NCBI GenBank assembly: GCA_002134785.1
Contig: MBQZ01000022.1
Location: 1-42,255, forward strand
Origin: Crenothrix sp. D3
Lineage (GTDB): Bacteria; Pseudomonadota; Gammaproteobacteria; Methylococcales; Methylomonadaceae
Reading direction: 5' to 3'
Length of the DNA stretch: 42,255 bases
Positions 1-42,255 of the stretch are shown here, piece by piece. Numbering within the stretch: the first letter of the stretch is position 1; every line of letters begins with the position of its first letter. The notes beneath the pieces are model-generated. The model was not told the DNA's origin, ran no database searches, and was given only the letters and a program-made list of their open reading frames with translations. The translations under genes and the position numbers were made by a program.

Positions 1-2
1 GG

Positions 3-188
3 GGCTTGAATGAGAACACCAATGGCTTGATTCGTCAGTATTTCCCCAAAGGCAGCAGTTTTGAGGACATTACCGATGAACAGGTTGAAGCAGTCATGCA
101 CCGCCTCAACCACCGCCCTCGAAAAGGATTAAATTACCAAACACCTTATGCGGTGTTTTTTGCACAAGTTGAACGCAAAGCTGCATGA
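3..188 (+). CDS. IS30-family transposase, C-terminal fragment cut by the window edge
   Basis: The frame is open from the first bases of the window to the stop at 186-188, so this is the 3' end of a longer gene. It begins GLNENTNGLIRQYFPKG, a typical IS30-family block that contains the last acidic residue (E) of the DDE catalytic triad. It ends with the usual LNHRPRKGLNYQTPYAVF tail. The apparent TTG start at 6 is an artefact of the cut. The right end of the element should lie shortly after the stop, perhaps in the AT-rich stretch at about 192-222, but without the left end the terminal repeat cannot be confirmed. The family assignment is from recognised conserved motifs and is secure. Confidence 0.88.
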   Translation, partial: GLNENTNGLIRQYFPKGSSFEDITDEQVEAVMHRLNHRPRKGLNYQTPYAVFFAQVERKAA

Positions 189-299
189 ACTCTGGAATTG
201 CATTTATGACTTGAATCCAAGCAGCATTAGCATTGTAGCCTTAACGACTTATATTTTTGTAGCATAAATCACATACAAAAAATACACAGAGCTAATATT

Positions 300-746
300 A
301 TGAAAGAACGCGTTTTTACTGCCTGTAATCAATTAACAAAACAAGGTGTTAAACCTACGCTTGTCCGAGTGCGCAATGAACTAGGCGGTGGTAGTTTTTC
401 AACCATTAGTCCTTTTTTTAGGCAGTGGAAAGAAGATAGAATGACGCACCCCGACCCCGATTCTAATGTGATTGATTTACTCAATGAGATAGCCACTATT
501 AACCAGAAAACCACGCTTTTAATATGTAAGGCACTTAATAATCATTACCATAACGCTAAAAAAAATCAGGGAGAAGCACAGGCAACGTTACAAATGAAAA
601 TAGCTAAGGCAGAGGTAATAATTAACCAATTACGCATGGAGCTGGAGTATGTATACAGGGAAAAAGCCGTGCTGGAAAAAATGGTCAGTAAACGGGGAAA
701 GAGCTGTGCTGGAAAAAATGGTTATGCTTTATCAATCAATGGATAA
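300..746 (+). CDS. KfrA-like N-terminal DNA-binding protein, C-terminus apparently frameshifted
   Basis: This is a 148-residue protein. Residues 3-45 resemble the KfrA N-terminal domain (VFTACNQLTKQG, then VRNELGGGSFSTISPFFRQW). That helix-turn-helix is typical of plasmid KfrA proteins and of small chromosomal regulators. Residues 75-125 are an alpha-helical, charged coiled-coil segment, as in KfrA. Near the 3' end a duplicated stretch (669-685 and 706-722) pushes the frame so that the last residues become KRGKSCAGKNGYALSING. Reading the second repeat copy in the frame of the first gives a more natural tail (VLEKMVMLYQSMDNQSK...) ending at about 779. DNA binding is inferred from the family; the target is unknown. 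It sits beside an IS30 remnant, so it may be mobile cargo. Confidence 0.7.
   Translation: MKERVFTACNQLTKQGVKPTLVRVRNELGGGSFSTISPFFRQWKEDRMTHPDPDSNVIDLLNEIATINQKTTLLICKALNNHYHNAKKNQGEAQATLQMKIAKAEVIINQLRMELEYVYREKAVLEKMVSKRGKSCAGKNGYALSING
669..722 (+). repeat. 17-bp direct repeat at 37-bp spacing inside the kfrA-like gene
   Basis: GTGCTGGAAAAAATGGT occurs at 669-685 and again at 706-722, and similarity extends upstream with a few mismatches. The 37-bp offset is not a multiple of three, so the second copy is translated in a different frame from the first. This looks like a tandem duplication in coiled-coil coding DNA that altered the end of the protein. Confidence 0.8.
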
Positions 747-890
747 CCAGTCCAAAACCAAGTTGGCTGTAATACGATAAAATTGACTCAAATGATGCGC
801 CCCTGCCCGTGGGCGTATCTTTTACACTGATTTATCATTCATTTTTACGCCGTGTACACAGCAACAAGAAAACTCCTTATTGAAAATATC

Positions 891-1769
891 ATGTCAAATC
901 AAACACACACCCTAGGTTTTATCGGTATCGGCTTAATGGGGCAACCCATGACATTGCGCTTATTAGACGCAGGTTATACCGTCAATGTCTGGAATCGTAG
1001 CCTTGAAAAACTGCACACTGTGGTTGAAGCAGGTGCAATTGCACAAGCCTCTATTGCCGACTTAGTGCGCGTTTCCGATGTTATTTTGTTATGTCTTACT
1101 GATACGCACGCAGTGGAAACCATCGTGCGTGAGCAAATTGCACCCTACGGCTCAGCGCGTAAATTATTAATTGATTTATCCAGCATTCATCCTGACACCA
1201 CGCGCCAGTTAGCGGGTTTACTCTATGAACAACACGGTATGGGCTGGGTGGATGCACCTGTATCAGGCGGTGTATCAGGTGCGGAACAAGGCACATTAGC
1301 GATTATGGCAGGCGGTAATAATGAACATATCGCCATAGCGCGTAAGGTGTTAGCTCCGTTATATCAGCAACTCACACACGTTGGTGGAGTGGGTTGTGGG
1401 CAAGTAACGAAAATCTGTAATCAAATGATAGTCAGCTGTAATGTGCTGGTGATTGCCGAAATGATTGCCTTAGCGCAACGTGCGGGTGTGGACGCAGAAC
1501 AAATTCCTGCGGCATTAGCAGGTGGCTTTGCCGATTCTAAACCCTTGCAAATTGTCGCCCCTGAAATGGCAACTGAAACCTTTGAACCTGTGAAATGGCG
1601 CGTGAAAACCTTGTTAAAAGATTTAACGATGGCAGAGGATTTAGCGGCTACACTGGGTGCGGCTATTCCGATGTCAGGCTTAGCCGCGCAATTAATGCAG
1701 CTACATGTCAGTCATGGCTATTTAGAACACGATCCTGCGACGCTGATTAAGTTATACACCAAAAAATGA
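891..1769 (+). CDS. garR: 2-hydroxy-3-oxopropionate (tartronate semialdehyde) reductase family
   Basis: This is a beta-hydroxyacid dehydrogenase of about 292 residues. It would convert tartronate semialdehyde to D-glycerate with NAD(P)H in the cytoplasm. The N-terminal Rossmann motif is GFIGIGLMGQPM. The substrate-binding block is DAPVSGGVSGAEQGT. The catalytic lysine is K174 in GCGQVTKICNQ, where GarR/GlxR enzymes have it. The ATG at 891 (MSNQTHTLGF) is preferred over an upstream GTG at 852, because the Rossmann strand begins right after it. The gene overlaps hyi by 4 bases (ATGA), so the two are translationally coupled. Hyi makes the substrate of this enzyme, which supports GarR over 3-hydroxyisobutyrate dehydrogenase, although family boundaries are blurred. 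Confidence 0.85.
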   Translation: MSNQTHTLGFIGIGLMGQPMTLRLLDAGYTVNVWNRSLEKLHTVVEAGAIAQASIADLVRVSDVILLCLTDTHAVETIVREQIAPYGSARKLLIDLSSIHPDTTRQLAGLLYEQHGMGWVDAPVSGGVSGAEQGTLAIMAGGNNEHIAIARKVLAPLYQQLTHVGGVGCGQVTKICNQMIVSCNVLVIAEMIALAQRAGVDAEQIPAALAGGFADSKPLQIVAPEMATETFEPVKWRVKTLLKDLTMAEDLAATLGAAIPMSGLAAQLMQLHVSHGYLEHDPATLIKLYTKK

Positions 1770-2542
1770 AGCTGAAATTCACCGCGAATTTAAGTCTGCT
1801 ATTTACTGAGCTAGACCTTATCGACCGTTTTGCAGCCGCTAAACAACACGGCTTTACGGCTGTAGAAATACAATTCCCCTACGAACTCAGTGCTGAAACC
1901 TTACAACAAGTATTGCAGAACAATGACTTAAAGCTGGTATTATTCAACGTCGCCGCTGATGATTTAATGCAGGGCGGCGAAGGTTTGGCGTGTGTGCCTG
2001 AAAAACGTGAGCAGTTTCGTCACGCTTTACAGCAAGCGGTAGACTATGCACGAGTATTAAAACCCGAAGTGATTAATATACTGGCAGGACGGTGTTTTGA
2101 TAACGCCCGTTTAGTGGATTACACGCAAACGTTTAAAGATAATCTGTTACTTGCCGCTGATATGTTTGCGCCGTTAGGGATTAAAACGGTGTTTGAAGCG
2201 ATTAATACGCACGATATGCCTGCCTTTATTATTCACAGCGGCGAACAAATGTTGGCAGTATTGGCTGAATTACAACACCCCAATCTGTTCATGCAGTACG
2301 ATATTTATCATGCTAGTCGCATGGGCGCAGACCCCGCACAATTTATTCGCCAATACGCTGATAAAATAGGGCATATTCAATTTGCCGATAGCCCAAATCG
2401 CGGGCAACCCAATACAGGGCAACTGGATTTTAAGCAATTGTTTAGCGTGATTGAGCAATCAAATTATGCAGGTTGGCTAGGAGCAGAATATAAACCCGTC
2501 GGCTCAACTATTGAAAGTTTGAATTGGTTTCGTTCGCTTTAA
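1766..2542 (+). CDS. hyi: Hydroxypyruvate isomerase
   Basis: This is a 258-residue TIM-barrel protein of the xylose-isomerase-like (AP endonuclease 2) superfamily. It interconverts hydroxypyruvate and tartronate semialdehyde. Metal-site segments are recognisable: FEAINTHDMP (Glu), MQYDIYHASRMG (Asp, His), HIQFADSPNRGQP, and GAEYKPVGST (Glu). The length matches Hyi (about 258). It overlaps the stop codon of the upstream reductase gene, so the pair forms a two-step path from hydroxypyruvate to glycerate. No glyoxylate carboligase (gcl) is adjacent, unlike the usual gcl-hyi-glxR arrangement. In a C1-using cell, hydroxypyruvate could come from the serine cycle; that is inference. A hairpin terminator follows at 2568-2604. 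Confidence 0.88.
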   Translation: MKLKFTANLSLLFTELDLIDRFAAAKQHGFTAVEIQFPYELSAETLQQVLQNNDLKLVLFNVAADDLMQGGEGLACVPEKREQFRHALQQAVDYARVLKPEVINILAGRCFDNARLVDYTQTFKDNLLLAADMFAPLGIKTVFEAINTHDMPAFIIHSGEQMLAVLAELQHPNLFMQYDIYHASRMGADPAQFIRQYADKIGHIQFADSPNRGQPNTGQLDFKQLFSVIEQSNYAGWLGAEYKPVGSTIESLNWFRSL

Positions 2543-2567
2543 TTATTTATTCATAAAAATGCTTATC

Positions 2568-2604
2568 ACGACTGCCAGTCCTTTAAGGACTGGCAGTCGT
2601 TTTT
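2568..2604 (+). terminator. Palindromic hairpin with T-run after hyi (copy 1 of a repeat)
   Basis: Bases 2568-2600 form a perfect 33-nt palindrome with arms built on ACGACTGCCAGTCC and GGACTGGCAGTCGT. The T-run 2600-2604 follows, so it should act as a rho-independent terminator for garR-hyi. The 29-nt core (2570-2598) is identical to one at 7694-7722, so this is also a repeated element. Confidence 0.85.
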
Positions 2605-2622
2605 ACATTAACCCTTTTTTAG

Positions 2623-2886
<264 letters not shown>

Positions 2887-2976
2887 CGCTTAGGTAGTGG
2901 GTTAAACCTGTCATTTAGCAACGTATTCCGTAGTAAAAACAACAAATTTAATACACTACCCCCCTACAATAAATGG

Positions 2977-3378
2977 TTATTTTTTCTTGATGATTTCTTT
3001 ACCATCAATAACCAATTCAGAAATACCGCCTAATTGACCAGTCAGTGTGCATGAAGCCGTTTTAAAGCCGCCTTTTTGCGCATTTTCACCTGCCCATATC
3101 AATGTGACATAGGTTTCCTTATCTGTTTTAGTTTCAGTAGGAAAATAAACCTGTTCCCCTGTTTTTTCAGTCACGATTTTAGTGCATTTATCAGTTGCCA
3201 TTTGCTGGATGTTGACATAGTTTCTCATCATAGCGGCGGCAGCATTATCGCCTTTTCCCTTTGACGCATCGTCTTTACTCATCCAAACCAAAGCAAAACC
3301 GACGACGAATATACCAAAAACGGCATACATTAATTTTTGTGCTTCTGACATTTTTTCTGGTTGCTCTTCTTCTGACAT
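2977..3378 (-). CDS. Small membrane-anchored protein of unknown function
   Basis: I do not recognise this family. From the ATG at 3378, which has a good AGGTGA ribosome binding site 6-7 bases upstream, the product is 133 residues. There is a short acidic N-terminus (MSEEEQPEKMSEAQK), one hydrophobic segment (LMYAVFGIFVVGFALVWM, about residues 16-33), and a soluble domain with two cysteines (CTKIV and ASCTL) that could pair in the periplasm. The frame extends upstream to 3438, but that part has no ribosome binding site. It is convergent with the ferredoxin gene and follows btuR, with which it could be co-transcribed. Confidence 0.6.
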   Translation of the reverse strand: MSEEEQPEKMSEAQKLMYAVFGIFVVGFALVWMSKDDASKGKGDNAAAAMMRNYVNIQQMATDKCTKIVTEKTGEQVYFPTETKTDKETYVTLIWAGENAQKGGFKTASCTLTGQLGGISELVIDGKEIIKKK

Positions 3379-3451
3379 TTTAATCACCTGTATAATTGTT
3401 TGATTATGAACGTTGAATTTTATGTTAATTAACAGCATTCAGCAATGAAAG

Positions 3452-3988
3452 TTAAAACTCAATGCCTTGCTCTGCTTTAATGCCTTGCTGGTAGGCGTGT
3501 TTTACCATCGTCATGTCGGTCACAGTGTCGGCAACAGCGATCACTTCGGGGGCAGCATTGCGCCCTGTGAGAATCAAATGTTGCCATGTGGGTTTATGCT
3601 CGGTAATAAAATCAGCGATTTCTTGACCTGAAATCCAGTTATAACCACAGCAATAATTAATCTCGTCCAGCAACACCACATCAAATTCCCCCGACAACAT
3701 TTTTTGCTTACTCAGTTCCCAAATTTCCCGACTGGTTTTAATATCCTGTTCAGGATTTTTAGTGTCCCAAGTAAAGCCATCACCTAACGCGTGCCATTCA
3801 ATATTATCAAAATGTTCAGCGGCTTTTTGTTCGCCTGTTTGCCATTGCCCTTTAATGTATTGAATCACGCATATTTTCAAGCCCCACCCTGCGGCGCGAA
3901 ATACCATGCCAAATGCACTCGATGATTTGCCTTTGCCTGTTCCTGTATTCACCACGACTAAGCCGCGCCGTCTATCTCTGGATTTCAT
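3452..3988 (-). CDS. btuR: Cob(I)yrinic acid a,c-diamide adenosyltransferase (BtuR/CobO type)
   Basis: This is a 178-residue P-loop enzyme that adenosylates the cobalt of corrinoids to make adenosylcobalamin. The P-loop is NTGTGKGKSSSAFG (usually GNGKGKTT), followed by IQYIKGQWQTGE, GFTWDT and VLLDEINYC. The C-terminus is the conserved VKHAYQQGIKAEQGIEF. It lacks about 20 N-terminal residues found in the Escherichia coli enzyme, but the ATG has a clear AGAGGGA ribosome binding site, so I read it as natively short. It lies 57 bases downstream of a CobW/COG0523 GTPase gene and may be the last gene of the long minus-strand run. CobW-like proteins often sit beside cobalamin genes. Confidence 0.9.
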   Translation of the reverse strand: MKSRDRRRGLVVVNTGTGKGKSSSAFGMVFRAAGWGLKICVIQYIKGQWQTGEQKAAEHFDNIEWHALGDGFTWDTKNPEQDIKTSREIWELSKQKMLSGEFDVVLLDEINYCCGYNWISGQEIADFITEHKPTWQHLILTGRNAAPEVIAVADTVTDMTMVKHAYQQGIKAEQGIEF

Positions 3989-4045
3989 TACTTATTCCCT
4001 CTGTGACCTTAAAATTAAATAGCCTATCTTATCGCATTGCGAGTG

Positions 4046-5020
4046 TTAAGCACGCAAGCGAGCCATTAATTCTTCCGTCAAAGGCACAATATCGCCATCG
4101 GTAATGAAGACTAATCGCCCGATAGTGTCATCTGATTCGCGCGCGGCTAACACAACAGGCGGGTATAAACGCCCGTTCGCGCCCTGTATAATTAAAGGCT
4201 CAGGCTGTTCGAGGGTATAAACAACGCCTTTTAAACGCACTAACTGTTCACTGTATGTTTGTAATAATTCACTTAAAACAGATTCTAAATGTTGCCGTGC
4301 AACGCGCTGTTCCAATTGCAGACTGATACTTTTAAAACGGTGCGCCGTTAAATCAGCAGAATTATTTTCAGGCGTATAACGACTTTTTTGCGGGAATGCC
4401 AATAACAAACTCGGCAGCACTGCGCCATGCACGGCATTTATTTTGGTTGCGGTAGGTGCGAGTTGTTTTAGCGTGGATGTTAAGTCGGAAATTTGTGCAT
4501 TATTCGCTAAATCGGTATGCGTTATCACCACGGTATCCGCCCACGCGAGTTGTGCATGAATCTGTGGAAACCGCGCTAAATTATCAACGTTCATCGTCGC
4601 TGATACGGTTGCAATCACGCCCTGCAACCGATAACGTGCCGATAACCAGCGTTGTGTTAATAAAATATCCAGCACAGGTTCAGGATTTGCCACGCCGCTG
4701 GTTTCGATAATTACGCAATCAAAGGGTTTTTCGGTGTTGGCTTCCCACGCCATGCGTAAATTTTTTAACATGGGCATTAATGAATCGCGGGTTTGGCAAC
4801 ACAAACAACCGCCGACCAAGGTTGCCACAGGCATTCCCTGTTTTTTGAGTAATTGTTGGTCGATAGGCGTTACGCCGAATTCATTGATAATCACCGCCGT
4901 TTTTGGCAAATGATTTAATAGCTGATTGAGCAGCGTGGTTTTACCGCTCCCCAAAAAACCACTAATCACAATAACAGGAATTTGTTCGATGGGTTTAGTG
5001 GTTGGTTTGGCTTGATTCAT
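4046..5020 (-). CDS. COG0523 (CobW/P47K) GTPase, third of three in the locus
   Basis: This G3E-family GTPase of about 324 residues has Walker A GFLGSGKTT, then INEFGVTPID. The metal-binding motif GGCLCCQ is the CxCC signature of COG0523 metallochaperones. It also has IIETSGVANPEP and the THTD guanine-specificity region. A CobW C-terminal domain follows (LVRLKGVVYTLEQPEP). The start is uncertain: ATG 5020 (MNQAKPTTKP) overlaps the fhcA 3' end by 26 bases, ATG 5038 is possible, and 5080 would overlap by 86. COG0523 proteins deliver zinc, cobalt or other metals to client enzymes in a GTP-dependent way. Here the nearest candidate clients are the amidohydrolase FhcA (zinc) and the BtuR product (cobalamin pathway). 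Client identity is inference. Confidence 0.85.
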   Translation of the reverse strand: MNQAKPTTKPIEQIPVIVISGFLGSGKTTLLNQLLNHLPKTAVIINEFGVTPIDQQLLKKQGMPVATLVGGCLCCQTRDSLMPMLKNLRMAWEANTEKPFDCVIIETSGVANPEPVLDILLTQRWLSARYRLQGVIATVSATMNVDNLARFPQIHAQLAWADTVVITHTDLANNAQISDLTSTLKQLAPTATKINAVHGAVLPSLLLAFPQKSRYTPENNSADLTAHRFKSISLQLEQRVARQHLESVLSELLQTYSEQLVRLKGVVYTLEQPEPLIIQGANGRLYPPVVLAARESDDTIGRLVFITDGDIVPLTEELMARLRA

Positions 5021-6668
5021 AAGGTTTTCCACAGGCATGATTGACGAAGCGTTCGCTGTCGGGTTGTTGGAAACTGACATCTTCGACGGTAAAATTATGC
5101 AAACTCAGGTTATAAAAACGGTCGTAATAGGCTTGTACGTCGCGCTCAATCTGGGGTTCAAAATAGGCTTGGATAGTTTGTGTTGTACCGTTGCGGCGTG
5201 TCTGCACCTCGCCGTTTTTTACCACCAAATCACCGTTTTTAAATACTAAATCTGCGTGACTGAACATCGCTTCTTTATCCGCTTGCGGGCGATAAACAGC
5301 AATATCGGCAATTGCACCTGCTTTTAGATGCCCTCTGTCTGTTAAGCCCAGCATTTTTGCCGCCGCAGTGCGCGTCATAATGGCAACTTCATAGAGCGAA
5401 AATTCTTTTTTCAAATCTTTTAATAAGCTCATCGCTACTGCTTCAGGATGCAGTTGCGCGATACACTCCAAGCGAAACTCAGCATCCATCAGCAAGCGTA
5501 TCAACTGCGGATAACGGGTGAAAGGTGCGCCATTGGGATGGTCGGTGGTGAAAAATAACCGCCACGGATCTTCAGCCAGTAAGAAAATTTCCAAGCCAAT
5601 TAGCCATTGTAAACTGTTCACAAAACTCTTTTCTTGATAACGATACGGCACAACGCCACCGCTACCTTGGCATTCAGCATCCCACGTCACCCATTTATTA
5701 GGTGTGGCATCGTGTCGGCGACTGTATTGAGCAATCACATCACCCGAAATAGTCACAGTTTGCCCAAATAACACTTGCCCTACGTCCATCGTGATATTGC
5801 GGTGTTTATTAAAGCCATCAATCAATTTTGCTGCTGCCGATGAAAAACCGCGACTGCCTTCGTTGCCGTAACCGTAAAATTGAATATGTGCCAAGTGCAT
5901 CGGCAAACCTTGTGCAGCTTCCATGGTTGCAATCGCGGTGTCTACGTTGTTGGGAATACCTAAGTTATTACAATGCACATGAACAGGATGCGGCAGTTGA
6001 ATATCACACGCCGCGCGTTGCAGCGTCTGTAAAATATGCCGTGAACTTACGCCGTAATCAGGCACAATATCATCTAAATCAAAGCTGCGAACGTTGGCTT
6101 TAAAGGCATTCGCACCGCCCGCGTTTATCACTTTCAAGCCTAAACATTTGGTCGCGTGTAACGTCCATGCCACATAGTCATTGATTTGATTCTGACCCGC
6201 TTTAGCACGCAATAAGCGCAATAAAAAATCATCGTTGCCCAAAATGGCTAAACCAGCGGTATCAATAATGGGAATATCCGCCATTTGTAAATGTGCGTCT
6301 AAAGCATTGACGGGCAAAATGGCAGGTTCAACAACGGTGGTATACCCCATTTGTGCATAACGATAGCCGATTTCGGTACTTGACCAGCGAGCCGTGCTGA
6401 ACGCATGATTGAGATTTCGAGCCATAAAATTTCGATGTTGTTCAGGCAATAACAAACGGGCAGTATTGACGTTACCGCCTGCAATATGGCTATGAATATC
6501 AATCGCGCCTGCCATGACAATGTTGCCCGATACATCAATATCACAATTGGGGCTTGCATCGCTAGGCGGTGCGATAATGCGTCCGTTTTCAAACCATATA
6601 TCCTGCACTGCGCCGTTTAACTGTTGAGCAGGGTCAACCACACAACCGCCTGTTAAGCGTGTTTTCAT
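4995..6668 (-). CDS. fhcA: Formylmethanofuran dehydrogenase / formyltransferase-hydrolase complex subunit A
   Basis: This 557-residue amidohydrolase-superfamily protein resembles FhcA of methylotrophic bacteria and FwdA/FmdA of methanogens. FhcA hydrolyses formyl-methanofuran to formate in the tetrahydromethanopterin-linked formaldehyde oxidation route. The binuclear metal site looks intact: H59 and H61 in IDIHSHIAGG, probable carboxylated K179 in LKVINAGG, H230/H232 in HPVHVHCNN, H258/H261 in MHLAHIQ, and D376 in FFTTDHPNG. Its start overlaps the stop of the upstream COG0523 gene (ATGA), and its end overlaps the downstream COG0523 gene. The partners fhcB, fhcC and fhcD, normally in the same operon, are absent here. 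It may be a second, zinc-regulated copy or simply displaced; the sequence cannot say. Confidence 0.88.
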   Translation of the reverse strand: MKTRLTGGCVVDPAQQLNGAVQDIWFENGRIIAPPSDASPNCDIDVSGNIVMAGAIDIHSHIAGGNVNTARLLLPEQHRNFMARNLNHAFSTARWSSTEIGYRYAQMGYTTVVEPAILPVNALDAHLQMADIPIIDTAGLAILGNDDFLLRLLRAKAGQNQINDYVAWTLHATKCLGLKVINAGGANAFKANVRSFDLDDIVPDYGVSSRHILQTLQRAACDIQLPHPVHVHCNNLGIPNNVDTAIATMEAAQGLPMHLAHIQFYGYGNEGSRGFSSAAAKLIDGFNKHRNITMDVGQVLFGQTVTISGDVIAQYSRRHDATPNKWVTWDAECQGSGGVVPYRYQEKSFVNSLQWLIGLEIFLLAEDPWRLFFTTDHPNGAPFTRYPQLIRLLMDAEFRLECIAQLHPEAVAMSLLKDLKKEFSLYEVAIMTRTAAAKMLGLTDRGHLKAGAIADIAVYRPQADKEAMFSHADLVFKNGDLVVKNGEVQTRRNGTTQTIQAYFEPQIERDVQAYYDRFYNLSLHNFTVEDVSFQQPDSERFVNHACGKPYESSQTNH

Positions 6669-7657
6669 TTATTCACCAAACAACTGTCTAAGGCATCTAA
6701 AATGTATTGTTTAGGCAGATTGCGCCCGATAAATACCAACACTGATTCTGGCGTTTCATGGTATTGCCATGCTGAACCCAGTGTTTCGGTGAGTAACATA
6801 TGCACGCCTTGATAAATCAGGCGTTCTTTTGTGCCAGAAATATATAAAATGCCTTTGTAGCGCAATAAATCAGTGCCGAACTCACCAATCATGATGTGCA
6901 TGAATGCTAAAATTTTTGCGGCATTAAAGGGTTGATGATGGCGATACACAAACGAGCTAATCTCATCATCGTGTTCGTGACTGACATCCTCAAGAAAATC
7001 AGGCTCAATGTCTAAAATAGCGTTCAGATTAAAACCGCGAATATCGAGAATGTCATCAATCGCCGTTTTGCCAAAATGAACGTGAGCAATCGGCGCACGC
7101 GCATTAATGGCGCGTAAGCGGGCTTCTACTGTGGCAATGTCTTCGGCAGATATTAAATCGGTTTTCGATAATAACAAACGGTCGGCAAAACCCACCTGTT
7201 CTTCAGCTTCATGACAGGCATCGAGTTGCTGGTGTGCGTGTTTTGCATCAACCACGGTAATAATCGCATCAAGTACATAATAGTCACTAATGTCTTGTTC
7301 AACAAAAAAGGTTTGTGCGACAGGCGCAGGGTCTGCCAAGCCTGTGGTTTCAATAATCACCCGTTCAAAATGCAGTTCGCCGTTGGTGCGTTTTTCGGCT
7401 AACTCGCCCAGAATACGCACCAAGTCACCGCGCACAGTGCAGCAAATACAGCCGTTATTCATTTCCACGATTTGTTCTTCACCTTGAATCAGTAAATCAT
7501 TGTCAATGCCTGCTTCACCAAATTCATTTTCAATCACCGCAATACGTTGTCCATGTTCCTCTGACAAAATGCGATTTAACAGCGTGGTTTTTCCCGCGCC
7601 TAAAAAGCCCGTTAAAATCGTAACGGGAACAGCTGAAAAACGACTTTCATCCAACAT
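6665..7657 (-). CDS. COG0523 (CobW-like) GTPase, second of three
   Basis: This 330-residue G3E GTPase has Walker [10 protein letters not shown] at about residue 17, then IENEFGEAGID. The CxCC metal motif is NNGCICCTV, followed by IIETTGLADPAP and LLLSKTDL (NKxD-type base recognition). The segment SHEHDDEISS is a short His/acid patch of the kind that binds zinc in this family. The C-terminal CobW domain (LRYKGILYISGTKERLIYQG) is complete. The size and features resemble the YjiA/YeiR group of zinc-binding GTPases. Its stop overlaps the fhcA start by 4 bases, so translation of the two is coupled; this is the strongest hint that FhcA is its client. The promoter is not obvious: a 33-nt palindrome lies just upstream. 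Confidence 0.9.
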   Translation of the reverse strand: MLDESRFSAVPVTILTGFLGAGKTTLLNRILSEEHGQRIAVIENEFGEAGIDNDLLIQGEEQIVEMNNGCICCTVRGDLVRILGELAEKRTNGELHFERVIIETTGLADPAPVAQTFFVEQDISDYYVLDAIITVVDAKHAHQQLDACHEAEEQVGFADRLLLSKTDLISAEDIATVEARLRAINARAPIAHVHFGKTAIDDILDIRGFNLNAILDIEPDFLEDVSHEHDDEISSFVYRHHQPFNAAKILAFMHIMIGEFGTDLLRYKGILYISGTKERLIYQGVHMLLTETLGSAWQYHETPESVLVFIGRNLPKQYILDALDSCLVNK

Positions 7658-7691
7658 AAAAACCTCTTGTAAAGATAGACTTGTTTATTTG

Positions 7692-7724
7692 ATGACTGCC
7701 AGTCCTTTAAGGACTGGCAGTCAT
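7692..7724. repeat. 33-nt perfect palindrome between DUF1826 and COG0523 genes (copy 2)
   Basis: The arms are ATGACTGCCAGTCC and GGACTGGCAGTCAT around a TTTAA centre. The 29-nt core matches 2570-2598 exactly. The pair flanking the core is T-A here and C-G in the other copy, so pairing is kept. No T-run follows on either strand, so full termination is not expected. It might attenuate, or stabilise mRNA ends, inside the operon. Confidence 0.85.
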
Positions 7725-7733
7725 TACTAATGA

Positions 7734-8402
7734 TTAAGCAAAATCCAGCGTCAATAATAATCGACGGGGTGATTCGGCTGATAAATGCGGTGAACGGTGT
7801 ACCGCGCCGTGTTGCTCGTTGCCTTCCCAGCGTGTGCCTTTTAATAAACCAATAGCATAATTGGGCATTGTGCCGATGGCATCAGCATCTAAAATCAAGC
7901 CTGATTGTTCGTCACTTAACCCGCCTGAACGACTGCCTAACTTACTGCGGTCAACATAAGCATCTTCCAGCCATTGCGTACCGATACCGCCGTAAGTACA
8001 CACTAACCGACAGGGAACGTGGTCAATATGAAAGCGCGGACACATCGCTTTATCCAGCATTCCCAAGCGCAAGCCAATCGCTTCCAGTTCAAATAAATCG
8101 CTGAACATATCAATGACCTGCGCAATATCAGCACAAAAGGCTTCGTAACCTTGCAAATGTAGGTGTTTCGGCAATAACGTGAGGGTATTAAATGACTGAA
8201 CGTTGATGGTTTCAATGACATTAATGGCGTGTGCTGCTGATAATAAATGCGTGACAAACGTCTCTATTTCACTGGAAATACTGCGTTCAACCACGCACAA
8301 ATTAATCTCAGGGCGGTAAATTTCTGCTAAATCTGCCACATTTTTAGACAGATAAGTGTAGGAGCAATTAGGTTCTATTTTAAGGGCGTGTGCAGTAGTC
8401 AT
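7734..8402 (-). CDS. DUF1826 family protein
   Basis: This 222-residue protein matches my recollection of the DUF1826 family. Its biochemical function is not established. Conserved-looking residues include CPRFHIDHVPCRLV (H-x-D, metal-ligand-like), YGGIGTQWLED and a C-terminal HRSPH. These resemble the facial-triad layout of cupin or 2-oxoglutarate oxygenase folds, but that is only a visual impression. DUF1826 genes are known neighbours of COG0523 and zinc-uptake genes in Zur-regulated clusters of proteobacteria, and this context fits. It begins 3 bases after the end of the ZIP gene and is almost certainly in the same operon as zigA and zip. Confidence 0.82.
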   Translation of the reverse strand: MTTAHALKIEPNCSYTYLSKNVADLAEIYRPEINLCVVERSISSEIETFVTHLLSAAHAINVIETINVQSFNTLTLLPKHLHLQGYEAFCADIAQVIDMFSDLFELEAIGLRLGMLDKAMCPRFHIDHVPCRLVCTYGGIGTQWLEDAYVDRSKLGSRSGGLSDEQSGLILDADAIGTMPNYAIGLLKGTRWEGNEQHGAVHRSPHLSAESPRRLLLTLDFA

Positions 8403-8405
8403 AAA

Positions 8406-9191
8406 TTAAGGAAGTAAAAAATGTTCTAAAACAATAATGGATTGCATAAAGCCGATACCTATAGCGAGAATGGCGGTTTGCCCAAAGACATGGCGCAATG
8501 TGGAATGTTCATGTAAGGCGGGCATCATGTCGGTGGTGGCGATATAAATAAAGCCACCTGCGGCAATCGGCAGTAAAAACACTAACGATGATTCGGCTAT
8601 TTGACTGAGTATAAGGGTGAAAACAGCACCTAGCACTACACTCAGCGAGCCGTAAAAGTTATACAGCACGGCTTTTTTCGGCGCAAAGCCGCCGTAGATT
8701 AACGCGCCGACATCGCCGATTTCCTGCGGTATTTCGTGGGCAATAATGGCAAATGTAGTGGTTGCGCCAATCACGGGATCAACTAAAAAACTCCCTGCGA
8801 TTAAAATGCCATCGACAAAATTATGAATGGCATCACCCACTAAATTCATTTTTGCCATCGGACGAATGGCGTTTTTTTCGTGATTGGTAAAATCAAAATC
8901 ATGGTCATGTCGCCAACGCACCACTTTTTCCAGCACGAAAAAAATAACCACGCCCAACAACACCATTAAACACACGGTTGAGATTGAGCCTTGACGGGCA
9001 ACCGCGTCAGGAATCAAGTGAATAAAGGCATCGCCCAATAACACCCCAACCGCCAAGGCAACGAGGTACGGGATCAGGCGTTGTAACCGTTCGGGTTGTA
9101 TCCATAAGACGAATAAACCACTGAACGAGCATAAACTCACCAGCAAACTTGCGGTAATTGCACCCGCATAAACCTCAAATGCAAGTGTCAT
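8406..9191 (-). CDS. ZIP-family zinc (metal) permease
   Basis: This is an inner-membrane transporter of about 261 residues and about eight hydrophobic helices. It carries the ZIP signatures: NLVGDAIHNFVDGILIAGS in helix 4 (HNFxDG) and IAHEIPQEIGD in helix 5 (HExPxExGD). A histidine-rich cytoplasmic loop (RWRHDHDFDF) separates helices 3 and 4. ZIP proteins bring Zn2+ or related ions into the cytoplasm. I chose the ATG at 9191, one base after the zigA stop; an alternative at 9221 would overlap zigA by 29 bases. Its position directly behind zigA and its Zur operator indicates induction by zinc shortage. Confidence 0.92.
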   Translation of the reverse strand: MTLAFEVYAGAITASLLVSLCSFSGLFVLWIQPERLQRLIPYLVALAVGVLLGDAFIHLIPDAVARQGSISTVCLMVLLGVVIFFVLEKVVRWRHDHDFDFTNHEKNAIRPMAKMNLVGDAIHNFVDGILIAGSFLVDPVIGATTTFAIIAHEIPQEIGDVGALIYGGFAPKKAVLYNFYGSLSVVLGAVFTLILSQIAESSLVFLLPIAAGGFIYIATTDMMPALHEHSTLRHVFGQTAILAIGIGFMQSIIVLEHFLLP

Positions 9192-9192
9192 G

Positions 9193-10518
9193 TCAACTGC
9201 GAGAAGCGGTTGATGACGCATGAATCACAACCAAAGTCGCCGCTGTGTAGACATTAAAATGCTTCAACGGACTTGTTAGTGTGTCAATGAAGGTGTATTT
9301 CATATTGTCTCCTTCGATTTCTTCTATAAACCACACAGGAAAATCATCACGATAACCTTGCCAAACCGTTGTACCAGCAGCTAATTCGGCATCGGTCAAT
9401 AAACAGGCGTTCAATTGTGCAATGGCTTGATCCTGATTGATATTCTGCCCGATAAAGACCAGTTCCTGTCGGCAATCACCAAACGGTGGTTGCCAGTTAG
9501 CGCGTATATCAGCGGCGTGTTCAGGCGACCATTCGCTTTCGGGTACAGAAGCCCACCAGCGACCCGCGCAACCGTGCTGCATCGTGCCACCTGCTTGTGA
9601 CCACGAACCGACCCATTCAGGGCGTGATGCTAACCAAAAGAAGCCTTTCGAGCGCAATAACGTACCGTTTTCCCAGTCATCACGGTGCAGATAATCATAA
9701 AAACGGGCTGGATGAAACGGACGGCGTGCTTGATAAATAAAGCTGCTGATGCCGTATTCTTCGGTTTCAGGGATGTGCGTACCGCGTAATTCTTGCAGCC
9801 AACCTGCCGCCTGTTCTGCTTTGGCAAAATCAAAGCGTTGGGTATTCAGCAGTTCGGCTAAGGGTGCGTTGCCCATTACCATCGGAATAATCAGCGCGTC
9901 TCGATTAAGGTTGGTCAAAATCGCGGTTAAGTTATCCAGATCATCACGGCTGATTAAATCGACTTTGGAAATTAACAGCACATTACTGAATTCAATTTGC
10001 TCTACTAATAAATCGGCAATATTGCGTTCGTCTTCTTCGCCTAATTCGGCGTTAATGTCTTTCAGTGATTGGGCTTCCAAATAATCCCGCATAAAATTAA
10101 CCGCATCGACCACGGTCACCAGCGTATCCAAACGGGCAATATCCGATAAACTCACACCGTCTTCATCGCGAAACGTAAAAGTTTCCGCAATCGGTAACGG
10201 CTCGGCAATGCCTGTTGATTCAATTAATACATAATCAAACCGCCGTTCTTTTGCCAATTGCGCCACTTCAATGAGCAAATCTTCACGCAAGTTGCAGCAA
10301 ATACAGCCGTTGCTCATTTCAATCAATTTTTCTTCAGTGCGATTTAAGGTCATTTCATTTTTGATCAGCGCGGCATCAATATTGATTTCGCTCATATCAT
10401 TGACAATAACGGCGATTTTTAAACCGTCCCGATTGGCAAGAATGTGATTCAGTAACGTGGTTTTACCCGCACCTAAAAAACCAGACAGGACGGTAACAGG
10501 AAGTAAAATTGAGGACAT
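9193..10518 (-). CDS. zigA: ZigA/YciC-type COG0523 zinc metallochaperone GTPase, first of three
   Basis: This GTPase of about 441 residues has Walker [10 protein letters not shown], metal motif [20 protein letters not shown] and ISKVDL. Its long C-terminal domain contains [23 protein letters not shown] and [13 protein letters not shown], a layout typical of the ZigA/YciC subgroup rather than the short CobW proteins. ZigA proteins are made under zinc limitation and supply zinc to essential enzymes. The ATG at 10518 ([14 protein letters not shown]) is chosen over 10566, because the family starts there and the upstream part would run through the Zur operator. Transcription should be repressed by Zur-Zn at 10547-10564. 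It is divergent from hemL. Confidence 0.9.
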
Positions 10519-10546
10519 AGTATGTGTAATCAGCAGTGGAAATGAC

Positions 10547-10564
10547 GTTATGTTATAACATAAC
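10547..10564. promoter_or_regulatory. Putative Zur operator upstream of zigA
   Basis: GTTATGTTATAACATAAC is a perfect 18-bp palindrome. Extended on one side (10550-10568) it matches the gammaproteobacterial Zur box (ATGTTATA-N-TATAACATTT) with a single difference, from memory of that consensus. It lies 29-46 bases before the zigA ATG, where a repressor would cover the promoter. No comparable site was seen before the second COG0523 gene at 7657. Confidence 0.85.
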
Positions 10565-10667
10565 ATTTAATAATGACAATAATCAATGTCAGAATCTATC
10601 TAATATTTAGACAAGATTGTTGGGTTGCGCTAATCTGACACGTTTTTAATTACAACCTTAAAAAACC

Positions 10668-11951
10668 ATGATGACTGAAGCCACACGTTTATTTGACCTA
10701 GCCAAAACCGTTATTGCAGGCGGTGTTAACTCGCCAGTCCGCGCCTTTAATGGTGTAGGCGGTACACCTGTATTCATCGACCACGCCCACGGTGCGACCA
10801 TTGTCGATAGTTTCGGCAAACAATACATTGACTACGTTGGCTCATGGGGTCCGATGATATTAGGTCATGCCCATCCTGCCGTAATTACTGCTGTGAAAAC
10901 CGCCGCTGAAAAAGGCTTAAGTTTTGGCGCACCGACGGAAATAGAAACCACAATGGCGGCGCGTGTTTGTGAACTCATGCCCTCAATTGAATTAGTGCGC
11001 ATGGTCAGCTCAGGCACAGAAGCCACCATGAGCGCGATACGCTTGGCGAGAGGTTACACCCGCCGCGACAAAATTGTGAAATTTGAAGGCTGTTATCACG
11101 GGCATTCCGACTCCTTATTAGTCAAAGCAGGTTCTGGCACACTCACTTTAGGTGTACCCAGCTCTTTAGGTGTGCCTGCCGCAGTTGCTGCCGATACCAT
11201 CACGTTACCCTATAACGACAGCGATGCCGTTAAACAACTGTTCGCCGACATCGGTGAACAAATCGCCTGTATCATCGTTGAACCTGTCGCGGGTAATATG
11301 AACTGTGTGCCACCCGTTGCAGGATTTTTAGAAACCCTGCGCCAAGTCTGTGACGACTACCAAAGCGTGCTTATTTTTGATGAAGTGATGACAGGTTTTA
11401 GAGTCAGCTTGCAAGGTGCGCAAGGCGTGTACAACATCAACCCCGATTTAACCACGCTGGGTAAAATCATCGGTGGCGGTATGCCTGTCGGTGCATTCGG
11501 CGGACGACGTGACATCATGGAATGCCTCGCACCTTTAGGCGGTGTCTATCAAGCGGGGACATTATCAGGTAATCCTGTGGCAATGGCAGCAGGTTTAAAA
11601 ACCTTAGAACTGATTGCTCAGCCTGATTTTTATACCGATTTAAGCGCGAAAACGGCGTTTTTATGTGATGGTTTAACGCAACGCGCCCAACAAGCAGGCA
11701 TAGGTTTCACCACCAACCGAGTCGGCGCAATGTTCGGCTTATTCTTTAGCGAAGAAACCAAAGTTTCCAGCTTCGCCCAAGTCATGCAATGCGACCAAGC
11801 CCGTTTCAAACGTTTTTTCCACGCCATGTTAGACGCAGGTATCTATCTTGCACCGTCCGCCTTTGAAGCAGGTTTTGTCTCAGCAGCGCACAGCGAGGCT
11901 GATTTACAACAAACGCTGGATGCTGCGGAGGTGGTTTTTAAGCAGTTGTAA
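10668..11951 (+). CDS. hemL: Glutamate-1-semialdehyde 2,1-aminomutase
   Basis: This 427-residue class-III PLP aminotransferase converts glutamate-1-semialdehyde to 5-aminolevulinate, the committed tetrapyrrole precursor. Recognisable segments are [15 protein letters not shown] at the N-terminus, [18 protein letters not shown] for cofactor binding, [11 protein letters not shown], and [11 protein letters not shown]. The PLP lysine lies in [16 protein letters not shown] (K266, or K265 if the second ATG at 10671 is used, matching K265 of the Escherichia coli enzyme). The length is standard. It is transcribed away from zigA. Tetrapyrrole synthesis also supplies cobalamin, but proximity to btuR is probably incidental. 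Confidence 0.97.
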
Positions 11952-11976
11952 TCGTAAGTTGGGTTTAGGGTAATAC

Positions 11977-12492
11977 TTAATGAACTGTATCGGGCATCAA
12001 CTCATCGTAAATACTGTCCAACAAGCGTGTTACCATAAATAATAGGTTGTAGGTGATGCCGCCAGCTACTTGCTGAGCGTTGCTTTTACCCGCTGTATCG
12101 TGAATTACAAGCCCAATATATTCCAGTAATTCGATTTGAGCTTGATTTTTTAAGTCAACTTGCCCATTCTCATTAACTTGGGTTTGGGCTTTTATATCGC
12201 CTTCCATCGCAGTCATTTTTTGATGTAACCATTGTGAAGTGACAACATTGGCGGGCAATTCGCCCAATACTCGCGTGTAAACATAGATAATGTCGAAACA
12301 AGTATCCATAAAGACCTGACACATTTGTTTGCTTTGTGATTCAATTGCCATCGGAAAACCTGCTAACAGCATTTGCCCAATGGCAGGCTGATCTTGACAA
12401 AATTTGCTCAGAAACGTACTTGCTTGTTCCTCTGTAAGACTTCTTGCCCGTTCAATACTATTAAAAACGTCTGCTTTTGATAAAATTCTCAT
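11977..12492 (-). CDS. Hypothetical soluble protein
   Basis: I do not recognise this family. From ATG 12492 the product is 171 residues; another ATG at 12495 is adjacent, and the frame runs open to 12537. It appears helical and soluble, with no signal peptide. The middle (CQVFMDTCFDIIYVYTRVLGELP) is moderately hydrophobic, and a polar stretch (DIKAQTQVNENGQVDLKNQ) interrupts it. It is convergent with hemL. Base composition resembles the neighbours, so there is no sign of recent transfer. Confidence 0.6.
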   Translation of the reverse strand: MRILSKADVFNSIERARSLTEEQASTFLSKFCQDQPAIGQMLLAGFPMAIESQSKQMCQVFMDTCFDIIYVYTRVLGELPANVVTSQWLHQKMTAMEGDIKAQTQVNENGQVDLKNQAQIELLEYIGLVIHDTAGKSNAQQVAGGITYNLLFMVTRLLDSIYDELMPDTVH

Positions 12493-12715
12493 CATGATTA
12501 TTCGCCGCTGTTTATAAAATTTTGCATGATATAACAAGCAAATTTGAATACCAAGTTTCCATAGCGCGTAAAGTGATATGAGGGACGAACCCCTCCCAAG
12601 CTAGGATTTGCCAAGTGTCTCGCAACACCACACCGTGTAAACTATAAAAAACCACGGTTTACCTATAAAATACCCCTCTTTTACTCACAAGCTCATAAAT
12701 CATAAGGAGTTCACT

Positions 12716-13126
12716 ATGAACCAACAAGACAGTATTACACTGGTGGAAAATTATTACACGGCGTTTAATGGCGGCGATATGGATACTTTTTTAAGTTTTC
12801 TCACCGATGATGTGATTCATGATATTAACCAAGGTAGACGGGAAATTGGTAAAGAAGCCTTCACGCAGTTTATGGCGTGTATGAACCATAACTATAAAGA
12901 ACAATTGGTGAATATGGTGATTATGGCAACCGCTGACGGCAGTCGTGCATCGGCTGAATTTGTGGTGTTAGGTGAATACTTAAGAACCGATGAAGGACTG
13001 CCCGAAGCACAAGGTCAAAAATATAAATTACCTGCGGGTGCGTTTTTTGATATTCGTGATGGTAAAGTGGCGCGTATAACTAATTACTACAACCTGCAAG
13101 ATTGGATTGCTCAAGTCGGCGGTTAA
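12716..13126 (+). CDS. SnoaL/NTF2-like (ketosteroid isomerase-like) protein
   Basis: This 136-residue single-domain protein has an NTF2-like cone-fold pattern. The N-terminal helix is VENYYTAFNGGDMDTFLSFLTDDVIHDINQGR, then a conserved Gly-Lys-Glu-Ala-Phe, beta strands with SRASAEFVVLGEY, and a closing strand FFDIRDGKVARITNYYN. Such proteins bind or isomerise small hydrophobic ligands, but the substrate is not predictable. A strong ribosome binding site (AAGGAG) precedes the ATG. It is upstream of, and in the same direction as, the mxaD-like genes, but a 64-base gap separates them, so co-transcription is only possible. Confidence 0.85.
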   Translation: MNQQDSITLVENYYTAFNGGDMDTFLSFLTDDVIHDINQGRREIGKEAFTQFMACMNHNYKEQLVNMVIMATADGSRASAEFVVLGEYLRTDEGLPEAQGQKYKLPAGAFFDIRDGKVARITNYYNLQDWIAQVGG

Positions 13127-13190
13127 TTGTGTTATTGTCGTGGCTTGGAGTCATCCACGCTATCCTGTTTTGTTTTACGAGGAATGAATT

Positions 13191-13745
13191 ATGAAAAAAT
13201 ATTTGGCGTTGCCCTTATTCTTGTTCAGCGCGTTTGCTTACGCACATGGCCCAGTTCGTCAAGATACTGATGAAACTATCACTATTAACGCGCCAGCGGA
13301 AAAAGTGTGGGGCATTATTCAAAATTATGGCGATATGTCATGGTTGCCACCTGTGAAAAGCACTGAGGTTAAAAGCGGTAATGAAAAAGGTGCGACGCGT
13401 GTATTAACGCTAAAAGACGGTGGCACGATTACCGAAGAATTGAAAAAATACGATGCTGCGAAAATGTCGTATTCGTACAAAATTACTGATATGAGTACCG
13501 CGAAAACCATTACTCATGCAGGCGCAGAAGAGAAAGTACCCGTTGTCCCTGTCGGCAACTATTCGGCAACGATTACCGTAGAAGCCCAAGGTGCGGCGAC
13601 TGCTGTACATTGGAAAGCAGGTTATTACCGCGCCTACACTAACAACAATCCACCTGAAGAAATGAATGAAGCCACTGCGAATGCAGCGATTAAAGGCATT
13701 TTCACCTCTGGTTTGAACAATCTAAAAGCGTTGGCTGAAAAATAA
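13191..13745 (+). CDS. MxaD-like periplasmic SRPBCC protein, copy 1
   Basis: This 184-residue protein has a cleavable signal peptide (MKKYLALPLFLFSAFAYA, then HGPVRQ) and an SRPBCC/START-like domain: ETITINAPAEKVWGIIQNYG, TRVLTLKDGGTITEEL, NYSATITVEAQG and GYYRAYTNNNPPEEMN. The order and motifs resemble MxaD, a periplasmic protein of methylotrophs that stimulates electron transfer between methanol dehydrogenase and its cytochrome c. A second copy lies 84 bases downstream, with a palindrome in the gap. No methanol dehydrogenase gene is in the window. The MxaD assignment is by recognised similarity; another SRPBCC role cannot be excluded. Confidence 0.8.
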   Translation: MKKYLALPLFLFSAFAYAHGPVRQDTDETITINAPAEKVWGIIQNYGDMSWLPPVKSTEVKSGNEKGATRVLTLKDGGTITEELKKYDAAKMSYSYKITDMSTAKTITHAGAEEKVPVVPVGNYSATITVEAQGAATAVHWKAGYYRAYTNNNPPEEMNEATANAAIKGIFTSGLNNLKALAEK

Positions 13746-13759
13746 GCCACTCATCAAAG

Positions 13760-13792
13760 AAACCTGTGAGGTTTTTAAAACCTCGCAGGTTT
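13760..13792. repeat. Palindromic element between the two mxaD-like genes
   Basis: AAACCTGTGAGGTTTT at 13760-13775 pairs with AAAACCTCGCAGGTTT at 13777-13792, with a single G-T wobble and a one-base centre. I recognise it as the kind of palindromic intergenic repeat common in many bacterial genomes. In transcript form it would be a 16-bp hairpin that could separate expression of the two genes. Confidence 0.8.
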
Positions 13793-13829
13793 GGATTCAC
13801 CCTATTTTCCTTACTTAAGAGATTAAATC

Positions 13830-14393
13830 ATGAAAAAATTTTTCCTACCGTTAACTGCTTTATTGTTATTTACTGGTTTAGCAAACGCGCATGGCCCTGT
13901 GCGTCAAGACACTGATGAAACCATCACCATCAATGCCCCCGCAGAAAAAGTCTGGGGTTTAATTAAAGATTTTGGTGATATTGCCGCATGGCATTCTGAC
14001 GTTTTCACTTCACCTGCTGAGGGCGGTAATTTGAAAGGTGGCAAACGCATATTGACGTTAAAAGACGGTAATACTGTCACAGAAGAACTGAAAAAATATG
14101 ACGAAGCCAATATGTCTTATTCATACAAAATTACCGATATGACTATTGTAAAAACTATTAACTATGCAGGCGTTGATGAAAAAGTCCCCGCGTTACCCGT
14201 GGCTAATTATTCTGCCACTATCACGGTTGCGCCTAAAGGTGATAACAGCGAAGTAACGTGGAAAGCAGGTTATTACCGCGCTTACACCAACAACAATCCA
14301 CCTGAAGAAATGAACGAAGCCACTGCTAATGCAGCCGTTAAATCATTTGTGATGACTGGTTTAATTGAACTGAAAAAATTAGCTGAGAAATAA
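13830..14393 (+). CDS. MxaD-like periplasmic SRPBCC protein, copy 2
   Basis: This 187-residue paralogue of the upstream gene has its own signal peptide (MKKFFLPLTALLLFTGLANA, then HGPVRQDTDE). The mature parts share long identical blocks with copy 1 (HGPVRQDTDETITINAPAEK, and YYRAYTNNNPPEEMNEATAN). They differ mainly at residues 49-66 (FGDIAAWHSDVFTSPAEGG against YGDMSWLPPVKSTEVKSGN), which would line the ligand or partner face. The duplication is therefore fairly recent or under strong constraint. The stop is 2 bases before the next ATG, so it forms a unit with the YVTN protein. A role at the periplasmic methanol-oxidation electron-transfer step is inferred from MxaD. Confidence 0.82.
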   Translation: MKKFFLPLTALLLFTGLANAHGPVRQDTDETITINAPAEKVWGLIKDFGDIAAWHSDVFTSPAEGGNLKGGKRILTLKDGNTVTEELKKYDEANMSYSYKITDMTIVKTINYAGVDEKVPALPVANYSATITVAPKGDNSEVTWKAGYYRAYTNNNPPEEMNEATANAAVKSFVMTGLIELKKLAEK

Positions 14394-14397
14394 AATT

Positions 14398-15357
14398 ATG
14401 TTCAGACTGAATCACCGTGTGGCAGTAATCGGGCTAACTTTGGCAATATCATCGACACCACTGACTGCCGCACCGTTTGCTTATATCAGCAACCAATTAG
14501 CAGACAGCGTGTCTATTATTGATCTCGCTACCAATAAAGTGGTGAACACGATTGCTGTGAGCGGCAAACCCGCAGGGGTCGCCGTATCGCCCAACGGTGA
14601 TAAAGTCTATATCAGCACCCCTGAAGCGCATGGTTTTGCGGTGTTAGATGCTAGAAAACAGCAACTATTAACCACCGTTAAAACCAGTGAGGGCGCGTTA
14701 GGCATCACTGTTGCCCCCGATGGTAAACGCGTGTACGTTGCGGATTGGTTCGTTAACACGGTGTCAGTGCTGGACACGGACAGTTTAGAACTTATTAAGA
14801 CGATTACCGTCGGTCAGTCACCGTCAGGGCTAGTGGTTAGCCCTGATAATCATTGGCTTTATGTGGCTAATCGTCTTGATAATTCAGTGTCACAGATTGA
14901 CACTGAAACGCTAACCGTTAAGAAAACGAGTCCTGTTGGTCAACATCCCTTTGGTTTAGCGATAGATTCAACAGGCACGCGTGTCTATGCCGTTAATGTT
15001 GAAAGTGATGATGTGACTGTGTTGGACACACCACACATGAAAACCATCACCACCATTAAAGTCGGCGCGTTACCTTACGCGGCAACCTTAGCCTTAAATG
15101 ACAGCCGCTTATTCGTTACCAACATGGATGACGGCACAGTGTCCGTGATTGATACCGACACCTTAACCAGCATCGGTTTAATTGAAGTCGGTGAAAAACC
15201 CGAAGGTATCGGCACACATACCGATGACCGTCATATTTATGTCGCCAACTGGTTTGATAAAAACGTCTCCGTAGTAGACGGCAAAACGCTACAAAAACAA
15301 GGAACGATTACCACTGCTCGTGGCAGTCGTGCGTTTGGACAATTTATTGCTAAATAA
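14398..15357 (+). CDS. Exported YVTN-family beta-propeller repeat protein
   Basis: This 319-residue protein has a signal peptide ending near TPLTAA. It is followed by about seven blades of the YVTN/NHL type: repeated VSVIDLATNKVVNTI, GKPAGVAVSPNGDKVYIS, VYVADWFVNTVSVLDTDS and similar units of about 41 residues. Such propellers are periplasmic binding or scaffold proteins with no conserved catalytic residue visible here. The ATG at 14398 is immediately downstream of the second mxaD-like gene, so the two are translated from one message. Beta-propeller proteins of this family are frequent in PQQ-alcohol-dehydrogenase gene sets, which fits a methanol-oxidation accessory role, but that is inference. 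Confidence 0.88.
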   Translation: MFRLNHRVAVIGLTLAISSTPLTAAPFAYISNQLADSVSIIDLATNKVVNTIAVSGKPAGVAVSPNGDKVYISTPEAHGFAVLDARKQQLLTTVKTSEGALGITVAPDGKRVYVADWFVNTVSVLDTDSLELIKTITVGQSPSGLVVSPDNHWLYVANRLDNSVSQIDTETLTVKKTSPVGQHPFGLAIDSTGTRVYAVNVESDDVTVLDTPHMKTITTIKVGALPYAATLALNDSRLFVTNMDDGTVSVIDTDTLTSIGLIEVGEKPEGIGTHTDDRHIYVANWFDKNVSVVDGKTLQKQGTITTARGSRAFGQFIAK

Positions 15358-15363
15358 AGAGGT

Positions 15364-15385
15364 AGGCGCGAATTTATTCGCGCCT
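15364..15385. repeat. 22-nt perfect palindrome after the YVTN gene
   Basis: AGGCGCGAAT, TT, ATTCGCGCCT forms a 10-bp GC-rich hairpin 7 bases after the stop codon. There is no T-run, so it is a weak terminator at best. It looks like another dispersed intergenic palindrome. Confidence 0.7.
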
Positions 15386-15468
15386 GTCATCACACGCCCA
15401 CTGTAAATATTTAGGCAACCACTTGTTTTGCTAAAATAGCCTCCCTCAAACACAAAAATATTAATCCC

Positions 15469-17112
15469 ATGATTCACCGTTTCGATTTCTTAGATAAACG
15501 CCACACCATTGCAGGAAACGGTTTTAATCGCTGGTTATTACCACCTGCGGCGTTAGCAATTCATTTATGTATCGGTATGGCGTATGGCTTCTCAGTATTT
15601 TGGTTGCCGTTATCAAAAGCGATAGGTATTAAAGAAAGTGTGAGTTGTGGCGCGGATATTGGCTTTTTTGCGGAATTATTTATCACCAGCTGTGATTGGA
15701 AAATCTCCACTTTAGGTTGGATGTACACACTATTTTTTGTGTTTTTAGGTTCATCGGCGGCAGTGTGGGGCGGTTGGTTGGAACACGTTGGCCCGCGTAA
15801 AGCAGGCGTGGTCAGTGCCTTATGCTGGTGTGGCGGAATGTTATTGTCGGCATTAGGCATTTATACCCACCAATTCTGGATGATGTTATTAGGTTCGGGT
15901 GTCATTGGCGGTATCGGTTTAGGCTTGGGTTATATTTCCCCTGTTTCGACGCTGATTAAATGGTTTCCCGACAAGCGCGGCATGGCAACAGGCATGGCGA
16001 TTATGGGTTTTGGCGGTGGCGCGATGATAGGCTCACCGTTAGCCGCATTATTAATGAAAACCTTTGCCACTGAAACCGATGTTGGTGTCATGCAAACCTT
16101 TATCGTCATGGCGTTGATTTATTTTGTCTTCATGATGGCAGGCGCGTTAGGTTATCGCATTCCCGCGACAGGTTGGCAACCCCAAGGATGGACACCACCC
16201 GCTAAGCAACTGAATAACACCATGATTACGCCCCATCATGTTCATGTGAAAAACGTCTTTAAAATCAAACAATTTTGGTTATTATGGGCGGTGTTGTGCA
16301 TGAATGTCAGCGCGGGCATTGGCGTGATTGGAATGTCATCACCGATGTTGCAAGAAGTCTTTGGCGGGCAATTAATCGGCGTTGCCAAAACCTACAGCGA
16401 ACTCGATAAAACCCAACTCGCCGCCATTGCAGGCATTGCCGCAGGTTTCACTGCCTTATTAAGTTTATTTAATATCGGCGGGCGATTCTTTTGGGCAAGT
16501 TTATCTGACAAGCTGGGACGCAAAATAACCTTCTTCACGTTTTTTGTCTTAGGTGGTTTGTTATATCTCAGCGTTCCTAGCAGTGCAATGCTGGGTAATA
16601 CACCGTTATTTGTCGCGGCATTGTGCATTATTTTAAGTATGTACGGCGGCGGTTTTGCCACCGTCCCTGCGTATTTAGCCGACTTATTCGGTACGCAAAT
16701 GGTCGGCGCAATACACGGACGCTTATTAACCGCGTGGGCAACCGCAGGTATCTTAGGCCCTGTGATTGTTAATTATATGCGTGACTACCAACTCAGTCTC
16801 GGCATACCGCGAGAACAAGTGTATAACCAAACCATGCTGATTTTAGCGGGCTTATTAGTTATTGGATTCGTGTGTAATTTACTCATTCGCCCCGTCGCCG
16901 ATAAATGGTTTATGACCACCGATGAATTAGCCGAAGAAAAACGCCTAACACACGACAGAATTCATAATGAAGAAGTTGAAATTGGCTCAGCGATTGAAGT
17001 AGATACCCACACCCATCTCGCTACAGTCTATTTAGCGTGGGCATTAGTCGGTGCGCCCTTGGCGTGGGGTGTTTATAAAACCTTGATGAATGTTAGTAAG
17101 TTTTTTGTTTGA
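15469..17112 (+). CDS. OFA-family (oxalate/formate) MFS transporter
   Basis: This 547-residue inner-membrane protein has about 12 hydrophobic segments plus an extra C-terminal helix (TVYLAWALVGAPLAWGVYKTL). Signatures of the OFA group are GGIGLGLGYISPVSTLIKWF, FPDKRGMATGMAIMGFGGGA, NIGGRFFWASLSDKLGRK and MYGGGFATVPAYLADLFG. The family exchanges or co-transports oxalate, formate and other small monocarboxylates. Formate is the end product of the C1 route represented here by fhcA, so formate export or uptake is a reasonable but unproven substrate. It is about 110 bases after the beta-propeller gene, in the same direction. Confidence 0.9.
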   Translation: MIHRFDFLDKRHTIAGNGFNRWLLPPAALAIHLCIGMAYGFSVFWLPLSKAIGIKESVSCGADIGFFAELFITSCDWKISTLGWMYTLFFVFLGSSAAVWGGWLEHVGPRKAGVVSALCWCGGMLLSALGIYTHQFWMMLLGSGVIGGIGLGLGYISPVSTLIKWFPDKRGMATGMAIMGFGGGAMIGSPLAALLMKTFATETDVGVMQTFIVMALIYFVFMMAGALGYRIPATGWQPQGWTPPAKQLNNTMITPHHVHVKNVFKIKQFWLLWAVLCMNVSAGIGVIGMSSPMLQEVFGGQLIGVAKTYSELDKTQLAAIAGIAAGFTALLSLFNIGGRFFWASLSDKLGRKITFFTFFVLGGLLYLSVPSSAMLGNTPLFVAALCIILSMYGGGFATVPAYLADLFGTQMVGAIHGRLLTAWATAGILGPVIVNYMRDYQLSLGIPREQVYNQTMLILAGLLVIGFVCNLLIRPVADKWFMTTDELAEEKRLTHDRIHNEEVEIGSAIEVDTHTHLATVYLAWALVGAPLAWGVYKTLMNVSKFFV

Positions 17113-17179
17113 GTTCGTTCGTACAGAACAGAAACAGCCACGCATTCCGTTACACTCTATGTCTTGTTAGGAGTTTGAA

Positions 17180-17374
17180 ATGATAAAAATGAGTGAAAAA
17201 AATGAATCCCGCCTTGCGAATTTAGCCGCTATGATGGGCAAATCGGTGGATGATTTTATTGAGATATTACTAGAAAATTATCAAGATGAGCTGGATGTAA
17301 AAGAAGCCGAGCAAGCATTAAAAGAATCAGGTGGTATTTCTTTATCGGAGTTAAAAAATAAATATGGCTTATGA
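17180..17374 (+). CDS. Antitoxin of a RelE/ParE-type toxin-antitoxin pair
   Basis: This 64-residue protein has an N-terminal ribbon-helix-helix-like segment (NESRLANLAAMMGKSVDDFIEILLEN) and an acidic C-terminus (ELDVKEAEQALKESGGISL) of the kind that wraps the toxin. A ribosome binding site (TAGGAG) sits 6 bases before the ATG. The gene overlaps the toxin start by 11 bases. By analogy with known modules it represses its own promoter. Confidence 0.82.
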   Translation: MIKMSEKNESRLANLAAMMGKSVDDFIEILLENYQDELDVKEAEQALKESGGISLSELKNKYGL

Positions 17375-17621
17375 AATCATTATTAAGCCATCTGCGGAAA
17401 AAGCTTTTGCGAAATTAGAAAAATCTCAACAAATTAAGATTATCAGTGTAATTGAAAAATTGGCAAGTAATCCAAAGCCACAGGGTTTTAAAAAACTAAA
17501 ATCAGTCGCTGAACTTTATCGCATTCGCGTTGGTAATTATCGAGTTATTTATAATATTGATAATAAAGTGTTGATTATTACCGTTGTTAAAATCGGACAT
17601 CGTAAAGAAATTTATAAGTAA
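17364..17621 (+). CDS. RelE/ParE superfamily toxin
   Basis: This is an 85-residue RelE-fold protein: YEIIIKPSAEKAFAKLEK at the N-terminus, then KKLKSVAELYRIRVGNYRVIYNID and the terminal strand VVKIGHRKEIYK. The basic residues in RIRVGNYRVIY and the final H-R-x-x-x-Y pattern are typical of ribosome-dependent mRNA interferases in the RelE group. ParE-type gyrase toxins look similar, so the target is not settled. It overlaps its antitoxin gene. Confidence 0.9.
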   Translation: MAYEIIIKPSAEKAFAKLEKSQQIKIISVIEKLASNPKPQGFKKLKSVAELYRIRVGNYRVIYNIDNKVLIITVVKIGHRKEIYK

Positions 17622-17709
17622 TTATTTAATTCGCGATTGATTAGCTTTGTGCCTCAGCCCATCCTATGCACCATGCACTGGTTATTAAAATAATAATTTT
17701 AGGAAAATA

Positions 17710-18981
17710 ATGTATCTATATCAATATGGCGGTGATAGTAAAAAGTTAATCCACAGTTATCGTATTGAAACATTAGATAATGGACGATTACATACAGGAT
17801 ATATTGATCATGTTGCAATAAATGCACTAGGAAAGCTTATTGGTGGTGAACTAACTTGTTTTGAAGATATATCTGCTGCTGAAATGGCTCTAAAATCGCT
17901 CATATTCCATGAAAACACGATAGTACAACGACCAAGCATAAAAGTGGAAATTGTGGATAAAACAAGTGAAACCTTTCACATAAATCAAGCACCAAATTTA
18001 GAGCATGAAGAAGCATTTTCCGTATTGTACGAAAAACAAATTATTCAACATCATATTGGTGGTATTCAGCAATTAATCGGCTTTGTAGACAAATCAACTG
18101 CGTTACAACATATTAAATATCGTGAACAAAAAGCTTTAGAGGAAGAAAGGTTACGCAAAAAAAATGGATTACCAAGATCAACACTTAATCTTTTTTCTGA
18201 TAGCACATCATTAGAGTATGTTGCAGATAGTTATGATGATTTTTTCAAAAAAATATTCTTAAATGATGAAAATCTTATTGGTAGTTACATAAATCCTATG
18301 ATTCAATCGGGTAGTGCATTATATTTAGGCGATACTACAGTATCGAAAATATTAAATACAATAGCCACACAGAATGCAGATCAATTCTTTAATGTTGCCG
18401 AAAAGGAATGGCACGATTATTTAGACATACTAAAGCGAAGGATTGAAATCCCAGTACCTTTGTTTTTATCAGTTGTTCTTAATAGGGCAAATAGTCGAAT
18501 AGATATTCCAAAGGTTATACTTGAATTGCGAGATGAATTTTTAGATGCAAGAAGACAGTTGTGGACAATGTTTGATGAAGCAGATCATTTATTATCTGAT
18601 ACGAGACAAAGTATAAAGCTACTTAATAGTATTGAAAACGATACAAAACAAGCATTAAGAAAGATTACAAAACAAAGTGATCAATTGAACGCTAGTATAA
18701 GATGCGATTCATTAGGACGGGCAATTTCTCTTTTAAAAATAGCAGGTTATATTTCCTGTGCTAAATATGGCAACTTAATTGTTGATTCTTTAATTCTAAC
18801 ATGTGCTTTAGAGGATGTTTTTAACTATTTAAATAGACTAAAGTTTAATCAAGGTTTTAGGGTTGACGCATCCCATTTATTAGTAAAAAATTTACAAAAT
18901 GTCGAACTTAAGGGGTTATTAAAAAAACATTTATCTGACAGAGAATTAAATAACATTACCAATACTTTAATCAATTCGTAA
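17710..18981 (+). CDS. AT-rich orphan protein of unknown function
   Basis: I do not recognise this 423-residue protein. The N-terminal 100 residues look beta-rich (MYLYQYGGDSKKLIHSYRIE). Residues 140-160 are charged (REQKALEEERLRKKNG). The rest is predominantly helical, with a likely coiled-coil around residues 275-335 (ELRDEFLDARRQLWTMFDE, NDTKQALRKITKQSDQLNA). There is no signal peptide or clear membrane helix. Codon usage is much more AT-rich than in the flanking housekeeping genes. It lies between a toxin-antitoxin pair and a truncated pabB, and a 10-bp direct repeat (AGCTTTGTGC) brackets it. These facts suggest horizontally acquired cargo, perhaps defence-related, but no motif shows a function. 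Confidence 0.7.
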   Translation: MYLYQYGGDSKKLIHSYRIETLDNGRLHTGYIDHVAINALGKLIGGELTCFEDISAAEMALKSLIFHENTIVQRPSIKVEIVDKTSETFHINQAPNLEHEEAFSVLYEKQIIQHHIGGIQQLIGFVDKSTALQHIKYREQKALEEERLRKKNGLPRSTLNLFSDSTSLEYVADSYDDFFKKIFLNDENLIGSYINPMIQSGSALYLGDTTVSKILNTIATQNADQFFNVAEKEWHDYLDILKRRIEIPVPLFLSVVLNRANSRIDIPKVILELRDEFLDARRQLWTMFDEADHLLSDTRQSIKLLNSIENDTKQALRKITKQSDQLNASIRCDSLGRAISLLKIAGYISCAKYGNLIVDSLILTCALEDVFNYLNRLKFNQGFRVDASHLLVKNLQNVELKGLLKKHLSDRELNNITNTLINS

Positions 18982-18990
18982 GCTTTGTGC

Positions 18991-19015
18991 TTGGGTTACG
19001 CTATCGCTAACCCAA
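18991..19015. repeat. Intergenic palindrome (TTGGGTTA / TAACCCAA)
   Basis: TTGGGTTA at 18991-18998 pairs with TAACCCAA at 19008-19015 around CGCTATCGC. It sits right after the orphan gene stop. A related GGGTTA...TAACCC hairpin occurs at 36333-36375, so this is a dispersed family. Confidence 0.7.
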
Positions 19016-19049
19016 CAACCTACAACTGAATTTTTAACATTCAATCTAA

Positions 19050-19331
19050 ATGCCATCACCAAAACCTCTTATTACTGCACTGCCTTATTTTGCTGACAGT
19101 GCCTCGCTTTTTTCGCATATTGCTGACAAACCGTGGGCAGTGTTTTTGGATAGCGGCTATCCGCATAGTCAGCAAGGGCGTTATGACATACTTGCGGCTA
19201 ACCCTGTGTGTACGTTGGTGACGCATGGCGATATACGGAAATTATTCAGCACGGTACAGTTACGCAATCCGTTTGATTTGGTCAAGCAACAGCTATTGCT
19301 TATCAATAATAGCCCGATAGGATGCGCTTAG
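19050..19331 (+). pseudogene. pabB: N-terminal stump of aminodeoxychorismate synthase component I (pabB)
   Basis: Residues 1-91 (PLITALPYFADSASLFSHI, PWAVFLDSG, GRYDILAANP, and LRNPFDLVKQQL) match the N-terminal region of PabB, which with PabA makes aminodeoxychorismate for folate. Intact PabB has about 450 residues and the whole chorismate-binding catalytic domain; none of that is present. The frame runs into a palindromic element at 19317 and stops after CA. The next gene is an unrelated TPR protein, so the remainder was deleted. A functional pabB is expected elsewhere if the cell makes folate. Confidence 0.8.
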
Positions 19332-19384
19332 GTACGAAGCCCATCAATCGCGAACGATGGGCTTCCTTTGTCAGTTCATCCTAT
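19317..19384. repeat. 68-nt palindromic element at the pabB break point
   Basis: The outer arms ATAGGATG (19317-19324) and CATCCTAT (19377-19384) pair perfectly. The inner arms GAAGCCCATC (19336-19345) and GATGGGCTTC (19356-19365) form a second perfect stem. This nested layout resembles REP/BIME or MITE-like elements mobilised by REP-associated transposases. It begins exactly where PabB similarity ends. Confidence 0.85.
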
Positions 19385-19444
19385 ATCTGCTACTCAATGC
19401 AGCGCGTGGAAACGAGAAAAACAAGAAAACACACAAGGCAAACC

Positions 19445-20455
19445 ATGATTTTTAGCTCCTTTTTCAGTCACGATGCAGAACCTGTTCAACTTGAAAGCCA
19501 ATGCGTGGACATTGAGCAGTTATTAGCACAAGGCGATATTCAAGCCGCTTATACACAAGCGGAGGCGTTATTACAGCTAGCTTTGCAAGCAGGGGAGGCT
19601 TACACGATTGCGAAGGCGCGTTTTATGCTGGGCAATGTGTATTTTTTTCAACAAGATTACCCCGCCGCATTGACCGCTTATCAACACGCTAAAGATTTAT
19701 TCAGCCAACTTAATGAAGCGCACAGCATCGCGGTAGCGTGGCATCAAATCGGCGTGGTTTACACCCGAATGCAGGATTATGAACAGGCAGAACAGGCGTG
19801 CCATGAGTCATTAGCTATTAAAAATGTACACGGCGATCAAGCCGATATAGCCAGCACCTTAAACCAATTGGGCAATATTTATAGCGATAGCGGAAAGTTG
19901 GAACAGGCGGTGGTGTTTTATCAGCAAGCGGCGGATATTTATGCGCAACTAGGCGATAATCGCTATGAAGGCGTGACGCGCAGTAATACTGCTGATAGCT
20001 TAATTCCACTGCACCGTTATGACGAAGCGCGTGTTGAATTGCAACGAGCAATTGTCTGTAAACAAGACGGTGGACACGCTAGTGAACCGTGGAAAACATG
20101 GAATATTTTATCCGAATTGGAACAGGCTATGAATAATCCCACCGCCGCCCACGCCGCTAAACAACAAGCGATACACAGCTATTTAGCCTATCGCCGTGAC
20201 GGAAATGACAATATAAGCGGTTCGCCAGTTCCGCAATTTTGTAGCGGGACTTTACGCGCCATTCAAGAAAACAATGCCGCTGTCGCTGAACAAGAGCTAC
20301 TCAATCTGCCAGATCAAGGTTACTTTAATCCTGTGATTGCCAAACTTATCGCTCTGTTACGAGGCGAGCGCAATCCGAGCTTAGCCGATGATCCTGAACT
20401 GGACTTTATCAGCGCGGCAGAACTGTTGTTAATGCTCGATGCGTTGTCAGTTTAG
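19445..20455 (+). CDS. Tetratricopeptide-repeat protein
   Basis: From ATG 19445 (MIFSSFFSHDAEPV) the product is 336 residues. It contains at least five TPR units of about 40 residues each: ARFMLGNVYFFQQDYPAAL, AVAWHQIGVVYTRMQDYEQA, STLNQLGNIYSDSGKLEQA, GVTRSNTADSLIPLHRYDEA, and a fifth weaker one. The frame is open from 19322, but that part lies in the palindromic element and is not family-like. No signal peptide is seen, so it is presumably a cytoplasmic scaffold. It precedes ntrY by 41 bases in the same direction and may share its transcript. Confidence 0.82.
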   Translation: MIFSSFFSHDAEPVQLESQCVDIEQLLAQGDIQAAYTQAEALLQLALQAGEAYTIAKARFMLGNVYFFQQDYPAALTAYQHAKDLFSQLNEAHSIAVAWHQIGVVYTRMQDYEQAEQACHESLAIKNVHGDQADIASTLNQLGNIYSDSGKLEQAVVFYQQAADIYAQLGDNRYEGVTRSNTADSLIPLHRYDEARVELQRAIVCKQDGGHASEPWKTWNILSELEQAMNNPTAAHAAKQQAIHSYLAYRRDGNDNISGSPVPQFCSGTLRAIQENNAAVAEQELLNLPDQGYFNPVIAKLIALLRGERNPSLADDPELDFISAAELLLMLDALSV

Positions 20456-20496
20456 GTACACTTGCCCTCCTTATCCATTGTTAAATAATAGCCAGT

Positions 20497-22650
20497 ATGG
20501 TTTTTAAAAAAATAAAACTCCCCATTAGTTTGTCGGTATTAATTCTATTTGGCTTAATTCTGTTGTCCTTGCAGTTGATGAGTTCAGCAACGCAAGAATC
20601 CTCACAACTGAGTGCGATGTATTCGTGGTTATTATTAGCGAATGCGTTAGGTTCTGTGGTATTGCTGGGTTTGGTAGGGGCGAATATTTTCGCGCTACTC
20701 AAGCAACTAAAAAAACGCGAAGCGGGATCAAAACTGACTATCCGCATGGTATCGCTGTTTGTATTATTGGCATTAGCCCCAGCGGCGATTGTGTTTTATT
20801 TTTCTATGCAGTTTCTGCATCAAGGCATTGATAGTTGGTTTAATGTTGAAATCGACAGGGCAATGGAAGACGCGCTGGAATTGAGCCAAGCGTCATTAGA
20901 TCAACGAATGCGTTGGCACACCAAGCAAACCCAGCAATTGGCTGAGAAGCTGGAAAGTTCCAGCAAAAATTTAGCGACCTTAGAGCTAGAAAATTTACGC
21001 CAACAGGCGGAAGCTGCCGAAATGACGGTGTTTTCTCGCCAAGGCAGAATTATTGCCTCCAGTAGTGTCAATCCCAGTGATATTTTGCCGAATTTACCCG
21101 ATGAAAATATCTGGTTACGGTTACGGCAAAATACGCAATATGTGGCTTTAGCACCCGTGCATGATGACGTGTTGATGATTCGGGTGATTGTCACGCTGAA
21201 AACGCAAGAGCCGCAATATTTACAGGCGATGTATCCTGTGCCGATTCGTATCGCTGATTTAGCCGATTCGGTGGAATTTGCCTTTTTGCGGTATCAGGAA
21301 ATGAATTTTTTACGCGATTCACTGCGCTGGAGTTTTTCGCTGGCGTTGTCGCTGGTATTATTAATGAGCTTATTGGCGGCGATTTGGGTGGCGTTTATCA
21401 GTATTCGTAATATTGTTTCGCCTGTCAAACAGCTAGTGAAAGGCACGAGGGCAGTCGCATTAGGGCATTACGATCAACAACTACCTGTGATAGCGCAGGA
21501 TGATTTAGGGTTTTTGGTCGAGTCTTTTAATGATATGACGCAGCGCATAGCCAAGGCGCGTGATGAAACCCGACTGGCAGGTGTTGAAGTTGAAAATCAA
21601 CGCGCGTATTTAGAAACTATACTTGCTAATTTGACCGCAGGGGTGATTAGTTTTGATGCCGATTATAAAATTCGCACCGTTAACCAAGCCGCCTATCGTA
21701 TTTTTCGCATTCAAGTGCAGCACTTTGTTGAGCAGACTTTATTGGAATTGGCATTGAGTTATTCTGAATTAGCTGAGCCGTTAAAATCTATTCAACGCTT
21801 GTTAGAACAAGGGGATGATATTTGGCAACAGCGGATTGCGTTTTTAGGGGCGAATGGGCGGCAGGAATTATTGTGTCGCGGTACGCCGTTGTTTTCACAA
21901 GAAGGTCAGCGTGTGGGCGCGGTGGTGGTGTTTGATGATGTCACTGATTTAATTCAAGCCCAAAAAAATGCCGCGTGGGGTGAAGTTGCACGCCGCTTAG
22001 CACATGAAATTAAAAATCCACTGACACCCATTCAATTATCCGCAGAAAGATTGCAACATAAATTAGCCGATAAACTAGAGCCTAATGATGCCGATATGCT
22101 AGAGCGATCCACGCGCACGATTGTTCAACAAGTGCTTGCCATGAAAGAAATGGTCGATGATTTCTCCGAATACGCTAAACCCTCGAAAAAACAAACCGCC
22201 ATTATTGATTTACCTATGTTAGTGCAGGAAGTGATGGCTCTTTATGTGTTAAAGTCTGGTGTTACTTTTAAAGCTGATTATGAAGCGGCTTCGCTGTTGA
22301 TTATGGGTGATCCTGTGAGTATTCGACAGGTATTACATAATTTGATTAAAAATGCCTTAGAGGCCATAGAAGCACAGGGATTGATTGAAATTAACCTGCA
22401 CCGTGTACAAAAAAATGACAGTGATTTTATTGAAATCGCGCTTTATGATGACGGCGCAGGTATCAAAGATGAGCAAATAGAAACCATTTTTGAGCCTTAT
22501 GTGACCACCAAAGCTAAAGGAACAGGCTTAGGATTGGCAATAGTAAAAAAAATAATAGAAGAGCATGGAGGCGCGATTTGGGTTGATACCAGTCGTAAAG
22601 TGGGCGCGGGATTTATTATTCAGCTACCAGCGTATAACATTGAAAAATAA
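20497..22650 (+). CDS. ntrY: NtrY-type membrane sensor histidine kinase
   Basis: This is a 717-residue kinase. Three N-terminal hydrophobic segments (about 7-27, 43-67, 83-106) precede a periplasmic sensor region, followed by a fourth membrane helix at about 279-303. Then come HAMP (PVKQLVKGTRAVALGHYDQ), PAS (LANLTAGVISFDADYKIRTV), HisKA with H503 in ARRLAHEIKNPLTPIQLS, and HATPase with NLIKNALEAIE, DDGAGI and GTGLGLAIVKKI. The length and order match NtrY. It phosphorylates NtrX, encoded 6 bases downstream. NtrYX systems respond to nitrogen, redox or envelope signals depending on the species, so the signal here is unknown. Confidence 0.95.
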   Translation: MVFKKIKLPISLSVLILFGLILLSLQLMSSATQESSQLSAMYSWLLLANALGSVVLLGLVGANIFALLKQLKKREAGSKLTIRMVSLFVLLALAPAAIVFYFSMQFLHQGIDSWFNVEIDRAMEDALELSQASLDQRMRWHTKQTQQLAEKLESSSKNLATLELENLRQQAEAAEMTVFSRQGRIIASSSVNPSDILPNLPDENIWLRLRQNTQYVALAPVHDDVLMIRVIVTLKTQEPQYLQAMYPVPIRIADLADSVEFAFLRYQEMNFLRDSLRWSFSLALSLVLLMSLLAAIWVAFISIRNIVSPVKQLVKGTRAVALGHYDQQLPVIAQDDLGFLVESFNDMTQRIAKARDETRLAGVEVENQRAYLETILANLTAGVISFDADYKIRTVNQAAYRIFRIQVQHFVEQTLLELALSYSELAEPLKSIQRLLEQGDDIWQQRIAFLGANGRQELLCRGTPLFSQEGQRVGAVVVFDDVTDLIQAQKNAAWGEVARRLAHEIKNPLTPIQLSAERLQHKLADKLEPNDADMLERSTRTIVQQVLAMKEMVDDFSEYAKPSKKQTAIIDLPMLVQEVMALYVLKSGVTFKADYEAASLLIMGDPVSIRQVLHNLIKNALEAIEAQGLIEINLHRVQKNDSDFIEIALYDDGAGIKDEQIETIFEPYVTTKAKGTGLGLAIVKKIIEEHGGAIWVDTSRKVGAGFIIQLPAYNIEK

Positions 22651-22656
22651 AATATT

Positions 22657-24018
22657 ATGAACACACAATTACCCAGAATATTAGTCGTTGATGACGAACC
22701 TGACATTCGCCGTTTAGTCAGTGAAATTCTTGAAGATGAAGGTTATTTCGTCTCTCAAGCAGAAAATGCCAGTGAAGCGCGGCAACTGAAAAAATCCACT
22801 CAACCTAATCTTATTCTGCTTGATATATGGATGCCAGACACTGATGGTATTACGCTACTCAAAGAGTGGGTCGCCGAAGACACATTGCTGTGTCCTGTGG
22901 TGATGATGTCAGGACATGGTTCAGTAGAAGCGGCGGTTGAAGCCACCCGTTTAGGTGCGTTCGACTTTTTAGAAAAGCCCTTATCGCTAGCAAAATTATT
23001 GTTAATCGTGGCAAGAGCCTTGGAAGCGGGCAATCTCCAATTAGAAAATGCAGGGCTTAAACAGCAGTTAGTTGCTGATATTGAACCTATCGGTAAGAGT
23101 GCCACCGTTGCTAGAACTAAAGATCAATTAAAGCGACTCGCACAACATGATGCGCGGGTGTTATTTGTTGGTGAAGCGGGTGTCGGTAAAGAGCTATACG
23201 CACGCTATTTGCATAATAACAGTGCGCACCGTGATGGTCCTTTTGTCGATGTTGCGGTTGGTAGTATCTCCCCCGAAAACTCAGCGGTTGAATTTTTTGG
23301 CAAAGAAAGCGCGGGTAAAGTTTATTCGGGTTTACTGGAGCGAGCGCACAAAGGAACGCTATTTTTGAGCGAAATTGGCGGTATGGATAAAGAAACCCAG
23401 TTGCGCCTGCTCAGCGCCTTAGAATCCAGTTCTTTTCTTCGGGTAGGGGGCGGTGAAGCGGTGAGTGTCGATGTACGCATCGTTGCATCAACGCGTCTTG
23501 CGTTGGATGAAGAAGTAAAATCTGGACGATTTCGGCAGGATTTATATTACTTACTGAATGAAATTACTGTCGATATTCCACCACTTAAAAATCACAGCGA
23601 AGATGTACCTGCATTGCTCAGTTTTTATGTTGATTATTTTGTTAGTCAAGATAAATTGCCGTTTCGGAAATTCTCGATGGCAGCGCAAAATTTTTTACGC
23701 AACTACGGGTGGCGCGGCAATGTGCGCGAATTAAAAAACTTAGTGCAACGCTTGATGATACTCGGTGTCGGAGAAGAAATAGAGCTTGATGAAGTGAAGT
23801 CTGCACTCGGCTCAGTGGCAGGTGATATGGCGAGTTCGTCGTCGGTACCTGATTTTTTTAATTTGCCGTTAAAAGAAGCACGAGATCACTTTGAAAAAGC
23901 CTATTTAGAATACCATTTTGAACGTACAGGTGGCAGTGTCGCCAGATTATCCGCGGCTGTTGGTATGGAGCGCACACACCTCTATCGTAAATTACATTCT
24001 TTAAATATCAAGTTGTAG
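22657..24018 (+). CDS. ntrX: NtrX-type response regulator with a degenerate AAA+ domain
   Basis: This 453-residue protein has a receiver domain with phospho-acceptor D56 in LLDIWMPDTDG, an AAA+ domain, and a C-terminal Fis-type helix-turn-helix (RLSAAVGMERTHLYRKL). The P-loop GEAGVGKE is at 172-179. Two hallmarks of sigma-54 activators are missing. The GAFTGA loop is replaced by the region ESAGKVYSGLLERA. The Walker B aspartate is replaced by S238 in TLFLSEIGG. NtrX proteins are known to be divergent here and may regulate sigma-70 promoters. It is co-transcribed with ntrY. Confidence 0.94.
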   Translation: MNTQLPRILVVDDEPDIRRLVSEILEDEGYFVSQAENASEARQLKKSTQPNLILLDIWMPDTDGITLLKEWVAEDTLLCPVVMMSGHGSVEAAVEATRLGAFDFLEKPLSLAKLLLIVARALEAGNLQLENAGLKQQLVADIEPIGKSATVARTKDQLKRLAQHDARVLFVGEAGVGKELYARYLHNNSAHRDGPFVDVAVGSISPENSAVEFFGKESAGKVYSGLLERAHKGTLFLSEIGGMDKETQLRLLSALESSSFLRVGGGEAVSVDVRIVASTRLALDEEVKSGRFRQDLYYLLNEITVDIPPLKNHSEDVPALLSFYVDYFVSQDKLPFRKFSMAAQNFLRNYGWRGNVRELKNLVQRLMILGVGEEIELDEVKSALGSVAGDMASSSSVPDFFNLPLKEARDHFEKAYLEYHFERTGGSVARLSAAVGMERTHLYRKLHSLNIKL

Positions 24019-24047
24019 TTCGGCATACACTTTGAGTTTTTGCAAAT

Positions 24048-24102
24048 AAACATTGAAAAATCCCCCAATGTTTAGTAAACTCTTCAGTCTTTTATTAAGA
24101 CT
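24048..24102 (+). promoter_or_regulatory. Two stem-loops in the rplM leader
   Basis: AAACATTG (24048-24055) pairs with CAATGTTT (24066-24073). AGTCTT (24086-24091) pairs with AAGACT (24097-24102). Both precede the rplM ATG at 24120. Ribosomal protein L13 operons of gammaproteobacteria have structured autoregulatory leaders, so these may be such a leader. No T-run follows the first stem, so it is unlikely to be the ntrX terminator. Confidence 0.45.
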
Positions 24103-24119
24103 TTAACCGCAAGACATAA

Positions 24120-24548
24120 ATGAAAACATTTAGTGCAAAACCAGAAGAAGTTAAGCGCGATTGGTATGTAGTCGATGCAGAAGGAAAGACCTTAGGTCGT
24201 TTAGCTTCTGAAATTGCACTGCGTCTTCGCGGCAAACACAAACCAGAATACACACCACACGTTGATACGGGTGATTATATTATTGTTGTTAATGCTGAAA
24301 AAATTGGCGTTACAGGCAATAAAGAAAAAAATAAATTATATCAACATCACACTGGATATATCGGTAATTTAAAAACCGTTAGCCTAGGTAAATTAAGACA
24401 AACGTTCCCTGATCGTATTCTTACTGCCGCAGTTAAAGGTATGTTACCTAACAATCCATTGGGTCGTGCAATGTTCAAGAAATTGAAAGTATATGCAGGT
24501 CCCGCGCATGATCATCAGGCTCAACAGCCAAAAGTTTTAGACATTTAA
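24120..24548 (+). CDS. rplM: 50S ribosomal protein L13
   Basis: This 142-residue protein has the standard L13 length and sequence: [56 protein letters not shown], and the final [11 protein letters not shown]. It assembles early on 23S rRNA in the large subunit. rpsI follows after 11 bases, which is the conserved rplM-rpsI operon of bacteria. A structured leader precedes it. No oddities were seen. Confidence 0.99.
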
Positions 24549-24559
24549 GCGAGTAGACC

Positions 24560-24952
24560 ATGGCAGCAGCTCAGTATTATGGAACAGGTCGTCGTAAATG
24601 TGCAATAGCACGCGTTTACGCAACATCAGGCACTGGAAAAATAACCATCAACAAAAAATCTATCGAAGACTATTTCGGTCGTAAAACCGATCAAATGGTG
24701 TCTTGTCAACCGCTAGAATGTGTTGATATGGTTGGTAAATTCGATGTTAACGTCATTGTTAAAGGCGGTGGCCCCTCTGGTCAAGCTGGTGCTATTCGTC
24801 ATGGATTGACCCGCGCTTTGATGCAGTATGATGAGGCTTTACGTCCACCACTTAGAAAAGCAGGTTATGTTACCCGCGATTCTCGTATCGTAGAACGTAA
24901 AAAAGTTGGCTTACATAAAGCGAGAAAACGTCCGCAGTACTCAAAACGTTAA
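24560..24952 (+). CDS. rpsI: 30S ribosomal protein S9
   Basis: This 130-residue protein has canonical S9 features: [51 protein letters not shown], and the basic tail [11 protein letters not shown], whose terminal residues reach the P-site tRNA in the ribosome. It is co-transcribed with rplM, and a strong terminator follows about 20 bases after the stop. Confidence 0.99.
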
Positions 24953-24972
24953 TCGTTTTAAAAACCAAACAT

Positions 24973-25007
24973 AAGGCTACTTTTTTAACGAAAGTAGCCT
25001 TTTTTTA
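24973..25007 (+). terminator. Rho-independent terminator of rplM-rpsI
   Basis: AAGGCTACTTT and AAAGTAGCCTT pair perfectly around a short TTTAACG loop and are followed at once by a run of T residues ending at about 25006. The placement just after rpsI and the classical structure make this a confident call. Confidence 0.95.
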
Positions 25008-25135
25008 TGGGCAGAATAAAATATCAAGTGATTGTGCGTTTTTTTATGACAGAGAAAAGCTATTGGCATTTGATGTGATTTTTTTTATCAACAATGTTAA
25101 ACTTCGCACAGTTAATGATTTTGTATATTTAACAA

Positions 25136-25876
25136 ATGCCAACAGATTCTCAAAAGATGCCTAATAACTCGCCACCACTGGAATTTAAAAGCGGTAGTTT
25201 TTCTGTCCCTATTTTGATTCTATTTACGAATGACTTAAAGTTTATCGGACAACAACTTCATGAGAAAGTTGACTTAGCTCCTGAGTTTTTTAAAAATTCG
25301 CCATTAATTTTTGATGTACAGGAACTGAATAAACAAAGTCTCGATGTTGATATTTCAGCTTTAGTTATCGTTATTCGACAAGCTGGTTTATTACCGACAG
25401 GGATACGCGGTGGTAACATACCACAAAATAAAATAGCGGTAGAATTATTTATTCCTGTTTATTCTGCGCACAGTATTAACATCACACCGACTGATTCTCA
25501 AAAGCAAAAACAAAAAATCATCGTTCCTGAACCGATAGTTGATGTGATCACAACTACCACAATGATCACGCGTCCTATTCGTTCGGGTCAACGCATTTAT
25601 GCGGCGGGGGATTTAGTGGTTTTGGCTCAAGTGAGTGCAGGGGCTGAAATTATGGCTGAAGGTAATATCCATGTTTATGGTTCGTTAAGAGGACGTGCTT
25701 TAGCAGGTGTACAAGGTAATGTGAATGCACGCATTTTTTGTTCTGATTTACAAGCCGAGCTTATTTCAATTGCTGGAAATTATAAAATAAGCGACGACAT
25801 GAGAGACATCGTGAGTAAAAAATTCGTTCAAGTGTATTTACAAGAGCATACGTTAATTATTAAAGATATTGAATAA
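25136..25876 (+). CDS. minC: Septum site-determining protein MinC
   Basis: This 246-residue protein has two domains. The N-terminal MinC_N domain (FKSGSFSVPILILFTNDLKF) inhibits FtsZ. The C-terminal beta-helical domain carries IRSGQRIYAAGDLVVLAQVS, AGAEIMAEGNIHVYGSLRGRALAG and ARIFCSDLQAELISIAG. The C-domain dimerises and binds MinD. A variable linker at about residues 120-140 (TPTDSQKQKQK) is normal. minD follows 23 bases later, and minE follows minD. MinCD blocks septation at cell poles. Confidence 0.96.
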   Translation: MPTDSQKMPNNSPPLEFKSGSFSVPILILFTNDLKFIGQQLHEKVDLAPEFFKNSPLIFDVQELNKQSLDVDISALVIVIRQAGLLPTGIRGGNIPQNKIAVELFIPVYSAHSINITPTDSQKQKQKIIVPEPIVDVITTTTMITRPIRSGQRIYAAGDLVVLAQVSAGAEIMAEGNIHVYGSLRGRALAGVQGNVNARIFCSDLQAELISIAGNYKISDDMRDIVSKKFVQVYLQEHTLIIKDIE

Positions 25877-25899
25877 TGTCGCCACCGTGGAGAAAATAA

Positions 25900-26715
25900 G
25901 TGACAAGAATTATCGTTGTAACATCTGGTAAAGGTGGCGTTGGTAAAACAACAACCAGTGCTGCCATCGCTATGGGGTTTGCAAAAAAAGGTCACAAAAC
26001 TGCCGTTATTGATTTTGATGTGGGTTTGCGTAATCTTGACTTAATTATGGGCTGTGAGCGCCGTGTCGTTTATGATATTGTTAATGTCATTTATGGTGAG
26101 GCGACACTTAATCAAGCGTTGATTAAAGATAAACATTGTGAAAACCTATACATTTTGCCTGCCTCGCAAACCCGCGATAAAGATGCCTTAAGCCAAGAGG
26201 GTGTCGGACAAATATTAGAAGAATTAGCGGCTAAAGATTTTAAATACATCGTCTGTGATTCGCCAGCAGGGATTGAAAAAGGCGCACATTTGGCAATGTA
26301 TTTTGCTGATGATGCGTTTGTAGTGACTAACCCAGAGGTCGCTTCGGTAAGAGACTCTGATCGGATGTTAGGTATATTAGCCAGTAAATCACGTCGCGCC
26401 GAACAAAATTTAGAGCCGATTAAAGAATATCTACTATTGACGCGTTATTCTCCCGAACGGGTGAGAATAGGGGAAATGCTGAGTGTAGCGGATGTGCAGG
26501 ACATTTTATCACTGCATTTATTAGGAGTTATTCCAGAATCAAAATCTGTTTTAACTGCGTCAAATTCAGGAACACCTGTAATTCTCGATGAAAAAAGCGA
26601 TGCTGGTCAGGCTTATGTCGATATTGTTGCCCGTTATTTAGGTGAAGACAAGCCACATCGTTTTATTGAAGAAGAGAAAAAGGGGCTTTTTGGGAAGTTC
26701 TTCGGGAGTAAGTGA
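25900..26715 (+). CDS. minD: Septum site-determining ATPase MinD
   Basis: This 271-residue protein has a deviant Walker A motif (SGKGGVGKTTTSA), followed by IDFDVGLRNLDLIMG and CDSPAGIEKGA. The C-terminal amphipathic membrane-targeting helix is KKGLFGKFFGSK. It starts with GTG at 25900 (TRIIVVTSGKGG), preceded by a TGGAG ribosome binding site. ATP-bound MinD binds the membrane, recruits MinC, and is released by MinE, giving pole-to-pole oscillation. Its stop overlaps the minE start. Confidence 0.98.
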   Translation: MTRIIVVTSGKGGVGKTTTSAAIAMGFAKKGHKTAVIDFDVGLRNLDLIMGCERRVVYDIVNVIYGEATLNQALIKDKHCENLYILPASQTRDKDALSQEGVGQILEELAAKDFKYIVCDSPAGIEKGAHLAMYFADDAFVVTNPEVASVRDSDRMLGILASKSRRAEQNLEPIKEYLLLTRYSPERVRIGEMLSVADVQDILSLHLLGVIPESKSVLTASNSGTPVILDEKSDAGQAYVDIVARYLGEDKPHRFIEEEKKGLFGKFFGSK

Positions 26716-26972
26716 TGAGTTTATTGGATTACTTTAAGATAACTAAAGTGAGTTCCGCATCGGTTGCAAAAGAGAGATTGCAAATTTTGGTTGCTCATGA
26801 ACGCTCATCTAAAAATCAGCCATCTTATCTGCCTCAATTACAAAAAGAATTGTTACAAGTCATACAAAAATACGTCAATGTTAGCAATGATTCCATTTCT
26901 GTTAATTTTGAACAAGATGATCATCAGGAAACACTTGAAGTCAATATAGTATTACCTGATAAACCACGCTAA
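26715..26972 (+). CDS. minE: Cell division topological specificity factor MinE
   Basis: This 85-residue protein starts with SLLDYFKI, the membrane-binding N-terminus. It has the MinD-interacting segment SVAKERLQILVAHERS, followed by the dimerisation domain (LLQVIQKYVNVSNDSISVNF). The ATG at 26715 shares its first base with the minD stop; a GTG at 26712 is also in frame. MinE stimulates MinD ATPase and restricts MinCD to the poles. Confidence 0.96.
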   Translation: MSLLDYFKITKVSSASVAKERLQILVAHERSSKNQPSYLPQLQKELLQVIQKYVNVSNDSISVNFEQDDHQETLEVNIVLPDKPR

Positions 26973-27014
26973 AATTTATTAAATTTTTCATTAATCACAA
27001 TAAAGGTAAGTAGA

Positions 27015-27212
27015 ATGAGTAATACAATCAGCGATGCAGCAGGTAAAATATGGCAATATTTGGATAAAAATGGTCCGTCTAGCGTCACTAAAATTACGAC
27101 AGAAACAGAAATTAATCAAAAAGATATGCAACGTGCAATTGGCTGGTTATCTAAGGAAGATAAACTGTTAATTGAGGTTAAAGGTCGTGTTGAAACTATT
27201 TCATTAAAATAG
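27015..27212 (+). CDS. Small winged helix-turn-helix protein
   Basis: This 65-residue protein resembles the short winged helix-turn-helix family (Pfam wHTH_10 type). It has ISDAAGKIWQYLDKNGPSS, recognition segment TKITTETEINQKDMQRAIGWLSKEDKL, and wing LIEVKGRVETISLK. Similar proteins are widespread in bacteria, with no established role; they may bind DNA. It follows minE by 42 bases in the same direction and could be the last gene of the min transcript. An inverted repeat ends the unit. Confidence 0.82.
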   Translation: MSNTISDAAGKIWQYLDKNGPSSVTKITTETEINQKDMQRAIGWLSKEDKLLIEVKGRVETISLK

Positions 27213-27220
27213 AGCTTGTA

Positions 27221-27264
27221 AAGCTAACCTTCTCTTTTTATATTGCCAATGAGGAGGTTAGCTT
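27221..27264. terminator. Inverted repeat between convergent genes, probable bidirectional terminator
   Basis: AAGCTAACCTTCTC (27221-27234) pairs with GAGGAGGTTAGCTT (27251-27264), 14 bp with one wobble pair, around a 16-base loop. It lies between the winged-helix gene and the convergent HD-GYP gene. No long T-run follows, so termination efficiency is uncertain. Confidence 0.65.
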
Positions 27265-27311
27265 ACATTTCTAAAGTTCGGAGACAATAACAACACTATG
27301 TATCATTATCG

Positions 27312-28640
27312 TTATCTGGACATAGAAAAACTTTTTTGTAGCAGACCTTCTTGATAATATTTACTGACATCAACATTCCAGTCTTTGGCTTTTATGATGT
27401 TTTTTATCGTATAAACATTACCGAGTTTATCGGTAGTCATTTTTGATAAATCAACAATTCGCCCAGATACTGGGTTCTTTTCTTCATCTAAAATAATAAC
27501 AACTTGAGGTCGTAATTTCGCGTTCTCATGAACTTCGATCACGATTGCAACCGCTCCATTAGTCATTTCAATTAAGCATCCAGGTGGATAGACACCAATA
27601 CTTTCGATAAATTTGACCACTAATGTGGGGTCAAAATGAGTACCTGCCAAATTAGTTAAAATCTGAGTTGCTTCAAGATGTGTTTTTCCTCTTTGATAAG
27701 GTGTGTCGCTAGTCATTCCATCGTAAGCATTCGCAATCGAAACAATTTTTGTGAAATGTGAAATACCTGATTCCTGCATACGGCGAGGGTAGCCCTTACC
27801 GTCCAATTGTTCATGGTGAGTTAAGGCAACGGCAGCAGCACTTAAACTCATGTTTTCGCTGGATTTTAATAGATTATAACCTAGTCGGGTATGAGTTCTC
27901 ATAATAAGCAACTCTTGTTCATCCAGTGGCGTTGATTTGTGCAAAATTTCAGGGGGTATTAGTAATTTACCCACATCGTGCATCATGCCACAAAGCCCTA
28001 AATTATTAAGGTCTGCGCTTGAAAGATTGATATGTCGCCCCAGAACAATTGATAAAATGCTGACATTTAAACTGTGTTGCGCAGTGTGTTCATCCTTATT
28101 TTTTAATTGAGTCAGCCATAACATGGTATCGGGGGAATGCAGGACACTTTCGACGCATTCTGCCACCGCGTTTTTAGTGAGTACACTATCAATACCTCCG
28201 CCATTCTCAACGGTACTCATAAAGTCTGAAACAACACGCTCTGCGTTGTCATAGACTTTTCCTGCACGCGAAATTTCTTTTTCAAATGTGCTTGATTTTT
28301 TAGGTGGCGTGCCATATTTGGCAATTTCAATAGACCTTGCTGCCACTATTTGCTTAAAGCTAACGGGTGTAGCTACGTTTTTTCTTTGTCGTGTCATATC
28401 AATATAAACATGATGACAAATGTCTTTAACTGCGCGTAGTTCTTTTTCTGTTTTTATTTCGAAGCCCTGAAGTAAAAAAGCAGTTTCTACCCAAGGTTTA
28501 TCTAATTCAGAGACATACATACCTATTGTCAACTGATCAACAGGAATAAAAACTTTTACCAGTGATGAATACTCTGTTTCATCTAAACGCTTTGGCGTAG
28601 TAATTTTCTTTTTTCGACCAAAAGGCCACAATATAGCCAT
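27312..28640 (-). CDS. HD-GYP domain cyclic-di-GMP phosphodiesterase with DUF3391
   Basis: This 442-residue soluble protein has an N-terminal DUF3391 domain (VFIPVDQLTIGMYVSELDKPW, residues about 28-90), typical of one HD-GYP class. The HD-GYP domain has TAQHSLNVSIL, MMHDVGKLLIPPEIL (HD), HTRLGYNLL, and HHEQLDGKGYP (HHE and GYP, a complete signature). A trailing domain follows (GCLIEMTNGAVAIVIEV). All motif residues for a metal-dependent phosphodiesterase are present, so hydrolysis of cyclic-di-GMP to pGpG or GMP is expected. This would affect motility or adhesion. It is convergent with the min cluster and downstream of aguB in the same direction. Confidence 0.93.
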   Translation of the reverse strand: MAILWPFGRKKKITTPKRLDETEYSSLVKVFIPVDQLTIGMYVSELDKPWVETAFLLQGFEIKTEKELRAVKDICHHVYIDMTRQRKNVATPVSFKQIVAARSIEIAKYGTPPKKSSTFEKEISRAGKVYDNAERVVSDFMSTVENGGGIDSVLTKNAVAECVESVLHSPDTMLWLTQLKNKDEHTAQHSLNVSILSIVLGRHINLSSADLNNLGLCGMMHDVGKLLIPPEILHKSTPLDEQELLIMRTHTRLGYNLLKSSENMSLSAAAVALTHHEQLDGKGYPRRMQESGISHFTKIVSIANAYDGMTSDTPYQRGKTHLEATQILTNLAGTHFDPTLVVKFIESIGVYPPGCLIEMTNGAVAIVIEVHENAKLRPQVVIILDEEKNPVSGRIVDLSKMTTDKLGNVYTIKNIIKAKDWNVDVSKYYQEGLLQKSFSMSR

Positions 28641-28772
28641 TACTCATCCACAATAATAGGTTTTTTTTAATGTCATAAAGACTTAATCTAAACGAAATAC
28701 TGAATAATTTTAACCTAGGAAATTATAATAATTTCTTTTTTTAAAGCCTAAATGTACTCAAGCTAACATTGT

Positions 28773-29657
28773 TTAATCAATAAAACGCTTTGCTAAATCA
28801 CTATATTCATCAATTCTACGGTCGCGTAGATAAGGCCATATTCGTCTGATATGCTCGCTTCTCGTGCTATCCAGAGTGCAGCTTAACAGATTGACCTCAG
28901 TATCATTAGCATTCGTGATAATTTCGCCTTGAGGGCCTGCTATAAAGCTATTACCCCAAAATTGAATGCCTTTATCAGAATCAGGTGCTTTTTCAAAGCC
29001 GATGCGATTACAAGAAATGACAGGAATACCATTAGCCACTGCGTGAGCGCGTTGAATGGTAATCCACGCGTCTAGCTGGCGTTGTTGTTCTTCAGGGTTG
29101 TCTTCCTTGTCCCAGCCAATCGCCGTTGGATAAATCAACAATTCTGCCCCCGCTAACGCCATTAAACGTGCGGCTTCTGGAAACCATTGATCCCAACAAA
29201 TTAAAACGCCCAATTTACCAATTGAGGTTTCAATCGGTTTAAAACCAATATCACCAGGTGTGAAATAATATTTTTCATAAAAACCAGGGTCATCGGGAAT
29301 GTGCATTTTTCTGTATTTACCTGCGATACTGCCATCTTTGTCAAACACAACGGCGGTATTATGATAAAGCCCTGCGGCTCTGCGTTCAAAAATAGTTGAA
29401 ACGATGACAATTTTCAATTTTTTAGCGACAGCTGATAGAATTTCAGTGGTGGGACCGGGAATAGATTGTGCTAAATCGAAGTAATTATAATCTTCGTTTT
29501 GGCAAAAATACGAATCCAGATGCAATTCAGGCAATACTACCAAATCAGCACCCTCGGCGGCGGCTTCATGAATTTTGGCAATAGAAAAGTCAAGGTTAGT
29601 TTGTCTATCTGCATGACAGGGCTGTTGAACAGCACTCACTATTAAAGTTGGTTTCAT
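28773..29657 (-). CDS. aguB: N-carbamoylputrescine amidase
   Basis: This 294-residue nitrilase-superfamily enzyme hydrolyses N-carbamoylputrescine to putrescine, CO2 and ammonia in the agmatine route of polyamine synthesis. The catalytic triad segments are VVLPELHLDSYF (Glu), YRKMHIPDDPGFYEKYYF (Lys) and GVLICWDQWFPEAARL (Cys). The long DDPGFYEKYYFTPGD block and the C-terminal RRIWPYLRDRRIDEY are typical of AguB. I use the ATG at 29657 rather than a TTG at 29663. The partner aguA (agmatine deiminase) is not adjacent. It is divergent from xerD. Confidence 0.94.
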   Translation of the reverse strand: MKPTLIVSAVQQPCHADRQTNLDFSIAKIHEAAAEGADLVVLPELHLDSYFCQNEDYNYFDLAQSIPGPTTEILSAVAKKLKIVIVSTIFERRAAGLYHNTAVVFDKDGSIAGKYRKMHIPDDPGFYEKYYFTPGDIGFKPIETSIGKLGVLICWDQWFPEAARLMALAGAELLIYPTAIGWDKEDNPEEQQRQLDAWITIQRAHAVANGIPVISCNRIGFEKAPDSDKGIQFWGNSFIAGPQGEIITNANDTEVNLLSCTLDSTRSEHIRRIWPYLRDRRIDEYSDLAKRFID

Positions 29658-29796
29658 AATCAAATAATTAGATTGTTATTGGGTAACTTATAAAAATACG
29701 GCAATATACTTGGATAACGATTAGAATGCCATAGCCTGTTTTTTCTCATCTTCATCATGATAGAAAACTACCATAAAATGCAATAATATCAAGATA

Positions 29797-29815
29797 GAGG
29801 TAACGCTTTTACCTC
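29797..29815 (+). promoter_or_regulatory. Short hairpin before xerD
   Basis: GAGGTAA, CGCTT, TTACCTC forms a 7-bp perfect stem ending 15 bases before the xerD ATG. It could occlude the ribosome binding region, or it could be a fragment of an intergenic palindrome. Low significance. Confidence 0.35.
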
Positions 29816-29830
29816 CGTCATTTATAAAAA

Positions 29831-30715
29831 ATGAATGCTACTGATTTGATTGACCAATTTTTAGATGCTGTTTGGGTAGAGCAAGGCTTGAGTGAAAACA
29901 CACTGTCTGCCTATCGCAGTGATTTACAAATTTTTGCCCGTTGGTTAACAGGAAAAACGCTATTAGATGTAGAAAGTAGCGATTTATCACAATTTCTTGC
30001 CAGCCGTTATAAAGACGGTATTGGCAATCGCTCTTCAGCGCGTATTTTGTCGAGTTTACGCCGTTTTTATGGTTATTACATCCGCGAAAACCGTATTATC
30101 ATTGATCCGACGGCATTAATTGAGTCACCTCATATCGGTAAGCCTTTGCCCATCTCTTTATCTGAACACGATGTTGAACTATTGCTTAACGCGCCAGAAG
30201 TCAGTAATCCACACGGATTTCGAGATAAAGCTATGCTGGAAATGCTCTATGCCACAGGGTTACGCGTTTCAGAACTGGTCAATTTAAAGTTTGAGCAAAT
30301 CAATTTTCGCCAAGGTGTGGTGCGTATCATCGGCAAAGGCAATAAAGAACGGCTAGTGCCTGTTGGCGAGGAAGCAATGATGTGGCTAGAAAATTATATG
30401 ACCAGTGCGAGGGCTAGTCTTCTCGGTGAGCGACAATGCGATTATTTATTTGTCACCAACCGTGCAGATGGTATGACTCGGCAAGCCTTTTGGCATATTA
30501 TCAAACGCCACGCTAAAACAGCGGGAATTAACAAAGAATTATCACCGCATACCTTGCGACACGCGTTTGCAACCCATTTGTTAAATCATGGTGCTGATTT
30601 ACGCGTAGTGCAATTATTACTGGGGCATTCCGATTTATCAACCACTCAAATTTACATTCACGTTGCCCGCGAACGTTTAAAAGATTTACACACAAAATAT
30701 CATCCACGAGGCTAA
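29831..30715 (+). CDS. xerD: Site-specific tyrosine recombinase XerD
   Basis: This 294-residue recombinase acts with XerC at dif to resolve chromosome dimers. The N-terminal SAM-like domain has LIDQFLDAVWVEQGLSENT and TLSAYRSDLQIFARW. The catalytic residues are all visible: Arg in ATGLRVSELVNL, Lys in GKGNKERLVP, His and Arg in SPHTLRHAFATHLLNHGAD, His in LLGHSDLSTTQIY, and the Tyr in QIYIHVARERL. The length fits XerD. The stop is 2 bases before the lpxA-like ATG, so the two form an operon. Confidence 0.95.
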   Translation: MNATDLIDQFLDAVWVEQGLSENTLSAYRSDLQIFARWLTGKTLLDVESSDLSQFLASRYKDGIGNRSSARILSSLRRFYGYYIRENRIIIDPTALIESPHIGKPLPISLSEHDVELLLNAPEVSNPHGFRDKAMLEMLYATGLRVSELVNLKFEQINFRQGVVRIIGKGNKERLVPVGEEAMMWLENYMTSARASLLGERQCDYLFVTNRADGMTRQAFWHIIKRHAKTAGINKELSPHTLRHAFATHLLNHGADLRVVQLLLGHSDLSTTQIYIHVARERLKDLHTKYHPRG

Positions 30716-30717
30716 AC

Positions 30718-31506
30718 ATGACCCAACACATTCATCCCACCGCTTATATCGCGCCTGACGCTGTACTGGGCAACAATATTATCGTAGACCCTTTTGCTGT
30801 CATCGAATCAGGCGTTGAACTGGGTGATAATTGCCACATCGGCGCACACGCGGTTATTCAACGCCATGTTAAGATGGGCAGCGGTAATGTGTTACATCCT
30901 CATGCCGTATTAGGCGGCTTGCCACAAGATACCAGCTTTAAAGCGGAAACGGTTTCTTGGTTGTTAATAGGTGATAACAATGTATTTAGAGAAGGCTTTA
31001 CCGCCCACCGCGCTTCTAAAGAACACGGTGAAACGCGCATCGGTTCAGGCTGTTATTTTATGAACAATAGTCACGTTGCCCATGATTGTACGGTCGGTAA
31101 CAACACCATCTTTGCCAATAACGTCGCCATCGGTGGTCATGTTGAAGTCGGTCATAATGTATTCATGGGTGGTGCAGTCGTTGTCCATCAATTCTGCCGT
31201 GTTGGTTCATTCGCCATCGTACAAGGGACAACAGGGTTGAATATGGATGTCATTCCATTCACGCTAATCGGCGGACGACCTGCACGCCACTACCGTTTAA
31301 ATACTATTGGTTTAAAACGCGCAGGCATTACGGGCGAACGCTACAACGTGTTAGCTGCCGCGTTTCGTTTATTAAGAAATAAACAACCGCTTGATGATTT
31401 GCAAGAAACGACGGAATTAGTGCAATTAAGAGACTGGTTAGCGGTTAAATCCAAACGCGGTATTCACGGCTTTATTGAATCTAAACGCGGAAATCATAAC
31501 GAATAA
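30718..31506 (+). CDS. lpxA: Acyl-ACP:UDP-N-acetylglucosamine O-acyltransferase, stand-alone LpxA
   Basis: This 262-residue left-handed beta-helix acyltransferase performs the first step of lipid A synthesis in the cytoplasm. Hexapeptide repeats fill residues 4-190 (AYIAPDAVLGNNIIVDPFAV, and HVEVGHNVFMGGAVVVHQFC). The catalytic His is in NNSHVAHDCTVGNN. LGGLPQDTSF and the C-terminal helical domain (RLNTIGLKRAGITGERYNVL) are LpxA-like. It is not in the usual lpxD-fabZ-lpxA-lpxB operon but behind xerD. It may therefore be a second copy with a different acyl-chain preference, or the operon may have been split. Confidence 0.92.
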   Translation: MTQHIHPTAYIAPDAVLGNNIIVDPFAVIESGVELGDNCHIGAHAVIQRHVKMGSGNVLHPHAVLGGLPQDTSFKAETVSWLLIGDNNVFREGFTAHRASKEHGETRIGSGCYFMNNSHVAHDCTVGNNTIFANNVAIGGHVEVGHNVFMGGAVVVHQFCRVGSFAIVQGTTGLNMDVIPFTLIGGRPARHYRLNTIGLKRAGITGERYNVLAAAFRLLRNKQPLDDLQETTELVQLRDWLAVKSKRGIHGFIESKRGNHNE

Positions 31507-31559
31507 CCCACTACATATATGAATACCATGTCCTGCACATCGGGCGGCACAACATCGCT

Positions 31560-31694
31560 TTATAGACTTGGATACCAGCCTAGCGCGACAAGCTGTTTAA
31601 AAAAGCTATGCGCCCATTGCTCAGGTGAAGAAACCAAGCCATGTTTAACGGGATTGTAATGGATATAGTTCAAATAGTTGTGGAAGTCGCGCCT
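31560..31694 (-). pseudogene. Relic of a REP-associated tyrosine transposase (RAYT), C-terminal end
   Basis: Read on the minus strand from about 31694 to the TAA at 31560-31562, the DNA encodes RDFHNYLNYIHYNPVKHGLV and then SSPEQWAHSFFKQLVALGWY. The YIHYNPVKHGLV segment is highly characteristic of the Y1/RAYT (IS200-like) transposase C-terminus. The rest of the gene, including the HUH and catalytic Tyr parts, has been replaced by the start of the permease gene. This remnant supports the idea that the palindromic repeats of this genome were once mobilised by such an enzyme. Confidence 0.8.
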
Positions 31695-32834
31695 ATGACC
31701 AACACACCGATAGTCTCAGAATTACCACCTTCAATAGATGTCTTCAAGCAGGACAATGGATTGTCGTGTGTTAAATTATCAGGCTGTTGGAATTTGCGCA
31801 ATCTGTCAGCGAATGACGAGTTACAGCAACGCATTAAACGCCACGCAGTTGATAAAACCCAGCAATGGAATATGAATGCTGTCGATGTGCTGGACAGTGT
31901 GGCGGCGTTGTTGTTGTGGGAGGCGTGGGGTGAAAAATTGCCCACTAACTTAGAAATAAAGCCTGAACATCAACGCTTGTTTGACCGTTGGCAAGCGCAA
32001 CAGCCGCCTGTTATTGAACTCACGCCTTTTGGTTTCAGTGTATTTATAGGCTATTGCCGTTTAAGCCTTGCCAGTTTTTGGTCGCAGTTGGTGAGTGTGT
32101 TGATGTTATTGGGACAACTGCTGCTGGATACGGTCTATTTATTAAGGCATCCGCAGGACATTCCGTGGGCTGAGATTTCTATTACCATTTATGATGCGGG
32201 AGTCAGAGCCTTAGGGATTACCGCTTTGGTGGGGTTTTTAATTGGCATCGTTTTGAGTTATTTGTCCGCATTGCAATTAAAAACCTTCGGGGCAGAAGTT
32301 TATATTATTAATATTCTGGGCTTAAGCATTATTCGGGAATTAGGCCCTTTATTGGCGGCTATTCTGGTGGCTGGGCGTTCAGGTTCTGCGATTACTGCGC
32401 AAATTGGTATCATGCGGGTCACAGAAGAATTGGATGCGTTATCGGCGATGGGTATTTCCCATTCACTGCGTTTGATTCTGCCCAAAGTCACCGCGCTGGC
32501 AATCGTTATGCCACTGTTAAGCACTTGGACAAGTGCCGCCGCGCTGATAGGAGGGATGTTTTCTGCGCAAAATACACTGGATATTAGTTATCAACAATTT
32601 TTAGTGCAGCTGCCTGATGTCGTGCCGTTAGTGAATGTATTTATCGGGCTGGGTAAAAGTACGGTATTTGGTTTGATGATTGCGCTGATTGCCTGTCATT
32701 TTGGTTTTAGAATCAAACCTAATACCGAAAGTCTGGGCAGTGAAACCACTAACTCAGTTGTTGCGGCAATTACCGTGGTGATTATGATAGACGCGCTGTT
32801 TGCCATTTTGTTTATGGGAATCGGAATGCCATGA
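31695..32834 (+). CDS. MlaE-type ABC permease with N-terminal STAS-like domain
   Basis: This protein has 379 residues. The first about 100 look like a soluble STAS/MlaB-like domain (LSCVKLSGCWNLRNLS, and WNMNAVDVLDSVAALLLWEA). The permease domain follows (PFGFSVFIGYCRL to the end) with the MlaE signatures ALGITALVGFLIGIVLSYLS, LGLSIIRELGPLLAAILVAG and RVTEELDALSAMG. In Escherichia coli MlaB and MlaE are separate, so this is a fused form seen in paralogous MCE systems. The ATG at 31695 avoids a RAYT relic that the longer frame from 31641 would include. The stop overlaps the ATPase start by 4 bases. Confidence 0.88.
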   Translation: MTNTPIVSELPPSIDVFKQDNGLSCVKLSGCWNLRNLSANDELQQRIKRHAVDKTQQWNMNAVDVLDSVAALLLWEAWGEKLPTNLEIKPEHQRLFDRWQAQQPPVIELTPFGFSVFIGYCRLSLASFWSQLVSVLMLLGQLLLDTVYLLRHPQDIPWAEISITIYDAGVRALGITALVGFLIGIVLSYLSALQLKTFGAEVYIINILGLSIIRELGPLLAAILVAGRSGSAITAQIGIMRVTEELDALSAMGISHSLRLILPKVTALAIVMPLLSTWTSAAALIGGMFSAQNTLDISYQQFLVQLPDVVPLVNVFIGLGKSTVFGLMIALIACHFGFRIKPNTESLGSETTNSVVAAITVVIMIDALFAILFMGIGMP

Positions 32835-33604
32835 CCTATGCGATACAGTTTGACCATATCTGGACACGCTTTGGCGATAAAGTGGTGCATCAGGATATTC
32901 ATTTCAGCCTTGAACAGGGTGAAATACTGGGTGTGGTTGGCGCGTCAGGCTGCGGTAAAACCACCTTGCTACGCGAAATTATCGGTTTGCAGCTACCGAC
33001 TGAGGGTGAAGTGTTCGTGATGGGGAAATCCTTGAAAAATGTCACCGCCGCCCACGGGCAATGGTTGCGTCATGATTGCGGCGTGTTGTTTCAAAAAGGC
33101 GCGTTGTTCAGCGTGTTGAATGTGTTTGATAATATCGCCTTTCCCCTGCGCGAAATCGGCTTTCATGATGAAGACTTGATTGCGCGTATCGTGTTTATGA
33201 AGCTGTCTATGGTCGGTCTGTCTGAACACGATGCGTGGTTAAAACCTGCCGATTTGTCGGGCGGCATGATTAAACGCGTCGCACTGGCGCGGACGATGGT
33301 GCTTGAACCCAGTTTGTTATTATTGGATGAACCCACCTCAGGACTCGACCCGATTTCCAGTGAAGATTTTGTTAGTCTGTTGTCTGAATTACATCATGTG
33401 CTTAATTTCACCGTGTTTATGGTGACGCATGATTTGGATATTCTGCGTGATTTATGTACCAAAGTTGCGGTACTTGCGGATAATCAATTGGTGGCATTCG
33501 GCACACTGGCGGAAGTTTTAAACACTCAGCATCCGTTCATTGATAAGTTTTTTTATAATAAACGCGCTCAAAGAGTATTTCAGCAAGGAGTCACTCGTGG
33601 GTAA
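32831..33604 (+). CDS. mlaF: MlaF-type ABC transporter ATPase
   Basis: This 257-residue ATPase has Walker A GASGCGKTTLLRE, Q-loop VLFQKGALFS, signature LSGGMIKRVALARTM, Walker B SLLLLDEPTSGLDP and switch histidine FMVTHDLDIL. The sequence order and the GALFSVLNVFDNIAFPLRE stretch place it in the MCE/Mla lipid-transport ATPases rather than nutrient importers. It energises transfer of phospholipid or another lipid between membranes, in complex with the fused permease and the MCE protein encoded next. It overlaps its neighbours on both sides. Confidence 0.95.
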   Translation: MTYAIQFDHIWTRFGDKVVHQDIHFSLEQGEILGVVGASGCGKTTLLREIIGLQLPTEGEVFVMGKSLKNVTAAHGQWLRHDCGVLFQKGALFSVLNVFDNIAFPLREIGFHDEDLIARIVFMKLSMVGLSEHDAWLKPADLSGGMIKRVALARTMVLEPSLLLLDEPTSGLDPISSEDFVSLLSELHHVLNFTVFMVTHDLDILRDLCTKVAVLADNQLVAFGTLAEVLNTQHPFIDKFFYNKRAQRVFQQGVTRG

Positions 33605-34535
33605 AAATAAGCACGCACTGGTAACAGGTCTGTTTCTGGTTATTTTTGTGGCAGCAGTGACCAGCATTATTTATTGGATAGGGCATTTTGAACGCGAACG
33701 TAACGTTTATGTGATTGCCACGCGTGAAGCGGTGGCAGGTCTTAATCCAGAATCAACGGTGTTTTATCGCGGCATTGCGGTGGGAAAAGTCTTAAAAATC
33801 ATGTTCGACCCGAATGATTCGGGCATTATTCTGGTGCCGATTGAAGTCGATAAAAATATCATCTTCACCAAAGGCGTGTTTGCCACTTTACGCTTGAAAG
33901 GCGTGACGGGCTTAACTCAAATTCAATTAGCCGATAAAGGGCAAATCACTGAACCCTTGCCTGCTAACAGTAAAAATAAAGCCTATCGTATTCCGTTAGT
34001 ACCGTCGATGACTGATAGATTATTGGATTCAGGCGAGCAGATACTGGCAAAAGCCGACCATATCATGGTACGGTTAGATGGGCTATTAAATGATGAAAAT
34101 ACCGAAAATATTGGCGATATTTTGGGTAATTTAAAAAACCTGAGCGATAAACTAATCGACTTGAATAAAAGCCTCGATAAAGCCTTAATCGGTATTCCCG
34201 CGCTAAGCCACGATGCGCAAACTACGTTAAAACACATTAATGGTTTAACGGATGAATTACAGATATTGAGTAAAGAGCTGCGCACTTTGAGTGCTAAAAC
34301 AGGCAATCTTACCGATAAAGCGGGTAATTTTGCGGATACGGGAAAAAATATGGGTGAATTGTTGATGCAAACGACACTCCCTAAAATGAATGAACTATTG
34401 ACTGATTTACAGGCAACCGCGCGGGAAGTAAAAAACACGTCTACGGTGCTGAGAAAAAACCCGCAGTCATTATTATTAGGGCAACCACCGTCACAACCTG
34501 CACCAGGTGAACCTAATTATGAGGTTATCGAATGA
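33597..34535 (+). CDS. MCE (MlaD-family) lipid-transport substrate-binding protein
   Basis: This is a protein of about 312 residues. One N-terminal membrane helix (HALVTGLFLVIFVAAVTSIIYW) anchors it. A single MCE domain follows (AVAGLNPESTVFYRGIAVGKV, then LRLKGVTGLTQIQLADKG). A long C-terminal helical part (about residues 145-290) has Leu/Asn/Lys repeats that should form the coiled tube of MlaD/PqiB-like hexamers. The start is the GTG at 33597, with AAGGAG 6 bases upstream; it overlaps mlaF by 8 bases. The C-terminus is Pro-rich (QPPSQPAPGEPNYEVIE). It is the periplasmic lipid channel of this ABC system. Confidence 0.92.
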   Translation: MGKNKHALVTGLFLVIFVAAVTSIIYWIGHFERERNVYVIATREAVAGLNPESTVFYRGIAVGKVLKIMFDPNDSGIILVPIEVDKNIIFTKGVFATLRLKGVTGLTQIQLADKGQITEPLPANSKNKAYRIPLVPSMTDRLLDSGEQILAKADHIMVRLDGLLNDENTENIGDILGNLKNLSDKLIDLNKSLDKALIGIPALSHDAQTTLKHINGLTDELQILSKELRTLSAKTGNLTDKAGNFADTGKNMGELLMQTTLPKMNELLTDLQATAREVKNTSTVLRKNPQSLLLGQPPSQPAPGEPNYEVIE

Positions 34536-35071
34536 AACGTTTAGTTATCGTTTATCTTATGTTGCTAACAGCGTGTAGTCTAACGCCCAAACAACAACCT
34601 GCACTGCATGATTTTGGTGTGCAAGCCGTATCATCACCCGTTAAATTAGTGGGCAAGTCAGACATTAGCGTCGATACGCCGCCGTGGTTGAGCGACGACT
34701 GTATTCATTACCGCTTGCTGACTAGCTCACCGACGCAGTTACGCTGTTACAATTTAGATAAATGGATAGCTCCACCTGCTGAATTGTTTAGACAACAACT
34801 ACTTGCCAGTGGCAAGTTTCCCAATCAGCGATTACAGATTCAATTACTGGATTTTGAACAACAATTTGACACCCCCAAACAAGCGCGAGTGGTGTTGCAT
34901 TTTATCGTGGACGCTTATGACTTGGATGCTAATCGCTTAATTGCCACGCAAGATTTTCGTCTCGAACAGCGCACCGCCACCGCTGATGCCGATGGAGCAG
35001 TCACCAGTTTTGCTCGCTTAACACAACAAGCCATCAACCAACTGCAACAGTGGTTACTCACGACACATTAA
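34532..35071 (+). CDS. ABC-type transport auxiliary lipoprotein (PqiC-like)
   Basis: This 179-residue protein has a lipoprotein signal peptide with lipobox LTAC (cleavage before C15). The ABC_trans_aux/PqiC-like domain follows (FGVQAVSSPVKLVGKSDISV, then HYRLLTSSPTQLRCYNLDKW and LQIQLLDFEQQF). After the lipobox the residue at +2 is Ser, indicating the outer membrane. It overlaps the MCE gene by 4 bases (ATGA) and closes the four-gene operon. PqiC-type lipoproteins link the MCE tube to the outer membrane, so the whole operon looks like a lipid conduit across the envelope. Confidence 0.88.
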   Translation: MKRLVIVYLMLLTACSLTPKQQPALHDFGVQAVSSPVKLVGKSDISVDTPPWLSDDCIHYRLLTSSPTQLRCYNLDKWIAPPAELFRQQLLASGKFPNQRLQIQLLDFEQQFDTPKQARVVLHFIVDAYDLDANRLIATQDFRLEQRTATADADGAVTSFARLTQQAINQLQQWLLTTH

Positions 35072-35100
35072 TGGATTGTGCGTAACTATTCAGCCTCAAT

Positions 35101-35221
35101 AAGTTAAACCGTTCGTGGTGAGTCCTTCGATACCTCAGGAGAGCCTTGTCGAACCATGAATGGTTTAACTTACGATTCTTGGTTTTTTCCATTCATCCTT
35201 CGACAAGCTCAGGACGAACGG
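35101..35221. repeat. Compound palindromic (BIME-like) intergenic repeat
   Basis: AAGTTAAACCGTTCGTGG (35101-35118) pairs with CCATGAATGGTTTAACTT (35154-35171). A second hairpin has CCATTCATCC (35189-35198) and GGACGAACGG (35212-35221) around TTCGACAAGCTCA. The TTCGACAAGCTCAGGACGAACGG-type motif is a widespread dispersed repeat in proteobacteria. The long open frame entering the next gene from here is not coding. Confidence 0.85.
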
Positions 35222-35302
35222 AAAAATGCTTATTATTTAGTAGGGCTGAGTAGTTACGATTGTGCTATACAATACCCACTTTTAACCCTTACGGAATTCG
35301 CA

Positions 35303-35638
35303 ATGCAAACTTACCCAGAAAGAACCTGTTCAATAGACCGTTTAGTCACACACCCAAAATTAGTCGCGGCCGCGCTTGCAGGCACAAAAACTCAACAACG
35401 TCGTGATGGTATTTATGCCTATCCAAACGAAGAATTTGAATTAGAAGGCGTGACTTTTGTGGTGACTGATTTACAACGTGAACGTTTAGGCGATATGACT
35501 GATGTACACGCGCAAGCCGAAGGTTATCCTGCGTTAGCGATGTATAAAGACATCATTTTAAGAATGCACGCGGGTATGGAATGGAATGAAGACGCGCTAG
35601 TTTGGGTACACAGTTTCGCCATTAAAAACGCATCTTAA
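35303..35638 (+). CDS. ASCH-domain protein
   Basis: This 111-residue protein begins MQTYPERTCSIDRLVTHPK and contains the ASCH-like core. That core has VAAALAGTKTQQRRDGIYAY (the G-x-K-x-x-x-R pattern), the strand FVVTDLQRERLGDMTDVHAQ, and EGYPALAMYKDIILRMH. ASCH domains are PUA-like and bind RNA or modified nucleotides, and some have hydrolase activity. The start at 35303 is chosen because the upstream part lies in repeat DNA. A TPR protein gene follows after 19 bases with its own ribosome binding site (CGGAGTAGAG), so the two are likely one operon. Confidence 0.82.
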   Translation: MQTYPERTCSIDRLVTHPKLVAAALAGTKTQQRRDGIYAYPNEEFELEGVTFVVTDLQRERLGDMTDVHAQAEGYPALAMYKDIILRMHAGMEWNEDALVWVHSFAIKNAS

Positions 35639-35657
35639 TTATTCGGAGTAGAGAACC

Positions 35658-36317
35658 ATGTCAATTTTAGAATCGTTCACTAAGAAAAAAAAACTAACCG
35701 CTGCCGCCAGTCAAATTGCCAAAGCGCGTACCAGCGAAGGTAAAACCGCTGATTCATTGTATAAAGGCGCGTATCAAGATTATGCAGAAGTGTTAGCGGG
35801 TGATGCACTGCGCTCTGATGCCTTATATCACTGGGGCTTTGCTTTATTACATCAAGCAAAAACCAAAACAGGTGATGAAGCCGTTAAACTTTACCAAAAT
35901 GCGATTGATAAATTCTCTTTTTGTCTGCTACTTAACCCCGATTATCTAGGGGCAGCAATTAATGGCGGTGTCGCGTACATGGATTTGGCAAGACTGAAAG
36001 CCGTTGATGCGCAAGATGAATTGTATGAATTAGCAAAAACACACTTTGAACAAGCCAATGCCATTCATGCAGGATCAGCGTCTTATAATCTTGCCTGTAT
36101 TCATGGTTTACGCAATGAAAGCGACGCGTGTTTACACGCCTTAGAAAATTCTAAAAACCGAGGCAGCTTGCCCGATGCGGAGGATATTATTAACGATCCC
36201 GATATGGATACCGTTAAAAATCAGCCGTGGTTTATTGAGTTTATGGCGACATTGAGTAAAAAATCAGAAGCCGTTATTGTCGAAGCTGCCGAGATAATTA
36301 CTGAAACGACTGCATAA
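35658..36317 (+). CDS. Tetratricopeptide-repeat protein
   Basis: This is a 219-residue soluble protein. TPR-like helices are visible: SDALYHWGFALLHQAKTKTG, LYQNAIDKFSFCLLLNPDYL, AAINGGVAYMDLARLKAVDA, and SASYNLACIHGLRNESDACL. It closes with a TPR end-of-group segment (LPDAEDIINDPDMDTVKNQP) and a tail rich in Glu and Ala. No signal peptide is seen. It is probably co-transcribed with the ASCH gene. The function is a protein-binding scaffold with unknown partner. Confidence 0.82.
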   Translation: MSILESFTKKKKLTAAASQIAKARTSEGKTADSLYKGAYQDYAEVLAGDALRSDALYHWGFALLHQAKTKTGDEAVKLYQNAIDKFSFCLLLNPDYLGAAINGGVAYMDLARLKAVDAQDELYELAKTHFEQANAIHAGSASYNLACIHGLRNESDACLHALENSKNRGSLPDAEDIINDPDMDTVKNQPWFIEFMATLSKKSEAVIVEAAEIITETTA

Positions 36318-36332
36318 CGAATTTCGTAGGTT

Positions 36333-36375
36333 GGGTTAGATTTATTTCTGCGATAGCGGAAATAAATCGTAACCC
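36333..36375. repeat. Palindromic element after the TPR gene
   Basis: GGGTTAGATTTATTTC (36333-36348) pairs with GAAATAAATC-G-TAACCC (36359-36375) with one bulge. It resembles the GGGTTA/TAACCC element at 18991. It occupies the gap between convergent genes. Confidence 0.75.
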
Positions 36376-36502
36376 AGCAAAATACGGATTACTGTGCTAC
36401 ATATTATCCATCTTACGAGTTAAGACGTGTGAAACATAGTCATTCCTTATAGGGATTATATTATTTTGTTGGGTTGCAACTTACTCTGCTGTTTTACAGT
36501 AA

Positions 36503-36718
36503 TCAAGCCGCCTCTTGTTCTAAAACAGGGCTATGATGCAATAACAATAATTTATCCGCAGTTAAGGTTTTTAAAGCGTAGGTTTGACCTTTTATATCGC
36601 AAAATTCTACTTCAAAAACATCGGGTTCATAGACTTCAACAATTGTTCCGACTTGCCCTTTATATAAGCCGCTATTGGGGATAGTTTCTAATAAAGCGAC
36701 AGCATCTAATAATTTCAT
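36503..36718 (-). CDS. DUF4926 family protein
   Basis: This 71-residue protein has LLDAVALLETIPNSGLYKGQ, GTIVEVYEPDVFEVEFCDIK and KTLTADKLLLL. It is the small beta-barrel (SH3-like) DUF4926 family. Its start is 1 base after the stop of the DUF6883 gene, so the two are tightly coupled. DUF4926 and DUF6883 genes are frequent neighbours and look like a two-gene accessory module, but the function is not established. Confidence 0.85.
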   Translation of the reverse strand: MKLLDAVALLETIPNSGLYKGQVGTIVEVYEPDVFEVEFCDIKGQTYALKTLTADKLLLLHHSPVLEQEAA

Positions 36719-36719
36719 T

Positions 36720-37067
36720 TTAATCTCGCAAAATATAACAAGTGATTAAACGGGCAAAGTCTTCGTTATGACGCACCATCCAAGCACTTTTTAGGGTGGC
36801 GGTTTTGTTTTGATACGTTATTTCACATTCTACTGAATATTTTGCCCCGTATTGATTACTCTCCAGTAAAGTCGCTGTATTATGTTGAGCGGCTTGTAGA
36901 AGAGCGGTTTTTAATATCTCTACCTCATCTAAACCAATATTTAATGCCGATTTAAATACCAGTGCTTTATGTTGACCTTCTGGATGCTCAGGATTTAAGC
37001 AATAACCAATTAACTTATTCAGGTCAATAAATGCTTTTTCTGGATTAGGTAGTTTTGTGTTGGTCAC
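36720..37067 (-). CDS. DUF6883 family protein
   Basis: This 115-residue protein has PNPEKAFIDLNKLIGYCLNP, HPEGQHKALVFKSALNIGLD and TLKSAWMVRHNEDFARLITC. The G-x-H-K-A-x-V-F block and the final W-x-V-R pattern are the family hallmarks as I recall them. The fold resembles small toxins or RNA-binding domains encoded with immunity partners, which suggests a toxin-antitoxin-like pair with the downstream DUF4926 gene. That role is inference. Confidence 0.8.
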   Translation of the reverse strand: MTNTKLPNPEKAFIDLNKLIGYCLNPEHPEGQHKALVFKSALNIGLDEVEILKTALLQAAQHNTATLLESNQYGAKYSVECEITYQNKTATLKSAWMVRHNEDFARLITCYILRD

Positions 37068-37097
37068 AGGTTATTTATGGTAGTCGATATAGTTTCG

Positions 37098-37182
37098 TAG
37101 CCCGTGTGGAGCGTAGCGGAACACGGGGAAAGGTGACATCATCACGAAAAGCCCCGCATTCCGCAATCTCCATGCGGGCTAC
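37098..37182. repeat. REP/BIME-like palindrome (GTAGCCCG ... CGGGCTAC)
   Basis: GTAGCCCG (37098-37105) pairs with CGGGCTAC (37175-37182). Between them are two related short hairpins around ACACGGGG and CCCCGCAT. The layout and the words CGTAGCGGAACACGGGG and GCGGGCTAC are typical of dispersed REP elements of gammaproteobacteria. It fills the gap between the DUF6883 and vapC genes. Confidence 0.85.
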
Positions 37183-37246
37183 TTGTTCAGTTAATTGCGG
37201 ATGCTCTTGGATGAGATTAGTAAATTGAACAGGGGGATTTTTCATT

Positions 37247-37663
37247 TTAAATAAACCAATTATCCAGTTGTAAATCAGAGAAGTTTTTAAAATCAGTCGT
37301 GTTACGCGTGACTAAAATTAAATTATTTGTTTTGGCAACAGCGGCGATTTGCGCGTCTATAAAAGGTGGAGATTTACCAATAGTCTGCAAACGTGCGGCT
37401 TCTTGACCATGCCAATTTGCGGCTTCTTGGGTGTAGGGAAGTACAGGGAACTTAATAAGCACTGATTCGATATAATCGAATATTTTTAGCCGTTTTTTTG
37501 AATCGGGTAATTGATAAACGCCCTTAATTAATTCATAGACGACAAAAGCGGCAATTGCGATTTGTGCGTCATAACGTTCTATTTTTTCTATTACCTGTTG
37601 ATTGGGTATTTCTTTTAAAGGTTCTGAGATAGTATTGGTATCTAACAGATAAATCAAATTCAT
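37247..37663 (-). CDS. vapC: VapC-type PIN-domain ribonuclease toxin
   Basis: This 138-residue PIN-domain protein carries the acidic metal-binding residues: D8 in LLDTNTISEP, E44 in VVYELIKGV, D103 in PPFIDAQIAAVA, and D124 in TRNTTDF. VapC toxins cleave tRNA or rRNA and are neutralised by a partner. The start overlaps the antitoxin stop by 4 bases (ATGA). The length fits. All catalytic residues are present, so the toxin should be active. Confidence 0.92.
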   Translation of the reverse strand: MNLIYLLDTNTISEPLKEIPNQQVIEKIERYDAQIAIAAFVVYELIKGVYQLPDSKKRLKIFDYIESVLIKFPVLPYTQEAANWHGQEAARLQTIGKSPPFIDAQIAAVAKTNNLILVTRNTTDFKNFSDLQLDNWFI

Positions 37664-37998
37664 AATTTAAAATCTCTGTCAGTTGCTGTTGCTCTATCTT
37701 GTTCAAAAATAGAGGTATCAATATCGATAGGGTCTGATTCATATTTTTTAAGGAACATTTTTAATGCCACTCCTGCCGATGAAGATTTAACGCTCTCTTC
37801 TATATCAAGCGGCTCTAATTCAACTTCTTTAAGAAACTGTTTTAAAAAAACTGCAAATGATGCTGTATTTTTTTTAGCCTCTATTTCTTGATTTTTTTTT
37901 GTTAAAAATTCGCTGACTTCTAAAATAAATTGTTGCTTATCTAAAGGTAAGCTGTGTATGTTGGCTACCACTTGCTTTTCAATCGTTGATAATTTCAT
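37660..37998 (-). CDS. VapB-like antitoxin with an internally duplicated C-terminal motif
   Basis: This 112-residue protein has an N-terminal helical domain of the DUF2281 type (MKLSTIEKQVVANIHSLPLDK). Two similar C-terminal segments follow: residues 48-68 (FAVFLKQFLKEVELEPLDIE) and residues 77-99 (VALKMFLKKYESDPIDIDTS). In related antitoxins this segment occurs once, followed by IF-x-x-x-R as here, and is likely the toxin-wrapping part. The duplication is unusual. It is translationally coupled to vapC. Confidence 0.82.
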   Translation of the reverse strand: MKLSTIEKQVVANIHSLPLDKQQFILEVSEFLTKKNQEIEAKKNTASFAVFLKQFLKEVELEPLDIEESVKSSSAGVALKMFLKKYESDPIDIDTSIFEQDRATATDRDFKL

Positions 37999-38081
37999 TG
38001 TATTCTCCTTAGCATTTCACTGATTAACTCAACGTAAACGGTACAATTGTTCATCTTACGGATTTTTAAATAGAGTATGTT

Positions 38082-38143
38082 GTGCGTACCATTAAATACC
38101 CAAAGGTACGCACGGCGTATCTACGAGGCTACCAAAACCGTAG
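38082..38143. repeat. Palindromic elements upstream of the antitoxin gene
   Basis: GTGCGTACC (38082-38090) pairs with GGTACGCAC (38105-38113). A shorter CTACG/CGTAG stem follows (38121-38125, 38139-38143). This is another REP-like element in the gap between the XRE gene and the antitoxin gene. Confidence 0.75.
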
Positions 38144-38183
38144 TACCTCAGCGAAAGCCCTATACTCGCGCCTAATTGATTTT

Positions 38184-38579
38184 CTATGCTGGCTTAGCCT
38201 TTAATAACTCAATTACTTCCTTTAAACCTAAAATTTCCTTATCTTTTTGAGTCATCATTTCTTCTTTGTGTTCTAACATCAGTTGTAGTTTTTGAATTTC
38301 AAATGCGAATTCTTTAGGTGAACCCGCAATCTGAGATATACCAATCATACTGTTATCGCCTATTAAGCAAATTACACTCTTCTCACCAAAGCTCAACAAT
38401 TCAACTATATCCATGTCAAATACACTAGCAATCTGTTCTAGTTTTGAAAAATTTGCGTCCGTTCTACCTTGTTCAATTTTTGCATAACCTGCTACCGACA
38501 TTCCCAACTTATCCGCCATATCCTCCTGCGACCAATTTTTAGACTGACGCATAAAGCGAATTTTTTCATGAAATTTCAT
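38184..38579 (-). CDS. XRE-family transcriptional regulator with coiled-coil tail
   Basis: This 131-residue protein has an HTH_3 domain at residues 4-62 (KIRFMRQSKNWSQEDMADKL, AGYAKIEQGRTDANFSKLEQ). A linker follows, then a helical C-terminus (FEIQKLQLMLEHKEEMMTQK) probably used for dimerisation. It is divergent from the secreted-protein block that begins at 38709, and the 129-base gap between them could contain operators for both. It is therefore a candidate repressor or activator of that block. It could also simply regulate itself. Confidence 0.9.
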   Translation of the reverse strand: MKFHEKIRFMRQSKNWSQEDMADKLGMSVAGYAKIEQGRTDANFSKLEQIASVFDMDIVELLSFGEKSVICLIGDNSMIGISQIAGSPKEFAFEIQKLQLMLEHKEEMMTQKDKEILGLKEVIELLKAKPA

Positions 38580-38708
38580 AATTAATACCTAGAGTGTGGA
38601 AATAGTGACTGTGGGTTTCTGGTTGTTAGTGAGTTCTAACATTACACTGAGAGCGTGTTTTCTTAAATAAGAAAATACTTTGATAGGTTTAATCATCTAG
38701 GGGGCAAC

Positions 38709-39149
38709 ATGAAAAAGAAATCAGCGATTATATTAACAGTCATTTGTATGTTTGCAACAAGTACAAGTATGGCTGCTGGAAAGGGCGGTGTTGGTGCAAG
38801 CCTTGTGGCGGGTTTGCTGGGTGGTGTAAATGTCGGCCAGTATCAACAAATGACAGTTGATAGTGCCAAGATGAATCAAACTAATGCCAGTGGAAGCACT
38901 CAGGGAGGTAATGTCATTGATGTGAATAAGCCAACGGCTTTAGTTATTCAACGTTATGAAGCAGACAATAACGTAGACATGAATCAAAGAAACTCACAAG
39001 ATTCAGTTCAAACACTTAACGGTTCAAAAACCGAAGGCCCGATAAATGGGGTGCTTATACAAGAAGCTCAGATGAAAACATTGTCAATGACTCAAAGTGC
39101 TACTAGAAATTCTACTCAAGCAGGTAATTATCATACAGATCATAAATAG
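38709..39149 (+). CDS. Secreted Asn/Gln/Ser/Thr-rich protein with three MxQ...SxQxxN motifs
   Basis: I do not recognise this 146-residue protein. A signal peptide (MKKKSAIILTVICMFATSTS, cleavage after about MAA) precedes a Gly-rich stretch (GKGGVGASLVAGLLGGVNVG). The rest is polar. Three segments share M-[NT]-Q-x5-S-x-Q-x2-N: MNQTNASGSTQGGN, MNQRNSQDSVQTLN and MTQSATRNSTQAGN. The composition and spacing are reminiscent of curlin or HfaA-type amyloid subunits, but the exact curlin repeat (S-x5-Q-x-G-x2-N-x5-Q) is absent. It leads the secreted block; a GGGGG ribosome binding site precedes the ATG. Confidence 0.7.
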   Translation: MKKKSAIILTVICMFATSTSMAAGKGGVGASLVAGLLGGVNVGQYQQMTVDSAKMNQTNASGSTQGGNVIDVNKPTALVIQRYEADNNVDMNQRNSQDSVQTLNGSKTEGPINGVLIQEAQMKTLSMTQSATRNSTQAGNYHTDHK

Positions 39150-39182
39150 CATGAAGTTCTTGGCGTTTTAGGATGAGGTGGT

Positions 39183-39503
39183 ATGAAAAACAAAGTAGTA
39201 GCCATTTTATTTGCTGTTATTTGTCTGCTTGTAACAAATATAAGTATGGCACGTTCAGTTCCGTCATTATCGGTACATTCATTATTAGATTCAGAATTAG
39301 GTTCAGATGCTTCTAGTAATATACCAGCAGGGGAATGCGTTAATGGTTACTATCAACCAAGGGAAACTGATGGAAACATCACATGGATAGATAGCACTCG
39401 TGAGCCTGTGAAATGTGGTGAACGTAATTATATTACTGTCGGTGTTCCAACACCAAGCGCACCTTCTCTACATCAAGGCAGCACAATAGTAGATAAGCAT
39501 TGA
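39183..39503 (+). CDS. Small exported protein of unknown function
   Basis: This 106-residue protein has a signal peptide (MKNKVVAILFAVICLLVTNI, ending SMA) very like that of the preceding gene. It is followed by a polar region rich in Ser, two Cys (GECVNG and VKCGER) that could pair, and a beta-like segment (GNITWIDSTREPV). I do not recognise the family. It starts 33 bases after its upstream neighbour, with a GAGGTGG ribosome binding site. It is probably in the same transcript as the N/Q-rich protein. The similar leaders suggest ancient duplication or a common export route. Confidence 0.65.
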   Translation: MKNKVVAILFAVICLLVTNISMARSVPSLSVHSLLDSELGSDASSNIPAGECVNGYYQPRETDGNITWIDSTREPVKCGERNYITVGVPTPSAPSLHQGSTIVDKH

Positions 39504-39523
39504 CACCATATTAACAACTATCA

Positions 39524-39566
39524 AATCGGATTCATTTGAAATAGAAGTTTTTGAACGAATCCGATT
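39524..39566. repeat. Inverted repeat in the secreted-protein block
   Basis: AATCGGATTC (39524-39533) pairs perfectly with GAATCCGATT (39557-39566) across a 23-base loop. It lies in the gap before the gene at 39585. The GATTC/GAATC words recur in the palindrome at 39930-39955. Confidence 0.7.
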
Positions 39567-39584
39567 ACTTTATCGAGATATAAA

Positions 39585-39893
39585 ATGAAACGGATTATTT
39601 TTGCTAGTGTGTTCTTATTTTGTGTTTATAGTCATTTTTCGTATGCGGAGAGCTACCCTTCTGTTTCGTTGCCCTCTTTTGGTAACGTTAGTTCTTCTAT
39701 AGCTATTCAACGCGCTCGTTCTCAGGTTATAGCCCCTCAGACCAATGGACAGGTTATTAAGAAAAATGATTATGTCATTGTGGACGATAAGAACAAACCC
39801 TCATGCGTGTTTTATCTAAATTACGCTTCTAGTTCAGGTCAAGTTACACAATATGCTGATGTTGGTTATGTGAATTTGAAATGTAATCGATGA
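39585..39893 (+). CDS. Small exported protein of unknown function
   Basis: This 102-residue protein has a signal peptide (MKRIIFASVFLFCVYSHFSY, cleavage after YA) and a Ser-rich N-terminus of the mature part (YPSVSLPSFGNVSSSIAIQR). A C-terminal beta-rich part follows with two Cys (PSCVFYLNYASSSG and NLKCNR), likely a disulfide. No family is recognised. It lies between two inverted repeats and has the same direction as its neighbours. Confidence 0.65.
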   Translation: MKRIIFASVFLFCVYSHFSYAESYPSVSLPSFGNVSSSIAIQRARSQVIAPQTNGQVIKKNDYVIVDDKNKPSCVFYLNYASSSGQVTQYADVGYVNLKCNR

Positions 39894-39929
39894 TTGGTTA
39901 TTAGCAGTCTATTTGGTAATGATGTAATG

Positions 39930-39955
39930 GAATCAAAAATCATGATTTTTGATTC
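39930..39955. repeat. 26-nt perfect palindrome between secreted-protein genes
   Basis: GAATCAAAAATCA is followed directly by its reverse complement TGATTTTTGATTC. It is too symmetric to be chance, and no long T-run follows. It may be a hairpin limiting transcription of the upstream genes, or an operator for the downstream lipoprotein pair. Confidence 0.75.
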
Positions 39956-40046
39956 TGTTATTTCACCATCACTTTATTTTTACTTTTACCGATGGATTTA
40001 TTCGGTGTTTTAGCAATTGTGCTACAAAATTTATTTGGAGTTTTCT

Positions 40047-40988
40047 ATGCGTTATAAAAAACGGCTTTCGCTTGTTTTGTTGCCATTAATTTTATCATCT
40101 TGTTCACAAACACAAATTAAAGTGGATGAGGAAAATGATTACAACTCACCAAGCGTTAGAAAAACTAGCCTCTCCAGTGCGTTGTCATGCGCGTCTAATA
40201 GATTAGAACACGCAAATTTAACAGGGGGGTTTATTTTTTCTATATCGGATATTCCAGACGGCACAGTTAAATCATCGGTTGCTGTAGATGGTCCACTATC
40301 TGACGAGGAGAGAATAGAGCTAATAGACAGTCTATTAGGTATGGTTGATATGTCTCGTGGCGTTGTTCTTACTAAGAATCCGCCAATATTTTCAATGGCT
40401 TTTACCGAAAATAATAAAGAGTCAGGTTATACACGGTATGGTACAGTTGATGGTGGAACATTAAATAGTATGGCTAATGATTATTTAAGTGTTGCCAATG
40501 CTGTTAGGAAATCAAATAAATTACCCCCTTTAAAAAGCCTTAACGTATTAGCTATAGATGGTGCTTTTACTAGAAATGATTTAGAACCCGCCTATAAAAA
40601 AAGCAATGGTTTTAATGGGGGGGTTTCTGGACAAGAACCAACGGGTAATATAGATTTTGGGCAAAGTGGCAAAACAAAAGGAGTCAGCTTAGTAGTAACC
40701 ATATCAAATCCTTTGTTTAATCAAGTTATTGCATCAAGATCGTTCACTGCTTATTCTCTTGAAAAGGATAATACCTTTAAAATTTCTTTTGGATATAAAG
40801 GTGGATATTTAGGCTATAGCTACGAAGACATCATAGTACAACCCACTCATGGTATACAACAGGCATTAATTGATGCGGCAGCTCTTTGGATTGTTGATGA
40901 AACTTATGGGGATACACATAAAGAAATGAATCTTCATAGTTGTCTTAAGCCAGAAGCAGGAAAACTGATTAGAGAGAATCACTCATGA
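40047..40988 (+). CDS. Lipoprotein, possibly CsgG/HfaB-like secretion lipoprotein
   Basis: From ATG 40047 (ribosome binding site TTGGAG) the product is 313 residues. It has a lipoprotein signal (KRLSLVLLPLILSSC, lipobox LSSC). No family is certain, but several stretches resemble CsgG or HfaB outer-membrane pore lipoproteins. These are an N-terminal region with one more Cys, the NVLAIDGAFTRNDLEP strand, a Gly-rich loop (NGGVSGQEPTGNIDFGQSG), the strand GVSLVVTISNPLFNQVIASR, and a C-terminal helix (THGIQQALIDAAALWIVDE). The similarity is by pattern only and needs a profile search. Secretion of the N/Q-rich protein from the first gene of the block would fit. Confidence 0.55.
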   Translation: MRYKKRLSLVLLPLILSSCSQTQIKVDEENDYNSPSVRKTSLSSALSCASNRLEHANLTGGFIFSISDIPDGTVKSSVAVDGPLSDEERIELIDSLLGMVDMSRGVVLTKNPPIFSMAFTENNKESGYTRYGTVDGGTLNSMANDYLSVANAVRKSNKLPPLKSLNVLAIDGAFTRNDLEPAYKKSNGFNGGVSGQEPTGNIDFGQSGKTKGVSLVVTISNPLFNQVIASRSFTAYSLEKDNTFKISFGYKGGYLGYSYEDIIVQPTHGIQQALIDAAALWIVDETYGDTHKEMNLHSCLKPEAGKLIRENHS

Positions 40989-41653
40989 TACCTACAAAAT
41001 TTGTTTTCTTTTCGATGATTGTTTTAGTAACAGGGCTTTTGGGATGTGCTGATGATTCTTTGGTTAAAGATAAACCAGATACTCAAACAGAACAAAAGCC
41101 GTTAGTAAAGCCAGACGTTCCTAACACAACAAGCATTCAACAAAAACAAAATCCACAATCTGGATTAGTAACAGAAAAACCAACGTCGGAACAAAAGCCA
41201 TTAGTAACACCAGACGTACCTAACACAACAAATATTCAACAAAAACAAAATCCGCAATCTGGATTAGTGACGGAAAAACTAACTTCAGAACAAAAGCTGT
41301 TAGTAAAGCCAGACGTTCCTAACACAACAAGCATTCAACAAAAACAAAATCCACCATCTGGATTAGTGATGGAAAAACTAACTTCAGAACAAAAGCCGTT
41401 AGTAAAGCCAGACGTTCCTAACACAACAAGCATTCAACAAAAACAAAATCCACCATCTGGATTAGTAACAGAAAAATCAACTACAGAACAAAGAACTATG
41501 TTCCAGATTGGTTCTGATACTAACACTCCAACTAAAGTTTTAGGAAAAACCGTCGAAAGTTCTGATGATCGAGGCATTAAAAAGTATTCGGCTCCTTCAA
41601 ACTACGACAAGGAGGTTGTTGATTTGCTTAGAATTTTGATACCACAAAATTAG
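40985..41653 (+). CDS. Lipoprotein with four 33-residue tandem repeats
   Basis: This is a 222-residue protein. The signal peptide ends in lipobox LLGC (cleavage before C21), and the next residues (ADD) favour the outer membrane. Residues 36-167 are four tandem repeats of 33 residues on the pattern EQKPLVKPDVPNTT then SIQQKQNPQSGLVTEK. A non-repeat C-terminus follows (GIKKYSAPSNYDKEVVDLLR). The repeat region is Pro/Gln/Lys-rich and probably extended, so it may act as a spacer across the periplasm or out from the surface. The start overlaps the previous lipoprotein stop by 4 bases (ATGA), which links the two functionally. Confidence 0.85.
   Translation: MIPTKFVFFSMIVLVTGLLGCADDSLVKDKPDTQTEQKPLVKPDVPNTTSIQQKQNPQSGLVTEKPTSEQKPLVTPDVPNTTNIQQKQNPQSGLVTEKLTSEQKLLVKPDVPNTTSIQQKQNPPSGLVMEKLTSEQKPLVKPDVPNTTSIQQKQNPPSGLVTEKSTTEQRTMFQIGSDTNTPTKVLGKTVESSDDRGIKKYSAPSNYDKEVVDLLRILIPQN
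41090..41485 (+). repeat. Four 99-bp tandem coding repeats
   Basis: The units are 41090-41188, 41189-41287, 41288-41386 and 41387-41485. Each is exactly 99 bases, in frame, and they differ by only a few substitutions. Near identity at DNA level indicates recent expansion, so copy number may vary between strains. Confidence 0.95.
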
Positions 41654-41660
41654 CATCATG

Positions 41661-41690
41661 TCTCGTTCCCAAGCTCTGGAGACTGTGAAA
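41661..41690. mobile_element. Probable left end of the IS1182-family element, at a half palindrome
   Basis: TCTCGTTCCCAAGCTCTGG (41661-41679) looks like one half of a dispersed palindrome whose other half (...AGCTTGGGAACGAG) is missing. The sequence after it (AGACTGTGAAAGTATTC) may be the terminal repeat of the insertion sequence whose transposase starts at 41753. The exact boundary cannot be fixed without the right end. Confidence 0.35.
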
Positions 41691-41752
41691 GTATTCACTC
41701 CCCAAGCCTGTATAATACCCTGACTAATAAAACAGCTTGATAAAAAAACACC

Positions 41753-42255
41753 ATGACCAGTCGCCGTTATCAACAGACCCTGAATCGTCACCAAGATATG
41801 CTACTGCCCCTGCGGGTCGAAGAATTTGTGAGCGAAAATAACAGTGTTCGAGCGATTGATGCTTATGTTAATACCTTGGACATTCAAAGTATTGGCGTTA
41901 ACTATGTTCAAGGTATCACCCAAGCAGGACAACCACCTTACAATCCACTAGCGATGTTAAAACTGTATTTATACGGCTATCTTCAGGGTATTCGTAGCAG
42001 TCGCAAACTGGAAAGCGAGACCCAGCGTAATCTGGAAGTGATCTGGCTGATAGAAGGCTTGCGTCCTTGCTACAAAAGCATTGCCAACTTTCGCAAAGAT
42101 AATAGCAGTGCTTTGAAAGCCGCTAACCGTGATTTCATCTTGCTGTGCAAAGAACTGGCACTGTTGGGTGGCGAAGAAGTCGCGGTGGATGGCAGTTTTT
42201 TCAAAGCCGATGCCAGCAAAGCGGGGATTTATACCGAGGACAAACTCAACAAACA
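41753..42255 (+). CDS. IS1182-family transposase, N-terminal part (runs off the window)
   Basis: The frame from ATG 41753 stays open to the window end (167 codons). The start (MTSRRYQQTLNRHQDMLLPL) and the block SVRAIDAYVNTLDIQSIGV are typical of IS1182-family transposases. So are PPYNPLAMLKLYLYGYLQGI with RSSRKLESETQRNLEVIWL, and RPCYKSIANFRKDN. The first catalytic Asp is in EVAVDGSFFKADASK. The rest, including the other DDE residues, lies beyond the window, so whether it is intact is unknown. Confidence 0.92.
   Translation, partial: MTSRRYQQTLNRHQDMLLPLRVEEFVSENNSVRAIDAYVNTLDIQSIGVNYVQGITQAGQPPYNPLAMLKLYLYGYLQGIRSSRKLESETQRNLEVIWLIEGLRPCYKSIANFRKDNSSALKAANRDFILLCKELALLGGEEVAVDGSFFKADASKAGIYTEDKLNK

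Follow-up and report, generated by a model that had tools for sequence, protein, structure and literature searches.

Crenothrix sp. D3 possesses, in addition to the FhcA protein encoded within its canonical fhc gene cluster (FhcA1), a second FhcA-type amidohydrolase subunit (FhcA2), the gene for which is embedded in a zinc-related gene unit preceded by a Zur-type operator. FhcA is the catalytic subunit of the bacterial formyltransferase/hydrolase complex and binds its metals. We suggest, with a probability of roughly 0.7, that FhcA2 is a second, Zur-controlled FhcA isoform for times of zinc starvation, which would replace FhcA1 on FhcB. In the use of methane and methanol, pathways diverge at formaldehyde, a toxic intermediate; the last enzyme of the H4MPT/methylofuran route contains a binuclear metal site.

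When zinc is sufficient, Zur would cover the operator, and FhcA1 from the fhc cluster would be used. When zinc levels fall, Zur would leave the operator, and one transcript would then yield the ZIP importer, ZigA and two more GTPases, the DUF1826 protein, and FhcA2. FhcA2 would substitute for FhcA1 in associating with the only FhcB, and with FhcC and FhcD, and would thus keep the hydrolysis of formyl-methylofuran, and hence formaldehyde oxidation, running. The data suggest that bacteria using methane or methanol keep a spare FhcA to cope with toxic formaldehyde when zinc is scarce.

Gene content and operator of the zinc-related unit

The window analyzed here is a stretch of 42,255 bp (assembly GCA_002134785.1, contig MBQZ01000022.1, positions 1-42,255 of the forward strand) from the 3.63-Mb genome. 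The unit is located on its minus strand and consists of zigA, a ZIP permease gene, a DUF1826 gene, a COG0523 GTPase gene, fhcA2, and a further COG0523 GTPase gene; the gene order and coordinates that had been predicted from the DNA sequence were confirmed. The zigA gene (9193-10518) codes for a COG0523-type zinc metallochaperone GTPase (NCBIfam NF038288; 645 bits, cut-off 600); its listed open reading frame starts at 10566, but since the NF038288 profile begins only at residue 22 of this frame, the start codon is probably the ATG at 10518. It is followed by the gene for a ZIP-family metal permease (8406-9221; PF02535, E-value 8e-41, below the ZupT equivalog cut-off) and the DUF1826 gene (7734-8402; PF08856, E-value 8e-63), whose product is predicted to form a double-stranded β-helix with an HxD...H motif. 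The second COG0523 GTPase (6665-7657; PF02492 and PF07683) is YjiA-like, with an NF008578 score of 312 bits against a cut-off of 361. Then come fhcA2 (4995-6668), the product of which passes the curated cut-off of TIGR03121 (668.9 versus 392.75 bits), and the final gene of the unit, encoding the third COG0523 GTPase (4046-5080; PF02492 and PF07683).

The genes are tightly spaced: zigA and the ZIP gene overlap by 29 bp, the second COG0523 gene and fhcA2 by 4 bp, and fhcA2 and the third COG0523 gene by 86 bp, while 3 bp separate the ZIP and DUF1826 genes. The original prediction of small gaps with a single exception of 76 bp, between the DUF1826 gene and the second COG0523 gene, is correct as to this gap but overlooked a further one of 57 bp between the third COG0523 gene and btuR. 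The palindrome predicted within the 76-bp gap is present as a perfect hairpin (7692-7724), but it is an inserted dispersed repeat, of which the genome has 12 occurrences when up to three mismatches are allowed; among three close relatives, one locus (L043) carries an equivalent at the same spot and two (L041 and L042) do not. No T run follows the palindrome, and terminator-like matches between 2900 and 10700 are no commoner than in shuffled sequences. We therefore rejected an operon border at this position, and the hairpin is not part of the proposed mechanism.

The predicted Zur operator ahead of zigA proved to be an 18-bp palindrome without any mismatch (GTTATGTTATAACATAAC; 10547-10564), positioned 28 bp before the zigA start. 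This is its only exact occurrence in the entire genome; one more site has a single mismatch and five other places have three, and the identical 18-mer precedes zigA at L041, L042 and L043. A candidate sigma-70-like promoter on the minus strand (TTGTCA-18-TAACAT; 10550-10579; nine of 12 matches) has its second hexamer within the operator, but the assignment is weak, as promoter-like matches between 2900 and 10700 are no commoner than in shuffles.

The original prediction depends on the presence of a Zur regulator, and the genome indeed encodes a Zur-like protein, with a score (132 bits) below the Zur equivalog cut-off of 167. When a 15-bp Zur core is used for a genome-wide search with at most one mismatch, four places are found: in the unit, directly upstream of the zur-like gene, at a gene for a ZnuD-like receptor, whose operator has one mismatch, and between two convergent frame ends. 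The zur-like gene, the znuD-like gene and the unit may thus form a coherent putative regulon. A genome-wide motif scan, as had been proposed, is informative with the long palindrome, which singles out the unit, but not with the short core at up to two mismatches, whose forward-strand matches do not exceed the control (16 versus 28). For this reason, we place weight on the long palindrome, its position, and its conservation in relatives, and we name regulon members only for the sites near zur, the znuD-like gene, and the unit.

FhcA1, FhcA2 and their genomic surroundings

The search for another fhcA gene within an fhc cluster was successful: a canonical cluster with the gene order fhcB..fhcA1-fhcD-fhcC is present on contig C29, with fhcA1 at C29:30820-32427. 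FhcA1 and FhcA2 share about 52% identity, and the genome encodes only one FhcB. Among the 101 genomes in our search of relatives, 25 carry FhcA2 at full or nearly full length. FhcA1 accompanies it in 24 of the 25, the sole exception being a genome that is 76% complete. FhcA1 was likewise present in all 11 named genomes of the FhcA2 clade that were checked. No match to FhcB, FhcC or FhcD was detected in any of the 64 named FhcA2 loci, whereas the FhcA1 gene of the Crenothrix genome lies together with the genes for these subunits.

In a phylogenetic tree built with a quick method, midpoint rooted and supported by SH-aLRT values only, the 73 FhcA2 rows group in one clade (SH-aLRT 95) that is separate from the 41 rows of FhcA1. 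One sequence of 310 amino acids (L064) was left out. Long branches lead to 6s6y, L190 and L192, and the latter two are possibly joined falsely. The clade is found in Methylococcales, Methylophaga and a Filomicrobium, and includes proteins from Methylotuvimicrobium buryatense 5G and Methylomonas sp. LW13. Its distribution is gappy and shows signs of decay, as three genomes contain only fragments (G047, G007, G057), one has a frame break (G078), and another an inner stop codon (G020).

FolE2 and HisI paralogues are classic partners of Zur. Counted by best match, because COG0523 paralogues cross-match, the 64 named FhcA2 loci contain DUF1826 (51), COG0523 proteins resembling the second GTPase (50), ZigA (42), ZIP (33), COG0523 proteins resembling the third GTPase (29), Zur (23), ZnuD-like proteins (21), FolE2 (20), and HisI (11); the FolE2 and HisI families were confirmed for examples from M. 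buryatense 5G, Methylomonas sp. LW13 and locus L190. DUF1826 was present in all 24 fetched FhcA2 loci, and in Filomicrobium, the FhcA2 gene faces zur-hisI-znuA. At least one gene for ZigA, DUF1826, Zur, ZIP, FolE2 or ZnuD accompanies FhcA2 in 57 of the 64 loci but none of the 16 FhcA loci outside the clade; of the seven FhcA2 loci without any of these six, two (L139 and L141) represent additional copies with a different genomic neighbourhood. The Zur core (at most one mismatch) occurs in 31 of the 64 loci, and upstream of FhcA2 in 26, compared with 0 to 3 loci (mean 0.45) for 20 shuffled palindromes; many of the contigs are short, and the core is absent at one mismatch from 33 loci. Together with the Zur-like gene and the separate FhcA1 in the fhc cluster, the zinc-related surroundings of FhcA2 (Zur, ZigA, DUF1826, FolE2, HisI) across Methylococcales and Methylophaga support the idea, already voiced in the original prediction, that FhcA2 is a zinc-stress copy.

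Four marine alphaproteobacterial FhcA loci (L193-L196), considered as a possible additional Zur case, all have a HisI match, and in L195, the locus for which the frames were listed, the fhcA gene faces a folE-hisI pair (FolE recognized by eye); none of the four shows a Zur core at one mismatch, ZigA or DUF1826.

An alternative that we regard as rather doubtful is that FhcA2 is a client in need of dedicated COG0523 GTPases, with the second and third GTPases loading its binuclear site while FhcA1 does without them. Both GTPase genes overlap fhcA2 in the window, and in a Methylophaga locus (L165), the beginning of FhcA2 is overlapped by a COG0523 gene of another kind. The arrangement of fhcA between COG0523 genes is found again in 15 of the 64 named loci, in which such genes lie within 150 bp on both sides of FhcA2. 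COG0523 matches within this distance on either side occur in only 25 of the 64 loci, an undercount since it is based on the matched stretch, which in L165 is shorter than the overlapping frame. Furthermore, FolE2 separates the COG0523 gene from FhcA2 in Methylomonas sp. LW13, L190 lacks any COG0523 match in its 20 kb, and in G007 the third GTPase persists beside a mere fragment of FhcA2. COG0523 genes are, moreover, common in Zur regulons anyway (Haas et al. 2009, PMC2770081). The proposal that the two flanking GTPases load FhcA is therefore not established.

It is improbable, in our view, that FhcA2 is only a bystander without a zinc-tied role in a mobile zinc operon. The unit sits between hemL (10668-11951, plus strand; TIGR00713 above cut-off) and btuR (3452-3988, minus strand; TIGR00708 above cut-off), a site that is empty in relatives: hemL adjoins btuR in five of eight btuR loci, two others lack a hemL match within a short btuR flank, and the eighth contains an FhcA2 fragment and the third GTPase; a search for btuR in G003 gave none. 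The homology with L041 and L042 covers positions 4039-10579 only. btuR, which had been counted as a member of the operon, is hence to be viewed as a flank of the insertion site. In two genome pairs, the dS values of FhcA2 (0.13-0.21) are lower than those of FhcA1 (0.61-0.70), and a stretch of 2,663 bp is 99.7% identical between genomes belonging to two families. Judged from these sequence comparisons, the unit moves between genomes. FhcA2 has nevertheless kept the company of zinc-related genes over deep branches and in varied gene orders, including those of Methylophaga and Filomicrobium. The dN/dS values of seven FhcA2 pairs (0.04-0.16) reveal purifying selection, which also counts against the bystander reading; within this genus, FhcA2 pairs are less constrained (0.06-0.16) than FhcA1 pairs (0.04).

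Active site of FhcA2

The binuclear site of FhcA is formed by four histidines, one lysine and one aspartate, according to section 8 of a review (PMC11656701). FhcA2 conforms to this rule with H59, H61, K179, H230/H232 (either one being counted), H261 and D376, and these residues, both H230 and H232 among them, are present in 73 of 73 rows of the clade. The proposed comparison of the two Crenothrix proteins showed that FhcA1 and FhcA2 have their metal ligands in common, and no loss of a zinc ligand was found in the 73-row alignment, so the sequence provides no sign that FhcA2 is zinc-independent. FhcA2 and FhcA1 differ sharply in 31 alignment columns, some of them beside ligands. At the column of the archaeal Lys64, termed a possible gatekeeper in the same section of the review, all 73 FhcA2 rows carry Asn, as does the Methylorubrum extorquens FhcA (6s6y), while FhcA1 carries Lys; other sharp differences occur at positions 233-234, 260, 265, 335 and 337. 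The 6s6y protein is also the closest fold match of FhcA2 (TM 0.86); the AlphaFold2 model is weak at several active-site loops and was used for the overall fold alone.

That FhcA2 no longer acts on formyl-methylofuran and hydrolyses another amide needed during zinc stress would fit its location apart from fhcBCD and the 31 columns unlike FhcA1, but is very improbable given that many of these columns match the M. extorquens FhcA, which was solved in its complex, and that FhcA2 was confined to genomes with the fhc pathway among the 11 clade genomes checked. With its ligands and M. extorquens-like active site intact and its gene under purifying selection, FhcA2 probably serves the formyltransferase/hydrolase complex as an active substitute subunit, and is not obviously zinc-free.

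As a zinc-starvation isoform, FhcA2 may spare zinc by using another metal, may bind zinc more tightly, or may be served by the co-encoded GTPases. Only tentatively do we raise the possibility that the complex has exchangeable catalytic subunits, in which FhcA1 would give way to FhcA2 in methanotrophs and methylotrophs upon zinc starvation, with FhcA2 operating on iron, manganese, cobalt or nickel, or on far less zinc, and the COG0523 GTPases setting the metal. In that case, formaldehyde oxidation, and with it the consumption of methane, would be under direct control by zinc. If FhcA1 is replaced under zinc starvation at all, zinc would join copper and the lanthanides as a factor in methane oxidation, and the usual picture of one FhcA per complex would be incomplete. 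Research on COG0523 proteins gains a candidate client with known chemistry, and the case is directly testable because fhcA2 is present in M. buryatense 5G, a methanotroph grown in the laboratory, and in Methylomonas sp. LW13.

FhcA2 among Zur-linked enzyme paralogues

Zur-linked paralogues of zinc enzymes are already known, and FhcA2 is an addition to this list. In Haas et al. 2009 (PMC2770081), they comprise HisI, PyrC, Cam, HemB, CysRS, ThrRS, AmiA, QueD and DksA; five of these nine families likewise retain their zinc ligands. They have in common with fhcA2 that a second copy of a zinc enzyme is placed behind a Zur-type site in the company of COG0523, zinc transport, FolE2 or HisI genes, and FhcA2 resembles PyrC in being a binuclear amidohydrolase. 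FhcA is outside the nine families, and the term 'formylmethanofuran' does not occur in that article. FhcA2 also differs in serving one-carbon dissimilation, in being one subunit of a four-subunit complex, and in representing an old separate clade and not a recent duplicate. Among the matches listed in our literature searches, no paper ties FhcA to Zur. Most of the word matches that were followed up are the German 'zur'; a Chryseobacterium gene list names both, but apart from each other.

The Zur-associated COG0523/ZIP/DUF1826 clusters of γ-proteobacteria share ZigA, ZIP, DUF1826 and Zur with the unit described here, which adds fhcA2 and two COG0523 genes. FhcA1 belongs to the same TIGR03121 family as FhcA2. 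The M. extorquens FhcA is 48.5% identical to FhcA2 over 540 columns, with all ligands and many neighbouring residues alike; unlike it, FhcA2 is encoded in a zinc operon away from fhcBCD and co-exists with a second FhcA.

Organization of the zinc unit and the two FhcA proteins

The fhcA homologue of the minus strand (4995-6668; product FhcA2) belongs to a gene run preceded by a Zur-type operator, a perfect palindrome (GTTATGTTATAACATAAC; 10547-10564) located upstream of zigA (9193-10518; 10518 is probably the start). Behind it follow zigA and the genes for a ZIP permease, a DUF1826 protein (7734-8402), a COG0523 GTPase (second GTPase; 6665-7657), FhcA2 and another COG0523 GTPase (third GTPase; 4046-5080), with successive spacings of -29, +3, +76, -4 and -86 bp. 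The operator, initially described as near-consensus, and this gene order agree with the original prediction, which had extended the run to btuR (3452-3988); that gene lies 57 bp beyond the third GTPase gene and outside the unit, which spans the operator to the third GTPase (homology block 4039-10579). The operator overlaps a weak promoter-like -10, a type of match not above chance. In a PF02492 profile search, the three full CobW-type matches of the window are the top three of the genome, and the remaining two are frames of 255 and 67 amino acids. A perfect hairpin repeat (ATGACTGCCAGTCCTT/AAGGACTGGCAGTCAT) at 7692-7724 and 2568-2600 recurs at 12 genome places with up to 3 mismatches and is of the REP or small inverted-repeat kind. 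Side by side at 13191-14393 lie the genes for two secreted proteins (184 and 187 amino acids) that resemble each other and have similar starts behind the signal sequence.

The genome search suggested in the original prediction shows a second fhcA within an fhc cluster (contig C29; fhcB and, beyond two unrelated frames, fhcA1, fhcD and fhcC). Its product, FhcA1, is the only further FhcA of the genome at E <= 0.001 and is 52% identical to FhcA2; FhcB is encoded once.

Distribution, genomic context and mobility of FhcA2

The genome comparison covered 101 genomes, namely that of the window and others from its genus, family and order. Some FhcA is encoded in 88 of them and a (near) full-length FhcA2 with at least 66% identity to the window copy in 25, although one of these copies is in frame-broken pieces (G078) and another has an inner stop (G020). 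FhcA1 is also found in 24 of the 25, the exception being a genome that is 76% complete (G031). Three genomes carry FhcA2 fragments only (G047, G007, G057), and G012 has a second small remnant. At four loci (L065-L068), FhcA2 remnants decay inside zinc clusters that otherwise persist. Of 12 genomes reached via named loci, the 11 with clade FhcA2 possess an FhcA1 that is 69-92% identical to that of the window genome; the twelfth, Sedimenticola, lies outside the clade and encodes just one FhcA. FhcD occurs once in 10 of 11 genomes searched and twice in the IP29b bin. Methylosinus sp. Ce-a6 carries two tandem fhcA genes between fhcB and fhcD (L199, ~9001-12274).

In a quick, midpoint-rooted tree of 135 FhcA rows, the 73 FhcA2 rows form a clade (SH-aLRT 95) apart from 41 FhcA1 rows; the root leaves the Sedimenticola group and the alphaproteobacterial sequences on the same side as FhcA2. 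By this tree, FhcA2 is an old line of its own rather than a young copy of FhcA1. A third FhcA type, ~38-41% identical to FhcA2, occurs in some genomes from other families of the order (L115, L116, L117).

DUF1826 is present in all 24 fetched FhcA2 loci of the relatives, most of which also carry ZigA, ZIP and COG0523 genes, and some zur. In a partly overlapping set of 64 named clade loci (two genomes contribute two each; genes counted by best match), we found DUF1826 in 51, the second-GTPase type in 50, ZigA in 42, ZIP in 33, the third-GTPase type in 29, Zur in 23, ZnuD-like in 21, FolE2 in 20, HisI in 11 and BtuR in 1. FolE2 and HisI, members of the known Zur-linked set (PMC2770081), were named from family models in Methylotuvimicrobium buryatense 5G, Methylomonas sp. 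LW13 and L190. At least one of ZigA, DUF1826, Zur, ZIP, FolE2 and ZnuD accompanies FhcA2 in 57/64 loci vs 0/16 FhcA loci outside the clade, 4 of which have HisI. A Zur core (15 bp, <=1 mismatch) occurs in 31/64 clade loci, vs 0-3 for 20 control palindromes made by shuffling the half-sites, and it lies upstream of FhcA2 in 26/64; none of the 16 outside loci has one at 1 mismatch. Together with the FhcA1 encoded elsewhere in the genome, this context supports the proposed zinc-stress copy, and we consider FhcA2 to be a Zur-controlled zinc-starvation isoform with a probability of about 0.7.

Seven clade loci lack all six zinc genes (L139, L141, L171, L172, L174, L178, L190). Two of them, L139 and L141 (Candidatus Methylobacter titanis and a Methylomonas MAG; sisters in the tree), are additional copies outside zinc clusters, in genomes whose other FhcA2 does lie in one. 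L171 and L172 are contigs of 3 kb, and in L190 two overlapping Zur cores are followed by HisI and then FhcA2. Filomicrobium (L192) has FhcA2 opposite a run of zur-like, hisI and znuA-like genes, of which hisI and the znuA-like gene were recognized by eye and HisI by a match as well. The fhcA of a marine alphaproteobacterial MAG (L195, 7829-10638) lies opposite a pair formed by a folE-like gene and hisI.

The block 4039-10579 aligns as one piece at 94-95% with G003 and G002, and its flanks do not align. The site between hemL (10668-11951, plus strand) and btuR is empty in G002 (~90 bp) and, with somewhat different lengths, in G001, G004, G005 and G008. Synonymous distances to G003 and G002 are 0.13 and 0.21 for FhcA2 vs 0.70 and 0.61 for FhcA1 (listed contamination 6% and 1%; one of two G002 FhcA1 copies used), and G079 and G049, from different families, share 99.7% identity over 2,663 bp around FhcA2. 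These comparisons indicate transfer of the FhcA2-bearing zinc unit from species to species, its limits being the operator and the third GTPase gene.

Active site of FhcA2 and the DUF1826 protein

The two metals of the FhcA family are held by four histidines, an aspartate and a carboxylysine (PMC11656701, section 8). The 73 FhcA2 and 41 FhcA1 rows show no variation at the HxH, Lys, HVH (both His), His and Asp positions, so that the ligand comparison envisaged earlier finds all positions shared. The two groups are told apart by 31 columns (>=95% within each group), in many of which FhcA2 carries the residue of the Methylorubrum extorquens FhcA structure 6s6y (A63, N66, L140, I181, C233, N234, A260, Y265, G335, G337). 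Column 66 corresponds to archaeal Lys64 (numbering checked on 5t5i), a possible formate gatekeeper according to the pertinent section of PMC11656701, and holds Lys in FhcA1 but Asn in both FhcA2 and 6s6y. For the FhcA2 model from AlphaFold2, which has a mean pLDDT of 79.6 and weak stretches at 65-94 and 322-341, the top structural match is 6s6y FhcA (TM 0.86), and dN/dS is 0.037-0.157 for seven FhcA2 pairs and 0.037-0.040 for three FhcA1 pairs. Retained ligands, 6s6y-like residues and fold, and dN/dS make FhcA2 very probably an active FhcA.

In DUF1826, H125-x-D127 and H202 are invariant and R214 near-invariant among 19 homologues. Searching PDB sequences with a profile gave no match; Foldseek matches of its AlphaFold2 model (pLDDT 90.8) that are identifiable by title are Fe(II)/2-oxoglutarate dioxygenases (E 6e-6, probability 1.00, TM only ~0.4-0.5, 7-14% identity). 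DUF1826 may act in the zinc response as an iron dioxygenase.

Predicted Zur regulation, proposed mechanism and known paralogues

The genome possesses a Zur gene candidate, as the original prediction demanded: on C29, the top NCBIfam model of a Zur-like protein is Zur (132 bits, below the cut-off of 167), and Pfam FUR scores above cut-off. In the proposed genome-wide motif scan, a Zur core with 1 mismatch lies ~25 bp upstream of this gene and a 1-mismatch operator 37 bp upstream of the gene beside it, which encodes a TonB receptor matched best by the ZnuD model (score under that model's cut-off). The short core by itself shows no genome-wide enrichment at 2 mismatches. Judged by these sites, the Zur-like gene, the ZnuD-like receptor and the window operon appear to form a small, coherent regulon. 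Because no ABC-3 (ZnuB-type) permease match was found in the genome (the control was positive in 13 of 14 genomes), the ZIP permease may be an important zinc importer.

We envision that zinc-loaded Zur would occupy the operator, over the promoter-like -10, when zinc suffices, and that the unit would be expressed upon zinc shortage. ZIP would then import zinc, ZigA and the second and third GTPases would distribute metal, and FhcA2 would stand in for FhcA1 on the one FhcB, keeping up the splitting of formyl-methylofuran to formate. FhcA2 might be beneficial through another metal, a tighter hold on zinc, service by the GTPases, or as extra apo-enzyme competing for metal; the evidence picks none of these. 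A true metal swap, or an exchange with GTPase loading, seems less likely than not to us. The FhcA2 sequence bears no sign of zinc independence, the metal-ligand positions being unchanged in 73/73 rows.

We found no link between FhcA and Zur in an open-licence literature collection, where most subscription journals are missing. Zur-linked paralogues of zinc enzymes are of a known kind, with nine families set out in PMC2770081; FhcA is not among the families given there, and what appears to be new here is FhcA as a further member of this established kind.
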